From Cytauxzoon felis (taxonomy: Eukaryota > Apicomplexa > Aconoidasida > Piroplasmida > Theileriidae), in the NCBI GenBank assembly GCA_020283715.1, contig JAIQCW010000084.1, positions 1 to 64,000 of the forward strand: 64,000 bases of DNA, in the 5' to 3' direction. Both the position numbers and the translations under genes were made by a program. The notes under the pieces are model-generated. The model was not told where the DNA came from. It worked only from the letters and a program-made list of their open reading frames with translations, and did no database searches. Shown in pieces: positions 1 through 64,000 of the stretch. The stretch's first letter is position 1. The number at the start of each line of letters is the position of its first letter.

Positions 1-41
1 TTTGAGGTCTCCACTTGAGGTCCAATCACTGTTTTCCACTT

Positions 42-277
42 CTTCATTTTTACCCCCAAAATTTGAAGGAAAATCTGAATTTCTGGGGAAACTCTTGAAG
101 ATATCTCAATCATCATTGGATGAATTTATGATGTCAATACTTCATTCAAAAGGAATTTGATGATTGTATTTAGTTTACTTAACATCACTTAATTCCAATA
201 TATATTCATTGAGTTATCCTCACATATGTAGATTCCGTCACTTTATCCTTATCTCGTCGAAATAAGATTTATAACCT
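42..277 (-). repeat. ~230-bp dispersed element, copy 1
   Basis: Reverse-orientation copy of an AT-rich non-coding element also found at 16.6 and 21.8 kb. Shared landmarks: CCTATTTCGACGAGATAAGA (diverged here), TCAGGATATCTCAATGAATA, TTCAATGAAGTATTGA and GAGTTTCCCCAGAAATTCAG. It is bounded on both sides by mosaic modules. Confidence 0.7.
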
Positions 278-371
278 CAAGTGGAACCCGCAGCTGATCT
301 CAGGGAAGCGGAGGGGGAACTAAATAGAGAAGCTGACGGCAGGACGAAAAGAGGTTGATTGGACCTCAACT
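271..371. repeat. Mosaic hairpin-repeat cluster 1
   Basis: Modules in order: CTCAAGTGGA, CTGATCTCAGGGAAGCGGAG, GCTGACGGCAGGACGAA, GGACCTCAA. It lies just upstream of the first PP4R3 exon, presumably in an intron. Confidence 0.8.
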
Positions 372-422
372 GTACTATACAAAGTATGGTAATTGTGTAT
401 ATTTATAATAAATATTTGATAG

Positions 423-3400
423 ATGATTGTGATTTATTATCGATGAATATGCGTTTGGAGCATGTTCGTTTTTTTCGTGAGGTGGTAAAATATCATGATG
501 TTGTATTGGTAAAGAATATGACATTTTATCAATTGATTCATGCTAGTTATCGTATGAATTATTTGAAGGATGCAGTATTACCTAGACATTTGGATGAATT
601 TTCAATACAACGTATGAATAGTACTGTATATGCAAATATGACAGAGATAATGAGTATAATATTAAGTGAAGAGAATACATTTTTTGAAGGATTAAAATCA
701 AAATTATCATCAAATTATATGTCAGCATTATTTTTACGTGAATTATTAATAGTAGCACGTGGTAATAATATATTATCACAACCAGATCGTAATTCATTAA
801 TATTAATGATTAGACATTATCAATTATTAAATGAATTAAGTGGTTATTTAGATGGTACATCATTAGCTATAAATGATTTTATTATAAATTTACAACCATT
901 AAATATAAATGCTGAAAATGAATATATAAAATTAAAATTAAAATTAATAAATAATGATAATTATACTACATATAGGCCAAATTTATTATCAACATTTAGA
1001 CATTTATTAATAGAACCTATATCATTAGTTATTGAAATATTTTATATTTGTTTAGAAATATTTCCATCTATTGTTAGATCAGCTATATTTAATGATGCTG
1101 AATTATATAATACACCAAAATTATTAATTAATATATGTAATGTACTTATTAATAATAATAATGATGGTTTACAATCACAAGCTAAAGAAATTATTATTAA
1201 ATTATTAGATCCACAAAATATGGATCTACCTGAAAAAGATGAAATATGTCGTTTATTCTATGATAAAGGTGTATTAGATCATCTACTCAATACTATTTAT
1301 AATAATAATAATCATAATCATAATTCTAAAATTTATATCATGGATATATTATCATTATGTGCTAAAGAACATAAACATCGATTCAAATTACGTATGCAAA
1401 GCCAAAAAATACCACTCAATCTTTTCAAACACTCACTCTCACCTTTCGATAAATTCCTCACCATCGCTAATATCAAATTCATCAAAACATGCCTTCAAAT
1501 GAAAGTTTGTTTATTAATCACACTCGAACGTTAATCACTATCTTCGTCTTGCAGACAGCTTCCACCTGAGGTCCATCTTTTCCACTAGGCGTGGTGCCTC
1601 TTCTATTTATATCCCCCTCCGCTTCCCTGAGATCAGCTACGGGTAGTCCACTTGAGGTCCAGTACCACACTTCATTCCACCTGAGGTTACATCCAACACA
1701 TCCTTAGCACAATCTTCCATCATTCCCATGATGGATGATCCATCACTACCTTCACCGCCACGATCTCCGGGAGTGGCATTACCCTTCAGGGATAGGTAAT
1801 TAGAAGAGCTGACGGCAGGACGAAGAAAGGTGGATTGGACCTAGAGTGGAAGATAAGGTTATAACCTCAGGTGGATGTCTGTTCCTCCGGGTTAACATCT
1901 TTTGTTCTTAGGGGTTGACATCCTTCGTTCTTCCGGGTAGACAAATTCTGTTCTTCCGGGTATAAATCGCCACGATCTCTGGGAGTGGCTTTACTCTTTA
2001 GAGATAGGTAATTGGAAGAGCTCTCTGCAGGAGAAGGAGAGGTGGATTGGACCTCGGGTGGAAGAGAGTTAGATTGGACATCGTGTGAAGGTTCTAAGAT
2101 TATTTGAGTATGATTTTATGAATATATTATTTATAGGACTCGTTGGTTGAACGACATATAATTAAATATAATATATTACGTCCAATACTTTGGATATTAA
2201 AGGTATGTTATATTCATTACTTTTCGAGACGACTTATGGTAGTCGAGATGAAATAAATAAAAGAGGCCTCCATGCCTAATTGAAAGGAAGGTAGTGATTG
2301 GACCTCAAGTGGACTACCCGCAGCTTATCTCAGGGAAGCGGAGGGGGAAGTAATTAGAAGAGGCACCACGCCTAGTGGAAAAGATGGACCTCAGGTGGAA
2401 AGCTGACGGCAGGACGAAGGAAGGTAGTTATTGGACCTCAAGTGGAGGCATCTTTTATTTATTTCACCTCGGATTCCTATATATCATCTTCGTTTTGATA
2501 ATATTAATTTTATAGAACCGTGTTGATGTTAATAATCGTGGTGGTAATGTATTAGAAAGTGTATGTTTAAGTTTATTAACTACAATAGAATGTGGTGGTA
2601 TGGATAGTTTAGTTATATGGTTATATGAAGATCCAATTTGTTCAGATATTTTAAAATCATTAAGAAATCTAAAATATGATTCATATAATATTATATTAAA
2701 TAATCTTGAAAGGATGTATAATAATTTAAAAGCTGGATCACCTATTATTAATACCACAACCAAAACATATCATGACCCAAATAAATGGTTCGATGATGAT
2801 GAAGATATCAATAATAAACGATTACTCAATAACAATCTCGTAGATGGATACGATGATGATGATACATGGCTACCCATCAGAAAAAAAATGTACGTACCCT
2901 CACACAATTATCTTGTACACAAATTCCATCACATTATTAACATCCCACTCAAGGTCCTATCCACTCCACCTGTGGTCCACTCCCAACTCTCTTCCACTAG
3001 CCGTGGTGCCTCTTCTATTTACTTCCCCCTCCGCTTCCCTGAGATCAGCTGCGGGTAATCCACTTGAGGTCCAATCACTACCTTCTTCACCGCCACGATC
3101 TCTGGGAGTGGCTCTAACGTTTACGGGGAGGTAATTGGAAGAGGCTCCACGCCGAGTGGAACGATAGTATGATTGGACCTCAGGTGGAGAAGCTGTCTGC
3201 AAGATATGGATAAGACCTTGGGTGGGAATGTGAGCAGGATTAGACCTTTGCTTTATATATTGATTTAATTATATTAAATTCAGGTCCAACCGATGATGAT
3301 AATGATAATAATTGGCTATCGCTACGGAAGAAATGTAAGTTTATATCTCTTACGTAATACAAGGATTACATGTACCGTCATTTGCTCCATGTAGCTTCAA

Positions 3401-3992
3401 CCGAGGTCGTCTCTTTCCACTCGCCGTGGAGGCCTTCCTCTATTTATCTCCCCTTTCAGCTCCCGTGGATCGCTTCCAGGTTTCACTTGAGGTTACATCA
3501 CTACACATCCTTAACACCATCTTCCATCATTCCCATGATGGATGATCCATCACTATCTTCTCACCGCCACGATCTCTGGGAGTGGCATTACCGTTTACGG
3601 GGAGTGAATTAGAAGAGCTCCATGCAATGGGAAAGAGAGGTGGATTGGACCTCAGGTGGAGAGCTGTCTGCAAGACAAAGAGAGGTTGGAATGGAGAAGA
3701 GTGTTGGATTGAACCTCACGAAAGTAACTTTCTATGGATAACACATATTACAAGATTGTTCTTGTGGTTGTCTTTCTTTCTTGGTTGATATTATTATTTT
3801 AGTGACTAACGATAAGGTTAATCCATTTCTTTACACGACTCAAAATGTATCAAAGAAGATAACAGTTAAATTGAAATCGGATGGAAGTAAGTTGATATGA
3901 ATTAATTATAAGATAAAATAGATAACGTATCATCTGTTGAAAACTCACTTGTTAATGAATTTGTATTGGATTCTGAGGATCCTGATAATTGA
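423..3992 (+). CDS. Serine/threonine phosphatase 4 regulatory subunit 3 (PP4R3/SMEK), 5' exons outside window
   Basis: Regulatory subunit that directs PP4 phosphatase to its substrates. The helical SMK-1 region is recognisable: an 'HVRFFREV' segment, then 'YRMNYLKDAVLP', 'RSAIFNDAELYN' and 'LLDPQNM' follow the order in animal PP4R3. Proposed exons are 423-1504, 2516-2889, 3284-3334, 3803-3886 and 3922-3992 (TGA). The first listed exon starts at a TATTTGATAG acceptor in the middle of the protein, so the N-terminal third lies upstream of the window. Exons 1-2 join in phase 0, and exons 3-4-5 join in matching phases. Exon 2 joins exon 3 in phase only if one A of the A8 run at 2881-2888 is discounted. 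The acidic tail (KWFDDDED) fits the family. The introns of 1,011, 394 and 468 bp hold mosaic repeats. Family call firm; 3' structure less so. Confidence 0.8.
1541..2095. repeat. Mosaic cluster 2 (PP4R3 intron)
   Basis: Nearly all module types occur here, including the 8-bp hairpin TCCATCAT-TCCC-ATGATGGA, the stem variant CCCT-TC-AGGG (1782-1791) and the standard CTCT-TT-AGAG (1994-2003). It also has a local tandem of a GTTCTTCCGGGTA unit at about 1890-1970. Confidence 0.85.
2281..2452. repeat. Mosaic cluster 3 (same PP4R3 intron)
   Basis: Starts and ends with TTGGACCTCAAGTGGA and contains CTGATCTC-type and CACCACGCCTAGTGG modules. Confidence 0.8.
2958..3230. repeat. Mosaic cluster 4 (PP4R3 intron)
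   Basis: Includes the one noted exception to paired change, GCC-GTGGT-GCC at about 3000-3010, and a CGT-TT-ACG stem variant at about 3118. Confidence 0.8.
3391..3722. repeat. Mosaic cluster 5 (PP4R3 intron)
   Basis: Carries the stem variant CCGT-TT-ACGG (3591-3600), the CCATCATTCCCATGATGG hairpin and a CTCCATGCAATGG module. Confidence 0.8.
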
Positions 3993-4023
3993 AGTATTAA
4001 GACCACTAATCTTTTATTTTAAA

Positions 4024-5168
4024 TGTATATAATTATGGATTTATATATTTATGCACTTTTAAAATGTAATGGAATTGATAAGTATACAATATCGCAATTA
4101 TCATTCGCTGATGGTACAAGTAATAGACATTCAACTACCGAAGATGTAAACACTGGAAATGACTATAATTTAATTGAGGGTTTAATGAAATTAACAGATT
4201 TAAATCGCAATGAAATTAATTTACTATTAAATAATAAACTCGACATCACCAAATATCATCAATTCAATCACATCGTACGTTGATACATACACATTTACGC
4301 CTTATAATTAGACTATACTAAAAGATGAAGATAAATCCACCATAAATAACTACTACTATTATTATCTACCAAACGGGTATGTTCTATTTACATCCATCCA
4401 TGTCAATCCACCTGAGGTTACAACCACCGTTGGTCTTGCAGACAGCTCTTTTCCACTCGAGGTCCAATCCGACTCTGTTCCACTAGGCGTGGAGCCTTCT
4501 CTAATTACCTATCTCTAAAGAGTATAGCCACTCCCGGAGATCGTGGCGAAGGTGTAGAAGGTAGTGATGGAATGAAGTGTAGTACTGGACCTCGAGTGGA
4601 ACCCGTAGCTGATCTCAGGGAAGCGGAGGGGGAGATAAATAGAGGAAGCTGACGGCAGGACGACCTCAGGTGGAGGCGAGTGGATCAGAGTAGGATTGGA
4701 CCTATAGTGTAGTGGCTGTGGGAAAAGGTGGATTATGAATAGAGATTATTTTATGATGTATGATATATATTATAGTGTATTGATATTTGGATTGGATGTA
4801 TCTCATGATGTGATGTATTATTTATTGAATGGATATGATGTAATGATATTTATGAATGATGAATTATTTGGGAATATAATGACACAGAAGCGTAGTAAAT
4901 ATAAAAAATATAAAAATAATAATAAGATGATTTTATGTACAATAAAAATCCCAACAATTAATAAATCATTTAATATTGACTTACCAAACGAATTATTACA
5001 ATGTAAGTTAATAATTTTTTAATTTATTATTATTTAGATGAACTCATTGAATTAAATGATCGTCTTATTAATGAACCCCATTTATTAAAATGTAAAGTTA
5101 ATTTATTATTTTATTTACCCAATTTATTTAATCATATTATAGGATGGATGGATCGCATTATTACTTGA
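4024..5168 (+). CDS. Hypothetical protein, probably spliced; structure uncertain
   Basis: Not recognised. Coding-like segments are 4024-4274 (ends at a GTACGT donor), about 4735-5012 and 5037-5168. The second segment ends 'LPNELLQ' plus one base before GTAAGT; a TTATTTAG acceptor at 5036 restores phase and gives 'YELIELNDRLINEPHLL', and the frame then runs to TGA at 5166-5168. The last stretch (FYLPNLFNHIIGWMDR) is hydrophobic. I could not match phases between the first two segments, so 4024-4274 may be a separate gene or an intermediate exon may be missing. The 400-bp gap between them holds a mosaic-repeat cluster, as in introns elsewhere here. An alternative end uses the acceptor before 5142 and yields a basic tail. 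Confidence 0.4.
4400..4735. repeat. Mosaic cluster 6
   Basis: Separates the first two segments of the hypothetical gene and carries GGC-GTGGA-GCC at 4486-4496. Confidence 0.8.
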
Positions 5169-5248
5169 TAAATCACGCACCACACGACATAAAAAACTTA
5201 AAAAATCATAATCTAACTCTATATACATCTCCTTATGTTGTAGATAAC

Positions 5249-5700
5249 TTCTCCACCTGAGGTTACAACCTTGTCTGCCACTCGCCGTGGAGGCCTCTTC
5301 TAATTAGCTCCCCTTCCAGCTCCCGTAGATCGCTTCCAGGTATTCTATTTCCACTCGAGGTTACATATTTACCTTCACTATATCCCCCATGTGAGTTGTG
5401 GGGATTATTATAGTTGTGAGGTTTTTTATCCCTACATTACCCCATTCCACTCGAGGTCCAATCTTTATCCTTACGAATATATTTATCAATACCTGTCGTC
5501 GTCCTGCCGTCAGCTATTCTATTTACCTCCCCTTCCGCTTCCCTGAGATCAGCTACGGGTTCCACTTGAGGTCTCCACTTGAAGTCCAATCATTCACCTC
5601 TGCCACGATCTACGGGAGTGGCTATACTCTTTAGAGATAGGTAATTGGAAGAGCTGTCTGCAGGACGAAAAGAGTTGGATTGGACATCAAGTGGAACGGC
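5249..5700. repeat. Mosaic cluster 7 (intergenic)
   Basis: A long cluster with modules in both orientations around a short unique stretch (5375-5450). Confidence 0.8.
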
Positions 5701-6040
5701 TAGTGGCGATGTATATAAATTTGAATATATAGAATTAAAAGTATATTAAATTTAGATACCTATTATGGTAAATTAATTATTAAATCAATTTAAAATATTG
5801 GATGTAATCCAATGATTTAATAGTATTAAATAACTATAGTAAGTTCATTTATAATAAGATTTGATATTCTTGAGGTGTATATGGCATGGGTAAACTTATA
5901 TCAATTTTATTAGAATAATATAAATATACCCTCTATATCCATAAATGGATATCGTATCTAGTAGTAAATATCTAAATATCAGCCAATGGGTTACCATATG
6001 CCTTAAGTGAATGGGAGATTCATAAAATAAAAATGGGTGA
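5701..6040. other. AT-rich intergenic stretch, nothing recognised
   Basis: No open frame, repeat module or structured GC-rich segment was seen on either strand; probably the 3' flank of the secreted coiled-coil gene. Confidence 0.5.
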
Positions 6041-6466
6041 TTAACTATTTTTCTTCAACTTTTCGGCCTTTTCGGCTTTAGCTGCTTCCCTTCTCGATTT
6101 CTTTGCATGTTCCAACAACTCTTCTAATTCCTTCTGTTTTCTTTCAGCTTCAACTCTATCTCTCTCTTCCTTTACTGCCTTATTGGATTCTTCCAATTTC
6201 TTTAATTCTTTAGCCCGTTTAGCTCTTTGTTTACGTAATTCAATCATTATTTCCCTAGCTATTTCTGCTGTTTTCGCTCTATGCTCTTTTAATTGCTCAT
6301 CATCTACTTCTGCCTTTTGAAGTTTTGGTTTTGCCTCGGGTTGTTCTACATTGCGAACTTCAGTAGTCGTATTTTTTGCTTCACCTTGATCCTCTCCATC
6401 ATCGTTAGCATAGACAAATGATGAGAATTGAAGTAACAATAGAAAGACAATTGGAATATACCTCAT
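6041..6466 (-). CDS. Secreted coiled-coil protein with signal peptide
   Basis: A 141-residue single-exon protein. Residues 1-20 form a typical signal peptide (basic R2, then a hydrophobic run of I, V, F, L; likely cleavage after VYA). The rest is highly charged. An acidic, threonine-rich spacer (about 21-50) is followed by a long Lys/Glu/Arg/Ala-rich region (about 55-140) with heptad-like spacing that should form one continuous coiled coil. No membrane segment follows the signal peptide, so the product is probably secreted or held in a secretory compartment such as the parasitophorous space, rhoptry or microneme. I recognise no family; small secreted coiled-coil proteins are common and fast-evolving in piroplasms. 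It stands alone between two repeat-bearing regions. Confidence 0.7.
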   Translation of the reverse strand: MRYIPIVFLLLLQFSSFVYANDDGEDQGEAKNTTTEVRNVEQPEAKPKLQKAEVDDEQLKEHRAKTAEIAREIMIELRKQRAKRAKELKKLEESNKAVKEERDRVEAERKQKELEELLEHAKKSRREAAKAEKAEKLKKNS

Positions 6467-6872
6467 TGTTTAATATAATAAAGAATTGTTGATGTAAAAA
6501 AGGTAATAATTATTATACACAATTATTCAAGAATAAAGAGGATTTTAAATAATGGGGTATAATATAAAAAACACAAGATAAAGAAATTATAACTTGAAGT
6601 TACCATCAAAAATTAACCACATAATTATTAAAATAAATTATATTCCCTACATTAATTTATAGTAACATCTATCCTAACTCGTGATAATGTAACATAACTC
6701 GATACTTAACTCAATAACATCAACAATGGGGTCTATTATTATATAAACTGTAACCGACATAAAATAGACAAAGGGAGAAGTAAGTGAAATGAATCTCCAT
6801 GGCGAATGGACATACTATAGGACCAATAATTATCTAAAAGAAATTCTTAACAATAGATGATTATAATCTTTT
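6467..6872. other. AT-rich intergenic stretch upstream of the secreted coiled-coil gene
   Basis: Presumed promoter and 5' UTR of the coiled-coil gene on the minus strand. No other feature is visible. Confidence 0.5.
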
Positions 6873-7205
6873 CCTCTTGCAGACAGCTTCCACCTGAGGT
6901 CCATCTTTTCCATTGCATGGAGCTTCTCCACTTGAGGTCCAGTACTATTCTTCTTTCCACTCGCCGTGGTGGCCTTCCTATTTACCTCCCCCTCCGCTTC
7001 CCTGAGATCAGCTACGGGTAGTCCACTTGAGGTTACATAACTACATTTCCGCCACGATCTCCGGGAGTGGCTTTACTCTTTAGAGATAGATAATTGGAAG
7101 AGCTGACGGCAGGACGGACCTCAAGTGGAGAGCCACCACGGCGAGTGGAAACAGAGGATGTAACCTTAGGTGGTGATGCTGACGGCAAAACTGGACATAA
7201 TGTGG
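6873..7205. repeat. Mosaic cluster 8 (3' of HAD gene)
   Basis: Includes CCAT-TGC-ATGG (6910-6920) and a GAGATAGATAATTGGAAGAG module with one change. Confidence 0.8.
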
Positions 7206-7262
7206 AATATACAAGATTAAACTACATTATACAAGTGTTTGCCAATTTTAGCAAGAAAAATT

Positions 7263-8655
7263 TTACAGTGTGATACCATATACCTGTTGAAGAGTGTATG
7301 CAACAGCTGCTTCATCATTTGTCAATTTGACAACATATTTAGCTTCTCCTTTAACATCATCATCTGCGTTATTCACAGCAAATGATAAATTTGATAATTT
7401 CATGGCTTCAACATCATTGTAATTATCACCGATATAACCACATGATGATGGATCTTCACCTAAATGTTCCATGAGGATTTTCAATGCATAAACTTTATTG
7501 TGAGTAAATGGCATGATATCATATTTATTATCAGATGACTTTGCTACAATGTAATCTATACCATTCTTAAGCCCTGGAATTTCAATATGTGTTAAATCAT
7601 CATTTGAATATACTGATAATCCTAATATCGTATTATTTAATAATCCATCTAAATCTACTAATTCAGATACTATTAAATTAATTTGTTTACATACAGTTTC
7701 AAATTCTTTTGTATATTCACAACATCTTAAACCTTTAAATTGTGTATAAAATATCGTTGATGATAATAAATCTCTACTTAATAAATAATTATAAATCTTT
7801 TTAACAACATCATTACTATATCCAATAGCACCCTTTATTTTTAAACCATATTGATCATATACAAATGAACCATTACAATATACACCAGGATAACAAAATG
7901 TAATCGCTCTCTGCTTTAAATTATCAGGTAATAAATTAAATACAGTATCCAAATGACGACCTAAAATAATTAATATATCATACATTATATATCAATCTCT
8001 ATTCATAATCTACCTCTCTTCCACTAGCCTCCACCTGAGGTTACAACCTTTGTTCCACTCGCCGTGGCGGCTTCCTTTATTTACCTATCTCTAAAGAGTA
8101 GAGCCACTCCCAGAGATCGTGGCGGAAGTATAGTCATTAGACCTCAGGTGGAGACCTCAAGTGGAATACCCGAGAACGATCTACGGGAGTTTGAGGGGGA
8201 TGTAATTAGAGAAGCTGTCTGCAAGACGACATCAGGTGGAACCATGAGTGGAATGGAGAGTAGGATTGTAACATCAGGTGGATTGGCAAGTAGAAGAGAG
8301 GTGGATAGGACCTCGAGTGGAATGGATGGTGATCATTGATGAGTAGGATACAATTAGGTATTAGATTGTATATCAACATACCGGTACAAAAGAAGGGTAT
8401 ATATCCTAATTTTTCAACTTCTTCTAATGCTTTGAAATTTTTATTCATGGAATCTTCATTATCTGTGAGAAATGTACCATCTAAATCGATACCGAAATAT
8501 TTCGGTGGATTCTCAGGTTGAATAAATTCATTTTGAGCTTTAGATTTTATAATTTTTATAACATTAGCATCTGTACGCCCGTCATTATATCTTATGTGTC
8601 CACATTTTATAGTGTAAAAATAATACGATAGGAGAAGATATAATACAAACTTCAT
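7263..8655 (-). CDS. HAD-superfamily (Cof-like) hydrolase with N-terminal signal sequence, two exons
   Basis: A Mg-dependent phosphatase of the HAD superfamily. Exon 1 is 8382-8655 and exon 2 is 7263-7960. The splice (ACCG|GTATGT ... TTTTAG|GTCGTC) joins 'FFCTG' to 'RHLDTVF' in phase and gives 323 residues. Visible motifs: motif I GIDLDGTFL, motif II GVYCNGS, a motif III lysine in 'FTHNKVYALK', and motif IV GYIGDNYND. The order and cap region suit the Cof/C2-cap class. The first about 18 residues (MKFVLYLLLSYYFYTIKC) are a signal peptide, so it enters the secretory pathway; secreted HAD proteins are known in Theileria. The 421-bp intron contains a mosaic-repeat cluster. The substrate cannot be told from sequence. 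Confidence 0.85.
8018..8335. repeat. Mosaic cluster 9 (HAD intron)
   Basis: Fills most of the single HAD intron; it is open in one plus-strand frame over its whole length. Confidence 0.8.
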
Positions 8656-9130
8656 TATTTTTAATGGAGTTGAATTTAATTATTATACAATCATCCATTT
8701 AATCATAATATGGATGATAAATGCACAAATTTTAAAACATTTAAATTAATGGACAATGAATGGGGATGATTCTACACATTTTAAATTTTAAATCAAAAAT
8801 CAAATACAATCATCAATTATATAATTAATTTCAAATGAAGATTATGTTTAAATATTTTAATGGATAAATATTCCAGTTTCGGATCCCCATCCTATGACCT
8901 GTTTCCTGTTACTAATACACATTCCATAACAATTGCAATACAACAGATATATCCACACATTTAACTCTATAAATCATTTTAGTCATGTATTAAAGCTGAA
9001 TTTTAAGTCTAAATTAATTATCAACGTGAATTATAACGACACAATTCTATTTTTATAATTATATATTAATTGATATGTTAGTATTGAAGATTAGTAAATT
9101 ATATATAAACTTCCATGAAACTCTCGCTCC
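8656..9130. other. Intergenic stretch between HAD gene and Tpr-like gene A
   Basis: AT-rich, presumably the HAD promoter on the minus strand. No open frame or module was found. A slightly GC-richer patch lies at about 8875-8915. Confidence 0.5.
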
Positions 9131-9300
9131 GTTGTCTTGCAGACAGCTCTACACCTGAGGTCATGCCACTCGCCGTGGAGGCTCTTCCAATTACCTATCT
9201 CTAAAGAGTATAGCCACTCCCGGAGATCGTGGCGATAAACCCGCAGCTGATCTCAGGGAAGCGAAGGGGGAGGTAAATAGAGGAGCTGTCTGCAAGATGT
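9131..9300. repeat. Mosaic cluster 10, 5' bracket of Tpr-like A
   Basis: Ends with GAGCTGTCTGCAAGA, 95 bp before the Tpr-like start codon. Contains GCC-GTGGA-GGC at 9172-9182. Confidence 0.85.
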
Positions 9301-9394
9301 AAGAATGATTTGATGACAGCTAATTATTCCTTTAAATAACTTGGGGGAGGGGGATAATTTGGAATAAAGAAAATGGAGCCAAGGATATGTTAAA
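9300..9394 (+). promoter_or_regulatory. Conserved 5' leader/promoter of Tpr-like gene A
   Basis: The 95 bp between the repeat cluster and the ATG contain a block shared with the other Tpr-like genes: a G-rich run (GGGGGAGGGGGATAATTTGG), then an A-rich stretch and GGATATG just before the start codon. It is presumably the core promoter or 5' UTR, because it is conserved where the surrounding DNA is not. Confidence 0.55.
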
Positions 9395-11761
9395 ATGGCT
9401 AACGAGAACTTAAGTAAGGCTGCTATGTTTATGATGGGTTTTATTATGTTGTTACCACATCGTATTGCGTTATCATGTTCTCCGCATGTCATTAAACGTT
9501 TCCATCTTCCTCCTGCTACTGTACCATTGTTCATTTATAAGATACATAGTCCTATGGAACTAGCGAGTTTATGTGGTACGTTTTTGGCTAATGTTTTAAC
9601 ATGGGTTAATGATGCTACCATTAAAACAATGTATTTAAAGAGATACTGTTCCATAACCTTCATGTGGTTAATGTTTATCTGTTCCGTTATGACGTATTAT
9701 TTATTTATTTCTGGTGATGATTTTGGTTATTTAAATCATTTCTATTGGAATATGGTCTTTTTTACTCTTATTTATGGATTCATGTCATCATTTTGTTTTG
9801 GTATTAACTTTAATACTTCAATGGCTGCTGCTGGATTACCCACTTCAGGAGGTTTTACATTTATGTTACATAAAGTATATCATTGGTTATATGAAAAATA
9901 TCATTGGGCTGAATATGATTATTACCTCATGATCCTTCAATTGACTACTACTATGGGATTCCTCCTTTTCAGTTCCATCCTATGGACCGTCGATCAATGT
10001 TGGAATATATTGGAACCTGAATATAAGAGTTTTTTAATTCAAGGGATACTTGATGCTGCCAATAATAAAACTACAACTGAAGATAATCTCAAGGCAACAA
10101 GCATAACATATTATGTGAGCCAAAAAGCTCCTCGAAATGATAGTGGTAATAAATATCAATTACCTGCCGATAACGGTGATTATAAAACTATTAATGTCAA
10201 TGAGGATCTCGCCATGAGATGGGGAGGTGTTGCAAAGAAAATGACTGATGATGCTAAAAATGAACTGCGGAATTGTTGGAGAGGTGGTAATTATAAAAAA
10301 CCTATTATAGCACCTCTTGTTCTATCTGGAATAATGTCAGGATTATCATTCATTTCTATATTCATGGCTATGTTTGCAACATATTTTATGGATTCTTCCA
10401 AGTTGTATGTGTTAGTTGGTATAATCACCTCTATATTGGTTATAATTTCGATAATCTCCAACATACTTTCAGCCAATGCTTTCGATAAGGATGATCTTAA
10501 AGATGTAAATATTAAAAAGGCTAATTTAGGTGTATATACAGGCCACACAAATTGGTATAAAATAAACGCAACTGTTGGTGGTGGTAATACTGGTGATGCT
10601 ACTAATAATCCTACAGTAAATGATGTTCAAAATGCTACAGACAACAAATATTATTTTTAAGTAGCTGATATGTCCAAATTTATAGCACAGGTAGATACTG
10701 GCCACAATGCTGCAACTGCTAAAACTGATGAACTAGCTAAGGCTAATATTATTGCAGTTATTGGAATTGTATCAATTATTGTTATATTTGCATGCGTTTT
10801 ATTGTTTTCTATAATAATTTTTTATCGGGATAAAAATTCACTCGCCGCCCCACTTTTCCTCTTCACCTTCATTGCAACTACAGCTGCCATAACCTTCGGA
10901 GGAATTGCAATATCGAGTGCCGCTGCTGCGATCCACTTGTATAAGACAATAGGTGGTGGAGCTACTGATACTCAACCATTCAAGAATGCCATGTATAGTA
11001 GTTGGGTACTCCTTCCGTCGTTTGGAGTAATTGCATTCTTTGGTGTTGTTTTATCTTTAAAAGATTCATACATCAAGTGGCCTATTATCGGCTTCATATT
11101 ATATGGGGCAATTGCAGGTGGGGCTGCCATCTCTGCCAATGACAGTATAAAGAAACTATTTACCGGTGACCATGGTGGTCATGATTGGTCTCCTATTTTA
11201 ATGTTGGCGTATTCAATGGGTGTTGTTTATTTTTTTTACCCGAGTATTTCCCCATATCAATTAGTGGATGATGAGGAACTTGGTAATGATATTGAACTTT
11301 GGGCTCTTTTAATATCATCCATTCCAACCCTCCTTATAGCCTTATTGGATGTAGTTGATGCTAACGGACCAGGTGGAATTCACAGCGGTAGTAATTGGAC
11401 CGCACGTCCGTATTGGCATTGTACACATGTAGCCTTTGTTGCATACTATGTATGTGTTTACCTCTTCTTCTCCATATTACACTTTCCGGAAGGTAGAATT
11501 GGTAAATTCTTTAGAGGCCATTCTATGAGAACCAGATTATTATCTGTTACATTCAATACTGTTGAGGAAACTCTAGAGGCTGTTGGTTTTGCTGGAGGTG
11601 GTATGCAAGCTGGCGGTGTTACCGGTCCCATTATACAATTTAATGTCCTATTTGCATATTTCGTTATGACAGTATCCATGTTTACTGAAGATTCGTACAA
11701 GAATTTTTCTAGAATGACCTCACTACAAAGGTCCTCATTCCACATGCAAATATATTCATGA
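9395..11761 (+). pseudogene. Tpr-like polytopic membrane protein A, interrupted by one in-frame TAA
   Basis: Two collinear open stretches (9395-10660 and 10670-11761) are in the same frame, separated only by TAA at 10658-10660. The N-terminal block (KAAMFMMGFIMLLPHRIALS and 'PMELASLCGTFLANVLTWV') and the C-terminal block ('FYPSISPYQLVDDEE', 'LHFPEGRIGKFFRGH', 'EAVGFAGGG') are nearly identical to copy C at 17.9-20.1 kb, which is uninterrupted there. About ten hydrophobic segments predict a multi-pass protein. The central part is variable. The gene may be a young pseudogene. Alternatively, a weak 100-nt intron (donor near 10584, acceptor TTTATAG at 10683) would remove the stop in phase. Unlike the other copies it lies between genes on the + strand. 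The Tpr-related family name is from memory; the paralogy within the window is direct. Confidence 0.65.
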
Positions 11762-11835
11762 TCCGTCCTATAATCTACCAATAGATCATACCTTAAGATC
11801 TCCTTCACAGATACATATCATATTTCTTGTCCTAA

Positions 11836-12070
11836 GACAGATCTCAACCCGAGGTCCAATCCACCTCTCCTTCTCTTGCAGAGAGCTCTTCCAATTACTT
11901 CCCCCTCCGCTTCCCTGAGATCGCTTCCAGGTTCCGCTTCCACTCGAGGTTACATCTTTACCTCCTTCTTCATCGCCACGATCTCTGGGAGTGGCTTTAC
12001 TCTTTAGAGATAGGTAATTGGAAGAGGCTCACGCCGAGTGGAAGACAAGGTGGATTGGACCTCAGGTGCA
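11836..12070. repeat. Mosaic cluster 11, 3' bracket of Tpr-like A
   Basis: Has the CTCT-TGC-AGAG variant (11873-11883). Confidence 0.85.
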
Positions 12071-12138
12071 ATACATCATCGTATAACATGTATTTACAAT
12101 GCATTGTGTTCATGTAGTAATTTGTATATATTAAATGA

Positions 12139-15100
12139 TTAGATAAAAGAGAGTATATTTGTGGGTGTAGTTAATGAGAAATGTTTTTTGAATTTGCGAT
12201 AGATTGGATGTGTATGATCGATTTTTATATCTGTTGTATCATTATTTCTTTGAAATTTGATTATATCAATTGATAACATTTGCATTTCTATAGATTCTAA
12301 AGCTATTAATCTTTGTATCATTGAATAAATTATATAAAATGTCATCATTATTATATGAATTATAAATATTGTTATCGCTAATGAATATGATTTACCAGAT
12401 TCTTTCATAAATATATAAACACAAAATACACGAATCATTAATGTTAATACAAATGCACGCTTATGAGAATTATATATCGCATAATTTAACCTATAATAAT
12501 AATATGAAAATTTATACATCCATAGAATACTATTACTCTAATGAATAATCAACCATAGGTGCATCTGATGTCATATCTACTTGAGGTCCAATCACTATCT
12601 TCACCTCTTCCACTAGGCGTGGAGCCTATCCACCTGAGGTTACAACCAACTCTCTTGGTCCTGCCGTCAGCTTCTCTAATTACCTATCTCTAAAGAGTAT
12701 AGCCACTCCCGGAGATCGTGGCGTTGTTGAAGGTTGTGAGGATGAAAGTAGAGTTAAGGATGTAACCTCGAGTGGACTACCCGCAGCTGATCTCAGGGAA
12801 GCGAAGGGGGAGGTAAATAAGAAGGCCACCACGGCGAGTGGAATGGAAGGTGGAAGAAAAGGTGGAGATAAAGATAGCAGGAAGGAAATGGATGTAACCT
12901 CAGGTGGAAAAGATGGGGTAATGGGGTATTCTGGGGATAATAAACCTCATAATAATGATAATAAACCCCATAATGTACCTGAAGTACAGGTTGATAATGA
13001 GTACAAGACCTCGAGTGGAAAACCCGAGAGCGATCTCCGGGAGCTGGAAGGGGAGCTAAATAGAGAAGCTGACGGCAGGATAGACCTCGAGTGGAGAGCC
13101 TCCACGGCGAGTGGAAGATAAGGTTATAACTTCAGGTGGGGCACCATTGGGTTTATTATCATCATTGTAGTGTAATTTATCCCCACTTCCCCATATTACA
13201 CTTTTTGTATATATCATTACATTATCAATTTCTGATGGTTTCCATTTAATCCTCGGTAAACATGGTAATCATACAAGTTGTTAAAAATGACAGTCCATTA
13301 TACTGTGATACAGCTCCATTGAATTCATCTCCCTGTTTCCCACCACCAGAAAAACCAATAGCCTCTAACCATTCTTGAACAACATTAAATATATTACCCA
13401 CAATACCAGCCACAATTATATTGTTCTTTACACGCCTACCAATCCAACCATCAGGGAAATGAAGCGTAGATATAAAAACATGGATGCATAAAATGTAAGG
13501 GATAGCAAACAACCATTGATAATGCCAGAACTTCCTGTGACCATGAATATTCCAATTCTTAGAATTAGCAGGTTTATCAGAAGTTGTATGATCACCTATA
13601 GTACTATGAGTTGGTCCACTCGTACATTTTTTTATCTCAGCAATTGCTTCCTTGGCTAATTTATTAGAAGGATTAGTTTTATCTTGACCACCAATATTTT
13701 GAATAGTTTCCCAGTCTGTAATAACCTGTTTTATTTGACCACCGGTATTTAGAGCGTTTTTCAGTTCAGTCGAATTTTGTACAGGATCAGGATTTGTGAC
13801 CGTAGGATCTACCTTCTTTCTAGCGTCGTTAACTTTCTTTCCGAATTTTTGATCACTAGCAGTATAATTAATAGTATTACTTTCATTTTGTTTCTGATAA
13901 TTTACTTTGGCTTTCATATGGGAATCCAAAGTTTTCAATTGCATGCGCATAGTTTCCTTAACATCCGTTCCATCTTTATTCACAAATTCCCCCCAATTCC
14001 CTGGACCTATACCACCTGGACCTTTCAACGTATCACCATTATCCAAAGTATCCATGACTGCGATCAAGTAAGTGGGGAGCGTAGAAATAAATTGGATCCA
14101 TAATTCAATAGTCTTACCGTCAAAGGGATCATCAACTAATGAATATGGTGATATGGAAGGGTAGAAGGCATAGACTGTTCCCAAGGAAAATGAAAGCATG
14201 AGAACTGGTGACCAGTGTGCGGGAACATCATATAATTCACCAATAGTCCCCTGTCTATTTAAATAGTTAACAAGAGCTTTAAGATCACTATCAGCAGGAG
14301 ATGTAGTTGCTTGATTTGTCCATTGGCCACCCGTTTGTGTGATATCAGCCTTGTGAAATATTTTCACATTCCCCATCATTTTAATCTTTAAAGCACCTTT
14401 ATTACCATTTTTATAATAATATACTTCAGAGACATTTGAAATATCATTAACTTCACCTTGTAATGTAGCTGTATTATTGTCACCATTCTTTATTGTCTTG
14501 TTCAATGTAAACTCCCCTCCACTTGCCAATGTATGGATATAGAATTCGAAATTGGTTCCGGCATAATTGTTCTTCTGATACTTAACTTTCACCGTATTAC
14601 CACCGCTACCATCATAAGTTTTATCTTTACCTACACCAGAAGGCATTTGATGAATTTCCAATTGAATTGTTGTTGGTGTTCCTTCACTTCCACCAGGACT
14701 TTCAGTACTTTTCATTTGCATCACTTCATTCCAAGTCCATAATGCGCCGGTGAGGGCGAGAGAGAGCACGGTAAACCAGTATTGTACAATAACGAGTGTA
14801 TAATCATAATCATCCCAATGAAAGCGAGACTATAGCCCTTTATAGATATAATGTATGAAGAATGTAACGAATCCTGAAGAAGGAACACCTGCTCCATATA
14901 ATGATGAATTGTAATTGACACCGAAGGTTAGATTGGAATATACACCATTTGTAAATGTGATTAATAATATACTCCAATAAAATTGATCAAAGTAACCGAA
15001 ATCTCCGCCGGATATAAAGGTTATAAACGAAATAACAGATGATATAAACATTGACCACACACCTAAAATAGACAACACTCTATTTGCAGTTATAGATTTA

Positions 15101-18100
15101 GTAACGGTATCCTTTATCCATGTTATAATATTTACTAATATTGTTGAGATCAAACTGGTGAGTTCCATAGGATTATGGATCTTGTATACAAACAGACTAA
15201 CAACTGTAGGTGTTAGGTGGAACCTCTTTAATACATGTGGAGCACAAGTCATTGCGATACGATGTGGAGTCAACATGACAAAACCAGCCAAGAACATAGC
15301 AGTCTTAGCTAAAGGACCAAATGGATCAGCCATTTTATAACAATATCCTTATCTCCATTTTCTTTATTCCAAATTATCACTCTCCCATAATTTAAAGTGA
15401 TAATTTGTCCTTCAGATATTCAACAGAGGTTAGTCCTTTCCACTCGCCGTGGAGGCCTTTTTATTTACTATCCCCTTCGCTTCCCTGAGATCAGCTACGG
15501 GTTCCACTTGAGGTTACATCCAACACATCCTTAGCACCATCTTCCATCATTCCCATGATGGATGATCCATCACTAACTTCGCCACGATCTCTGGGAGTGG
15601 CTCTACTCTTTAGAGATAGGTAATTAGAAGAGCTGTCTGCAAGACGACATCAGGTTGAGAGCTGTCTGAAGACAGAAGAGAATAGAACTTCAGGTGAAGA
15701 GCTATCTTTAGGACCTAAGGTTGAGTACCATCGATTGTTTATGTTCAATGTAATTATAGTGATAAAATATACCTGTATGATTTTATTAGATTGGGTCCGA
15801 TGAGTAATGAATGACTTGAACAAGTGGCGCACATATTTTTTGCATTATTGAGTGTGATTAATGATCCTAGAGATATTGTACAAGTTTCGTCATAGCATAT
15901 GGCTAAATGTATGTAAAAATATAAATTGAAGATAATTACCGGTGTTTAAATTGAGTGAAGTATTTAACAGCATAAATGTTTCTCTTAATTTATAAGACTT
16001 TTTTTTATTATTATATATAGAAGGATTGATATAATAAATATGATTCTTCCCCAATGTTACACATAGGAATGGATATAAATTATTTAATAGACTGATAAAC
16101 TAATTTAAATATTATGATGTATAGATATAATTAATACATACCGGTACTAATGAAAATATTAAAAATATATAATCTATAGGATCACCCATAAAATGTTCTG
16201 ATAATACACTCAATATCTCAGCATATTTATGATATTGTGCAAATGTTGTTAATACTATAGTAAATGATAATAACCTTATACATGTATATAAACCAATATA
16301 TAATGCATCCAATATAGGACCCAATAATAACCATGATAATAACATCAATAATGATGTCGATAATATCAATATCATACATATCTTCATATTAAAATTCATA
16401 CCATTATCATTATTACCAATTAGAAAACTCATATCATATATCGTACCTATACCCATCAACTCTTTACCCTATATTTTATAAATTTAAACAAAATAAATAT
16501 ACATTCCACTCGAGGTCCAATCCTACTTTCACTTCCACTCGCCGTTCCACCTGAGGTCGTCTTGCAGACAGCTCTTCTATTTACTTCCCCTTCCAGCTCC
16601 CGTAGATCGCTTCCAGGTTCCAATTGAGGTTATAGCCCTATTTCGACGAGATAAGACTAAAGTGATGGAATCCATGTTTGTCAGGATATCTCAATGAATA
16701 TAAATTGGAATGAAGTGAGGATGATAAAATTCAATACAATCATCAAAGTCCTCTTCAATGAAGTATTGATATTTATATTTCATTCAATATTCATCTCACA
16801 ATCTTCATGAGTTTCCCCAGAAATTCAGGATTTCCTTAAAACTTTGGAGGTAAAAATGAAGTTAGTGATTGGACCTCAAGTGGAATACCCGAAAGTGATC
16901 TACGGGAACTTGAGGGGGAAATAAATAGAGAAGGCCACCACGGCGAGTGGAAAGGAACGACTTCAGGTGGAATGGTGATGTAAAATATTTTGGTTCGAAA
17001 AATAATTAGATATGTATGGAGTAAACATACATCGATAAGGCAGTAGAGTAGTATAATGATTGTGATTTGTGTAGATGAGTATAATAATTGTGGTATAGTA
17101 AGTAGTACATTATGCCAAATATTGAATCGTAGATTATTATCTAATAAATGTGTTAAATCAGCACGAAATCCTACATTGAACATAAATAATATTTTTTGTA
17201 TGATATGTTTAAAATGTAAATTTTCTATAATAAAATTTTCTGGAATATTTAATTTAGAATTATTTTTCAAATTTTTATCATCTTTTTTATCATTTTGTAT
17301 CATAAAATTGAAATTTAAATGATCATCTAATAGAAATTTAAAAAAAATTTTAATAAAAAAAAATACAAACCCTTATTTTGATTTCCAACCTCCAATGTCT
17401 TTATACCAATCGTACAATGACGTATACGTGATATCTGAAATATACAAAAACATAAATTCTTCAACATAAAAGGTGATGATGCTAAAAAAAATATCATGAG
17501 AATAAATATGAAACATATTCCATAGAAGATTACGGAGAGTAATGGAAATAATGTTATCTCTACCAAAAGTTATACAACCTCTTTTCGTCCTCCACCTGAG
17601 GTCCAATCCACCTCTCTTCGTCCTGCCGTCAGCTTGTCCACATGAGGTCTTTCCACTAGGCGTGGTGCCTCTTCTACTTACTTCTCCCTCCGCTTCCCTG
17701 AGATCAGCTACGGGTTCTCCACTTGAGGTCCAGTACTACCTTCTTCACTGCCACGATCTCCGGGAGTGGCTTTACTCTTTAGAGATAGGTAATTAGAAGA
17801 GGGCTCCACGCCGAGTGGAATGGAGAGTAGGATTGGACTTCTAGTGGAACCCCATATACTATTCTGGGGTATTTTTCAAATTATGGTGTTAATTAACCCC
17901 AGTTACCCAATATTATAATTTTTATAAATACTTCCGGAAGAATTCCTGTATATTAACATGTACAAATCTTCAGTAAACATGGATACTGTCATAACGAAAT
18001 AAGACAATAGGACATTGAACTGTGTGATCGGACCAGTAAATCCAGTTTGATGACCACCTCCGGCAAATCCAACAGCCTCTAATAATTCTTCTACAGTATT

Positions 18101-21100
18101 GAATGTGACGGAGAGTAATGCAGTCCTGATGGGATGACCTTTAAAAAATTTACCAATTCTACCTTCTGGGAAGTGTAATATAATAAAGAAGAGGAAAATA
18201 ATCAAATAGTATGGAATGATGGCTACCCACGTAAGATGCCACAACATATGATTTTTAGATGTATAATCACTCGCGCCAGTATTATTTTTGTCGGCATTTG
18301 TATTATCTTCAGACTTATTACGATTAGGGTTAGACTTGTGGTAATTAGGTGGATATTTATACCATCTTCTATTTGGTCCAAGCACGTACCAACTAGCCAC
18401 ACCAGGCTTATAATCAATATCCAATAGTGCTATTAGAAGTGTTGGAATGGAGGAAATTAATAATGCCCACAATTCAATACCATTGGCAACCTCCTTGTCA
18501 TCGACTAATTGGTAGGGAGAAATACTCGGGTAAAAAAAATAAACAATACCCATAGATAACGTAAGCATACCAATAGGAGACCAATCAGCCCCATTACCTG
18601 TTCCTTTGGTAAATAATTTCTGTATACCAGAGTCTGCTGTTGCCGCAGAAACTATTGCCGCAATAGATCCAAATGACAAGAACCCAACAATAGGCCACTT
18701 AATGTACGAATAGTTTAAAGATAAAACAGCTCCAAATATCGCAATAAGTATGAAAGATGGAAGGAGTATACAACTACTAGCCAAGGCTTCATTCGTAGCA
18801 GCTTGTTGAGCTTGACCTTTATGCTTGTGGTAGTACAGTATAAACACTGCTATAGCACTTGATATTGCAATGCCTCCAAAGGTAAGGGCAGATGTAGATA
18901 CAATGAATATGAATAGAAATAGAGAAGCGGCGAGTGACTCGGTATATTTTAGGAATAACAAATATGAGAACATCAAAACAATCGTAAAGATAATCATCAA
19001 AACACCAATCCCAACAAGTATTAAAATCCTCGCAAAATTATAAGCGGCTACAAATTTATCAGCATCATAATTCTTGATTGCATGTTTCTCTACAAAGTTT
19101 CCCAATACTATAGCAATAATGAAGGTAATGCATGTGATTATACCAAAGTAAAATCCACCATATTTAGGATATTCCAAAAAGTCGGGATCATTAACATCCA
19201 AGGTTTTACAAAGATAAATCCCATAAAATAATCCAAATAACAAACTGAGGGCTATAATACCGGAAAATACGTAACCAATTATAGATGTATCTCCTCCTCC
19301 TTCTAAATTCGGATAAAGATTATTTTTTGGCGCCTCTAATGGTGCATTAAGTTTACCTTTTAGAGCAGCATCTGTAGGATCAGTACCACCTTTGTTAGCA
19401 GCCGCTTTTAGATTCTTGGCCTGCCATTCTTCATATTTAGGATTGCTTATATTCAAACATTGATCAACGGTCCACAGAATGGAAGTGAAGAGAAGGAATC
19501 CCATAGTAGTAGTTAATTGAAGGATCATTAAATTATAATCATATTCAGCCCAATGATATTTTTCATAAAACCAATGATATACTTTATGTAATATAAAGGT
19601 AAACCCACCGGAAGTAGGTAATCCAGCTCCAGCCAATGATGTGTTGAAGTTTACACCAAAGGCAAATGATGACATGAATCCATATATAAAGGTAAAAAAG
19701 ACCATATTCCAATAGAAATAATTTAAATAACCAAATTCATCACCAGAAATAAATAAATAATACGTCATAACGGAACAGAGAAACATTAACCACATAAAGG
19801 TTATGGAACAGTATCTCTTTAAATACATTGTTTTAATGGTAGCATCATTAACCCATGTTAAAACATTAGCCAAAAACGTACCACATAAACTCGCTAGTTC
19901 CATAGGACTATGTATCTTATAAATGAACAAACCAACTGTAGGCATAGGTAAGTGATACCTTTTCACAATATAAGGAGAACATGATAATGCGATACGGTGA
20001 GGCATCAACATAATAAAACCCATCATAAACATAGCAGCCTTACCTAACCACTCCTTAGGTTCAGCCATTATATGACAATATCCTCGGTTCCATTTTTCCT
20101 TATTCCAAATTATCCCCCTCCCCCGTTATTTAAAGTAAATAATTTATCCTTCAAATATTCAAAGAGGTTAGTCCTTTCCACTCGCCGTGGTGGCTTCTTC
20201 CAGTTACCTATCTCTAAAGAGTATAGCCACTCCCGGAGATCGTAGCGGAAGTATAGTCATTGGACCTCAGGTCGAGACCTCAAGTGGATTACCCGCAGCT
20301 GATCTCAGGGAAGCGAAGGGGGAAGTAAATAGAGAAGCTGACGGCAGGACTAGACCTCAAGTGGAGAGCTGTCTGCAAGACGAAGACAAGGTTGTAACTT
20401 CAGGTGGATTGGACTTTATGTGGACAAAGCTTTGATAATTACATTCCTTCAGATAAACATACCGTAGTAGTGTGTGGCTGATTGCCATGCGTAGAGTCTG
20501 ATGAAGAGAAATGGTAGATTGATGAAGCAGATTCCAACGATTGCTGCATATTTCCTGCAAAAGTATATATCGTTGGCGGTATTTGTATCGTTATTGGTTG
20601 AGAATGTGAGGTTGGCTTTGGATGTCCCGCTCATTGAAGGAAATGTATATCCGTGTAGGAATATTGCTGTAGCGACGAAGATACCGCATATAATTCGATA
20701 GAAGAAGTTATTAGTAATGAATGCATCATAATCGCTGGCGAATTTATGAAAGATATCAATGATGTCTAGCATATCGAAAATGACTTGTATGATCATATCG
20801 GTATGCATGAGTCGTTCAGATGAAATGACATTTAATCCGCCATATAAATGTACACCAGTACTGAATGCTAATATTGTATATAAAGTTGGTGTAATAAGTA
20901 ATAATAAAATAATTTCTATAGTAGCTCCACCAACAAATTGTAATAAGACACCTATTGATAATGATTGTGATGGTAATATCCAGAAATATATAACGAATGA
21001 TTTTATTGTTAATGTACGACTATATAATACCCAGCAACTAGACCCTTTATATCCAACCATCTTTGGTGATGCATATAACATCCAATGAATTGTACATATT

Positions 21101-21273
21101 ACATCAAATAATACTAAATATATACACCAATTCTGACACATATACATATAATGCATTAAACCAACTTGTTGTAACAGTAATATCATTATATTTATCATAT
21201 ATGATAATTTCATCCATGATATTACCTCCTGACGTCCTTGTTTGTCCATCATGTCTAGTTTACAAATACACAT
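12139..21273 (-). CDS. Large multi-pass membrane protein, 7 exons, two introns each containing a Tpr-like gene
   Basis: Unrecognised polytopic protein. The exons on the minus strand, in order, are 20463-21273, 17390-17578, 17031-17326, 16142-16468, 15940-16099, 15773-15902 and 12139-12490. All phases agree and give 754 residues. All donors are GTATGT, GTATAT or GTAATT except a weaker GTTGGA after exon 2. The sequence is rich in long hydrophobic stretches (for example 'IEIILLLLITPTLYTILAF', 'LLMLLSWLLLGPILDALYI', 'ITIIILLYCLIDV'), and I estimate more than eight membrane spans. A Cys-bearing loop (ICYDETC...MCATC) occurs in exon 6. Introns 1 (2.9 kb) and 6 (3.3 kb) enclose Tpr-like genes C and B on the same strand with flanking mosaic repeats, whereas introns 4 and 5 are about 40 nt. 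The function is unknown; a conserved apicomplexan transporter-like protein is possible. Confidence 0.65.
12585..13140. repeat. Mosaic cluster 12, 3' bracket of Tpr-like B
   Basis: A large cluster inside intron 6 of the membrane-protein gene, with an internal tandem of a GATAATAAACC[TC]CATAAT unit (12935-12975). Confidence 0.85.
13246..15333 (-). pseudogene. Tpr-like polytopic membrane protein B, one in-frame TAG
   Basis: Starts at 15333 (MADPFGPLAKTAMFL) and is open to a TAG at 14830-14832. It then continues in the same frame (HWDDYDYTLVIVQYW) to 13246. Aligned with copy D, the stop replaces one residue with no gap, so a single substitution breaks the gene. Parts in order: an N-terminal block with about five membrane segments; a central non-membrane region (about 215-340) with one 'VYYYKNGNKGALKIK' type module; the conserved 'HWSPVLMLSFSLGTVYAFYP' segment; a charged Asn/Lys/Thr-rich loop; and the C-terminal 'LHFPDGWIGRRVK ... 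EAIGFSGGG' block. It lies entirely inside intron 6 of the membrane-protein gene, same strand. A recent pseudogene, a readthrough gene or a sequencing error are all possible. Confidence 0.65.
15334..15427 (-). promoter_or_regulatory. Conserved 5' leader of Tpr-like gene B
   Basis: On the minus strand this ~95-bp stretch carries GATAATTTGGAATAAAGAAA followed by GGATATTGTTAT and the ATG, matching the leaders of copies A, C and D. The G-run is weaker here (GGGAGAGTGATAATTTGG). A mosaic-repeat cluster begins directly upstream. Confidence 0.5.
15428..15725. repeat. Mosaic cluster 13, 5' bracket of Tpr-like B
   Basis: Begins 97 bp from the start codon of copy B and includes the CCATCATTCCCATGATGG hairpin. 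Confidence 0.85.
16503..16977. repeat. Mosaic cluster 14, split by dispersed element copy 2
   Basis: Modules occur at 16503-16628 and 16862-16977, so the 230-bp element behaves as one further module in the mosaic. Confidence 0.85.
16629..16861 (+). repeat. ~230-bp dispersed element, copy 2
   Basis: Begins GTTATAGCCCTATTTCGACG directly after a mosaic module and ends GGAGGTAAAAATGAAG directly before another. It lies within intron 3 of the 7-exon membrane-protein gene. Confidence 0.8.
17588..17848. repeat. Mosaic cluster 15, 3' bracket of Tpr-like C
   Basis: Starts 10 bp from an exon of the host membrane-protein gene, so the repeat reaches almost to the splice acceptor. Confidence 0.85.
17903..20068 (-). 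CDS. Tpr-like polytopic membrane protein C, intact
   Basis: A 721-residue uninterrupted frame, the cleanest copy in the window. The N-terminal block (1-205) has several hydrophobic segments and 'PHRIALSCSPYIVKRYHLP'. A polytopic middle (about 265-490) contains strong membrane spans such as 'ALSLLFGLFYGIYL' and 'ILVGIGVLMIIFTIVLMF'. The conserved C-terminal block has 'FYPSISPYQLVDDKE', 'LLISSIPTLLIALLD', a hydrophilic loop rich in Asn, Lys and Ser, 'LHFPEGRIGKFFKGH' and 'EAVGFAGGGHQTG'. The middle resembles copy A and differs from the secreted-type middle of B, D and E. It sits inside intron 1 of the membrane-protein gene on the same strand. Location in the cell is inferred to be a membrane; the family assignment to Tpr-related proteins is tentative. 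Confidence 0.75.
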   Translation of the reverse strand: MAEPKEWLGKAAMFMMGFIMLMPHRIALSCSPYIVKRYHLPMPTVGLFIYKIHSPMELASLCGTFLANVLTWVNDATIKTMYLKRYCSITFMWLMFLCSVMTYYLFISGDEFGYLNYFYWNMVFFTFIYGFMSSFAFGVNFNTSLAGAGLPTSGGFTFILHKVYHWFYEKYHWAEYDYNLMILQLTTTMGFLLFTSILWTVDQCLNISNPKYEEWQAKNLKAAANKGGTDPTDAALKGKLNAPLEAPKNNLYPNLEGGGDTSIIGYVFSGIIALSLLFGLFYGIYLCKTLDVNDPDFLEYPKYGGFYFGIITCITFIIAIVLGNFVEKHAIKNYDADKFVAAYNFARILILVGIGVLMIIFTIVLMFSYLLFLKYTESLAASLFLFIFIVSTSALTFGGIAISSAIAVFILYYHKHKGQAQQAATNEALASSCILLPSFILIAIFGAVLSLNYSYIKWPIVGFLSFGSIAAIVSAATADSGIQKLFTKGTGNGADWSPIGMLTLSMGIVYFFYPSISPYQLVDDKEVANGIELWALLISSIPTLLIALLDIDYKPGVASWYVLGPNRRWYKYPPNYHKSNPNRNKSEDNTNADKNNTGASDYTSKNHMLWHLTWVAIIPYYLIIFLFFIILHFPEGRIGKFFKGHPIRTALLSVTFNTVEELLEAVGFAGGGHQTGFTGPITQFNVLLSYFVMTVSMFTEDLYMLIYRNSSGSIYKNYNIG
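20069..20164 (-). promoter_or_regulatory. Conserved 5' leader of Tpr-like gene C
   Basis: Reads on the minus strand as a G-rich run (CGGGGGAGGGGGATAATTTG), GAATAAGGAAAAATGG, then GAGGATATTGTCAT before the ATG. It is the closest match to the leader of copy A, and the same distance (about 96 bp) separates the start codon from the repeat cluster. Confidence 0.55.
20165..20430. repeat. Mosaic cluster 16, 5' bracket of Tpr-like C
   Basis: Begins 97 bp from the start codon of copy C with the same GGTTAGTCCTTTCCACTCGC junction as cluster 13. Confidence 0.85.
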
Positions 21274-21609
21274 AAGACATTATAATAACATTTTTATATA
21301 AAAAATTTAACCCACATATAATTATAAATACTCCCATTATATAAAATAATAAATACTATGTCGCAATCAATCTTCAGTTACAAATGTGTAGGGTCGATTG
21401 ATTAATAGACAGATCCAAATACACATTTACACGATCCGTAGTGAATAATGAGGTTAATTAAGTGTAGTGAATTTAAAAGTAGTTTAATTATAAGTATAAA
21501 GTTTAAATGTGTTGCTTAATTACATACATAACCCATAGTTCAGATGTTTGATTAACATAAATGTAAAGGACTATATGGTAAGAGAAGGAAGTAGCAACTA
21601 GAAATGAAT

Positions 21610-22225
21610 CCAACTCTCTTTCACTTGCAGACAGCTCTTCTCCACCTGAGGTCAGTCCTACCGTCAGCTCTCCACTCGAGGTCCAATACAACACTCTTTT
21701 CTCCATCTAATACATCCTTATCTTCGTCTTGCAGACAGCTTCTCCATTTATCTCCCCTTCCAGCTCCCGTAGATCGCTTCCAGGTTCCACTTGAGGTTAT
21801 AGCCCTATTTCGACGAGATAAGACTAAAGTGATGGAATCTATGTTTGTCAGGATATCTCAATGAATATAAATTGCGAAGGATTGAGGTTTAGTAAACTCA
21901 ATAGAATCATCAAATTCCTTTTCAATGAAGTATTGATATATAAATTTCATCCAATGATGATTGAGATATTTCCATGAGTTTCCCCAGAAATGATGAGATT
22001 CCTTCAAATTTTGAGGTAAAAATGAAGATGTGAAATTAGTGAATATGACCTCAGGTGGAGACCTCAAGTGGAACCTGGAAGCGATCTATGGGAGCTGGAA
22101 GGGGAGATAAATAGAAGAAGCTGTCTGCAAGATGACATCAAGTGGAGACCTCTCTGCAAGACGAAGACAAGGTATAGGAGAGTTGGATTGGACCTCGAGT
22201 AGAAAAGCTCCATGCAATAGACCTT
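21610..22225. repeat. Mosaic cluster 17, split by dispersed element copy 3
   Basis: Modules occur at 21610-21795 and 22028-22225. This intergenic cluster lies upstream of the host membrane-protein gene. Confidence 0.85.
21796..22027 (+). repeat. ~230-bp dispersed element, copy 3
   Basis: Very close to copy 2 over the first 80 bp and the last 60 bp; the middle differs by short indels. It again lies between mosaic modules. No open frame, poly-A tail or clear terminal inverted repeat is visible. Confidence 0.8.
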
Positions 22226-22370
22226 AGATACAAGATATAATTATACATACAATGAGAACTAGTATATAAATTTTTAATGAGCTAGACACCGTCTCATCAT
22301 CAACTGTACTTTCACTATCTAACTTTATCATTGATATGGAAATAAATTCTGTTAATAATGATAGATCCAT
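22224..22370 (-). CDS. Small tail-anchored protein (48 residues)
   Basis: An open frame too short for usual ORF cut-offs: ATG at 22368-22370, TAA at 22224-22226. It begins MDLSLLTEFISISMIKL, continues with an acidic/serine linker (DSESTVDDETVSSS) and ends in one hydrophobic helix (IYILVLIVCIIISCI) right at the C-terminus, the plan of a small tail-anchored membrane protein. It borders a mosaic-repeat cluster. I cannot name a family. The clean membrane helix and codon use favour coding, but length alone gives weak proof. Confidence 0.4.
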   Translation of the reverse strand: MDLSLLTEFISISMIKLDSESTVDDETVSSSLKIYILVLIVCIIISCI

Positions 22371-22420
22371 TATATAAAGAGACTTTAAAATTATAATTAC
22401 TATTACTAGAGTATATTATG

Positions 22421-22703
22421 ATGAATATAATAGGAGAATTATTAATATCCATAGTATCAGTTCTTATGGGTAAGAGCAGCATGTTTATTCATTACACATT
22501 TCTGCTGCTATTCATTTCTTAGTATCTATTTGATCAAATTTTCATTTTAATACCCCAGAAGTACAGCTATAGATTCTAATGTCCCATTATTACCACAGCT
22601 ATCAAGTAATCATTATGATAATTTTGATAAATATAATTCTCATTTTACCACATCAAAATTACCAAATTATTTAACATTTTTTTCATATTTTCCATCTTAT
22701 TAA
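22421..22703 (+). CDS. Small two-exon hypothetical protein
   Basis: Exon 1 is 22421-22469 (MNIIGELLISIVSVLM, signal-like), then a GTAAGA donor. Exon 2 is 22573-22703 after a CTATAG acceptor. The phase matches and the product is 59 residues, with an Asn/Ser/Tyr/Phe-rich second half. The 103-nt intron has no repeat. No homology recognised. It is supported only by splice-phase agreement and an open frame in AT-rich DNA. Confidence 0.3.
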
Positions 22704-22872
22704 TATATTATTTATACGTAAGTTACCTGAAAATTCTTAAATCTACAAGTGTACTCAAGAAGCGTCTCCTATTCCAGTACGCCAATCATTAATATACTTT
22801 GATGATTTAATAATCTATAAACTCTATAATTTTTATCCTTACATAAGAATAATTTTTAGATTATCGACAAAA

Positions 22873-23208
22873 ATGTCAAGAATTACTGGCAAGTGCAAAT
22901 GGTTCAACTCGAAAAAGGGTTATGGATTTATTACCATGGATAATGGTGAAGATGTGTTTGTACATCAAAGTGAAATACATGCATTAGGTTTCCGTTCATT
23001 AGATGAAGGTGAACGTGTTGAATTAGAAATAATATTAGAAGACAATAAAAAGAAAGCAGTACGTGTAACTGGTCCTCATGGTGATTATGTACGAGGAGCC
23101 AATAATTTACGTTTCCGTAATGATCGTAGTTTTAGAAGGTCTGAATCAAATGAGGATAACTATAGACATTCAGACCGTGATTCATACCACCAAAATAAAA
23201 GATATTAA
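22873..23208 (+). CDS. Cold-shock domain RNA-binding protein
   Basis: A 111-residue single-exon protein. Residues 4-70 form a complete cold-shock domain: [15 protein letters not shown] contains the RNP-1 motif (KGYGFI), and [11 protein letters not shown] carries RNP-2 (VFVHQS). The tail is short, basic and rich in Arg, Asn, Ser and Tyr, resembling RGG/RS-like extensions. Such proteins bind single-stranded nucleic acid and act in mRNA packaging and translation, probably in the cytoplasm. The start at 22873 follows an AT-rich leader and gives the correct distance to the domain. No neighbour suggests an operon-like link. Confidence 0.9.
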
Positions 23209-23444
23209 AAAATCTTCATTTTATTGCTTCCATAAATATATTGTATATGAAGGAGTAAATTAATTCATATAAATAAAAATAAAAGTAAATATTCATTGTC
23301 TAATAATACATGTATATACATTAATATATAATCTGATGTTGTTTATATATGGGGAACGGGTGTGTTTATACTAGTACCCTAATGATATAGTAGTTGATTT
23401 ATTAATCTATCTAATCATATTTTCGTAACTACTTTATTATAACT
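23209..23444. other. Intergenic region between cold-shock gene and F1 alpha
   Basis: AT-rich, about 235 bp; holds the 3' UTR of one gene and the promoter of the next. A small GGGGAACGGG patch at about 23351 is the only GC-rich part. Confidence 0.5.
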
Positions 23445-26020
<2,576 letters not shown>

Positions 26021-26032
<12 letters not shown>

Positions 26033-27998
26033 ATATTTCTTATCTTTCAATATTTTATAATAATTAAATTTTATATTTGGTATTATACAATTGTTTTTTA
26101 ACCAATTTACATCTGTTAGATTATTTAATAATTTATCATCTATACCCCATATTTTATTTATTATTTCACTACTCTTCTCTATTACCCCATTAAGATAAGA
26201 ATTTTCTTCACTAATGTCATTAACCCCATTATTATTGGGATTTTTATCTTTATTACATTTCTTTGCCCCATAATGATAAATATTATCATCTTTGATTTGA
26301 TTATTATCCATATAGTAATTTCCTTTATATAATTTGGATAAATTTATACTTGTATACCACTCCTGTAACATTTCTATACCATTTACACTAATAATTTTAA
26401 TATTTGATATCTTTAATAAAATTATAATTAATGATTGAAGGAATAGAAGATAAGTATTTGAAAGTACATCATCATACCATAAATTTAATACACAACTCCC
26501 CAACTTTAAATCTACACTTTCACATTGTGATAATGATAATGTTATAATCAATTTAGTATTCAAATTTAAATCCTTTAAATCATACTTTAATAAAGCCCCA
26601 CAAAGTAATTGGAATGGTTTCATCAGATCACTTTTTATAAACAGTAATGATTTTACTAAGTGAATAATATAATTATCATTAAGAAACTAACATGTATAAA
26701 CTAAATGTGATCTGGGAATAAATTTATAAAATTCTCTCAATTTATAAAATGTTATATCATGTATATCAAGTAATACATCTAAAGATTATTAAACGTATAT
26801 AATATAACAAACCTGTACTTATAAAATTACAATACGTTAAACCCTCTAATATCATCGAAATATTATATGAAGTAGAATAATATATAGATAATTCTATAAA
26901 TCTTAACAATGGCTTATATATTTCTTCTAATGATATATTATATTCATTCATTGAATGTATCGATGATATTTTATAAATCAACCCCATTTCTGATAATTGG
27001 CCCCATAGTTTACATAATGTTAGGAATATGTGGATAAACAAGTGGGGATAATGTTTAGGATTGATATTATTGATAACATTAATACACTTATTATATAATG
27101 ATATATTTAAATCATTTAATATATTATCTCTTAATAATTTTTCATGTATTTTCAATACTAACAAAACATTCCCATAATTATTATCCAATTTATCAGTTAA
27201 TATGTCCATTACAACATGAACTTTCTTGAGATCGAATTTATCAGGTCTTATATACCTGTTCAAATTAGCAATAATTTCATCTATACGCATCCTATTTAAC
27301 CATACAATCATTCTATTCTCATTTAAATTCATAACATTACCCTTAATATCATCATAGATACCATCCATCAAAGGTACTTTATATGACTGATTAAGAAATA
27401 TTTTCTTTGTCTTACAGACAGCTTCTCCATTCGAGGTTACAATCCTACTCTCCTTTCCACTCGGCGTTCCACCTTCTCTACTCCTACTCTCTTTTCCACT
27501 CGCCGTGGTGGCCTTCTTATTTACTTCCCCCTCAAGTTCCCGTAGATCACTTTCGGGTTCCACTTGAGGTACAATGACTACACTTCTGCCACGATCTCTG
27601 GGAGTGGCTCTACCGTTTACGGATAGGTAGTTGGAGGAGGCTCCACGCCTAGTGGAAAGAGAGTTGGATTGGACCTCAGGTGGAACGGCGAGTGGAGAAG
27701 AGGTGGTTGTAACCTCGGGTGTAGATTTTACGGCAGAAATATCGTTGTCAAAATTATGCTTCAATGGATGGGTATCAATGTCGATATGATTGATTATTTT
27801 ATTAGCATTTGTAGTGGAAGACGTATTAATTATAGTATTTTTAATGTTATTATAACCTGAGATATTTGGATTCCTGGGTATTGATGTATGTAATTTTAGA
27901 CAAACAACATACTTTTTGGGACATTTTGCGATATCATATGATTTAACAATTGGTAATGTTAAAATATGTTTATAATTAATATAATGTGCTCCACGCAT
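26021..27998 (-). CDS. Hypothetical helical protein, possibly mitochondrial RAP/HPR-type, repeat-derived insert
   Basis: Three segments join in phase: 27998 to about 26838 (donor at ACAG|GTTTGT), a small exon encoding 'VLLDIHDITFYKLREFYKF', and an exon from about 26667 that continues through 'KSLLFIKSDLMKPFQLL' to the stop at 26021. The N-terminus is basic and hydroxylated (MRGAHYINYKHIL), compatible with a mitochondrial presequence. The body is Leu/Ile/Asn-rich and predicted helical, in the style of apicomplexan FASTK/RAP organellar RNA proteins, but I see no RAP domain. A mosaic-repeat cluster (27412-27730) is open in this frame (RGASSNYLSVNGRATPRDRG). It could be translated, or removed as a phase-0 intron (GCC|GTAAAA ... 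TGTAAG|ACA). Overlaps the end of F1 alpha tail to tail by 12 bp. Confidence 0.55.
27412..27730. repeat. Mosaic cluster 20, open in the frame of the 26021-27998 gene
   Basis: Contains CCGT-TT-ACGG (27613-27622) and GGC-GTGGA-GCC. No stop occurs in the host frame for about 320 bp. Confidence 0.8.
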
Positions 27999-28103
27999 TA
28001 CATTTTTTGATATCTTAAACTAATAAATTTATATACACTGATGTATAGGCATGTTAAGATATTAATTGTGAGACTGAATATTCATTAAAAAATAGATGGA
28101 ATT

Positions 28104-28605
28104 TCATGAACTTTTAAATTTTTTATTTGATAATAACGTTGAATCTCCTTCTTCCTTTAAAATTAATTCAATCTTCTTTTTAGCGGCTTCTATCCTCTTG
28201 CGTTCATTTTCTACCCATTCATAACTTTCCGGTTTCATGACTTTATATGTTAAAAAGAAGGCGAAAATGCACCAAATAACTAGGCCTGTAGCTATAAAAA
28301 GGATAGTTTCATGTGAATTATGAACATCCTTTCATCAACTAACCTACTACATTAGATTTAAGGTGAGATGATATAATTGGACGTTTTCCTCCGGTAAATT
28401 TAAGAAAATCGGATCTTCTAATACTCCTTCTCTTTTCTCCACTTAATACTTGTTTATAAGCATCTAAATCACTGACTCTGGGCATTTGGTCTTGGACCTG
28501 TTGTCTGCGCTCGTCTACAAATGTAGAAAATGTACATTCTCCAAAATATTTAATATTAAAAATGCGATTATTAAAAAAATGTGTAAATAATTTATTATTA
28601 ATCAT
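28104..28605 (-). CDS. Single-pass membrane protein, probably mitochondrial inner membrane
   Basis: Two exons (28351-28605 and 28104-28328) flank a 22-nt intron (GTAGTAGG ... GAAAG), phase 0, giving 159 residues. A 19-nt alternative using the next GTAG is also in phase. The N-terminal half is basic and aromatic ('LFTHFFNNRIFNIKYFGE', then FSTFVDERRQQ), like a mitochondrial presequence. Exon 2 holds one membrane span (ETILFIATGLVIWCIFAFF) followed by a charged helix (ERKRIEAAKKKIELILKEEG). This plan is typical of small accessory subunits of respiratory complexes, but no specific family is recognised. The ATG abuts the VPS45 stop codon with no base between. Confidence 0.6.
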
Positions 28606-31600
28606 CTATTTAAAATTAGTCATTAGATCATTTAAAAATGACTTTGAATTATGTATGTATGTACCACCCACAAGTATAGGGACTCCGGTTGATTTACTCA
28701 GCATATAACAATCTCTAGCTTCAGCGTACGTTATACCTCCGACCATAAAAACTATAACCTGAAGGAATTTGAATGAAGTGTTATAAGGTGGAATTAAGAA
28801 TAACAATATTTCACACCCGTAGCTGATCTCAGGGAAGCGGAGGGGGTAGTAAAGAGAGAAGCCTCCACGGCTAGTGGAAGAGGTGAAGGTAGTGATTGTA
28901 ACCTCAAGTGGAAGAGAAGGATGATATAAGAATATTGTGAATTGATATTGTTTTCAAATACCCATCACATGAGAACATTGTAGATACGCACGTTGTTAAC
29001 ATTAATAGTACGTTAAACTGATTGATAGATCCAACAAAACCATCATGACTTTGTACAGCTCCGCCACCAAATGCAACGGATTCCATGAGTTCTTGCACAG
29101 TATTGAATATAACACTAAAAAATCCTACCACAAAAGGATTATCCTTGACGTGTCTACCTATAAATCCTTCAGGAAAGTGGAGTGTAGTGAAAAATACATA
29201 AAGGCATATTAAATAAGGGACACCACCTATAATCCATACATAATGATACCAATCTCTATGAACTTCTTTATGATCAGGTATTTCCCACGGATTATAATCC
29301 TGTCGGTATTTAATCCATTTTTTACCGGGACCTACGGGACCACCAGGGATATCCAAATCCAGGATAGCCAAAAAAAGATTGGGTATTGCGCATATAGCTA
29401 CAACCCATAAATCAATCTTCTCCGCCCTTTCAGGATCAATTAAAGAATATGGGGATATAGTGGGGTAAAAAGCATAAATTGTTCCCAGTGAAAACGATAA
29501 CATTAAAATCGGTGACCAGTGATAACCATTATCAAAGCATACCAATTCTAAAAATTTACCCTGTCTATTTAATATAGCATTAAGCTTAGATTCAATTCTA
29601 TCCTTTTTAGTTTGATCAAGATTAGCCAGATCTCCTGATGCATTTATATCATTCATATTCCCATGTTCTTCCCACTTCTTACCTCTACCATACCAATGAT
29701 TTGTAGCATTACCACCACCAGTGTCCTTCTTTCTATAATACAAGAGAAGAGGTGTTTCTAGTTTAGGAGTATCCTGCTCATCCTTCTTATAAAATACCCA
29801 TACTTTATTATTAGCATCAATATCTATAGTGCTATTACGATCCAATTCCTGGATACCCCTGATTGGTTTTCCCTTGTGAGTAATCATATTTATCGTCATA
29901 CTACTGTTTGTCACGGAATGTTCGTAACCTATGAATCCATCAATTGTGGTATCTTCTGTTACAGTAATATCGCTACCAGCCTGAGGACGTCCTTTGTATG
30001 TACTTTGATTCTCAAGCTTAACTTCGTATTGTGCAATGAGTGTAGTAAATTCACCTCCAAGTAGAGTTTTAACTGTAGGATCATCAGGGTCTTTATCAGC
30101 AAGTGCAGTAGTTATTTTTACCCAGGAATTACCTCTCTTATAATAAGTACGAGTATTTGCATCTATCTTAACACATACAATCAATGGGAATTGACGGTCA
30201 CTGATATCACTATTGTGGTAATATACATAAACTGCTTCAACGTTTGTACCATACTCCTTTATATCACTCATAATAGAACCGTTAAGAATAATTGAACCTA
30301 ATTTGAAGCTGCTTGCAGAATGCTTATACCTCACATAATTGTTTGGAACTCCACCATTGCCCTGAGTATTGCCGTCCGTCTTCTCAACCGTAATATCTTG
30401 GCTCCCAGTTCTATACTTAATATTATTACCAGCAACATTAGGCCTCTTATCTAATTTAATTACATAATCGGTACCAGTTACAATAAGGGTACTATTTTTT
30501 GTAGCTGTTTCAAGGTTTGTTTCGTTAACACTTGTTGGATTTGAAGTAGGTAAATTTCCAGATGTGACTTTACTCCAATCAGTGGCTGAACCACCTGCCG
30601 CATACCACTTGTTCTTAGAAATACTTCCGTCCGGAGATATACATATTACTTTTGGCTGATGTATTTGCGTGGGATCTTTATAATAAACATATATAGCACC
30701 CTGATCATTAATTGTCATACTCATATTATCACTCAAACTTCCATCAGTACTCTGCATCAACTGATCGCTATGTGTTATCTTTAAAAGCTTAAATGGAGCA
30801 CTAGCACTATTAGAATGTTTATAGCCAACCCAGTTAGTACTAGTACCAGCAGGTTGAACTGTAACCTTCGTCACTTTAATTTTTGTTCCTCCAGATGAAT
30901 AAAAACCTCCATCATTATTAGACCCGGTAGGCGCTTGACTTATATCAATTTCAGTTCCAGAGCCACCACCACCGGGGGGCCCAGTACCACCCATTTGATT
31001 CACTTGATCCCAAGTCCATAATCCGTCGGTTAGAGCAATGAAGAATATGGTAACCCAATACTGTAAAACAACCAACTTATAATCATAATCATCCCAAAAG
31101 TATATGTTGTAAAAGTATTTATAAGTGTTGTGTATAATAAATGTAACAAAAGAAGACGTGGGCATTCCAGCTCCGTACATTGTTGCATTATAATTAACAC
31201 CGAAACCAAAGTTAGAAGCCATACCATTAGCAAATGTGATTGAAACTACAGACCAATAAAAGAGTTCAAAATTTCCATAATCATCACCACTAATAAATAA
31301 GAAGTAGGATACAACAGTGGTAAGAAACATAAACCACATTGTAATACAGGAGATTATCCTTTGGAACATCTTCTTTTTTGCTTCATCCTCTTTTTTACTG
31401 AATGCTGCATCAGCAATCCATGTTACTACGTTTGCTAGAAATGTAGATATTAAACTTGATAATTCCATAGGATTGTGAATCTTGTAAATGAATAATGGTA
31501 CAGTGGCTGGCGGTAAATGGAAACGTTTAATGACATGGTTAGCACAAAGCATAGCTATCCTATGCGGAGTTAACATAATAAACCCATTTAAAAACATAGA

Positions 31601-34259
31601 AATTACACCCAACCATTGATTCCAATCCATTATAGAATAATAACCTTGGTTCCATTTTTTCTTTACCCCAAATTATCCCTCTCCCCCGTCATTTAAAGAA
31701 ATAATACATTTACCGAATATAACTACTACACTCGAGATCCAATCACTATCTTCACCTCTTCCACTCGCCGTGGTGGCCTCTTCTATTTACCTCCCCCTCC
31801 GCTTCCCTGAGATCAGCTACGGGTATCCCGCCTGATGTCCAATATCCATTATCACCTTGCAGTACATGTGAATCATGGGGTTTATTATCTTTATTATGAG
31901 GTTTATTATCCCCATAACCCTCTTTTACCCCACTTTTTCCACTCGAGGTCCAATCCCTAACCTCATCTCCAACCTCTGTTCGTCCTGCCGTCAGCTCTTA
32001 CATTTACCTCCCCCTCAAACTCCCGTAGATCGTTCTCGGGTTCCACTTGAGGTTACATCCTTAATTCTACTTCCATCACTGTTCCACTCGCCGTGGAGGC
32101 TTTCCTTATTTACCTCTCCCTCCGCTTCCCTGAGATCAGCTACGGGTTCTCCACTTGAGGTCCAATCACTAAACCTCCATACTGCCACGATCTCTGGGAG
32201 TGGCTCTACTCTTTAGAGATGAATAAATAGATGAAGCCACCACGGCGAGTGGAATGAATAGTTGGATTGTAACCTCAAGTGGAGAAGATGTGGATTGTAC
32301 CTCGTGTGATTATTATTTACGTGAATAAACATACTGATGCGGGTTTATTTTTGAGATTGTATCCAAGATCGTATGCTCCTGGTACTATATTATATAATTC
32401 TTCATTTAATTTCCCTTTGATTGCATCATTGCATATATGATATAATTGTGATTTATATTGTGTATATGGATTATTGTCCTGAAGATGTTGGATATATAAT
32501 GTGTAATTATAATTCAATATACTTGCATATTTTTAAATTTATTTTTAATTGAATCGAATGAAAATTCATTTTGTTTATAATTAAAATGTGTTTGAAATTT
32601 TAAAATTGTATTAATTATATTTATAAAATGTTCTAATTTATTAATTTTTAAATAATCTTTAATTTTATTTAAATTTTCTTCATCTTGTTCATTATATAAT
32701 GCGTATAATAAAATTAATTTTAATTTATATTCTTCTTTTATTAATTTATTATTTATTACATCAATTATATCATTTATTATATTTTTTTTATTATTTATTA
32801 TATCATTTTCTATTAATGTTAATTGTAATAAATTATTTTCTTGTATTATTTTCGATAATTCATGTAATATTTTTATATGCTTTGTAATATCATTTATTAT
32901 CCTTGCATTATTAGGCAACAATTCCATGAGCTTAGTGAAGGAGGGACGATGTTCCGACGAAGGAGGAACGTCCGACGAACGAAGTGAGGAGGAAGGACCT
33001 TCTGAACGTAGTGAAGAAGGAGGAAAATTCTTCGACGAACGAAGTGAGGGAGGAATTTTCTCCGAACATTGTGAGGAGGGATGTGGGGAGGAAGAAAATT
33101 TATTCGAGGAAAATTCATTGATGGAAGAAAATTTATTCGAGGAAAATTCATTGACGGAGGAAAATTTATTTCCATCATTCCCATCATTCCCACAACTTCC
33201 ACCACCTCCATAACTTCTTTCGATAATTTCATTTAAATCGGATTCAACATCAGTAAATTCATTATATAAATGTTTAATATAAAATTCATCAGTATAATTT
33301 AATATATACTTTAAATCATCAATTATAATATTATGATTATTATCATCATCAATATTTAATAATTCATAAATCATAGATTGATATGTCCATTGATTAATTA
33401 ATGGTGTTATACAATCATCTCTACGATTTAATATTAATAATATACAACCATTTGTTGTTGTTGTAGTAGTGGTAGTATATTTATTATATAATTGTATTAT
33501 AGATTGAAAATTTAAATTATTATTATTTATATTAGCTTGTAAATAATTACATATAGTTTGTATAATTTTATTATTCTTCTCCCTCTCCTCCTTCCACTCC
33601 CCCTTCCTCATCACCTTCCTATCCCCCACCCCCACCCCCCCCTTCACCTCCCCCTCCTTCTTATAAATTATAGTCGGTACTTGATTCAATACACAACAAA
33701 TAGAATATAAACTATTGATAATATTCTTTATAATATCATCATCTATTATAAAATTTATATTGACATTATATAAATTATACATTAATGGTATATTTAATGT
33801 ATATAAATTATCATTTATAACATAAAAATCTATAAAATATTCATATATACCATAAATTAATTCTAATACATCATGTTTTGCAATCAATTCCATATCATCA
33901 TCTAATAATTTATTTATAAAAAATATATAATACTCTTTAAAATGTGGATATTTTAATTCATTACATAATTTCATTATATTATCTTTATTAGGATCTATTA
34001 TATATATCACCTTTATATATTTCATATTCAATTCTATACCATCCTCTTTAAATATATCTATATCATCAATACATAATGTTAATATAATCTCATTCTCTAA
34101 TAAATATGAATGATTATATACTAATGATATCATCCTACTAACATTCTTATCCATAATCAATACTTTCATACCTTTAACCCTCTCTATTATCGATGCATAA
34201 TTATTACGCATCAATGACAAGATACTATCGAAGGCATACGGGTTCATGACTGTACTCAA
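28606..34259 (-). CDS. VPS45 (Sec1/Munc18 family) with a Tpr-like gene in its second intron
   Basis: SM protein that chaperones syntaxin/SNARE assembly at the Golgi/endosome; in apicomplexans it is linked to secretory-organelle traffic. The exons are 32523-34259, 32335-32478 and 28606-28758, all phase 0, 677 residues. Family landmarks in order: GMKVLIMDKNVSRMISLVY, 'YIIDPNKDNI', 'ILNRRDDCITPLINQWTYQS', 'AIKGKLNEELYN' and, in the last exon, 'VIVFMVGGITYAEA' and 'GVPILVGGTYIHNSKSFL'. The last match proves that the 3' exon belongs to VPS45 although it lies 3.6 kb away. Intron 1 is 44 nt. Intron 2 (28759-32334) holds the complete Tpr-like gene D on the same strand plus repeat clusters. Exon 1 also has a Ser-rich low-complexity insertion (about residues 345-445). 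Confidence 0.92.
28815..28922. repeat. Mosaic cluster 21, 3' bracket of Tpr-like D
   Basis: Short; it supplies the last codons and the stop of copy D and starts 57 bp from the last VPS45 exon. Confidence 0.8.
28904..31630 (-). CDS. Tpr-like polytopic protein D with three extracellular-type modules, nested in VPS45 intron
   Basis: A 908-residue intact frame. Residues 1-205 are the conserved membrane block (MLTPHRIAMLCANHVIKRFH, 'PMELSSLISTFLANVVTWI', WDDYDYKLVVLQYWV). Residues about 215-740 carry three diverged modules of about 130-160 residues with the pattern Y[KE]HS..., V[YF]VYY/VFYK..., PL[IL]VC/LLYY, then W-Y-x-R/G ... W; similar modules occur widely in Theileria equi surface-type proteins as I recall. 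Residues about 755-900 are the conserved C-terminal block (HWSPILMLSFSLGTIYAFYP, LHFPEGFIGRHVK, 'NTVQELMESVAFGGG'). The last codons run into the adjoining repeat. No disruption is visible and it has its own conserved leader, so it is probably expressed. Host and guest share strand. Confidence 0.75.
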   Translation of the reverse strand: MDWNQWLGVISMFLNGFIMLTPHRIAMLCANHVIKRFHLPPATVPLFIYKIHNPMELSSLISTFLANVVTWIADAAFSKKEDEAKKKMFQRIISCITMWFMFLTTVVSYFLFISGDDYGNFELFYWSVVSITFANGMASNFGFGVNYNATMYGAGMPTSSFVTFIIHNTYKYFYNIYFWDDYDYKLVVLQYWVTIFFIALTDGLWTWDQVNQMGGTGPPGGGGSGTEIDISQAPTGSNNDGGFYSSGGTKIKVTKVTVQPAGTSTNWVGYKHSNSASAPFKLLKITHSDQLMQSTDGSLSDNMSMTINDQGAIYVYYKDPTQIHQPKVICISPDGSISKNKWYAAGGSATDWSKVTSGNLPTSNPTSVNETNLETATKNSTLIVTGTDYVIKLDKRPNVAGNNIKYRTGSQDITVEKTDGNTQGNGGVPNNYVRYKHSASSFKLGSIILNGSIMSDIKEYGTNVEAVYVYYHNSDISDRQFPLIVCVKIDANTRTYYKRGNSWVKITTALADKDPDDPTVKTLLGGEFTTLIAQYEVKLENQSTYKGRPQAGSDITVTEDTTIDGFIGYEHSVTNSSMTINMITHKGKPIRGIQELDRNSTIDIDANNKVWVFYKKDEQDTPKLETPLLLYYRKKDTGGGNATNHWYGRGKKWEEHGNMNDINASGDLANLDQTKKDRIESKLNAILNRQGKFLELVCFDNGYHWSPILMLSFSLGTIYAFYPTISPYSLIDPERAEKIDLWVVAICAIPNLFLAILDLDIPGGPVGPGKKWIKYRQDYNPWEIPDHKEVHRDWYHYVWIIGGVPYLICLYVFFTTLHFPEGFIGRHVKDNPFVVGFFSVIFNTVQELMESVAFGGGAVQSHDGFVGSINQFNVLLMLTTCVSTMFSCDGYLKTISIHNILISSFSST
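31631..31725 (-). promoter_or_regulatory. Conserved 5' leader of Tpr-like gene D
   Basis: On the minus strand: CGGGGGAGAGGGATAATTTG, then GGTAAAGAAAAAATGGAACC and AAGGTTATTATTC before the ATG. The same elements and spacing occur in copies A-C. The block lies inside a VPS45 intron, so it would have to act as a promoter within a transcribed region. Confidence 0.5.
31728..32312. repeat. Mosaic cluster 22, 5' bracket of Tpr-like D
   Basis: One of the longest clusters; it ends 23 bp before the VPS45 exon-2 donor. Confidence 0.85.
32926..33215. repeat. Ser/Glu-rich minisatellite inside VPS45 exon 1
   Basis: Imperfect copies of a short GC-richer unit (core GAACGAAGTGAGGGAGGA on the plus strand) and of TTATTCGAGGAAAATTCA (at least three copies at about 33098-33170). 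On the coding strand they give Ser-rich peptides such as KFSSINEFSSNKFSS and 'SLRSS'. This lies in a loop region absent from animal VPS45. Related units recur at about 50040 in the RAP gene. Confidence 0.6.
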
Positions 34260-34671
34260 TTGAAGATTGAAGATTGAAGACTGAAGACTATATTTATCTA
34301 GATATTTGAAGACTTTATATTAGCTGGACATTTGAAGCTCTATCTCTCCCTATACATTTGAAGAATTTATAGCATCTAGACATCATCCAACTCTAATAAC
34401 TGTCGTGCAGTAGATTTAAATTTCAAGAGTAAATACGAGTCATTAGTATACCCGAAAGATGATCATCTGAAGTACATTCAATTAATAAAGACTGTGTATT
34501 CAATTCAATAGAGGTTTATTTCATATTAAAATTGAGAAATTCCTTCAATCTTCGCCACCTCATTCATTCATGTAGCACAACAATGACATCGACATTGACA
34601 TCTACATCTATAGGGTAGTTGATATCAATCATTAAATTCAAATTTCATCTATACTTCATTTATTCAATACA
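34260..34671. promoter_or_regulatory. Divergent promoter region of VPS45 and RPS30
   Basis: 412 bp without an open frame. Direct repeats GAAGATTGAAGATTGAAGAC and related ATTTGAAGA units lie near VPS45, and a TCGACATTGACATCTACATC run lies near RPS30. No named motif was recognised. Confidence 0.4.
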
Positions 34672-34902
34672 ATGGGTATGTTTTTATATTATATATTTAT
34701 TTTCATCGTCAATTTAATTTCAGCTGTCAAAGTTCATGGTTCATTAGCTAGGGCTGGTAAAGTCAAGAATCATACACCCAAAGTAGCAAAACAAGAAAAG
34801 AAAAAACCACTTACCGGCCGTGCCAAAAAACGTCAACAATATAATAGAAGATTCGTTAGTAATATTTCATCTGGAAGACGCGGTTCAAATGTAAATAATT
34901 AA
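34672..34902 (+). CDS. 40S ribosomal protein S30
   Basis: A component of the small ribosomal subunit. Exon 1 is just ATGG (34672-34675). A 48-nt intron (GTATGT ... TTTCAG) follows, and exon 2 is 34724-34902. The join gives [15 protein letters not shown], the canonical S30 start, and the protein is 60 residues. The conserved '[20 protein letters not shown]' and 'QYNRRFV' segments are present. No ubiquitin-like fusion (as in animal FAU) is encoded. It shares a 412-bp divergent upstream region with VPS45. Confidence 0.93.
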
Positions 34903-34983
34903 TTACATTAATACCTAATATATTTACTCGTTATTATACTACATGCTGAATTATATAAATTTTTATTATAAAATTTCAAGGTT

Positions 34984-35080
34984 TTAATCCCATGTTCACA
35001 CTGGATTACCATATTTTTCGCGGCTATCGCACAAGCGAACCTCTTCGGGAACATGAAACTACACTCGTCATCAAATATAC
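34984..35080. ncRNA. Candidate structured non-coding RNA (GC-rich island)
   Basis: Between RPS30 and the RAMP4-like gene a ~95-bp stretch is clearly GC-richer than the surrounding intergenic DNA. It carries a perfect 7-bp inverted repeat (CATGTTC ... GAACATG, enclosing about 55 nt) plus a CGC...GCG inner pair, and it is free of mosaic-repeat modules. I looked for the conserved cores of U1, U2, U4, U5, U6, RNase P and SRP RNA on both strands and did not find them. Structure and context suggest an RNA gene, but its class is unknown. Confidence 0.3.
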
Positions 35081-35299
35081 ATTACTCCTATACACATTTC
35101 CATACAATTAAATAATGAATTTATATTTTTAAATTAAAAAGAGTGTTGGATGATTTATAAAAGTGCAATGTTTGTGATTTATAATCAAGACTATAAAAAC
35201 AAGTTTATTGAAGCGATGCTAGAATCAATTTAAAAGATTCTTCATATTAAACTATTTTAATATAAATATTAAATTATTATCCATTGAGAACTTGTAGTT

Positions 35300-35538
35300 T
35301 TAACGACCTTTCCTTACTACTTTGGACATTAAAGTTCTACCAACCCTAACATGGTTGTATACCTCTACAATACCTAATGATATTATAAAATATTTATATA
35401 TAATTACATACCTGAAAGTACAAATAAGAATAATATAAACACTATCAAGTAAAAACTTGATGATTTCTTTTTACCTTTACCTACATGTTCCGATTTGTGA
35501 GATGATACTACAGGGTAAGGAACCTTGCGTTGCCTCAT
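35300..35538 (-). CDS. RAMP4/SERP1-like small ER membrane protein
   Basis: Two exons (35412-35538 and 35300-35373) joined in phase across a 38-nt intron; 66 residues. The N-terminal half is basic (MRQRKVPYPVV, then HKSEHVGKGKKKSSS). One membrane span (FYLIVFILFLFVLSGIVEVY) is followed by a short basic tail (NHVRVGR). Length, single C-proximal span and the 'G-x-x-x-x-x-x-x-x-R-x-G' end resemble the Sec61-associated RAMP4 family, which stabilises nascent membrane proteins at the translocon. The similarity is short, so the name is tentative; the gene itself is well supported by exact splice phasing. Confidence 0.55.
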
Positions 35539-35805
35539 TCTCACGAATTAAATAAAGTATTAAAAAATATTAAATGAATTAAAAGTGCGAATGGGGTGAT
35601 TTGTCTAGAGAAAATTTATATAAAGTGATATTTCATATATAATGATCCATTTATAATTATTATAATCAACTTGTATCACTATATAACATTTAAATATATT
35701 TTTTAGTCAATAAAATTTCTTTTATAATTGCACCATTCTAACGATACGTATGGAATTTAAATTTCTTCCTCCATTGTAATAATCATAATCTCTATTAAAT
35801 TCAAA
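35539..35805. other. Intergenic region between RFC1 3' end and RAMP4-like 5' end
   Basis: AT-rich, both neighbours on the minus strand; it should hold the RAMP4-like promoter and RFC1 terminator. Nothing else seen. Confidence 0.5.
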
Positions 35806-38800
35806 TTATACTTTCCTCCTCTTTTGACCTTTTGATTCACCTTTAGCCTTAACATTATTTTTTATAATTAATTTGTTGACATCTGCCTCATCTTTAAGTA
35901 TACCAACCCTAGACACCTGTGGACCTAAAATACGAGTTAACTTTGATTTAGCTTTCGCTTCCACATTATTATAAATATTCCCTTGTGACTTTAATCTTAA
36001 TGATGTTATACCTTCCACAACCATTTCACGACTCAAGCCATAAGACTCTATCATAGCAGCAGCACCCTCTATATCATTACTTAATAATAAATCCATGACC
36101 TATAGAAATATAATATGATACGAATAATAATGAAATGAATATAATAATACACTTTTCAATAAGAGTATATCGTCATGTGAATGCACTAACAACTTCGAAA
36201 TTCATTTTTCCATTGCATGGAGCTCTCCACTCGAGGTCCATTCCACCTGAGGTCCTGCCGTCAGCTTTTTTATTTACTTCCCCCTCCGCTTCCCTGAGAT
36301 CAGCTACGGGTAATTGAAGTTAATGAACACATTACAATGTGGTAACGATCATTGAAATAGGTCCAGATCTAGTATAACCTGGATCACCAGAACCAACTTG
36401 TTTACTAATTTTCTCGAGTTCGGTTTTAAGTTCTTGTACAATTGTGGTACCACCATCTCCACCCGGTTTTATCCTTTCAAATTCAGTGGTTTCCTTCTGC
36501 CATATATAGCCGCTGCCACTCTTCTTCCGCTTATACCATACATTGTTACCAGATTCAGTAACATTATTCTTAGTGTAATCTTTTGATAGGCATATTAACA
36601 GTGGTTTCTCACGTTTTCCGGCAGAACCACCATCTTCAGCAGTAAAATATACATATACACCTCCATTAGCTGTGGTTGTTGTAAAACCATCAATATCAGT
36701 TTGAGGAATACCATCCGTAATGTGACCATGTATTGTTATGCGATTAATCTTTTGACCTTGAGGAATAGGATGTTTATAACCTTTAAATTGAGCAGTATCA
36801 CTACCTGAATTTTCTTCAGTTACTTCTTGAGGAGTAATTTTAGATCCTTCAGCATTTGCTTTGTAACCACTAGAACTAGCTTGCTGTTCAAGCCTAATTT
36901 CATATTTATCTTTGAGACCTTCAAGTGCTTTTTTAAGTTCACCACCTGTACTACCAGCGGTTGTAGATTCTGGATCTACACCATTAAGTGGTTGGCCAGC
37001 GTCACTCCATGTTTGACCTCTCTTATAATATGTCTGACCTGATGGCGATCTCTTAACACAAACAATTAAAGGGAATTGATGATCAGGATCTCCAGTTTTA
37101 TGGTAATATACGAAGATTTTAGAGACATTTTGTTCAGTTACGTCTGTTAACTTATTTCCATTGTGTTTAAATATAATTGTATTATTGCCAGAAATTGAAA
37201 CTCGATGTTCATAAGCTGTATATCCGCCAGGTGCTGGACTACCTTGGGTAACAGTAACATATGCTCCCTTTGTTCTATACTTAATAGTTTTGGTAGGAGC
37301 CGGCCTCTTGTCTAATTTAATTATATAATTATTGCCGGGGGTAATAGTAATATTTCCAGCACTAGCTCCATCAAGGTCTGCATCTTTAAGACTTTCTGGA
37401 TTTTTACCGGTGAATTTTTCATTTGCATCACTCCAATCAGTGGGACCACTACCTGCCTTATACCACGTATGAGTGGTGCTGTTCGTAGATATACATATTA
37501 CTTTAGGCTGAGTTATATCATCTCCTTGATAATAAACATATATACCACCCTGAGCATTAATCGCCATGTTCATATTATCACTCAAATCACTTCCTTTCAT
37601 AACAACATCACTGTGAGTTATCTTTCCGAGTTTAAATCCAGAACCACTAACAGAGTTAGAATGTTTGTAATAAACCCATGAACCACCAACTGCTTTCTTT
37701 TCCACTTGAATTGTTTTACCTCCAGAAACATATTTGCCTCCATTAGTAGCGCCGACAGCAGTAGGTGCCGTACTTATATCAATTTCAACAGAATCTGGTT
37801 TTTTATAACCTTTATCACCAGTAAGTTGTTGACTAATTTCATCGAGTTTTCCTTTAAGTTGTTGGTTAATTGAAGGACCTGGAGGTATATTATCATAATC
37901 AGTTGGTACATCTGTCCATGTTGTTGCACCCGTACGTTTATACCATTTATTCTTCTGACTATCACCTGCGGCACCCTCCTTCGATAAACATATTAACAGA
38001 GGTTTTTGATAAGTGGTATCATCATTTTCAAAATATACGTATACTAATCGTTTTCCAGTAATAGGATTACCATTACCTAAAGTTTCAACATTTACTACTT
38101 GCCCATGTACAGTAATTCGATTAATATCCTTAATAACTCCAAGATCATGTTTAAAACCTTTAAATTACCATTAGGTGACAATGGACTAACGATAACAACT
38201 TGATGGTTGTCAGTAGGACGTGATTTATATGAATTGCCAATGTCCTCAAGTTTAATCTCAACATCTTCTTTAATTTGATTAACAAGTGGTTGAAGTTCAC
38301 TATCATTAGTAGGTGTAGTCGCTTCATTTGTCCATGTGCCACCAGAAGTAACGTCATCCTTATGAAATATCTTCGTGTCATTCGAGGTTTTAATCTTTAA
38401 AGCACCTTTATTACCAGTGCTCTGCTTATAATAATACACTTCAAAGACATCTAAAATATTAGTTCCACCTTGTAATGTACCAGTTCTACTATCATTCTTT
38501 ATATCCTTGTTCAATGTAAATGATCCTCCATTTGGTAATGAGTGGATGTAGAATTGGAAACCTGTGCTTTGATAATTTGAACTTTGATACTTCACTTTCA
38601 CCGTATTATTACCTAAGGTTTCGGTATAAGTTCTATCTTGACCTACAGAAAGACCAACACCTTCACTAATATTCATTTGAATTGTTGGTATAGATGGAGT
38701 TTGTGGATTCATTTGCTTCACTTGATCCAAAGTCCATAATGTACCGGTAGAAATGTATGTCTTTCACAAATCAACTTGAATATCCAATAAGACTAATTCA

Positions 38801-41603
38801 TCACCTGGAAGCGATCTACGGGAGCTGGAAGGGGAAGTAAATAGAGAAGGCCACCACGGCGAGTGGAACAGAAGCTGTAACCTCAGATGGAACAGCGAGT
38901 GGGAATGAGAGATTGATGTGCATCTCTTGATATATTACAATTTCAACTTACGCTACTATAAATATTATCTAGATAGCCGTCAATAACAAGGTTGATACCG
39001 CTCGTTGTGGTATTTAAAATATTCATACCCATTTCGTATATTAATCTCCTAATGGCATTAATATATTAATCATCATGTCATCCTTACATATTTTTATTCC
39101 TTGTTGATGTATTTCCAAGGAATTGTGGGAATGTTAATCTCTCCTTCAATTGTCCATGAGCATTTTTGATCTAGAGTAGTAAATGATAATATGGTAACTT
39201 CAATTTACTTCAAATGACGGTATTATAGCTGTAACTACAGATAAATCTGGTAATAATGAATAATTTTGGGTCTGTATAAATGAAGGATGAAGAGTGAGAT
39301 CAAATGAATACCTTCTTAATACTTTGCTCAATTATATCAGAATAGATGTATAATAGTGTTAATTTACCCAACAATGGCATTGGTTGTTTAAGATTATATA
39401 AATACTTGATATAATTTTCCTATTTATAGATGGAATGTGGTGGAGATGGAGATGATGGTTATGATGATGGAGATTAACTTCAATAAAATATACCTGTATC
39501 ATCAAGGGCATTAAATTGAAATCAGTGAAGAACAATTCATTTATATCATTAACTCTATCTCTAAACTTCTCTAGACGATTATTAAATATCCTACCGCAAC
39601 ATTCGAATGGATTAACGGCGTACTGAAGGATGAATTTTAATGATGAGGGAGAAATATGAACGTACGTTATCATCTTTCTTATTGTTGTAAGTAAATGATA
39701 AGTCTTGAGAATAATTAAACTGTATAAAGTTCAATGCAAATCTTAAATCACCATTAGATTGATGATACAGGTCATTTAATTTTGGATCTGTTATTGGTAT
39801 ACCTTCAGTTTTACATACACCTTTTAATCTCGCTACAAATTCATTAATTGTAGGGCTATTAAATTTCATTTCATATGATTTACTCATTAATGTATTCATC
39901 TATAGTTTATAAAATTATATTTTCCAACATGAACAATTCATCAAACTAACCTTTTGATAAGATTTATCATTACAGACACATATAATTGGGCATTTTGTAG
40001 TATCAATCAATGATACTACAGCTTGGATACCACCACGATCACCACTAGACATACCATCAATTTCATCTAATAACAACAATGTCTTATTCATAACCTTATC
40101 TGATTTAACTAAATTTAATGCTTGCCCACCTGTAGCCATCATTGATATCTTCTCTATAGAAGTTTTATTACGTAAATCTGATGCATTAAATTCAATACAT
40201 TTATAACCACATGATTCTGCTAATAATCTTACACATGTAGTTTTACCTATACCAGGTGGACCATTCAACAATATACATTTTGAATTTACATTCTCTACAC
40301 GATAACCTACACGTTGTACAGGCTTCTTATTACCCTTCTTATGAACATCATCCCATGATGTTAACCACTCTTTCATCTTTTCTATAACACTTCTATTACC
40401 AATCATTTCTAATAATCTCTTTGGTCTATATTTTTCTGTCAAGGGTAACGTAGATTTGATTGACTGACGTTGAGGTGGTAAAGTTTCAGATGGCTTTATG
40501 TTGTCTTTAGAACTTTTATCATCACATTCAGATGAGTGTTTGTAGTCATCAGAAAGGTCATTTTGTCCTGCAACCTTTTTCCATTCATCATCAGGTGAAT
40601 ATTCAATCAATTTTAAAAACTTTGATTCGTTTAATATGTTTATTTTAGCCTTGCCATTTTTATTGAACTCCTTTGCTTTTTTATACTTTACACCCGATGT
40701 ATAACTTCTACCATCCTCTAATTTATTTCCATGTACTAGATAATTTGTTATACCACTGACACCTGATACGACTATACCACCTAATTTTCTAATAATGTTC
40801 ATAGCTTTCACACGATCCATACATTCCAATTCACCAGTCAATACAAACCTTTTTCCAGCTACACCTTCATTTACTGGTTCCTTCTCTTCCTCTTTTACAT
40901 TATCAACATCCTCCACTTCCTCATCATCTGAGAACAAACTATCCATTTTCTCCTCTTTGGAATTGATATTTGTATCCTTTCTCAAATTCATCTGTGTTTT
41001 AGGTGTTGTTTCCTCATCTTTTAATGTAGACACGGTAGATATGTCCTTGACCGTTGGTAACCGTTCAGGTGAACCTGTAAAATGTGTATCATTTCCATGT
41101 GGATTAATTGTAGATAAATAATTATTAAAATCTATATATTGCTTATTTGAGTCGTTACCAGAATTTAATTTAGTAGAAGGATCAATATATTTTTTGGTAT
41201 TGTCCATCCATGTTTGTATATCAGTTTGTACATTACTATTACCATTACCATTACTTTTACCTACAATTTCATCATTAATCCAATCCCTTAATTGCTTCTT
41301 CTTCTCACGTTCGTTTATATCTACAGTTTTACACTCATCTTCTTCATCTTCAGAATCAACTTTTATCTTCTTCAATCTTTTACGTTTAACTTTAGTACTT
41401 ACAGACTCTGGTGTATCGAAATTGTCGTTGGTTTTAGTAGATAAGTCACTATTCTGGCTAGAGATAAAATACTTTTCATTATTTGACTTTGATGATGTAA
41501 GACCCTTATCATTTATAATACGCCTATTAACATTAGATGTGCAATTATTAACACCATCTCCATCATTTTCGCCAGATTTATTGAAAAAAGATCGTATGTC
41601 CAT
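35806..41603 (-). CDS. Replication factor C subunit 1 (RFC1), Tpr-like remnant in last intron
   Basis: Large subunit of the PCNA clamp loader. The eight exons are 39951-41603, 39666-39899, 39494-39622, 39312-39419, 39209-39271, 39088-39170, 38952-39048 and 35806-36099. All phases close and give 886 residues. It starts MDIRSFF, a PIP-box-like end as in yeast RFC1. A BRCT domain follows (GKRFVLTGELECMDRV ... TNYLVHGNKLEDG), then AAA+ with Walker A GPPGIGKT and Walker B LLLDEIDG, and the C-terminal collar ('INELFFTDFNLMPLMIQENY', 'AAAMIESYGLS'), ending in a basic tail. The first six introns are 37-74 nt. The seventh (36100-38951, 2.85 kb) encloses the Tpr-like remnant E and two repeat clusters. 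The final exon is identified by the collar motif, so the long intron is real. Confidence 0.92.
36208..36312. repeat. Mosaic cluster 23, 3' bracket of Tpr-like E
   Basis: A short cluster with CCAT-TGC-ATGG; it lies inside the last RFC1 intron. Confidence 0.8.
36332..38760 (-). pseudogene. Tpr-like remnant E: module region only, frameshifted
   Basis: Lies inside the last RFC1 intron on the same strand. It begins with a broken trace of the segment preceding 'LDQVKQM', has one module like copy B (EVYYYKQSTGNKGALKIKT), and then further modules like copy D (YKHSNS, GIYVYYQ, PKVICIS, WYKAGSGPTDWSD; FVYYHKTG, FPLIVCVK, YYKRGQTW). Frames change between 38095 and 37705, so the reading frame is broken at least twice. 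The N-terminal membrane block is missing, and the C-terminal block stops at 'SGPISMIV', where copy D has HWSPILML. Repeat clusters begin at once on both sides. It appears to be a decayed cassette that lost both conserved ends. Confidence 0.7.
38800..38915. repeat. Mosaic cluster 24, 5' bracket of Tpr-like E
   Basis: Directly adjoins the truncated 5' edge of the remnant; no leader remains between them. Confidence 0.8.
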
Positions 41604-41686
41604 TAAAAAATAACAATCAACAATTAATGTCTACTATAATGTTGTGTGGTAAATAATAACATATAACACATTTACGTATAATAAAT

Positions 41687-42735
41687 TTATATAAATGCAT
41701 AAAGAGCTAAACATAATAGTGTCGTACTTAATAAAATGGTTGAGCATTTTGATGGCTTTAAATACTTAAATAATACAAACTCGTCATTCTTATCCCCCTC
41801 TTTTACTTGAACATGCGGTACCACAAAATAATAATTCAATAGCGATGAACCCAATGTTACGTACGAAGAGAATACCAATGATGTATAATTAGGAGCTAAT
41901 CCTACTGTGGATAATATGAGGAATCCACTGCAAGCGACATTTGTTAAATAGAATCGATCGACATCCGTTAAATAATCTACGAAATAAATAATTTTTTCAT
42001 GCAAATAAATTTTACAATTAATAAATATACATATCCAGAGGAATTCAGTAAGAATCCAATACTCCGTACTTAATCGCCTCAATGATGGTTGATGTTATAA
42101 CCTTATATTTGTCCTACAGACAGCCTCTTCCACCTGAGGTCTTCCACTCGCCGTGGAGGCCTCTTCCAATTACCCATCTCTAAAGAGTAGAGCCACTCCC
42201 GGAGATCGTGGTAGTGGAGAAGGTAGTGTTGTAACCTCAAGTGGATTACCCGTAGCTGATCTCAGGGAAGCGAAGGGGGAAGTAAATAGAGAAGCTGTCT
42301 GCAAGACTGAGAGTTGGATTGGACCTCAAGTGGAGAGCTCCATGCAATGGAAGACGAAGACATGGTTATAACATCAGCTGTCAAGAAGGAGATTAATCGA
42401 GTATAAGTTCCAACAATAGCAATATCAAATCAAATTTAACTGTTCAGAGCGAATATTGACACTATAACATACCATTGTGCGATAATTCCTTTATTTCTAT
42501 ATGTATAATATATGTGAGTATATAGTTGTATCATCTTACCATCAACAATATTTTCCTTGGATAATAGAAGATGCCATAAATGTGATCCGAATAGGAATCC
42601 CCATGATATATTTAGGAATGAACGTAGGAAGAATGGAGATATACGTACTAGTTTATGTATAAATGGTGATAGTAATGATAGGATTCCAAAAGCACTGCAG
42701 CCATATTTAAACGCTTTTAAATTATCAACTACCAT
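41687..42735 (-). CDS. Four-span membrane protein, possibly TMEM205-like
   Basis: Two exons (42473-42735 and 41687-42077) join in phase, TG|G giving Trp, for 217 residues. There are at least four hydrophobic spans: 'AFGILSLLSPFIHKLV', 'WGFLFGSHLWHLLLS', 'VACSGFLILSTVGLAP...LNYYFVV' and a C-terminal 'TILLSTTLLCLALYAFI'. The 'W-G-x-x-x-G-x-x-L' segment and 'LNYYFVVPHVQ' recall TMEM205/DUF4149 proteins ('LN..YLEPR'), but the resemblance is weak. The 395-bp intron is occupied by a mosaic-repeat cluster. Confidence 0.5.
42113..42380. repeat. Mosaic cluster 25 (intron of the four-span membrane gene)
   Basis: Contains GCC-GTGGA-GGC, CTCT-TT-AGAG (reverse) and a CTCCATGCAATGG module. Confidence 0.85.
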
Positions 42736-42935
42736 CTTAATTAATAATAATCATACATATGTAGTTGAAATGTACGTATAATTAATCTAACTTTATAACT
42801 ATTCAATAGACAATGGGGAAGTATATAGGAATCATATTAGACAGGCATAAGATTCTACAACTCTAACCATTTATAAAGTATATATAAATGTATAAAATAT
42901 TTTTTTAATAATTATTATACCTATACCTCGAGGTA

Positions 42936-44502
42936 TTAGTAATTTATATCCCAAATCACAATTGTTGAACCACCAAAACTGAATAGTTCATCGTCGTCTC
43001 GTGAATATGAACTACAAAATAATTGATCCTATAGTTTGATTTTTATTCGAATACTATTCTTACTGCTTTGAGATTTTTAGATTTAATCACTTTAGGGTTG
43101 CCATTTATATTATAGACATTTGCATTACAATCCAAGCCACAAGTCACTAGGACATCTAAGAAATAAATTAGGTTTGAATGATTGTATCTCAAATTATTAT
43201 TTCAAATTACCATTCTTAATGCACAGAGATGAACATGGTCCATTATGTGAGTATATATTCCATACAGCTTTGTCTAACTTTCTCTTATCATAACAATATA
43301 CTGTACCATCTTCTAAACCGACCTATATAACATATGTAGGTAAATAAGTATGTTCAACTTACAATAATATGGTGTTTTGAAACATCTATAGTCTCAACAT
43401 CCGATTTTAATGTTATTGTATTCTATATGTTTATAATTCTCATTGAGATTTGAAAGATCATCGACATACAGTAGGATGGTGATGTCTAACATCTATTAAT
43501 GAAATTGTTTTATCAAATGATCCAGTAATTAACAAAGATGGATCTTCAACATCCCAGATTACAGATTGTACCTATAAGACAGTTTAAATTCCCATATATA
43601 TCTGAACAAACTTTATCATTATGATGTGTATATTTATGTAATTCTGTACAATCTGCTAAATTCCAAACTCGGGTTACATTGTCCGAGTGACCACTTGCTA
43701 ATAACTCACTAAAGATATGAATAGAATAAAGACATCTACTAACTTAACATGTTTCGATTGCGATAACGATAAAGTTGAAGTTTCTACTTCCAATTCCAAA
43801 GTTGGAGTTAAGTTGTTGAGTTCATTTATATTCCTATTTGTATTAAATGTCTATCGTAATAACTAGGAAAGTATACCAGGAGTAAATATTATTCTCAAAA
43901 GTACCAACAGAAACTAAAGGTGTAAAATCATTCCCAAGAATCAATTCGCAACATAATGGAAAAGTACTAATCTAAAGAGGATAAGTACAATATTAAGATT
44001 GAAGGAACATACAGGTATAGAATGACAAGGTTCCAAACCACAAGTATCGGTATCATATATGTATACAACAATGGATGATAAATCATCATTTGTATAACCA
44101 TTTACGATAATTCTGTCAGCTTCAGATAATTTTCTAGACTAGTTATTAATTTATATAGTTATATCGTAAATCTAAAACATACATCAATCTCATCTTGGTC
44201 TTCAACAAGTAACCTTTCATCTCTCTTACTTATATCAAGAAATTGTTGATCTGAAAAAAAAGTTAGAGGCATTGATTATTATTCTTCAAATTACTTGGAT
44301 AGAAATCATCATTATCATAGTCATCCAAATCAAAAAGCCTTGTAATCTCATCATCTTCTACAGTTTTACCGATAGAAATATCATCGAGTTCAGAACCTTT
44401 ACCATCAGAATCCTCCTCTAAGTCTCTAGTTATATGATTTATGAAAAAGTCTGATCCCGCATATTCTCTAGGGAGCCATTTCATGCAACTAACAACGTCC
44501 AT
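42936..44502 (-). CDS. PWP1-like WD40 ribosome-biogenesis protein, many short introns
   Basis: Nucleolar WD-repeat protein for 60S/25S rRNA maturation. Exon 1 (MDVVSCMKWLP ... DLDDYDNDDFYP) matches the PWP1 start, with the acidic 'DxEL..YDLDxYD' element. Exon 2 'QQFLDISKRDERLLVED' and exon 3 'KLSEADRIIVNGYTNDDLSS' follow the PWP1 order. The last exons give 'NPKVIKSKNLKA' and 'DQLFCSSYSRDDDELFSFGG', ending IVIWDINY and TAA at 42936-42938. I traced the first three and last two exons with phase agreement. The middle (43.0-43.9 kb) is broken by several introns of about 30-60 nt that I did not fully resolve. Starts 141 bp from UTP23, divergently. Confidence 0.8.
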
Positions 44503-44643
44503 TTTTCTAAAAAATCGCGATTAATAGCTTAATATTAGTATGATTCCTATTTCTATATACTACATTAAATAAATATGTTAATTGACTGTCTAGTGGGTTG
44601 ATGTTGATCAAAGGGTGTAACTCAAGTGTATATTTTATATTAA

Positions 44644-45503
44644 ATGAAGGTAAACAAAAACAAGAAGAATAAACGTATATTAGAATTTTATAAAAGTTTA
44701 CATAATTTAACAGAGCCGTATCGCATATTAGGTTGGTATGATGAAATTGACTTTACTTTATACATTTTAGTTGATGGATCGTTTGTATTTGCAGCCTTAA
44801 AGAACAGACTTTATATTAAAGAACATTTATCTACATTGTTAAATGGATTTAGTGTACCATGTATATATTTATAATTTACACATTTCATTATTTCTATTAG
44901 ATGTTACGAATTGTATAGTTGAGGAATTGAGGAGCCAGGGAGATGAAGTTTCTGGAGCTCTCGTTATAGTGAAACATTACCAGAGGTATTATAAAGTATT
45001 TATAAACATATTTAATTATCTAAAGGATGAAATGTCATCATGATGAGACTACAAATTCTAAGGATTGTATAATGGCTATTGCAAAAAATACACCAGATGT
45101 ATTTATAGCTACACATGATACTACATTAATTTCATCAATTAGGTACGCTTTTATCAACTAAAACTACTATTTTATCCAGAAAAATCGCTGGAGTACCAAT
45201 TATAAGGTTAAAGAACAATATACTAATGTTCGAGTCACCATCTAGTGCTACATTAAATTATAAAAATCATGTGAGTTTCAGCACAATTATATAAATATCA
45301 TTCTATACAGTTGGACAGAGATAAAATCTATCGCTATAATAAACCGTTTGTTGATTCTCTCTATTGATTCTAATTCATACAGAATAAAAAAGGAAGAGGT
45401 TGTTGTTAAAAAAAGAAAGAAAAAGAACCCCAATCCATTGAGTTGTTTAAAAAAGAAGAGGAAGCAAGTTAAGAAGCATGGAGACGTGAATAATAACAAT
45501 TAA
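44644..45503 (+). CDS. UTP23, PIN-fold rRNA-processing factor
   Basis: SSU-processome component binding the ES6/snR30 region of 18S rRNA. It begins MKVNKNKKNKRILEFYKSLH, followed by 'LTEPYRIL'. A 39-nt stop-free intron (44731-44769: GTTGGTATG ... ATTTTAG) then restores 'YRILVDGSFVFAALKNRLYI', the conserved first strand and acidic residue of the PIN fold. Further short introns separate 'TNCIVEELRSQGDEVSGA', 'VFIATHDTTLISSI'-like and 'GVPIIRLKNNILMFESP' segments. The C-terminus 'KNPNPLSCLKKKRKQVKK' is the family's hallmark basic end. Stop at 45501-45503. Later exons were matched by family conservation rather than fully traced. Confidence 0.85.
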
Positions 45504-45530
45504 TGAAATAATAATATAAATATATACAAT

Positions 45531-45989
45531 TTAAGATTGATTATTTTCTTTGAATTTATTCATCAAGTGTTTAATTACATTTGCCATTATAGGTTGACCC
45601 TTTTTTGTTTTAACTCCTAATAATCTATGTCTTAAGTATCTCTTTTGTTTTTTTTCACGTATTTGACGTTTCTTTTCTTTAATATTATTAATGAATTCAT
45701 CTGATTCTTTCTTTTCCTTTTCTTTATATTCTTTGATAACTTTCGTGTATACGTTACCTTTTTTATTTTTATCTCTCGACTGCACGCTTTCAGTACTATT
45801 ATCTTTTGTATGTAGTCCATTTAAATCTTCATTACTGTGATCTTCTTGATCATCGTTGTCCTTCAAGTGTTTTTTATAATAGGATAAATATCGCTGATCG
45901 ATTATATATTGTTTATTTTTTCTCTGAATAAACTTGTTCTTTTTACTTCCAGTCCAATATAAACCATTTTTATTACCTTTCCTTTTCAT
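45531..45989 (-). CDS. FYV7/TAP26-like rRNA-processing protein
   Basis: A 152-residue, strongly basic, mostly helical single-exon protein. The C-terminal signature 'LLGVKTKKGQPIMANVIKHL' matches the 'KTKxGQPxM' end of the FYV7/CCDC59 rRNA-processing family, which works in 18S production. The middle is a Lys/Glu coiled coil (KVIKEYKEKEKKESDEFI). It lies tail to tail with UTP23 (27 bp apart) and head to head with EMG1 (94 bp), another 18S factor, which supports the call. Confidence 0.6.
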   Translation of the reverse strand: MKRKGNKNGLYWTGSKKNKFIQRKNKQYIIDQRYLSYYKKHLKDNDDQEDHSNEDLNGLHTKDNSTESVQSRDKNKKGNVYTKVIKEYKEKEKKESDEFINNIKEKKRQIREKKQKRYLRHRLLGVKTKKGQPIMANVIKHLMNKFKENNQS

Positions 45990-46083
45990 TATTGGAAAGG
46001 ATGATATATAAAATACTGACCCCTAAATAAATGGTGGGTGTATAGACGACAAGTATAATGGAATGGATACTCTAGGATAAAAA

Positions 46084-46870
46084 ATGATAAATTTTGTAAT
46101 ATGTAATGCTAGTTTAGAATTATACAAGAAAAAAGGTAACACTTTATTGAATGAATATCATCACTCAAAGTTTGTTGATTAATATAATCTTATTGAATTC
46201 ATCTTTATTTAGTACTAATAAAGATAGAAATTGGGAAGAGATAAGGCCAGATGTATTACATTTTTGTTTAATGTCATTACAAGATTCAATTTTGAACAAG
46301 GAAAAGAAGGTACAAGTATGGATAGAGACATTGAATAGAAAATTATATAAAGTATCATCAGATTTCCGTATACCTAGAACTTGGAAAGTATTCAATAAAG
46401 TATTTTCAAAATATTTATCATCAGGATCCAAGACAATGGTTACTGAAGATGATGTTGTATTGGTAGAATTACTAAATGATTCATTATATACTCTAATACC
46501 TAATGACGCTATTAAAATTGCAATAACACAAAAAGGTCCTATAGAGAATCTACATGAATTTATAAAGGTAGATTATATTAATAAATTATGGTTCTTTATA
46601 TCAGCATCACCAATTAGATATTTTGAACCAAATGTTAAATCGAATATAATTGATGTATCCGATGTATATAAAATGGCATTACAACGGAATGAAACACCTA
46701 AAGATCCAAATTATTCACAAGATCTTGAAGATGAATTATTAAATAATGATGATGATACACATGATAAATCATTATATACATATACAATCGCAACATCGCA
46801 ATATAATATTAACCCAATTACAATATGTTATTCTATAGTTTGTACTATAGAATCATTATTAAATCTCTAA
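46084..46870 (+). CDS. EMG1/NEP1, 18S rRNA pseudouridine N1-methyltransferase
   Basis: SPOUT-fold methyltransferase for the hypermodified pseudouridine of 18S rRNA. Exon 1 (46084-46169) encodes MINFVICNASLELYKKKG, equivalent to the 'VVLEGASLE' start of EMG1. A 43-nt intron follows; exon 2 (46213-46870) continues 'NKDRNWEEIRPDVLHFCLM', the invariant 'RPDxxHxxLLxLxDSxLN' segment. Then come 'DFRIPRTWKVF', 'IPNDAIKIAI' and the C-terminal 'ATSQYNINPITICYSIVCT', which replaces the usual 'ISNYPLSAAxxCxxL'. It is 247 residues, about the usual length. An acidic Asn/Asp insertion is present before the last helix. Confidence 0.9.
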
Positions 46871-46890
46871 ATAATAAATTAATCTCTTCT

Positions 46891-48414
46891 TCATGCCTTT
46901 TTATATTCCGATAATTTTATATAATTTGTAAATGGACATTCAACTACTTTTGAATCTAACCATTCTTTAGCATTAATCTGTTTAATATTCTATTGAATTG
47001 AAATGTATATTAATATAAATCTCTTACGTTTAAATATGATGAAATTATGTGCTCTTGTTTATCAATAATTAAATCATTAATAGATCTCTTCCATTGATTA
47101 GTATTCACTTCTTCATTGACAACATGATCATTATCCAAATTTGGTACTATATTTCAAGTTATAAAGTCAACCTCAACATACCCATTATCATTGGTGTAGG
47201 TTTGGTAGTTTTGCGTGTTATACCAAGTTTAGAATTATTATCATTAGTAGCACGTAAAATTGCTGTATTTTTTACAAATAAAGGAGCCGATGGTGTTGAA
47301 TCTATATATTTTATTTAACAAATAATCGAAACGAACTTTTATAATTTTTTAATTGTTCTTCCAATGATTGTTTCTTACGTTCATGATCAGCAAGTCTTTG
47401 TAATTTTGATGGATCATTTTTAGCAGCCTCAACTAATAATTCAATTTCATGTGAACACCTTTGTATAGCATTAATTAAACCCGCTCTACCACCTTTATAT
47501 ATACCATCGGATATTTTATTCTGTTGAGCCAATAATTTTTTTTCCAATATTATTTGTACATCTTCATCAGTAAATGTAAACTATATAATAAACAATAAAT
47601 TATACACAATTAAACTTACACATTTAAGATTATTAGCAACTTGTTGCAATTCTCTAGCTAATATTGAATCACCAAAATTAATAGCATCATCGGTAATAGG
47701 TTCATTACATATATCACTCAATGATACAATACAACGTACATTAGAAGATGAATCAGGTTGATATGATAATACTCTACCTAATAATTTAAATCCACATTTA
47801 CCTATTAATGATCTTGTATCATGATCACAATTTGAGAATTTAGAACCATATACATCATATTCGTCTACTTTTACAACACGTTCTACTTGAAAAACTACAT
47901 GTTTTCCTAGAAACTTTGGTAAAGTTATATATATTGGTCTTGATCCTGATATTTCAACGTCAGATCCTACAGATACATAAACATTCAATATAACACCGTA
48001 TAAATAATCATTACAATTTGGATGTTCTAATATATGTAATGCTCTAGTTTTTGATAACCTAGCAGCATTTATTGATGATGCTGTTACATATTTTACAACT
48101 TCTTTAGGTGATGTGGTATCATCGCCAAATAAAATTTTGTCCGATAGCTGACGATCATCTTTACCATCATCCACATCCATAGTATCATCTAAATAATCAA
48201 TATTATCATCAAAGGAATCATCAACACTCAAATTGTGTATATTAGTGTCATTTGGTGTTTCTTTGAGTAAGCTTTTTCTCTGTTTCCTTTTTAAATGCTC
48301 AGCATGACGTTCTGCTAACAATAATTCACGTTTAAACTCAGGCATAGTAGTAAGACCTAAGTCTTCATCCTCTATAGAGGATATATCCGATAAATCCTCC
48401 TTTGTTTTTACCAT
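46891..48414 (-). CDS. RTF1, Paf1-complex Plus3-domain protein
   Basis: Transcription-elongation factor linking the Paf1 complex to chromatin. Exon 1 (from 48414) begins with an acidic stretch (DLSDISSIEDEDLG). It contains the Plus3 domain ('SSINAARLSKTRALHILEHP', 'YGVILNVYVSVGS', 'GRVLSYQPDSSSNVRCIVSL', 'PITDDAINFGDSILA'). After GTAAGT an exon starts 'FTFTDEDVQIILEKK', matching the RTF1 'FTEEEI' element, and a coiled coil follows. A 35-nt intron (A|GTTCGT ... ATATAG) and two more short introns lead through 'TPSAPLFVKNTAILRATND' to the end 'YIKLSEYKKA' and TGA at 46891-46893. Convergent with EMG1, with 20 bp between stops. Confidence 0.85.
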
Positions 48415-48493
48415 TTTTAAATTAGAATATAAATAATACTACAGGGATTCCCCATTGATAGAAACTATATGGCACAATGTAGATAAAAATCCA

Positions 48494-51400
48494 TCAACAT
48501 AAATATATTTTTATAAAATTAAATATTCCTTTATTTATAATGTGTTGTGGTACCAAAATTAACTTTATATCTAGAGACTTTAGAATCCTAGCTAGTAACG
48601 CTGGTTTGTTCCTGAGGTGTATTTCATTAGCATCTCCTAAATAATTTTATATATTTATTAATACTTAAAACAAACTATAATAATCTTCATGTTTTACAAT
48701 CTGTATAGCTAAATTTAACTTTGATGAATAGAAATCGAGTATCAATTCACCATGGTCATAATAATGTTCGAATTTTACACCGTCAAGAGTAGCTAGATAT
48801 TTCGCCAAGTTGTAGTGTAACTTTCCGACTGTTGGTTTCAATAATTTCGACCTTGATACATCATCATCTGTTAATGTAACTGTGTTGTCTTCTTTTAATT
48901 TTTGAATATAATCATTATAGAACTCGTTTCTAATGTACTTTTGTAATAATAAAACATCATTTAAACATTGCGATGGATTTGTAAGACAGAATTGGAATAA
49001 TGGATACGAGAGTTTATCAATCCATTCATTGATGTTTAAGAATTCTATACATTTAAGTATAGTTGATGCTGATTCACCATCATTTAACATTTCTGGATTA
49101 TTATATACTCTTAGTAATGAATAATCTAATAATTCTTTATGTATAATTCTTGTTTCTGTCATGTAATTTAATATTTTTGCGATTTCATTCATTGGATATT
49201 TTGAATTTGCCTTTATGGTATCTAATATTAATGAATATAAATTATTTAATATCATTTTAATCTGAATTAAATTTATATTTAATTTTGTTGCACCTTCTAA
49301 TAATTTGACTAGTAGTTGTGATTTATTGTGTAATGTTTTATCTAGCACCAATATATTTAATGGAGGTTCAACCAAGTTGTATACTCTATTAGAAAGAATC
49401 AATCCATCATTTCCTTTACCATCTCTGTCAGTCCGAATTGAATTAATTTCTGTATCTCCATCCGCTCTTCCATCAATCTCGAAGTCATTACCTTTATATC
49501 CAACCTTATGTTCGTCTTGCAGACAACTATCAACTTGAGGTCTAGTCCTGCCGTCAGCTCCTCTATTTACTTCCCCCTTCGCTTCACGTAGATCAGCTGC
49601 GGGTTCCACTTGAGGTCCAGTACTACTCTTCATTCCGTCACCACCTTCCCTCGTCTTGCAGACAGCTCTTCTATTTACCTCTCCCTCAAGTTCCCGGTGA
49701 TCACTTTCGGGTAATCCACTTGAGGTCCAATCCAATACATCCTTAGCACCATCTTCCATCATTCCCATGATGGATGATCCATCACTACCTTCGCCTCCTC
49801 TATTTACTTCCCCCTTCGCTTCCCTTAGATCAGCTACGGGTTCCACTCGAGGTCCAGTACTACACTTCATTCCACTTGAGGTTACATCCAACACATCCTT
49901 AGCACCATCTTCCATCATTCCCATGATGGATGATCCATCACAACCTTCACCAACCTTCTCTTCCTCTTGCAGACAGCTTCCTCTTTTATCAATTCCTGGA
50001 CCTCTACCCTCACTTCCATGAATTCCTGGACATCCACCCTCACTTTGTTCGGAACTTCCACCAATTTCCGGATATAAAATTTTAAATGTATATGGCATTA
50101 ATGTGGTGTCGATTTTATACAATTTAACTTTACATATTAAATTTATTGTATTAATTAATACATCATAATTTCCATTAGCTTCATCAATAATATTATATAC
50201 TAGTGGTAAAATATACTTTAAATGTCTCCTAGCAATTATATTTACTAGGCAATAGAATGAATGTAATTTATCATTTAAATTCAATTCTAATAATTTTGAT
50301 GTGTGATTAGATATTATTTTAGATACATGTATATATGAACTATTTACATGTAAATTATTACAACATATAATTAATTTATAAAATGTAGTCGATGATATAG
50401 GGTTTATTGCATCATCATCTATTCTACTTAATAATAATTTCCTTATAACTTTAGATTGTTTAAATAATAATGATAATGCTATTGTAGGATTTAATAAATC
50501 ATTTAATGTCATATGTTCAATTTTATTTTCCATATCTTTTCTTAATAATATATTTAACATCATAGAACATTCACTATATATACTTGTAGATATATTTGAT
50601 TTATTTAATAACCATAAATGTTTAAGGAATGGTAATAATAATAATAATGTCATCTTTTCATTAAATATCATAAAATTATATTTATATAATAATGATTCTA
50701 TAATTAAATTATAAAATTCATCATTAATATATGATAATTTATATATACTTTGTAATATATTTAATAATATATTAGGATTTAATATATATATATAATCTTT
50801 TATATATTCCATATAATTATTAATTAAATCATCATCTTTATTTATCATACATAAAATTGATAAGGCATCATCAATTGTATTTATACCATCATCAATATTA
50901 TTTATTAACCTATAAATCAATTGATGTATAATATCCTTTAATCTATCATCTATTAATGTAATTTTATTATTATATAACAACTTTAATAATTTACATGTTA
51001 ATGATAACTGTCTACATAAATCTATACATCCATCATCATTAATCTTATAATAAATTTTATAACATAAATCTATAGAATCTATCATACCAATCTCAATTAT
51101 AACATCTAATGAATTAATTAATAAATCAGTAGGTAAGATATTAATATTATTATATAATAATCTATATATATATTGTATAAATGGATTATATAATATATAT
51201 TTCTTCTTAAATTCTATTGATGTATTCTTAATTTTTGGTAATAATATATTTAATATATTAAATTTATCATTCAAATATAATAATAATTCTTCATTCGTAC
51301 TATTTATAGATAATTTATCTATTAATGATAATGATTCTAATCTAATATATACATCTTCATCTATATCATTATATATCTTTTTTATATCATTTAACCATTT

Positions 51401-51634
51401 CAAATTATATTCTAAATTCTTTATACTCTTATTCATAATATTTCTATCCAATTTAAAATTTAAATCATCAATTAATGATTCAGTGAATATAAAACGTTTA
51501 GTTGTAAGATGAGTAATACCTCTCATATTTATGTCATGACAATGATTCTTCATTTGATTATAAGTCTCTAGAGGAACGTCATTAACCTCTGTAAATATAA
51601 AACGTCTAGTTGTAAGATAAGTAATACCTCTCAT
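48494..51634 (-). CDS. RAP-domain helical-repeat protein (organellar RNA factor type) with repeat-derived insert
   Basis: A long Leu/Ile/Asn-rich helical protein ending in a RAP domain. The main exon (48685-51634) reaches '[19 protein letters not shown]' and 'HEDYY'. A donor inside the next codon (A|GTTTGT) and a TTATTTAG acceptor then add '[19 protein letters not shown]' and '[11 protein letters not shown]', the usual RAP end; TGA is at 48494-48496. Such proteins handle mitochondrial RNA in apicomplexans. Residues about 520-720 are encoded by a 500-bp mosaic-repeat cluster read open in frame ([16 protein letters not shown], twice). The first 36 residues come from a 108-bp duplication of the MED31 3' end. 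The true start may be the second MRGIT at 51526. Confidence 0.7.
49518..49990. repeat. Mosaic cluster 26, open in the RAP-gene frame
   Basis: Contains two copies of a ~110-bp block with the CCATCATTCCCATGATGG hairpin. It is the last cluster before the repeat-free part of the window. Confidence 0.85.
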
Positions 51635-51696
51635 ATTTATAACATAACCAATGATTCTTCATCTGATCATATAAAGTCTCTATAGCAACATCATTA
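51481..51696. repeat. 108-bp tandem duplication spanning MED31 3' end and RAP-gene 5' end
   Basis: Two diverged direct copies with an offset of 108 bp. Each contains AATACCTCTCATATTTAT and AATGATTCTTCAT on the plus strand. The right copy ends MED31; the left copy lies in the start of the RAP gene, where the peptide [14 protein letters not shown] still mirrors MED31's '[15 protein letters not shown]'. Confidence 0.8.
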
Positions 51697-52002
51697 GATA
51701 ATCCTTCAATAAATTTATCATCCAATAATAATTCCAATATCTTTATACAATAAGGATATTTTATATACTTTATATATTCTGGCTTACGCCAATATTGTAA
51801 ATATCTCAAATATGCTCTAAAATTATCATCTTCAAAATATCCATTCACTGATAAATACCTTAAATAATGAGGATTAGATAGACATTGGACAAATTCCAAT
51901 TCTACCTCAAATCTTAATCGTTCATCAGATACCTCTAAAATAAGCATTAAAAAGTATAATTAATACAATAAACTTACCATCACCTGATAATACATTCAAC
52001 AT
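51606..52002 (-). CDS. Mediator complex subunit 31 (MED31/SOH1)
   Basis: The most conserved Mediator middle-module subunit, in RNA polymerase II transcription. Exon 1 (51978-52002) encodes MLNVLSGD; a 43-nt intron is followed by exon 2 (51606-51934) in phase; 116 residues. The diagnostic core is complete: '[20 protein letters not shown]', '[18 protein letters not shown]' and '[19 protein letters not shown]'. The C-terminal end ([16 protein letters not shown]) replaces the usual 'QILHWQHYSRKR'. The last 29 bp overlap the RAP-gene frame and are part of a tandem duplication. Confidence 0.93.
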
Positions 52003-52109
52003 CTTATTATATACACATAAATGTTTAATAATTCCATGGGGAATTATTATTATGGTTTCATTTATTACATGGTAATTATCGCAGAAATTTTTACATTAAA
52101 TATTTTAAT

Positions 52110-52517
52110 ATGGCTCAGGTAAGTATAAAGATGTATTTATTACTTAATTTTGAGAGGTCTTTAACTTTATACATTCTTCTAACATCATGTCATTTTAATT
52201 ACATTGTTTTTAATTATAGATGATTGAAGTTATTTTAAACGATCGTCTAGGTCGAAAAATACGAGTTAAGTGTAACTCAGATGATACCATATTAGATTTA
52301 AAGAAACTTGTAGCAGCTCAAACTGGTAAGTATGTTTATAATATTTATCATAACAACTTCTATTGATATTTTTAAATTAATTTTCATCATTAATTATCTA
52401 GGAACTAGATATGATAAGATTCGCATACAAAAATGGTACACAGTGTATAAGGATCATATAACTCTAGAAGATTATGAAATTAGAGATGGGATGGGCCTTG
52501 AATTATATTATAATTAG
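52110..52517 (+). CDS. UBL5/Hub1 ubiquitin-like splicing modifier
   Basis: A ubiquitin-like protein that binds spliceosomal proteins non-covalently. The exons are 52110-52118 (MAQ), 52220-52325 and 52402-52517. All phases agree, and the core starts [18 protein letters not shown], then '[20 protein letters not shown]', '[17 protein letters not shown]' and '[10 protein letters not shown]'. This matches UBL5 over its full 73 residues, including the terminal double Tyr in place of di-Gly. If exon 1 is untranslated, the start is the ATG at 52220. Both introns are short (101 and 76 nt). Confidence 0.95.
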
Positions 52518-52758
52518 ATTTATTTAGCTCTTAAAAGTGTATGTTCACAAATGTTCTAGTTTCTTTAACGGTGTTCTGTTACACGAGGTTCACGTTGATC
52601 TGAGGAAATTCCAATGTACATTAAGGAAAAATTGAATCATATCAATTTAATTTTAGATAAATATATATTTATGTATTTAATGTAATGTATAATTTTTACT
52701 GTATGTTTCCAAATTTGACTTGTAGAAGATGTAGGTGTAGCACATCTGATGGATAAAA

Positions 52759-53670
52759 ATGGATTATCGCATAAATAAGATAAATAAAATCCTATTAGTT
52801 GTAGGAGTGTTTGTTATTTTATCGGCACCGTATATATTTTTTATGATATACCATTTACATTACTATATAGACAATGGATTATTGGTTGTTATAATTCTTT
52901 CTACGGTTTTAGAAGTAGTTACTGGAATATTGTTTATTTCAACATCTGTATCAGATCCTGGTAATATTCAAAAGATAACACATCCTTTTAATACATATGA
53001 CCATATATCAGACAAATATAGAGCTACGAATCCTTTACGATTAATCAACGTTACGGTTAATGGACAGCTTTTAAAGGTTAAATATTGTGTAACATGTCAC
53101 ATATACAGGCCTCCAAGAACAGTACATTGTTCTGATTGTGATGTATGTGTATTACGTTATGATCATCATTGCCCATATGTATCAAACTGCGTAGGATATT
53201 ATAATTATAAGCTGTTTATATGTTTTGTTTTAATTTGTTCTTTATATTATGGTGGATTATTATCCATATATGTACACCGCATTATTGGTTATTCCTCCGA
53301 ATTTCAAAAAAATGTAGAACGTTCACCCGTTCATGTTATCGGCACAATTGTTAACATCATAATAATATTCATATTATTATGGTTAATATTAGGACTATGC
53401 TGCTTTCATATGTGCATAGTATGTAAAAATTTCAGTACTTATGATAAAATGAAGGAAAATTATGTGGATTTTAATCCATTTAATCGTGGCTTACTTAAAA
53501 ATTGTAAGAGCATATTGTGTTATATTCCGCAAAAGCAGAAGAAATCTAAATCATTTAATATATATCAACCTTACGCTACATTTAGTTTTAGTTTAATTGA
53601 TAATATGGCAAGACTGAGTAATAAACATGAATCAACAAATAACAATTTAAACACTATAAAATGTGTATAA
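52759..53670 (+). CDS. DHHC palmitoyl acyltransferase
   Basis: S-acyltransferase that attaches palmitate to cysteines of membrane-associated proteins. It is a 303-residue single exon. Membrane spans lie at about 13-35, 41-62, 151-173 and 197-219. The cysteine-rich domain (110-150) between spans 2 and 3 has the full CxxC...CxDCDVCVLRYDHHCPY...NCVGYYNY pattern, with DHHC at 135-138. The DPG motif (DPGNI, about 66-70) follows span 2, and a TTxE-like STYDKMKE follows span 4. The stop codon is one base from the stop of the convergent TAF8-like gene. Confidence 0.93.
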   Translation: MDYRINKINKILLVVGVFVILSAPYIFFMIYHLHYYIDNGLLVVIILSTVLEVVTGILFISTSVSDPGNIQKITHPFNTYDHISDKYRATNPLRLINVTVNGQLLKVKYCVTCHIYRPPRTVHCSDCDVCVLRYDHHCPYVSNCVGYYNYKLFICFVLICSLYYGGLLSIYVHRIIGYSSEFQKNVERSPVHVIGTIVNIIIIFILLWLILGLCCFHMCIVCKNFSTYDKMKENYVDFNPFNRGLLKNCKSILCYIPQKQKKSKSFNIYQPYATFSFSLIDNMARLSNKHESTNNNLNTIKCV

Positions 53671-53671
53671 C

Positions 53672-54646
53672 TTAATTTTTAACATTGTAATCTTGTTTTA
53701 TATTTTTGTTACGTAACTCTTGTAAATCTGGTTGTACTTGCACTCTATGAAGCAACGGTAATTCCGCCTGTAATAATATATTTTGTTTAGTTATCTTTTC
53801 AGACGATTTAATTGAATCAACATTGTACGAAAATGGATCATCCGATTTATCATTAAACAAATATTCTGCTGGTAATAATGGCATATGCCTATGAAGGAAT
53901 TTTGGTCGAGATGATACAATCTGTTGATAATTTTCATCTGATTTTAATGAGTATGTATTCCTATTACTATATGTCAAAAAATACTCTAAATCTATAGAAT
54001 CTTCTAATTTTATCGCTTTGTTGTCTTTAGATTGATCTCTACCTAAACCATTTAATGATCTATTTAAATCTTCTGTGTTCTGATTCAGTTCTGATATATG
54101 CTCACTTGCGTTAACCATACACTCAAAATATAATCCACTAGGTTGTGATAAAACAGCAGGCTGTATTAGTGAATTATGTGAAAATACAGTAACCTGTTTA
54201 GGTAATTGTTTTGTGGTTGATATTAATCGGTCTTTAAATATATAACGATATATTTGAGGGTTAACTTTTTCCAAAGCGTTCATGATATCAACAAAATTAG
54301 TACATTCACATCCACGTACTCTACTCAAATACGCAGCTTTTCTACCAATTGCTTTAATCTCATTAGCGACAAAATTACTAATCTTCTCCAACGAATAACA
54401 ATCCATCCTTTTAATTCCACAGCCCAAGGCTATCCATGCGACACATTTCTGCAGCCATTCATCATAATATTCAGCTTTATCACTTTCCAACGGCTGGGTA
54501 TAAATAATATGTGAAGATCTCGCTGATCTATGCGATTGTGCTAATGATATAATAACATTATCCTTGTTTACTTTAAAATTAGATGATCCCAAATTATCTT
54601 CCAAGTTGGCCTCGGGTGAGTTTGTTACATCCTCCGAGGAATCCAT
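53672..54646 (-). CDS. Histone-fold (Bromo_TP) TAF8/TAF3-like protein
   Basis: A 324-residue protein. Residues about 58-125 form a bromodomain-associated histone fold: WLQKCVAWIALGCGIKRMDC, 'LEKISNFVANEIKAIGRKAA' and 'FVDIMNALEKV'. This fold occurs in TAF3, TAF8 and SPT7, which pair with TAF10-type partners in TFIID or SAGA. The later 'FLHRHMPLLPAEYLF' recalls the proline/aromatic 'P-x-F/H-P-P-L-P' element after the TAF8 fold, so TAF8 is my preferred reading. The N-terminal 50 residues are acidic and Ser-rich. A GTGAGT...CAG pair upstream suggests a 5' UTR intron. Confidence 0.55.
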   Translation of the reverse strand: MDSSEDVTNSPEANLEDNLGSSNFKVNKDNVIISLAQSHRSARSSHIIYTQPLESDKAEYYDEWLQKCVAWIALGCGIKRMDCYSLEKISNFVANEIKAIGRKAAYLSRVRGCECTNFVDIMNALEKVNPQIYRYIFKDRLISTTKQLPKQVTVFSHNSLIQPAVLSQPSGLYFECMVNASEHISELNQNTEDLNRSLNGLGRDQSKDNKAIKLEDSIDLEYFLTYSNRNTYSLKSDENYQQIVSSRPKFLHRHMPLLPAEYLFNDKSDDPFSYNVDSIKSSEKITKQNILLQAELPLLHRVQVQPDLQELRNKNIKQDYNVKN

Positions 54647-54917
54647 CTGTAATAAAATTTGTTAACACATTTCGTACAAAAATGATTTTCAATTAAAATA
54701 ATTTAATCATACTCACTTTGGGGGGATACGAATGACATCTCAGACCGTTATTAAATGTGTTCTTTTTATAATGATTTAATTAAAATGTAGATTATTCACG
54801 TGTTTTATATTGTAAAAAGTTTTTATTACTAGTTTAATTAGTTGTAATTTGTTTAAGTTGTCTCACTCTGATACTATACTTTAAATCAATGAATAGGTAA
54901 ATCTGCTATATTCCGCA

Positions 54918-57132
54918 ATGGACGATGAATCAGATAATTTCGATTATTATGATATCCTTAATGTAACACAAACAGTATATTTATTAACTTATAACTATGT
55001 TATATACATTATATAGGCATCATTAAGCGAGATAAAATCGAATTATCATAAGCTGTTGCGTATATGGCACCCAGATAAAAATATAATTCAGCCTTTAGAA
55101 TCTATAGAATCGCATAACTTACAAGATGGTGATGTTCAACCTTTGGAATCCCAAAATAGGAATTCTCCATTTAGTAAGATACAGAAGGCTTATACAGTAC
55201 TTTCTGATCCTGATTTAAGAAAATGTTATGGTATTCTCTTAATGATTAATACTTTTATAGTAATAATACAGATAAATATGGAAGTGAGGGTGTTTCATTG
55301 GCATTGTTAATGAGAACAGATCGATCTGTAGAAAAAAATGAAACTCATTGCATAGAGGAGGATATATATAACGATAGAGATGAAGATGGTGAATTAGTAG
55401 AGGTTTCTGATAATTTTGAAAGGATGGAGAAGCGTATAATGTCATTGTTGCGCAAAAAAACATGGTCGTAAACTGAAGGAGATGCCTGTACATGTTATTA
55501 CACATTTTACATTTGGAGGTAGAACTGATATATTTGATGATATGTATTCAGTTTATATGAATAGGAGTTATTTTAATTTGAATTATACATCGATAGATAA
55601 TTCTATAGAGGCATTGGTTTATGATAAATATAGAGTTGGTTGTTCGTTATCTTCGGTATTAACCCGTGGTACATTTGGTAGTTGTTTTGGTAGATTATAT
55701 TTGGGTAGAAATGTATCAGAAAGTTTGGAATGTATAGCATCTGTTGATACGGGTGATTTTTTATCATTTAAGCGTGTAATGTTAACATTAAAGAAGAAAT
55801 TTTCTGATTTATTTTGGGGTGCATTAATGTGTGGTATTGATAATACAGGTTATCCTAATATTAGTGGTACATTACACAGACGTTTTTTAAGGAATCATTT
55901 ATTGGAATTATCTATATATAATGGTTTATTGGCTAATTATTCATATGTTAAGGTATTTAATAAGGATACTAAAGTTAATGTTAAATTATCTTTATCTCCT
56001 GATGATGCAGGTAGTATAGTTAGAGCAAAAACTTATGGCTTAATAGATTCAACATTAGCTGTATTAATACGTTCATCTATCACAGAGGGTATATCATTAG
56101 AATGGTATATTAGGAGATATATAGATACTGAATATTTGAGTATAGCAAAAATAGAATATAGATTATGTTTGAAACGTAATGCTGTTGTATTATTATTGAA
56201 GGGTATAATTAATAATTCTAAAGTATCAATTCCATTAGTATTATTTAAAGGTGATTTCAATTATTGTATATTTTTAATATCATCATTATCAGTATGTACA
56301 CTTATGATACCATTTATAATGGAAATGTTTAATAGAGCTTATTCATATATATCTGGTTCATTACCTGTACCTGATATACCTATAAGTTTAATAGATTTGA
56401 TGAAAGATCGTCCACAAGTATTAAGACATACATTTTATTCTCAATTTGCAATATTTAATTTGGTTACTAATAAAATTATAGGATATGATTTATATAATGA
56501 TATAGAATTAAAACATGATAAATATATAATGAATTGTATGGATTCTATAAAAGAATCATATAATGATTGTTATTTATTGGAATCTATGATAATTAATGGT
56601 TTAAAATCAGCTAGAAATGAATCATTAGCATTACAAAACTATTCTAAATCAGTATATAAAAAAGAATGTGAGAAGAATGGTCTTGTTATATTATTTGCTG
56701 TATATGGTCATCCTGAAGTCATTAAATATTTGATGTTACTCATTAATGATTTAAATGTATTTAAAAGTATGGATTATGGTAGTATAACTATAAATAAAAT
56801 ATTAAATGATTGTAATATTACTAAACTTGAATATATTTATGATAGATATTCATTAGATGTTACAAATGCATTAATGATGAAGGTATATCAAAGAGTATAT
56901 TTCATAATTAATATTATAGGTTGTTGATTCTATATTATCTATATCTAGTCATAGTAAATGTGATCTTGTTGGATTTACTAATCCATGTTCAAATTTAAAA
57001 CATGTTATACCAATATTATATATAATGTAAGTTTATTAAATATATAATTGTCGCGAATATTTTAGATATACTTATGGTGGTAATATTAAAAGTATAACAA
57101 TTAATGATAATGAACCTTTATTATTACCGTGA
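54918..57132 (+). CDS. DNAJC11-like J-protein (DUF3395), one-base frameshift in A7
   Basis: A J-domain protein; in animals DNAJC11 sits at the mitochondrial outer membrane with the MICOS/SAM machinery. Exon 1 (MDDESDNFDYYDILN) is followed by a short intron and 'SEIKSNYHKLLRIWHPDKN', with the HPD motif present. Then come 'FSKIQKAYTVLSDPDLRKC' and, after another intron, 'DKYGSEGVSLALLM' and 'FERMEKRIMSLLRKK'. The frame then needs the loss of one A in the A7 run at 55454-55460 to continue as 'HGRKLKEMPVHVITHFTF'. The long beta-rich region and a C-terminal DUF3395-like part ('LLINDLNVF...DVTNALMMKV', then 'LVGFTNPC' and 'YGGNIKSITINDNEPLLLP') follow. Stop 57130-57132. Confidence 0.8.
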
Positions 57133-57252
57133 AATAAAATTATAACATCACAATTGATTTAATTTACTGTTGCTACTTTTTTTATAATATTCATTAATGT
57201 ATCAATACCATAGATCATATTTGATTTCTCAGACTATAATATTATATATATA

Positions 57253-58503
57253 TTATTCTTCTTCTATACTTACATTTATAAATACTATAGATTCATTAGC
57301 ATTTACATGTGTAAAATCAACCCATCTCATTTTACATGAATTATAATCATCTTGATCAAATGTAATTAATATTGAAGATGCAATAATAGATATTGATTTT
57401 TGTAACATTAACCAATTCTTCAATAATTGTAACTTTTCTACCACACAATTTTGTAATGATACTCTATTAATAAAAATCTTATGAAGTATATTTATAGAAT
57501 CATCACTTGATAATTTTTTTTGCTTCTGAAGATGATATTTCATATGATGGATTCTAATTTATAAATATAAATAATTATTTATAATTACCGATTCTGGACA
57601 ATATATAGAACTAATACGAAATCCTAATTTAAGTTCTGTAGTCTCACTAGCAACTTGTTTCTGTCGCCATGTTTTCAATAGTGTATGTAATGAAGATGGA
57701 TCCAAATTATTAAAAGGTTCAGATAAACCTAAATCTGATGCTGATATATCCTATTTATATTTAATTATATATATAAATAATACTTACAAATTCAAGTTTA
57801 GACATTGGCGCCAAATTATGTATTGAAGTACGAAATTTGTTCTTCAAAATACGCCATTTTCGTATACATTTTAACTTAGCTGATTCATCCAAATTACCAT
57901 AATTCACTAAATTAAGATATTATAAAATACTTTATTAAATAATTTACCATTATAATCTACATTATGTGCTCCTAATTTAATATCAATTATAGCGGGAGAT
58001 TTATAACCTAACGCAAGGTTTTCAAGCTAAATAATATCATAAAAGTCTAATAAATATCAAACATACTTTAATAGCTTTATAAATTTGTTCAGTTTCACTA
58101 GTTTCAGATTGTAATTCATACCATGGTCGTTCTATATAAAAAAAAATATATATAATCATCAATAAATTAAGGTACCTCTATCAAGTTTAGGATTATAACA
58201 AACAGAAACTAGTCCATTAAAGTAAGGAATAATATTATTCTGAACTAAATACGATAAATTAATAAAGGAATCTACAGTAATATCATTCCCTTTTAAATCC
58301 TTAAGATTCTGTGAATACTTGCCATGAGCAATAGAATAAAATATTGCCTCTGTTGCAGTATAACATGGAATAATCTTATAAACAAAACATTTATTAATAT
58401 CACGTAAAATCAATGATGAGCCACTCAGTTTGTGTTGTTTCACACCCAAAACTTCCAACTTAACCTTGTTTGATTTACTAGGTTTTGTTGTCTCATTGGA
58501 CAT
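57253..58503 (-). CDS. Inositol polyphosphate kinase (IPMK/IPK family)
   Basis: A kinase converting inositol phosphates to higher forms. About six exons with introns of 30-50 nt. Exon 1 (58503 to about 58180) begins MSNETTKPSKSNKVKLEVLG and includes 'IIPCYTATEAIFYSI'. The catalytic signature PxxxDxKxG is seen as 'PAIIDIKLGAHNVDYN' at about 57980. 'LKLGFRISSIYCPES' follows, and the last exon holds the ATP-site serines 'SISIIASSILITFD' and the metal-binding 'RWVDFTHVNANE' (usual form D-F-A/T). The order and motifs are those of PF03770. The substrate class (IPMK versus IP6K) is not settled. Confidence 0.8.
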
Positions 58504-58675
58504 TGTATGTTAACCATTCATTAAAATCTAACCGCATTTGTCACAAGTTTCAACAATGTTAATTTTCAAAATATTAAATTTATTCTAAAAATGTGGAATA
58601 TAAACCAACGCCCAATCCCACATTGACATATTAAAATAAGTTACTATACTAAAAATCCAATATATCGCAATCAAA

Positions 58676-59595
58676 ATGAACCAATTAGAAATGATGAAAT
58701 TAGTAGTATGTTATTATGAAGGATGTAGTTATTATAATTTATTATTTACAGGCAGAAAAGGCTATAGATACATTTATAAAAGACAATATGATTATAATAC
58801 TAGGAACAGGAAGGACTTCAACATTCGCTATCCAAAGACTAGGTTTCTTACTTAAATCTGGAAAATTAAATAATGTTACCGGTATACCTACAAGTACCAA
58901 CTCTTTCCACGTTGTATGTATTTACCAACATAATTAAGCTCTATATTTATATATTGTTTAATGAATTACAAATAATTATAGGCAATGGAAGCTGGTGTAC
59001 CATTAACATCGCTGGAAGAAGTAATAATGAACAATAAAAATGTTGACGTTGCAATAGATGGAGCAGATGCTGTGGATATGGAGCTTAACCTTATAAAAGG
59101 AGGAGGTGGAGCACTGTTTAGGGAATACTTTACGGAAAAATACGCTAAAGAATTGATTATTGTATGTTTATTCGGGATAAAAAGCATAAGTTATAATACA
59201 GATTGTCGATGAAAGTAAAGTAGTGAAGAATCATTTGTTAGAATCATATAAATTACCCATAGAAATAATGAACTTCGGTCATTCAATAACATGTAAACAC
59301 ATTTATGATAAATACAAGAAATCAATAGTGTCTTGGGAGCTTAGAACCGTAGATTCAGGTACTGGAGTTTTCATAACGGAGAATGGAAATGTTATAATGG
59401 ATGTACGCTTTAAAAAAAATGGATATACATAAATTATATAATGACCTTAAATTGGTAGGTGATCATCAATTCTTATTATTGTGACTTCACTTATAGATCC
59501 ATGGTGTTGTATGCAACGGGCTGTTCCTGAACATGGCCACTAAATGTTTAGTTGCACGTAAAGATGGTACTGTATATACTATTGATAAAAAATAG
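58676..59595 (+). CDS. Ribose-5-phosphate isomerase A, one-base frameshift in A8
   Basis: Interconverts ribose-5-P and ribulose-5-P in the pentose phosphate pathway. Exon 1 (MNQLEMMKL) joins 'AEKAIDTFIKDNMIIILGTG'. 'RTSTFAIQRLG', 'GIPTSTNSFHVA', 'VDVAIDGADAVDMELN' and 'KGGGGALFREYFTEKYAKE' are the classic RpiA motifs with the catalytic Asp/Lys. The last part 'TENGNVIMDVRF' reaches an A8 run at 59412-59419. Removing one A gives 'MDIHKLYNDLKL'; a short intron follows, then 'IHGVVCNGLFLNMATKCLVA' and the stop at 59593-59595, exactly as in other RpiA proteins. As written, the frame ends at 59430. Confidence 0.88.
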
Positions 59596-59656
59596 ATATA
59601 TTGTGTAATTAAATCACTTGTAATCTTAATATATTTTATATTTTGTTCGACTCATA

Positions 59657-60318
59657 ATGCAGCCATCTTCATTATCCACCGCGTCTACGCAGTCTTCCAA
59701 ATATTACGAAGACTGGTTGATAATAGATGAAATATCATATACATCTCCACTATTGAAGATGTCAAATGAGCCTGTAATTGCAAGGAAGTCTTGTTTTGTC
59801 CAAGACGATAATTCAGATGATACTATACAAGATAGTGATGAAATTTTTCATATGAGTGATCAATTTATTAATAGATTGGAGAAGATAAACAAGGAGACTA
59901 ATGGTATGTTAATATATGATCTATCTAAATACTTTATAATGTAGAAGATATTAAAAGTATTAAGGAGAAGTTAGATGAAATTGAACTATCATGGAAAGAA
60001 GGTAATATGAATAAATACATGAATATTGATGGCAAAAATTCACAATTGTCTTCATTGGATAGGTTATTAAGTGAAGCGGTTAAAGAAGTAGTAGAGATGA
60101 AGAAGGGCGCGAGTTCTGCCGTATTGGAATTGACCAAATCTGTAGCAAACGTTGATAATATTATAGATAAAAGCTTGATTTTAAAAGATACAAGTGATAT
60201 ATTTAGGAAGACTGCATATAACGAGAAGAGATCACAAGGTTTATCATTCAAGATGCAGTTATTAGTCATTGCTCTGGCGGTAATAACTGCCAAATTAGTT
60301 TTCGATTTTTTCACGTAA
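59657..60318 (+). CDS. Tail-anchored coiled-coil protein (SNARE-like?)
   Basis: Two exons (59657-59903 and 59945-60318) join in phase; 206 residues. The N-terminal half is Ser-rich and acidic. The second half has two helical, heptad-like stretches ('EDIKSIKEKLDEIELSW'; 'SSAVLELTKSVANVDNIID ... DTSDIFRKTAYNEKRSQG'), ending in one membrane span at the very C-terminus (MQLLVIALAVITAKLVFDFF). This is the plan of a SNARE or Sec20/USE1-like vesicle protein, but I cannot place a zero-layer Gln or Arg with confidence. Confidence 0.55.
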
Positions 60319-60405
60319 TTAAATTTGTAAATTATAAATTTTTTATATTCATTTTTTTTATACTTTGGGCATTACTTTTATATTTATCTAGGCTCATTAT
60401 GTTAG

Positions 60406-62634
60406 TTGATATTTAAAATGCCTAGTATAAGTGAATTAAGGAATAAATTGGCATTAGCTCAATCACGTAAAGCAACTATAAGATTGAGTAATATGCAATG
60501 TATAGATATATTGTTAAAAATTTGTAAGAAAAATTCAATACAGTTGGTTCCTAGTAACGATGGTATGTTATTCTATACAATTGATGAAGTAAGGAGTGAA
60601 GTAGAGAATGAATTATTGACTAGAGGTGGTAGAGTAGCATCTTATGAGTTATCATCTACTTTAAATGTACAGTCGGATTATATAGACATGGCCATAGATG
60701 ATATAATGAGGGGTACAGATTATTACATAAAATCATCGCAAGGTTTATTAATTAGTAAAAAATATTTATCAGATTTGATGTACTGTATAAATGATCGTAT
60801 ACAGGAATGTGGATTTGTTGATTTTACTCAATTATCATTAGAATATGATTTACCTATTGACTTGATAAGAACTAATGTTAGTAATAGTATAGGTAATATT
60901 ATAGATGGTTCTATTAATGGTAATGTTATAGAATCTACTACATTTGAAAAACGTAAGGTAAATAATATAAAAGCTGCATTATTAGCTGTAATTGTACCTA
61001 TATTAACACATGATATATCAAGGATTACTAATATTAGTGTTAATATGGTAAATGATGTAATTACAGATTTATTAAAATCAGGTACTATTAAGGGTATTTT
61101 AAAGGGTAGTGAATATATACCTATATGTTATATAGATTCTGTAAATGATTATATATTGAATAATTATAATCGTAATGGTTATATTGAAATTATATCTTTA
61201 AAAAATTATGAATTTATTAATGAAGTTACAATTAAAAATTTATGTAAAGATTCTATAAAATTAGATACAGTATATATTAATAAAAATTTATTTGAACCTG
61301 TATCTATACTTATTAATGAAGCTATTACATATAAAAGTTGGAGAGATTTAATATCAATGTTACCTAATATATTAACATCTTCTGATTGGTTATTAATTAT
61401 GAATAATATAAAAAATTCTAATAAGAATGGTTTTTTAATTGAAACTATATATATATCTAATTTATTTATACAAGATTTAATACAATATTTATTGAAGTAT
61501 ATTACAATACAATTAAATGAAGATGATACATCACCATCTTCATCTATTAATAATAATGATGATGATAAGATTGATATCGATAAAGAATTATTTAAATTAC
61601 CTATAAATGATGAATTGCTATTCAATACTATAAAATCTATATTAACTAGAAATGTTGATAATCATTTCACTGAAATTTACCTCTTGTATCCAAATGAAAT
61701 ATATTCCTGTATTAATGAACAATTGATTAAAGAATTGACATTTTATTCAAGTAAAAATAAAAATAATATTATTAAAATGGATAATAAAATAGATTTATTA
61801 AAGAATTATATAATGAAATCAGAATTAACTATAAAATCATTTGAAAAAATAAAAGGTGATTTAACAAATATATTAATACAAAATCTTATACGTGAAATTA
61901 TTATACCTATATTTAATATATTATTAGAAACATATTTACGTAATAATAAAATTAATAATGATAATGTTACAAATAATAATAGATGTAAATTAATTGAAAT
62001 GATAAATGATAATGATATTAAATTATATTTTAATAATTATCTTGATGGTATTAAAAAAAAATGTATTTTAATATGTTCTGAATCTTATAAAGAATTATGT
62101 AAAGCAATGTATATAAATTATAATATTAAAAAAGATTCAAGACAATTTATTAAAAATGAAATTATAAATTTTAATAAACAAATCAATTCTATAACAAATC
62201 TTGATCATTATAAATGTTTATATATAGCTATAAATTTAATTTTATTAAAAAATAATTATTATATCTATATAAATGATAAATATTGGTGTATTAATGAATG
62301 TTTTAATCTATTCAAATCATTATTAGAAAATTCAACTCCATTCAATGATATAACACAATTAATCACACTATTAAATGAAGATGATAAGGAAGGAAGGTCA
62401 TCATCATGTAATCTTGACAGAAAGGAAGGAAGGTCATCATCATGTAATCTTGACAGAAAGGAAGGATTGTCATCATCATGTAATCTTGACAGAAAGGAAG
62501 GAGGGTCATCATCATGTAATCTTGAGGACAGTAAGGAAGGAAGGTCGTCATCATCATGTAATCTTGAGAACAATTTAATAGATGTTAAATTACAAGAATT
62601 AACTGGTAATATCATTAATCACTTGAAGCATTAA
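60406..62634 (+). CDS. UFL1, E3 UFM1-protein ligase 1
   Basis: Ligase of the ubiquitin-like modifier UFM1, acting on ribosomes at the ER. A 742-residue single exon. The N-terminal winged-helix region is clear: 'CIDILLKICKKNSIQLVPS', 'VENELLTRGGRVASYELSST', 'LMYCINDRIQECGFVDFTQL', 'YDLPIDLIRTNVSNSIGNII' and 'IKAALLAVIVPILTHDI' follow human UFL1 in order and spacing. The C-terminal helical half is Asn/Ile/Lys-rich and diverged. Residues about 660-720 contain a 12-residue tandem repeat (KEGRSSSCNLDR). An internal acidic loop (SSINNNDDDKIDIDKE) replaces the basic linker of animal UFL1. Confidence 0.85.
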   Translation: MIFKMPSISELRNKLALAQSRKATIRLSNMQCIDILLKICKKNSIQLVPSNDGMLFYTIDEVRSEVENELLTRGGRVASYELSSTLNVQSDYIDMAIDDIMRGTDYYIKSSQGLLISKKYLSDLMYCINDRIQECGFVDFTQLSLEYDLPIDLIRTNVSNSIGNIIDGSINGNVIESTTFEKRKVNNIKAALLAVIVPILTHDISRITNISVNMVNDVITDLLKSGTIKGILKGSEYIPICYIDSVNDYILNNYNRNGYIEIISLKNYEFINEVTIKNLCKDSIKLDTVYINKNLFEPVSILINEAITYKSWRDLISMLPNILTSSDWLLIMNNIKNSNKNGFLIETIYISNLFIQDLIQYLLKYITIQLNEDDTSPSSSINNNDDDKIDIDKELFKLPINDELLFNTIKSILTRNVDNHFTEIYLLYPNEIYSCINEQLIKELTFYSSKNKNNIIKMDNKIDLLKNYIMKSELTIKSFEKIKGDLTNILIQNLIREIIIPIFNILLETYLRNNKINNDNVTNNNRCKLIEMINDNDIKLYFNNYLDGIKKKCILICSESYKELCKAMYINYNIKKDSRQFIKNEIINFNKQINSITNLDHYKCLYIAINLILLKNNYYIYINDKYWCINECFNLFKSLLENSTPFNDITQLITLLNEDDKEGRSSSCNLDRKEGRSSSCNLDRKEGLSSSCNLDRKEGGSSSCNLEDSKEGRSSSSCNLENNLIDVKLQELTGNIINHLKH
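62385..62570 (+). repeat. 36-bp coding minisatellite in UFL1
   Basis: Five copies of a unit containing GGTCATCATCATGTAATCTT and GAAAGGAAGGA, read as KEGRSSSCNLDR with small changes (a 3-bp addition, and GAGGACAGTAAG in place of GACAGAAAG before later copies). It is open on both strands, and the unit length keeps the frame. Confidence 0.85.
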
Positions 62635-62720
62635 GGGTGGAGGTGATTGACATTCATCACTTGAAGCATTAATTATGGATGATCATCATCATTCATAACT
62701 TGAAGCGTTAAATCTTCTTT

Positions 62721-63648
62721 TTATCCATAGCCTCCGTCTATGTTGGACGTTAATGTCAAAACATCATATAAACATACCCATGCCTTTGCTATAGTTCTCT
62801 TCATATCATCATCACCCTAAATTAAAATTATAAATATAATAAATTACAATAAACCTCTTTATAAAGATTCTTCATAAGATCCATAATCATATGTTGTGGG
62901 TCATCATTTTCAGATGGTTTCGGTGGTGCCTTTTTAACCTAGAATTTATATAATTGTAACATATATAACATACAGTATCAGTTATTTCCGATAAACTAGA
63001 CCATCTACCCTCATTAGCCTTGATATATGAAGAATAATTTATCAATTCCAATATACCTTTGGTATTTTAATGTTTATATAATCGGCCTTAGTCTTGTATG
63101 TTATACCTAGTAATGTTGAAGTACAATTTTAATTAATTTACCATCAGGAGATATAGCTGAATATAATTTCCTAATCTTCAGCTGATAATGACGTTTATCC
63201 GTCTTGATCTACATTTAAATAAATGAATTATTATATAAAATAATTTAAAGTAACCTTAATATCTAGTGATTGGTCCTGAGCATCAACAATAACCTCTGCT
63301 ACCGTTTCCTTTATAGGTATAATCAAACTAAAATAGCAAATTTGAACTTTTCTAACATTATTAAACTTACTTTACATAACTGTTAGTTTGATCCCATGAA
63401 AATGATGTCACTTGTGTATAAATATGCTGTATGACATAGTAATTACGTAATTAAACATATATATACCGTTAATGGCTTAGATTCCTCAGTTGATTTCATT
63501 GAAGCTGATTCCTAAATTAATTTTATATCATTTTAAACTATTAGTTTACCAATGATTTGATAATATTCTCAATTTGCAATTTTACGGAAGGCCTCTCAGC
63601 TATCCCTAACAACCTACGCCACTCACACAAATCTGAACTGTCCATCAT
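62721..63648 (-). CDS. CacyBP/SIP-like protein (CS and SGS domains), many short introns
   Basis: An adaptor-type protein related to calcyclin-binding protein/SGT1. It starts MDSSDLCEWRRLLGIAERPS (an ATG just upstream gives MM). After several introns of about 35 nt come 'SFSWDQTNSYVK' and 'VIVDAQDQSLDIKV', the beginning of the CS domain, then 'KRHYQLKIRKLYSAISPDGK', 'EGRWSSLSEI', 'DPQHMIMDLMKNLYKE' and 'GDDDMKRTIAKAWVYMFDVL', the SGS end (human 'GDDDMKRTINKAWVE'). Stop TAA 62721-62723. Exon boundaries were traced only in part, but motif order is diagnostic. Confidence 0.8.
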
Positions 63649-63714
63649 ATAAATTATAAAATTTGAAGTATAATTAGATAAATAAATAACTACTTTATTA
63701 AGCTAAAAAGTGAA

Positions 63715-64000
63715 TTAAGAGGAACTCTTATTGGGCATTATATTATACAAATTATTATCACGAATCCACTTCATGACCTCCGGATGTAACGTTCCCAAAG
63801 AATCACAGCTCTGTAATGTATATATGTATAAATAATATGAAAGAATATAAAATAATGAAATAAAAATGTGTAATGTTGAAAAAACTCTATAATATATAAA
63901 TAATAATAAGGCACGTAAATTTTCTAAAATAATACTAAATATTCTTACCAGTCCTTCTGATAGTTGTTTTCTTGCGATAGTTGACGATAAAGTGGTTGTT
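63715..64000 (-). CDS. C-terminal end of an unrecognised gene, runs off the window
   Basis: The last exon, 63715-63810, encodes SCDSLGTLHPEVMKWIRDNN and ends PNKSSS plus TAA. The preceding exon begins at 63949 and continues past the window edge (TTTLSSTIARKQLSEGL), joined in phase 0 across a 138-nt intron. It is too short to name. Confidence 0.5.
   Translation of the reverse strand, partial: TTTLSSTIARKQLSEGLVRIFSIILENLRALLLFIYYRVFSTLHIFISLFYILSYYLYIYTLQSCDSLGTLHPEVMKWIRDNNLYNIMPNKSSS

Follow-up and report, generated by a model that had tools for sequence, protein, structure and literature searches.

A Tpr-like membrane-protein gene nested in a VPS45 intron of Cytauxzoon felis has relatives in the same orientation within introns of other conserved genes

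The window, that is, the whole stretch of DNA analyzed here, covers positions 1 to 64000 of contig C50, a 96175-base contig from the 8.62 Mb, 181-contig assembly of Cytauxzoon felis, and has a GC content of 31.5 %. Two 18S patterns found no match in this assembly; its compact introns and the gene family described below are like those of piroplasms of the Theileria group. Its minus strand carries a VPS45 gene of three exons, which yield a product of 673 amino acids when spliced and translated, and the second intron of this gene contains a complete reading frame for a membrane protein (Table 1). The guest, as we call this gene, was already given as an intact same-strand gene nested in VPS45 by a preliminary description made from the letters alone, and our gene model reproduces exactly its coordinates for the intron, the exon and the guest, as well as the phase 0 join of the last exon to exon 2.

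Table 1 Features of the VPS45 and RFC1 loci in the window
Feature	Position	Strand	Remarks
VPS45 exon 1	34247-32523	-	575 codons; Pfam Sec1 E 1.2e-62 on ORF 32514-34247
VPS45 intron 1	32522-32479	-	44 nt, GTATAT..TTCAG, phase 0
VPS45 exon 2	32478-32335	-	48 codons; covered by the alignment to solved Vps45 chains
VPS45 intron 2 (host of guest)	32334-28759	-	3576 nt, GTATGT..CCTTCAG, phase 0
VPS45 exon 3	28758-28606	-	50 codons and stop; Sec1 profile 528-575, E 2.3e-11
Guest gene, Tpr-like membrane protein	28904-31630	-	908 codons, no internal stop
Conserved 5' module with upstream ATG	31631-31705	-	directly before the start codon of the VPS45 guest
GC-rich interspersed repeat island, guest 3' end	28815-28971	.	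overlaps the last codons of the guest
GC-rich interspersed repeat island, upstream of guest	31750-31826	.	
GC-rich interspersed repeat island, upstream of guest	31937-32286	.	
RFC1 5' coding part	39915-41603	-	BRCT, AAA; Pfam AAA, Rad17, BRCT
RFC1 intron	36100-38951	-	2852 nt, GTAAGT..CTATAG, placed by hand
Nested Tpr-like copy in RFC1	36335-38763	-	tblastn to guest residues 227-691
RFC1 C-terminal exon	35809-36099	-	PF08519 profile 102-154, E 1.9e-4, 22 bits (cut-off 23)

When the spliced VPS45 product was compared with the PDB using phmmer, the Vps45 chains 6xm1 and 6xjl (E 6.1e-44 and 6.4e-44) headed the 14 matched sequences, followed by syntaxin-binding/Sec1 chains (E 9.4e-14 and worse) and Sly1 (4.4e-7). 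Both exon junctions (after residues 575 and 623) fall inside one gapped Vps45 alignment (query 559-667). When the genome was searched for the Sec1 family, seven matches were obtained, with other Sec1-family genes on contigs C139, C6 and C13, and the terminal stretch of VPS45 (Sec1 profile 528-575) was found once, at 28627-28764. Read onward into intron 2, exon 2 meets a stop after five codons, so the last 50 residues of VPS45 need the splice. The host is unbroken in frame and splice signals, as the preliminary description had proposed for a multigene-family member lying in a housekeeping intron. In length, intron 2 exceeds some 30- to 65-fold the introns of Theileria parva, for which the part of PMC2612703 dealing with intron length gives modal lengths of 55 and 80 bp and means by position of 84-108 bp. 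Exon 1 also holds a low-complexity insert of short direct repeats (32938-33160), an in-frame Ser/Pro-rich stretch between the second and third Vps45-aligned stretches.

The guest is bracketed by high-copy repeat islands, which might have caused a false join during assembly. We regard such an artefact as highly improbable. Two false joins would have had to keep the parts of VPS45 in order and on one strand, a second copy of these parts was not seen in the assembly, and the same anatomy was found at nine loci, with no island flagged in four of the introns concerned (CHMP1, TRF4-type, RAP and tRNA synthetase; see below). The entire guest frame lies between two exons of a single host, which is the mark of a nested gene, and we are practically certain that this anatomy is real at VPS45.

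The guest protein is hydrophobic towards both ends, with several segments within residues 1-206 and five in its last ~205 residues (705-727, 736-767, 794-825, 831-855 and 864-884) at a Kyte-Doolittle threshold of 1.0, and its middle part has no such segment; at 1.3 the last segment is split and 831-855 is lost. It matched at least 113 stretches of the genome on many contigs, a figure based on the scoring of 50 out of 388 first-look candidates. No Pfam match was obtained at E<=5 and no homologue at E<=0.001 in a large protein set (8000 candidates scored), where no Theileria Tpr surfaced. The Tpr name thus rests on topology and dispersal, by which the guest fits that family without proven homology. 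In the part of PMC10730637 that defines them, Tpr genes are single-exon genes with a conserved C-terminal region of 245 amino acids, typically with five helices. The guest family resembles the Tpr/Tar genes of Theileria in being large and dispersed, with single uninterrupted frames (in the guest, 908 codons that read as one exon) and five hydrophobic segments in a C-terminal membrane region. It differs in its location, as the words "intron" and "nested" are absent from the main text of PMC10730637. The Tar-related Family 3 of Theileria equi, as described in the relevant passages of PMC3505731, has 109 members on all four chromosomes and is about 30 % conserved with Tar. Those passages set it apart from the guest, since its members are mostly about 50 kDa as against 908 residues, and they make no mention of intron nesting.

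Against its eight nearest copies the guest showed dN of 0.13-0.16 and dS of 0.70-1.20 over 208-214 N-terminal codons, and the resulting dN/dS (0.12-0.22) describes both compared lineages jointly. Two other copies in the window (9395-11761 and 13249-15333) are interrupted by stops, unlike the VPS45 guest.

The neighbourhoods of 35 clusters of the family, some of which have short flanks or sit at the end of a contig, were then inspected. In nine clusters, exons of one conserved gene flank the family copy on both sides. The hosts are VPS45, RFC1, OLA1, PRP28/DDX23, adenylate kinase, CHMP1, a TRF4-type poly(A) polymerase, a RAP-domain gene and a class I tRNA synthetase, which by its motifs is probably isoleucyl. 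VPS45 and RFC1 are the two cases inside the window. The single nested gene of the preliminary description is real but understated the situation, being one of nine proven cases among the 35 clusters, and with the same anatomy at eight other loci chance does not explain the nesting in VPS45. The host introns are 1686 to 4417 nt long and GT..AG ends could be assigned to all nine; the eight outside VPS45 were placed by hand, the PRP28 donor (GTTGAG) being the least sure.

In RFC1, the match to the C-terminal exon (Table 1) is accompanied upstream of the guest by PF08519 profile 13-33 (E 0.21) and the RFC1 lid domain (E 3.5e-6), and these matches are individually weak. The nested copy consists of two open stretches in two frames (38763-38098 and 38164-36335), and an N-terminal domain was not seen in it. 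About 1.5 kb separate the end of the last RFC1 exon from the start of VPS45, which follows downstream. For OLA1, residues 21-204 of the solved chain 5ee0 are matched upstream of the guest and residues 204-281 and 280-334 downstream; for PRP28/DDX23 the corresponding parts of 5dtu are 168-231 and 266-348. The adenylate kinase host matches PF00406 at 10-51 upstream and at 45-96 and 93-149 downstream. CHMP1 matches 8v2q residues 23-89 upstream (E 9.1e-15) and, individually weakly, 13gm 127-168 downstream (E 0.0028). In the TRF4-type host the upstream match to PF22600 is also weak by itself (E 8.5e-6, slightly under the cut-off) and 3nyb residues 160-234 are matched downstream. Addition of the downstream exon raises the PF08373 score of the RAP-domain host from 20.5 bits (profile 1-25) to 39.5 bits (1-36). 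The tRNA synthetase matches PF00133 at 50-186 and 184-345, and the copy in its intron is decayed, with stops.

Six further loci with both flanks examined gave no proven nested case; two are provisional. The host of a family copy at C120:22252-27804 is probably an acetyl-CoA transporter (Acatn) gene, the C-terminal exon of which was recognized by eye. Among the remaining clusters, several are intergenic (e.g. on C20, C28, C29 and C68), while others either sit at the end of a contig or are undecided.

All nine guests are read in the direction of their host (two-sided binomial p 0.0039). Inspection of the 35 clusters by eye revealed no antisense host; this pass used no coding-score filter, covered the clusters with segments on both sides and took the segments lying mostly outside repeat islands. 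The sense orientation fits a guest expression that may be tied to host transcription, as had been suggested for VPS45. In the strongest form of this idea the guest would have no promoter of its own; splicing out of the intron would give the VPS45 mRNA and retention of the intron, or transcript ending within it, the guest mRNA, and same-strand nesting would become a requirement. The intron dimensions of the CHMP1, TRF4-type and RAP hosts agree with this, since only 12-58 nt separate the donor from the 5' module described below and 47-89 nt the guest stop from the acceptor, so that a promoter and a terminator for the guest alone would have little space. However, the same module precedes intergenic copies that have no surrounding host, and no usual pyrimidine-rich splice acceptor was seen in it by eye. 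We consider expression driven entirely by the host possible, yet unlikely on the whole.

The conserved leader that had been noticed in front of the VPS45 guest is real, as a module of ~75 nt recurs before the family copies. The module (~75-80 nt) consists of a T-rich part, CTTTAAATAACGGGGAG, GGGATAATTTGG and then an A-rich part carrying an upstream ATG. It abuts the ATG in 19 of the 26 copies with a recognizable start, nested and intergenic alike. The other seven include the nested TRF4-type copy, in which the module is found about 200 nt upstream and the homology of two relatives starts at an equal distance. A two-part pattern of the module matched the genome 29 times and its reversed control 0 times, and for a second pattern the corresponding figures are 20 and 0; not all matches of either pattern are confirmed family copies. 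In 16 of the 26 copies, including a three-copy subgroup with a different upstream sequence, a very short upstream ORF (M-E-P-R-I-x and similar) terminates one or two bases short of the main ATG; an example is 819-842 of the C141 locus (L036). In the VPS45 guest the stop of this ORF is lost and it reads 71 nt into the gene. A different feature was observed in the TRF4-type subgroup, namely a conserved ~55-residue reading that lies in another frame ahead of the start codon (C160:42693-42899 and C4:19953-20159).

That intergenic copies, too, carry the module in front of them speaks for signals belonging to the guest itself, and it appears fairly likely to us that initiation is at least partly the guest's own. 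A separate guest transcript has sequence support from the shared module and from the dN/dS below 1. Alternatively, the module might be no more than a 5' UTR, and the promoter might lie farther upstream or within the host. According to the part of PMC4761415 concerned with motifs near transcription starts, T. parva has a G-box-like motif (CCCCAT) there. The G-run of the module resembles that motif, and the likeness goes no further.

When the upstream regions of the 26 copies were compared pairwise, 241 homology rows were obtained for 233 of the 325 pairs. Among the 60 most similar rows, 36 start 60-80 nt before the ATG, including pairs that are 85-88 % identical, 6 extend further, 2 of TRF4-type start at their own distant module and 16 cover the coding part only. 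For all 241 rows the corresponding figures are 104 starting at the module, 24 extending beyond it, 2 at the TRF4-type module and 107 only inside the coding part (4 unclassed). The VPS45 guest takes part in 5 of the 24 extended rows, possibly through its repeat island at 31750-31826. The clearest case is the TRF4-type guest. Between it and two relatives outside that host the homology begins at 19911, 11 nt into the host intron, and the two relatives share 130-150 nt more with each other. At the 3' side the similarity is in most cases lost around the stop codon, and the final codons differ from locus to locus; the copies on C120, C160, C162 and C71 have more 3' flank in common. The module before the ATG, together with homology that often begins there, suggests a discrete cassette with its own putative 5' signals. 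Ongoing gene conversion could mimic a sharp cassette edge, and the data agree with either movement of the whole unit or old insertions homogenized by gene conversion.

With the cassette removed, the introns of the TRF4-type, CHMP1 and RAP hosts retain 12 + 66, 58 + 47 and 51 + 89 nt, and VPS45 intron 2 without cassette and repeat islands retains 26 + 56 nt. As these leftover lengths are near the usual intron size, insertion of cassettes into existing short introns is favoured. The guest-bearing spliceosomal intron might instead be the moving unit and spread by reverse splicing, always in sense; this would account for the orientation at all nine loci and for the guest nearly filling the intron in the CHMP1, TRF4-type and RAP hosts. 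Movement of such introner-like elements would leave homology from donor to acceptor, but in the six nested guests compared it begins at or inside the module, 11-58 nt inside the TRF4-type, RAP and CHMP1 introns and further inside those of OLA1, adenylate kinase and PRP28. Several copies are moreover intergenic and a single reverse-transcriptase locus was found, which makes a mobile intron very unlikely.

Repeat islands were also considered as a route into the intron. Genome-wide, 40 of 3030 first-look candidates were scored. Positions 1-42400 of the window, the guest-rich part, hold 32 flagged islands, one of which is the module itself, and the remainder holds 1. Islands flank the guest on both sides in five of the nine host introns (the upstream one in PRP28 overlaps the module), and inverted copies at 28815-28898 and 31740-31824 enclose the VPS45 guest, as would be expected if ectopic recombination between islands had carried guests into introns. 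The four remaining host introns (CHMP1, TRF4-type, RAP and tRNA synthetase), however, contain no flagged island, islands are generally common where the guests are dense, and in many pairs the cassette edge lies at the module and not at an island. We conclude that the islands are neighbours of the guests and not their general vehicle, recombination between them being an improbable origin of the nesting. Elsewhere in the window the GC-rich interspersed repeat, at 27400-27720, crosses an open frame (26766-27998, minus strand), so islands may form part of coding sequence.

The account that we consider probable as a whole is that of a cassette in a short intron, over which the host is spliced and from which the guest starts its own transcript. 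A dispersed family of variable membrane-protein genes would move, or would have done so in the past, in the form of a discrete cassette running from the conserved ~75-nt 5' module to the neighbourhood of the stop codon. Such a cassette would lie in sense within an otherwise ordinary short intron of VPS45 and of each of at least eight further genes. Judging from the intact frames and splice signals, the host pre-mRNA is presumably spliced over the guest, and a separate guest mRNA is most likely produced under the direction of signals within the module or beside it. The short upstream ORF, itself present in the sequence, probably tunes translation of the guest. Sense orientation was probably kept either because a guest in antisense would disturb its host or because the guest benefits from being transcribed along with it. 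A further and rather doubtful idea is that housekeeping introns serve as a regular expression niche, in which cassettes settle in sense only and the choice between splicing out and retention couples a variant protein to the transcription of an essential gene.

Antigen-gene clusters are known in piroplasms from ves1 of Babesia bovis, a variable multigene family of a related parasite. The ves1 genes are not known to lie in introns of housekeeping genes. Complete genes within host introns are familiar in animals, and the part of PMC3786989 on Drosophila 2mit places this gene inside an intron of timeless2. The 2mit gene runs opposite to its host, whereas here one gene family occupies different hosts and is in sense in nine of nine cases. 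In the literature searched we found no description of a variable parasite membrane-protein family recurring in introns of conserved genes. A fast-changing family here shares transcription units with genes that the cell probably cannot lose. Location in these introns could shield copies from deletion, provide chromatin that is always open and link guest expression to splicing, and gene finders applied to such genomes may split host genes or miss their last exons.
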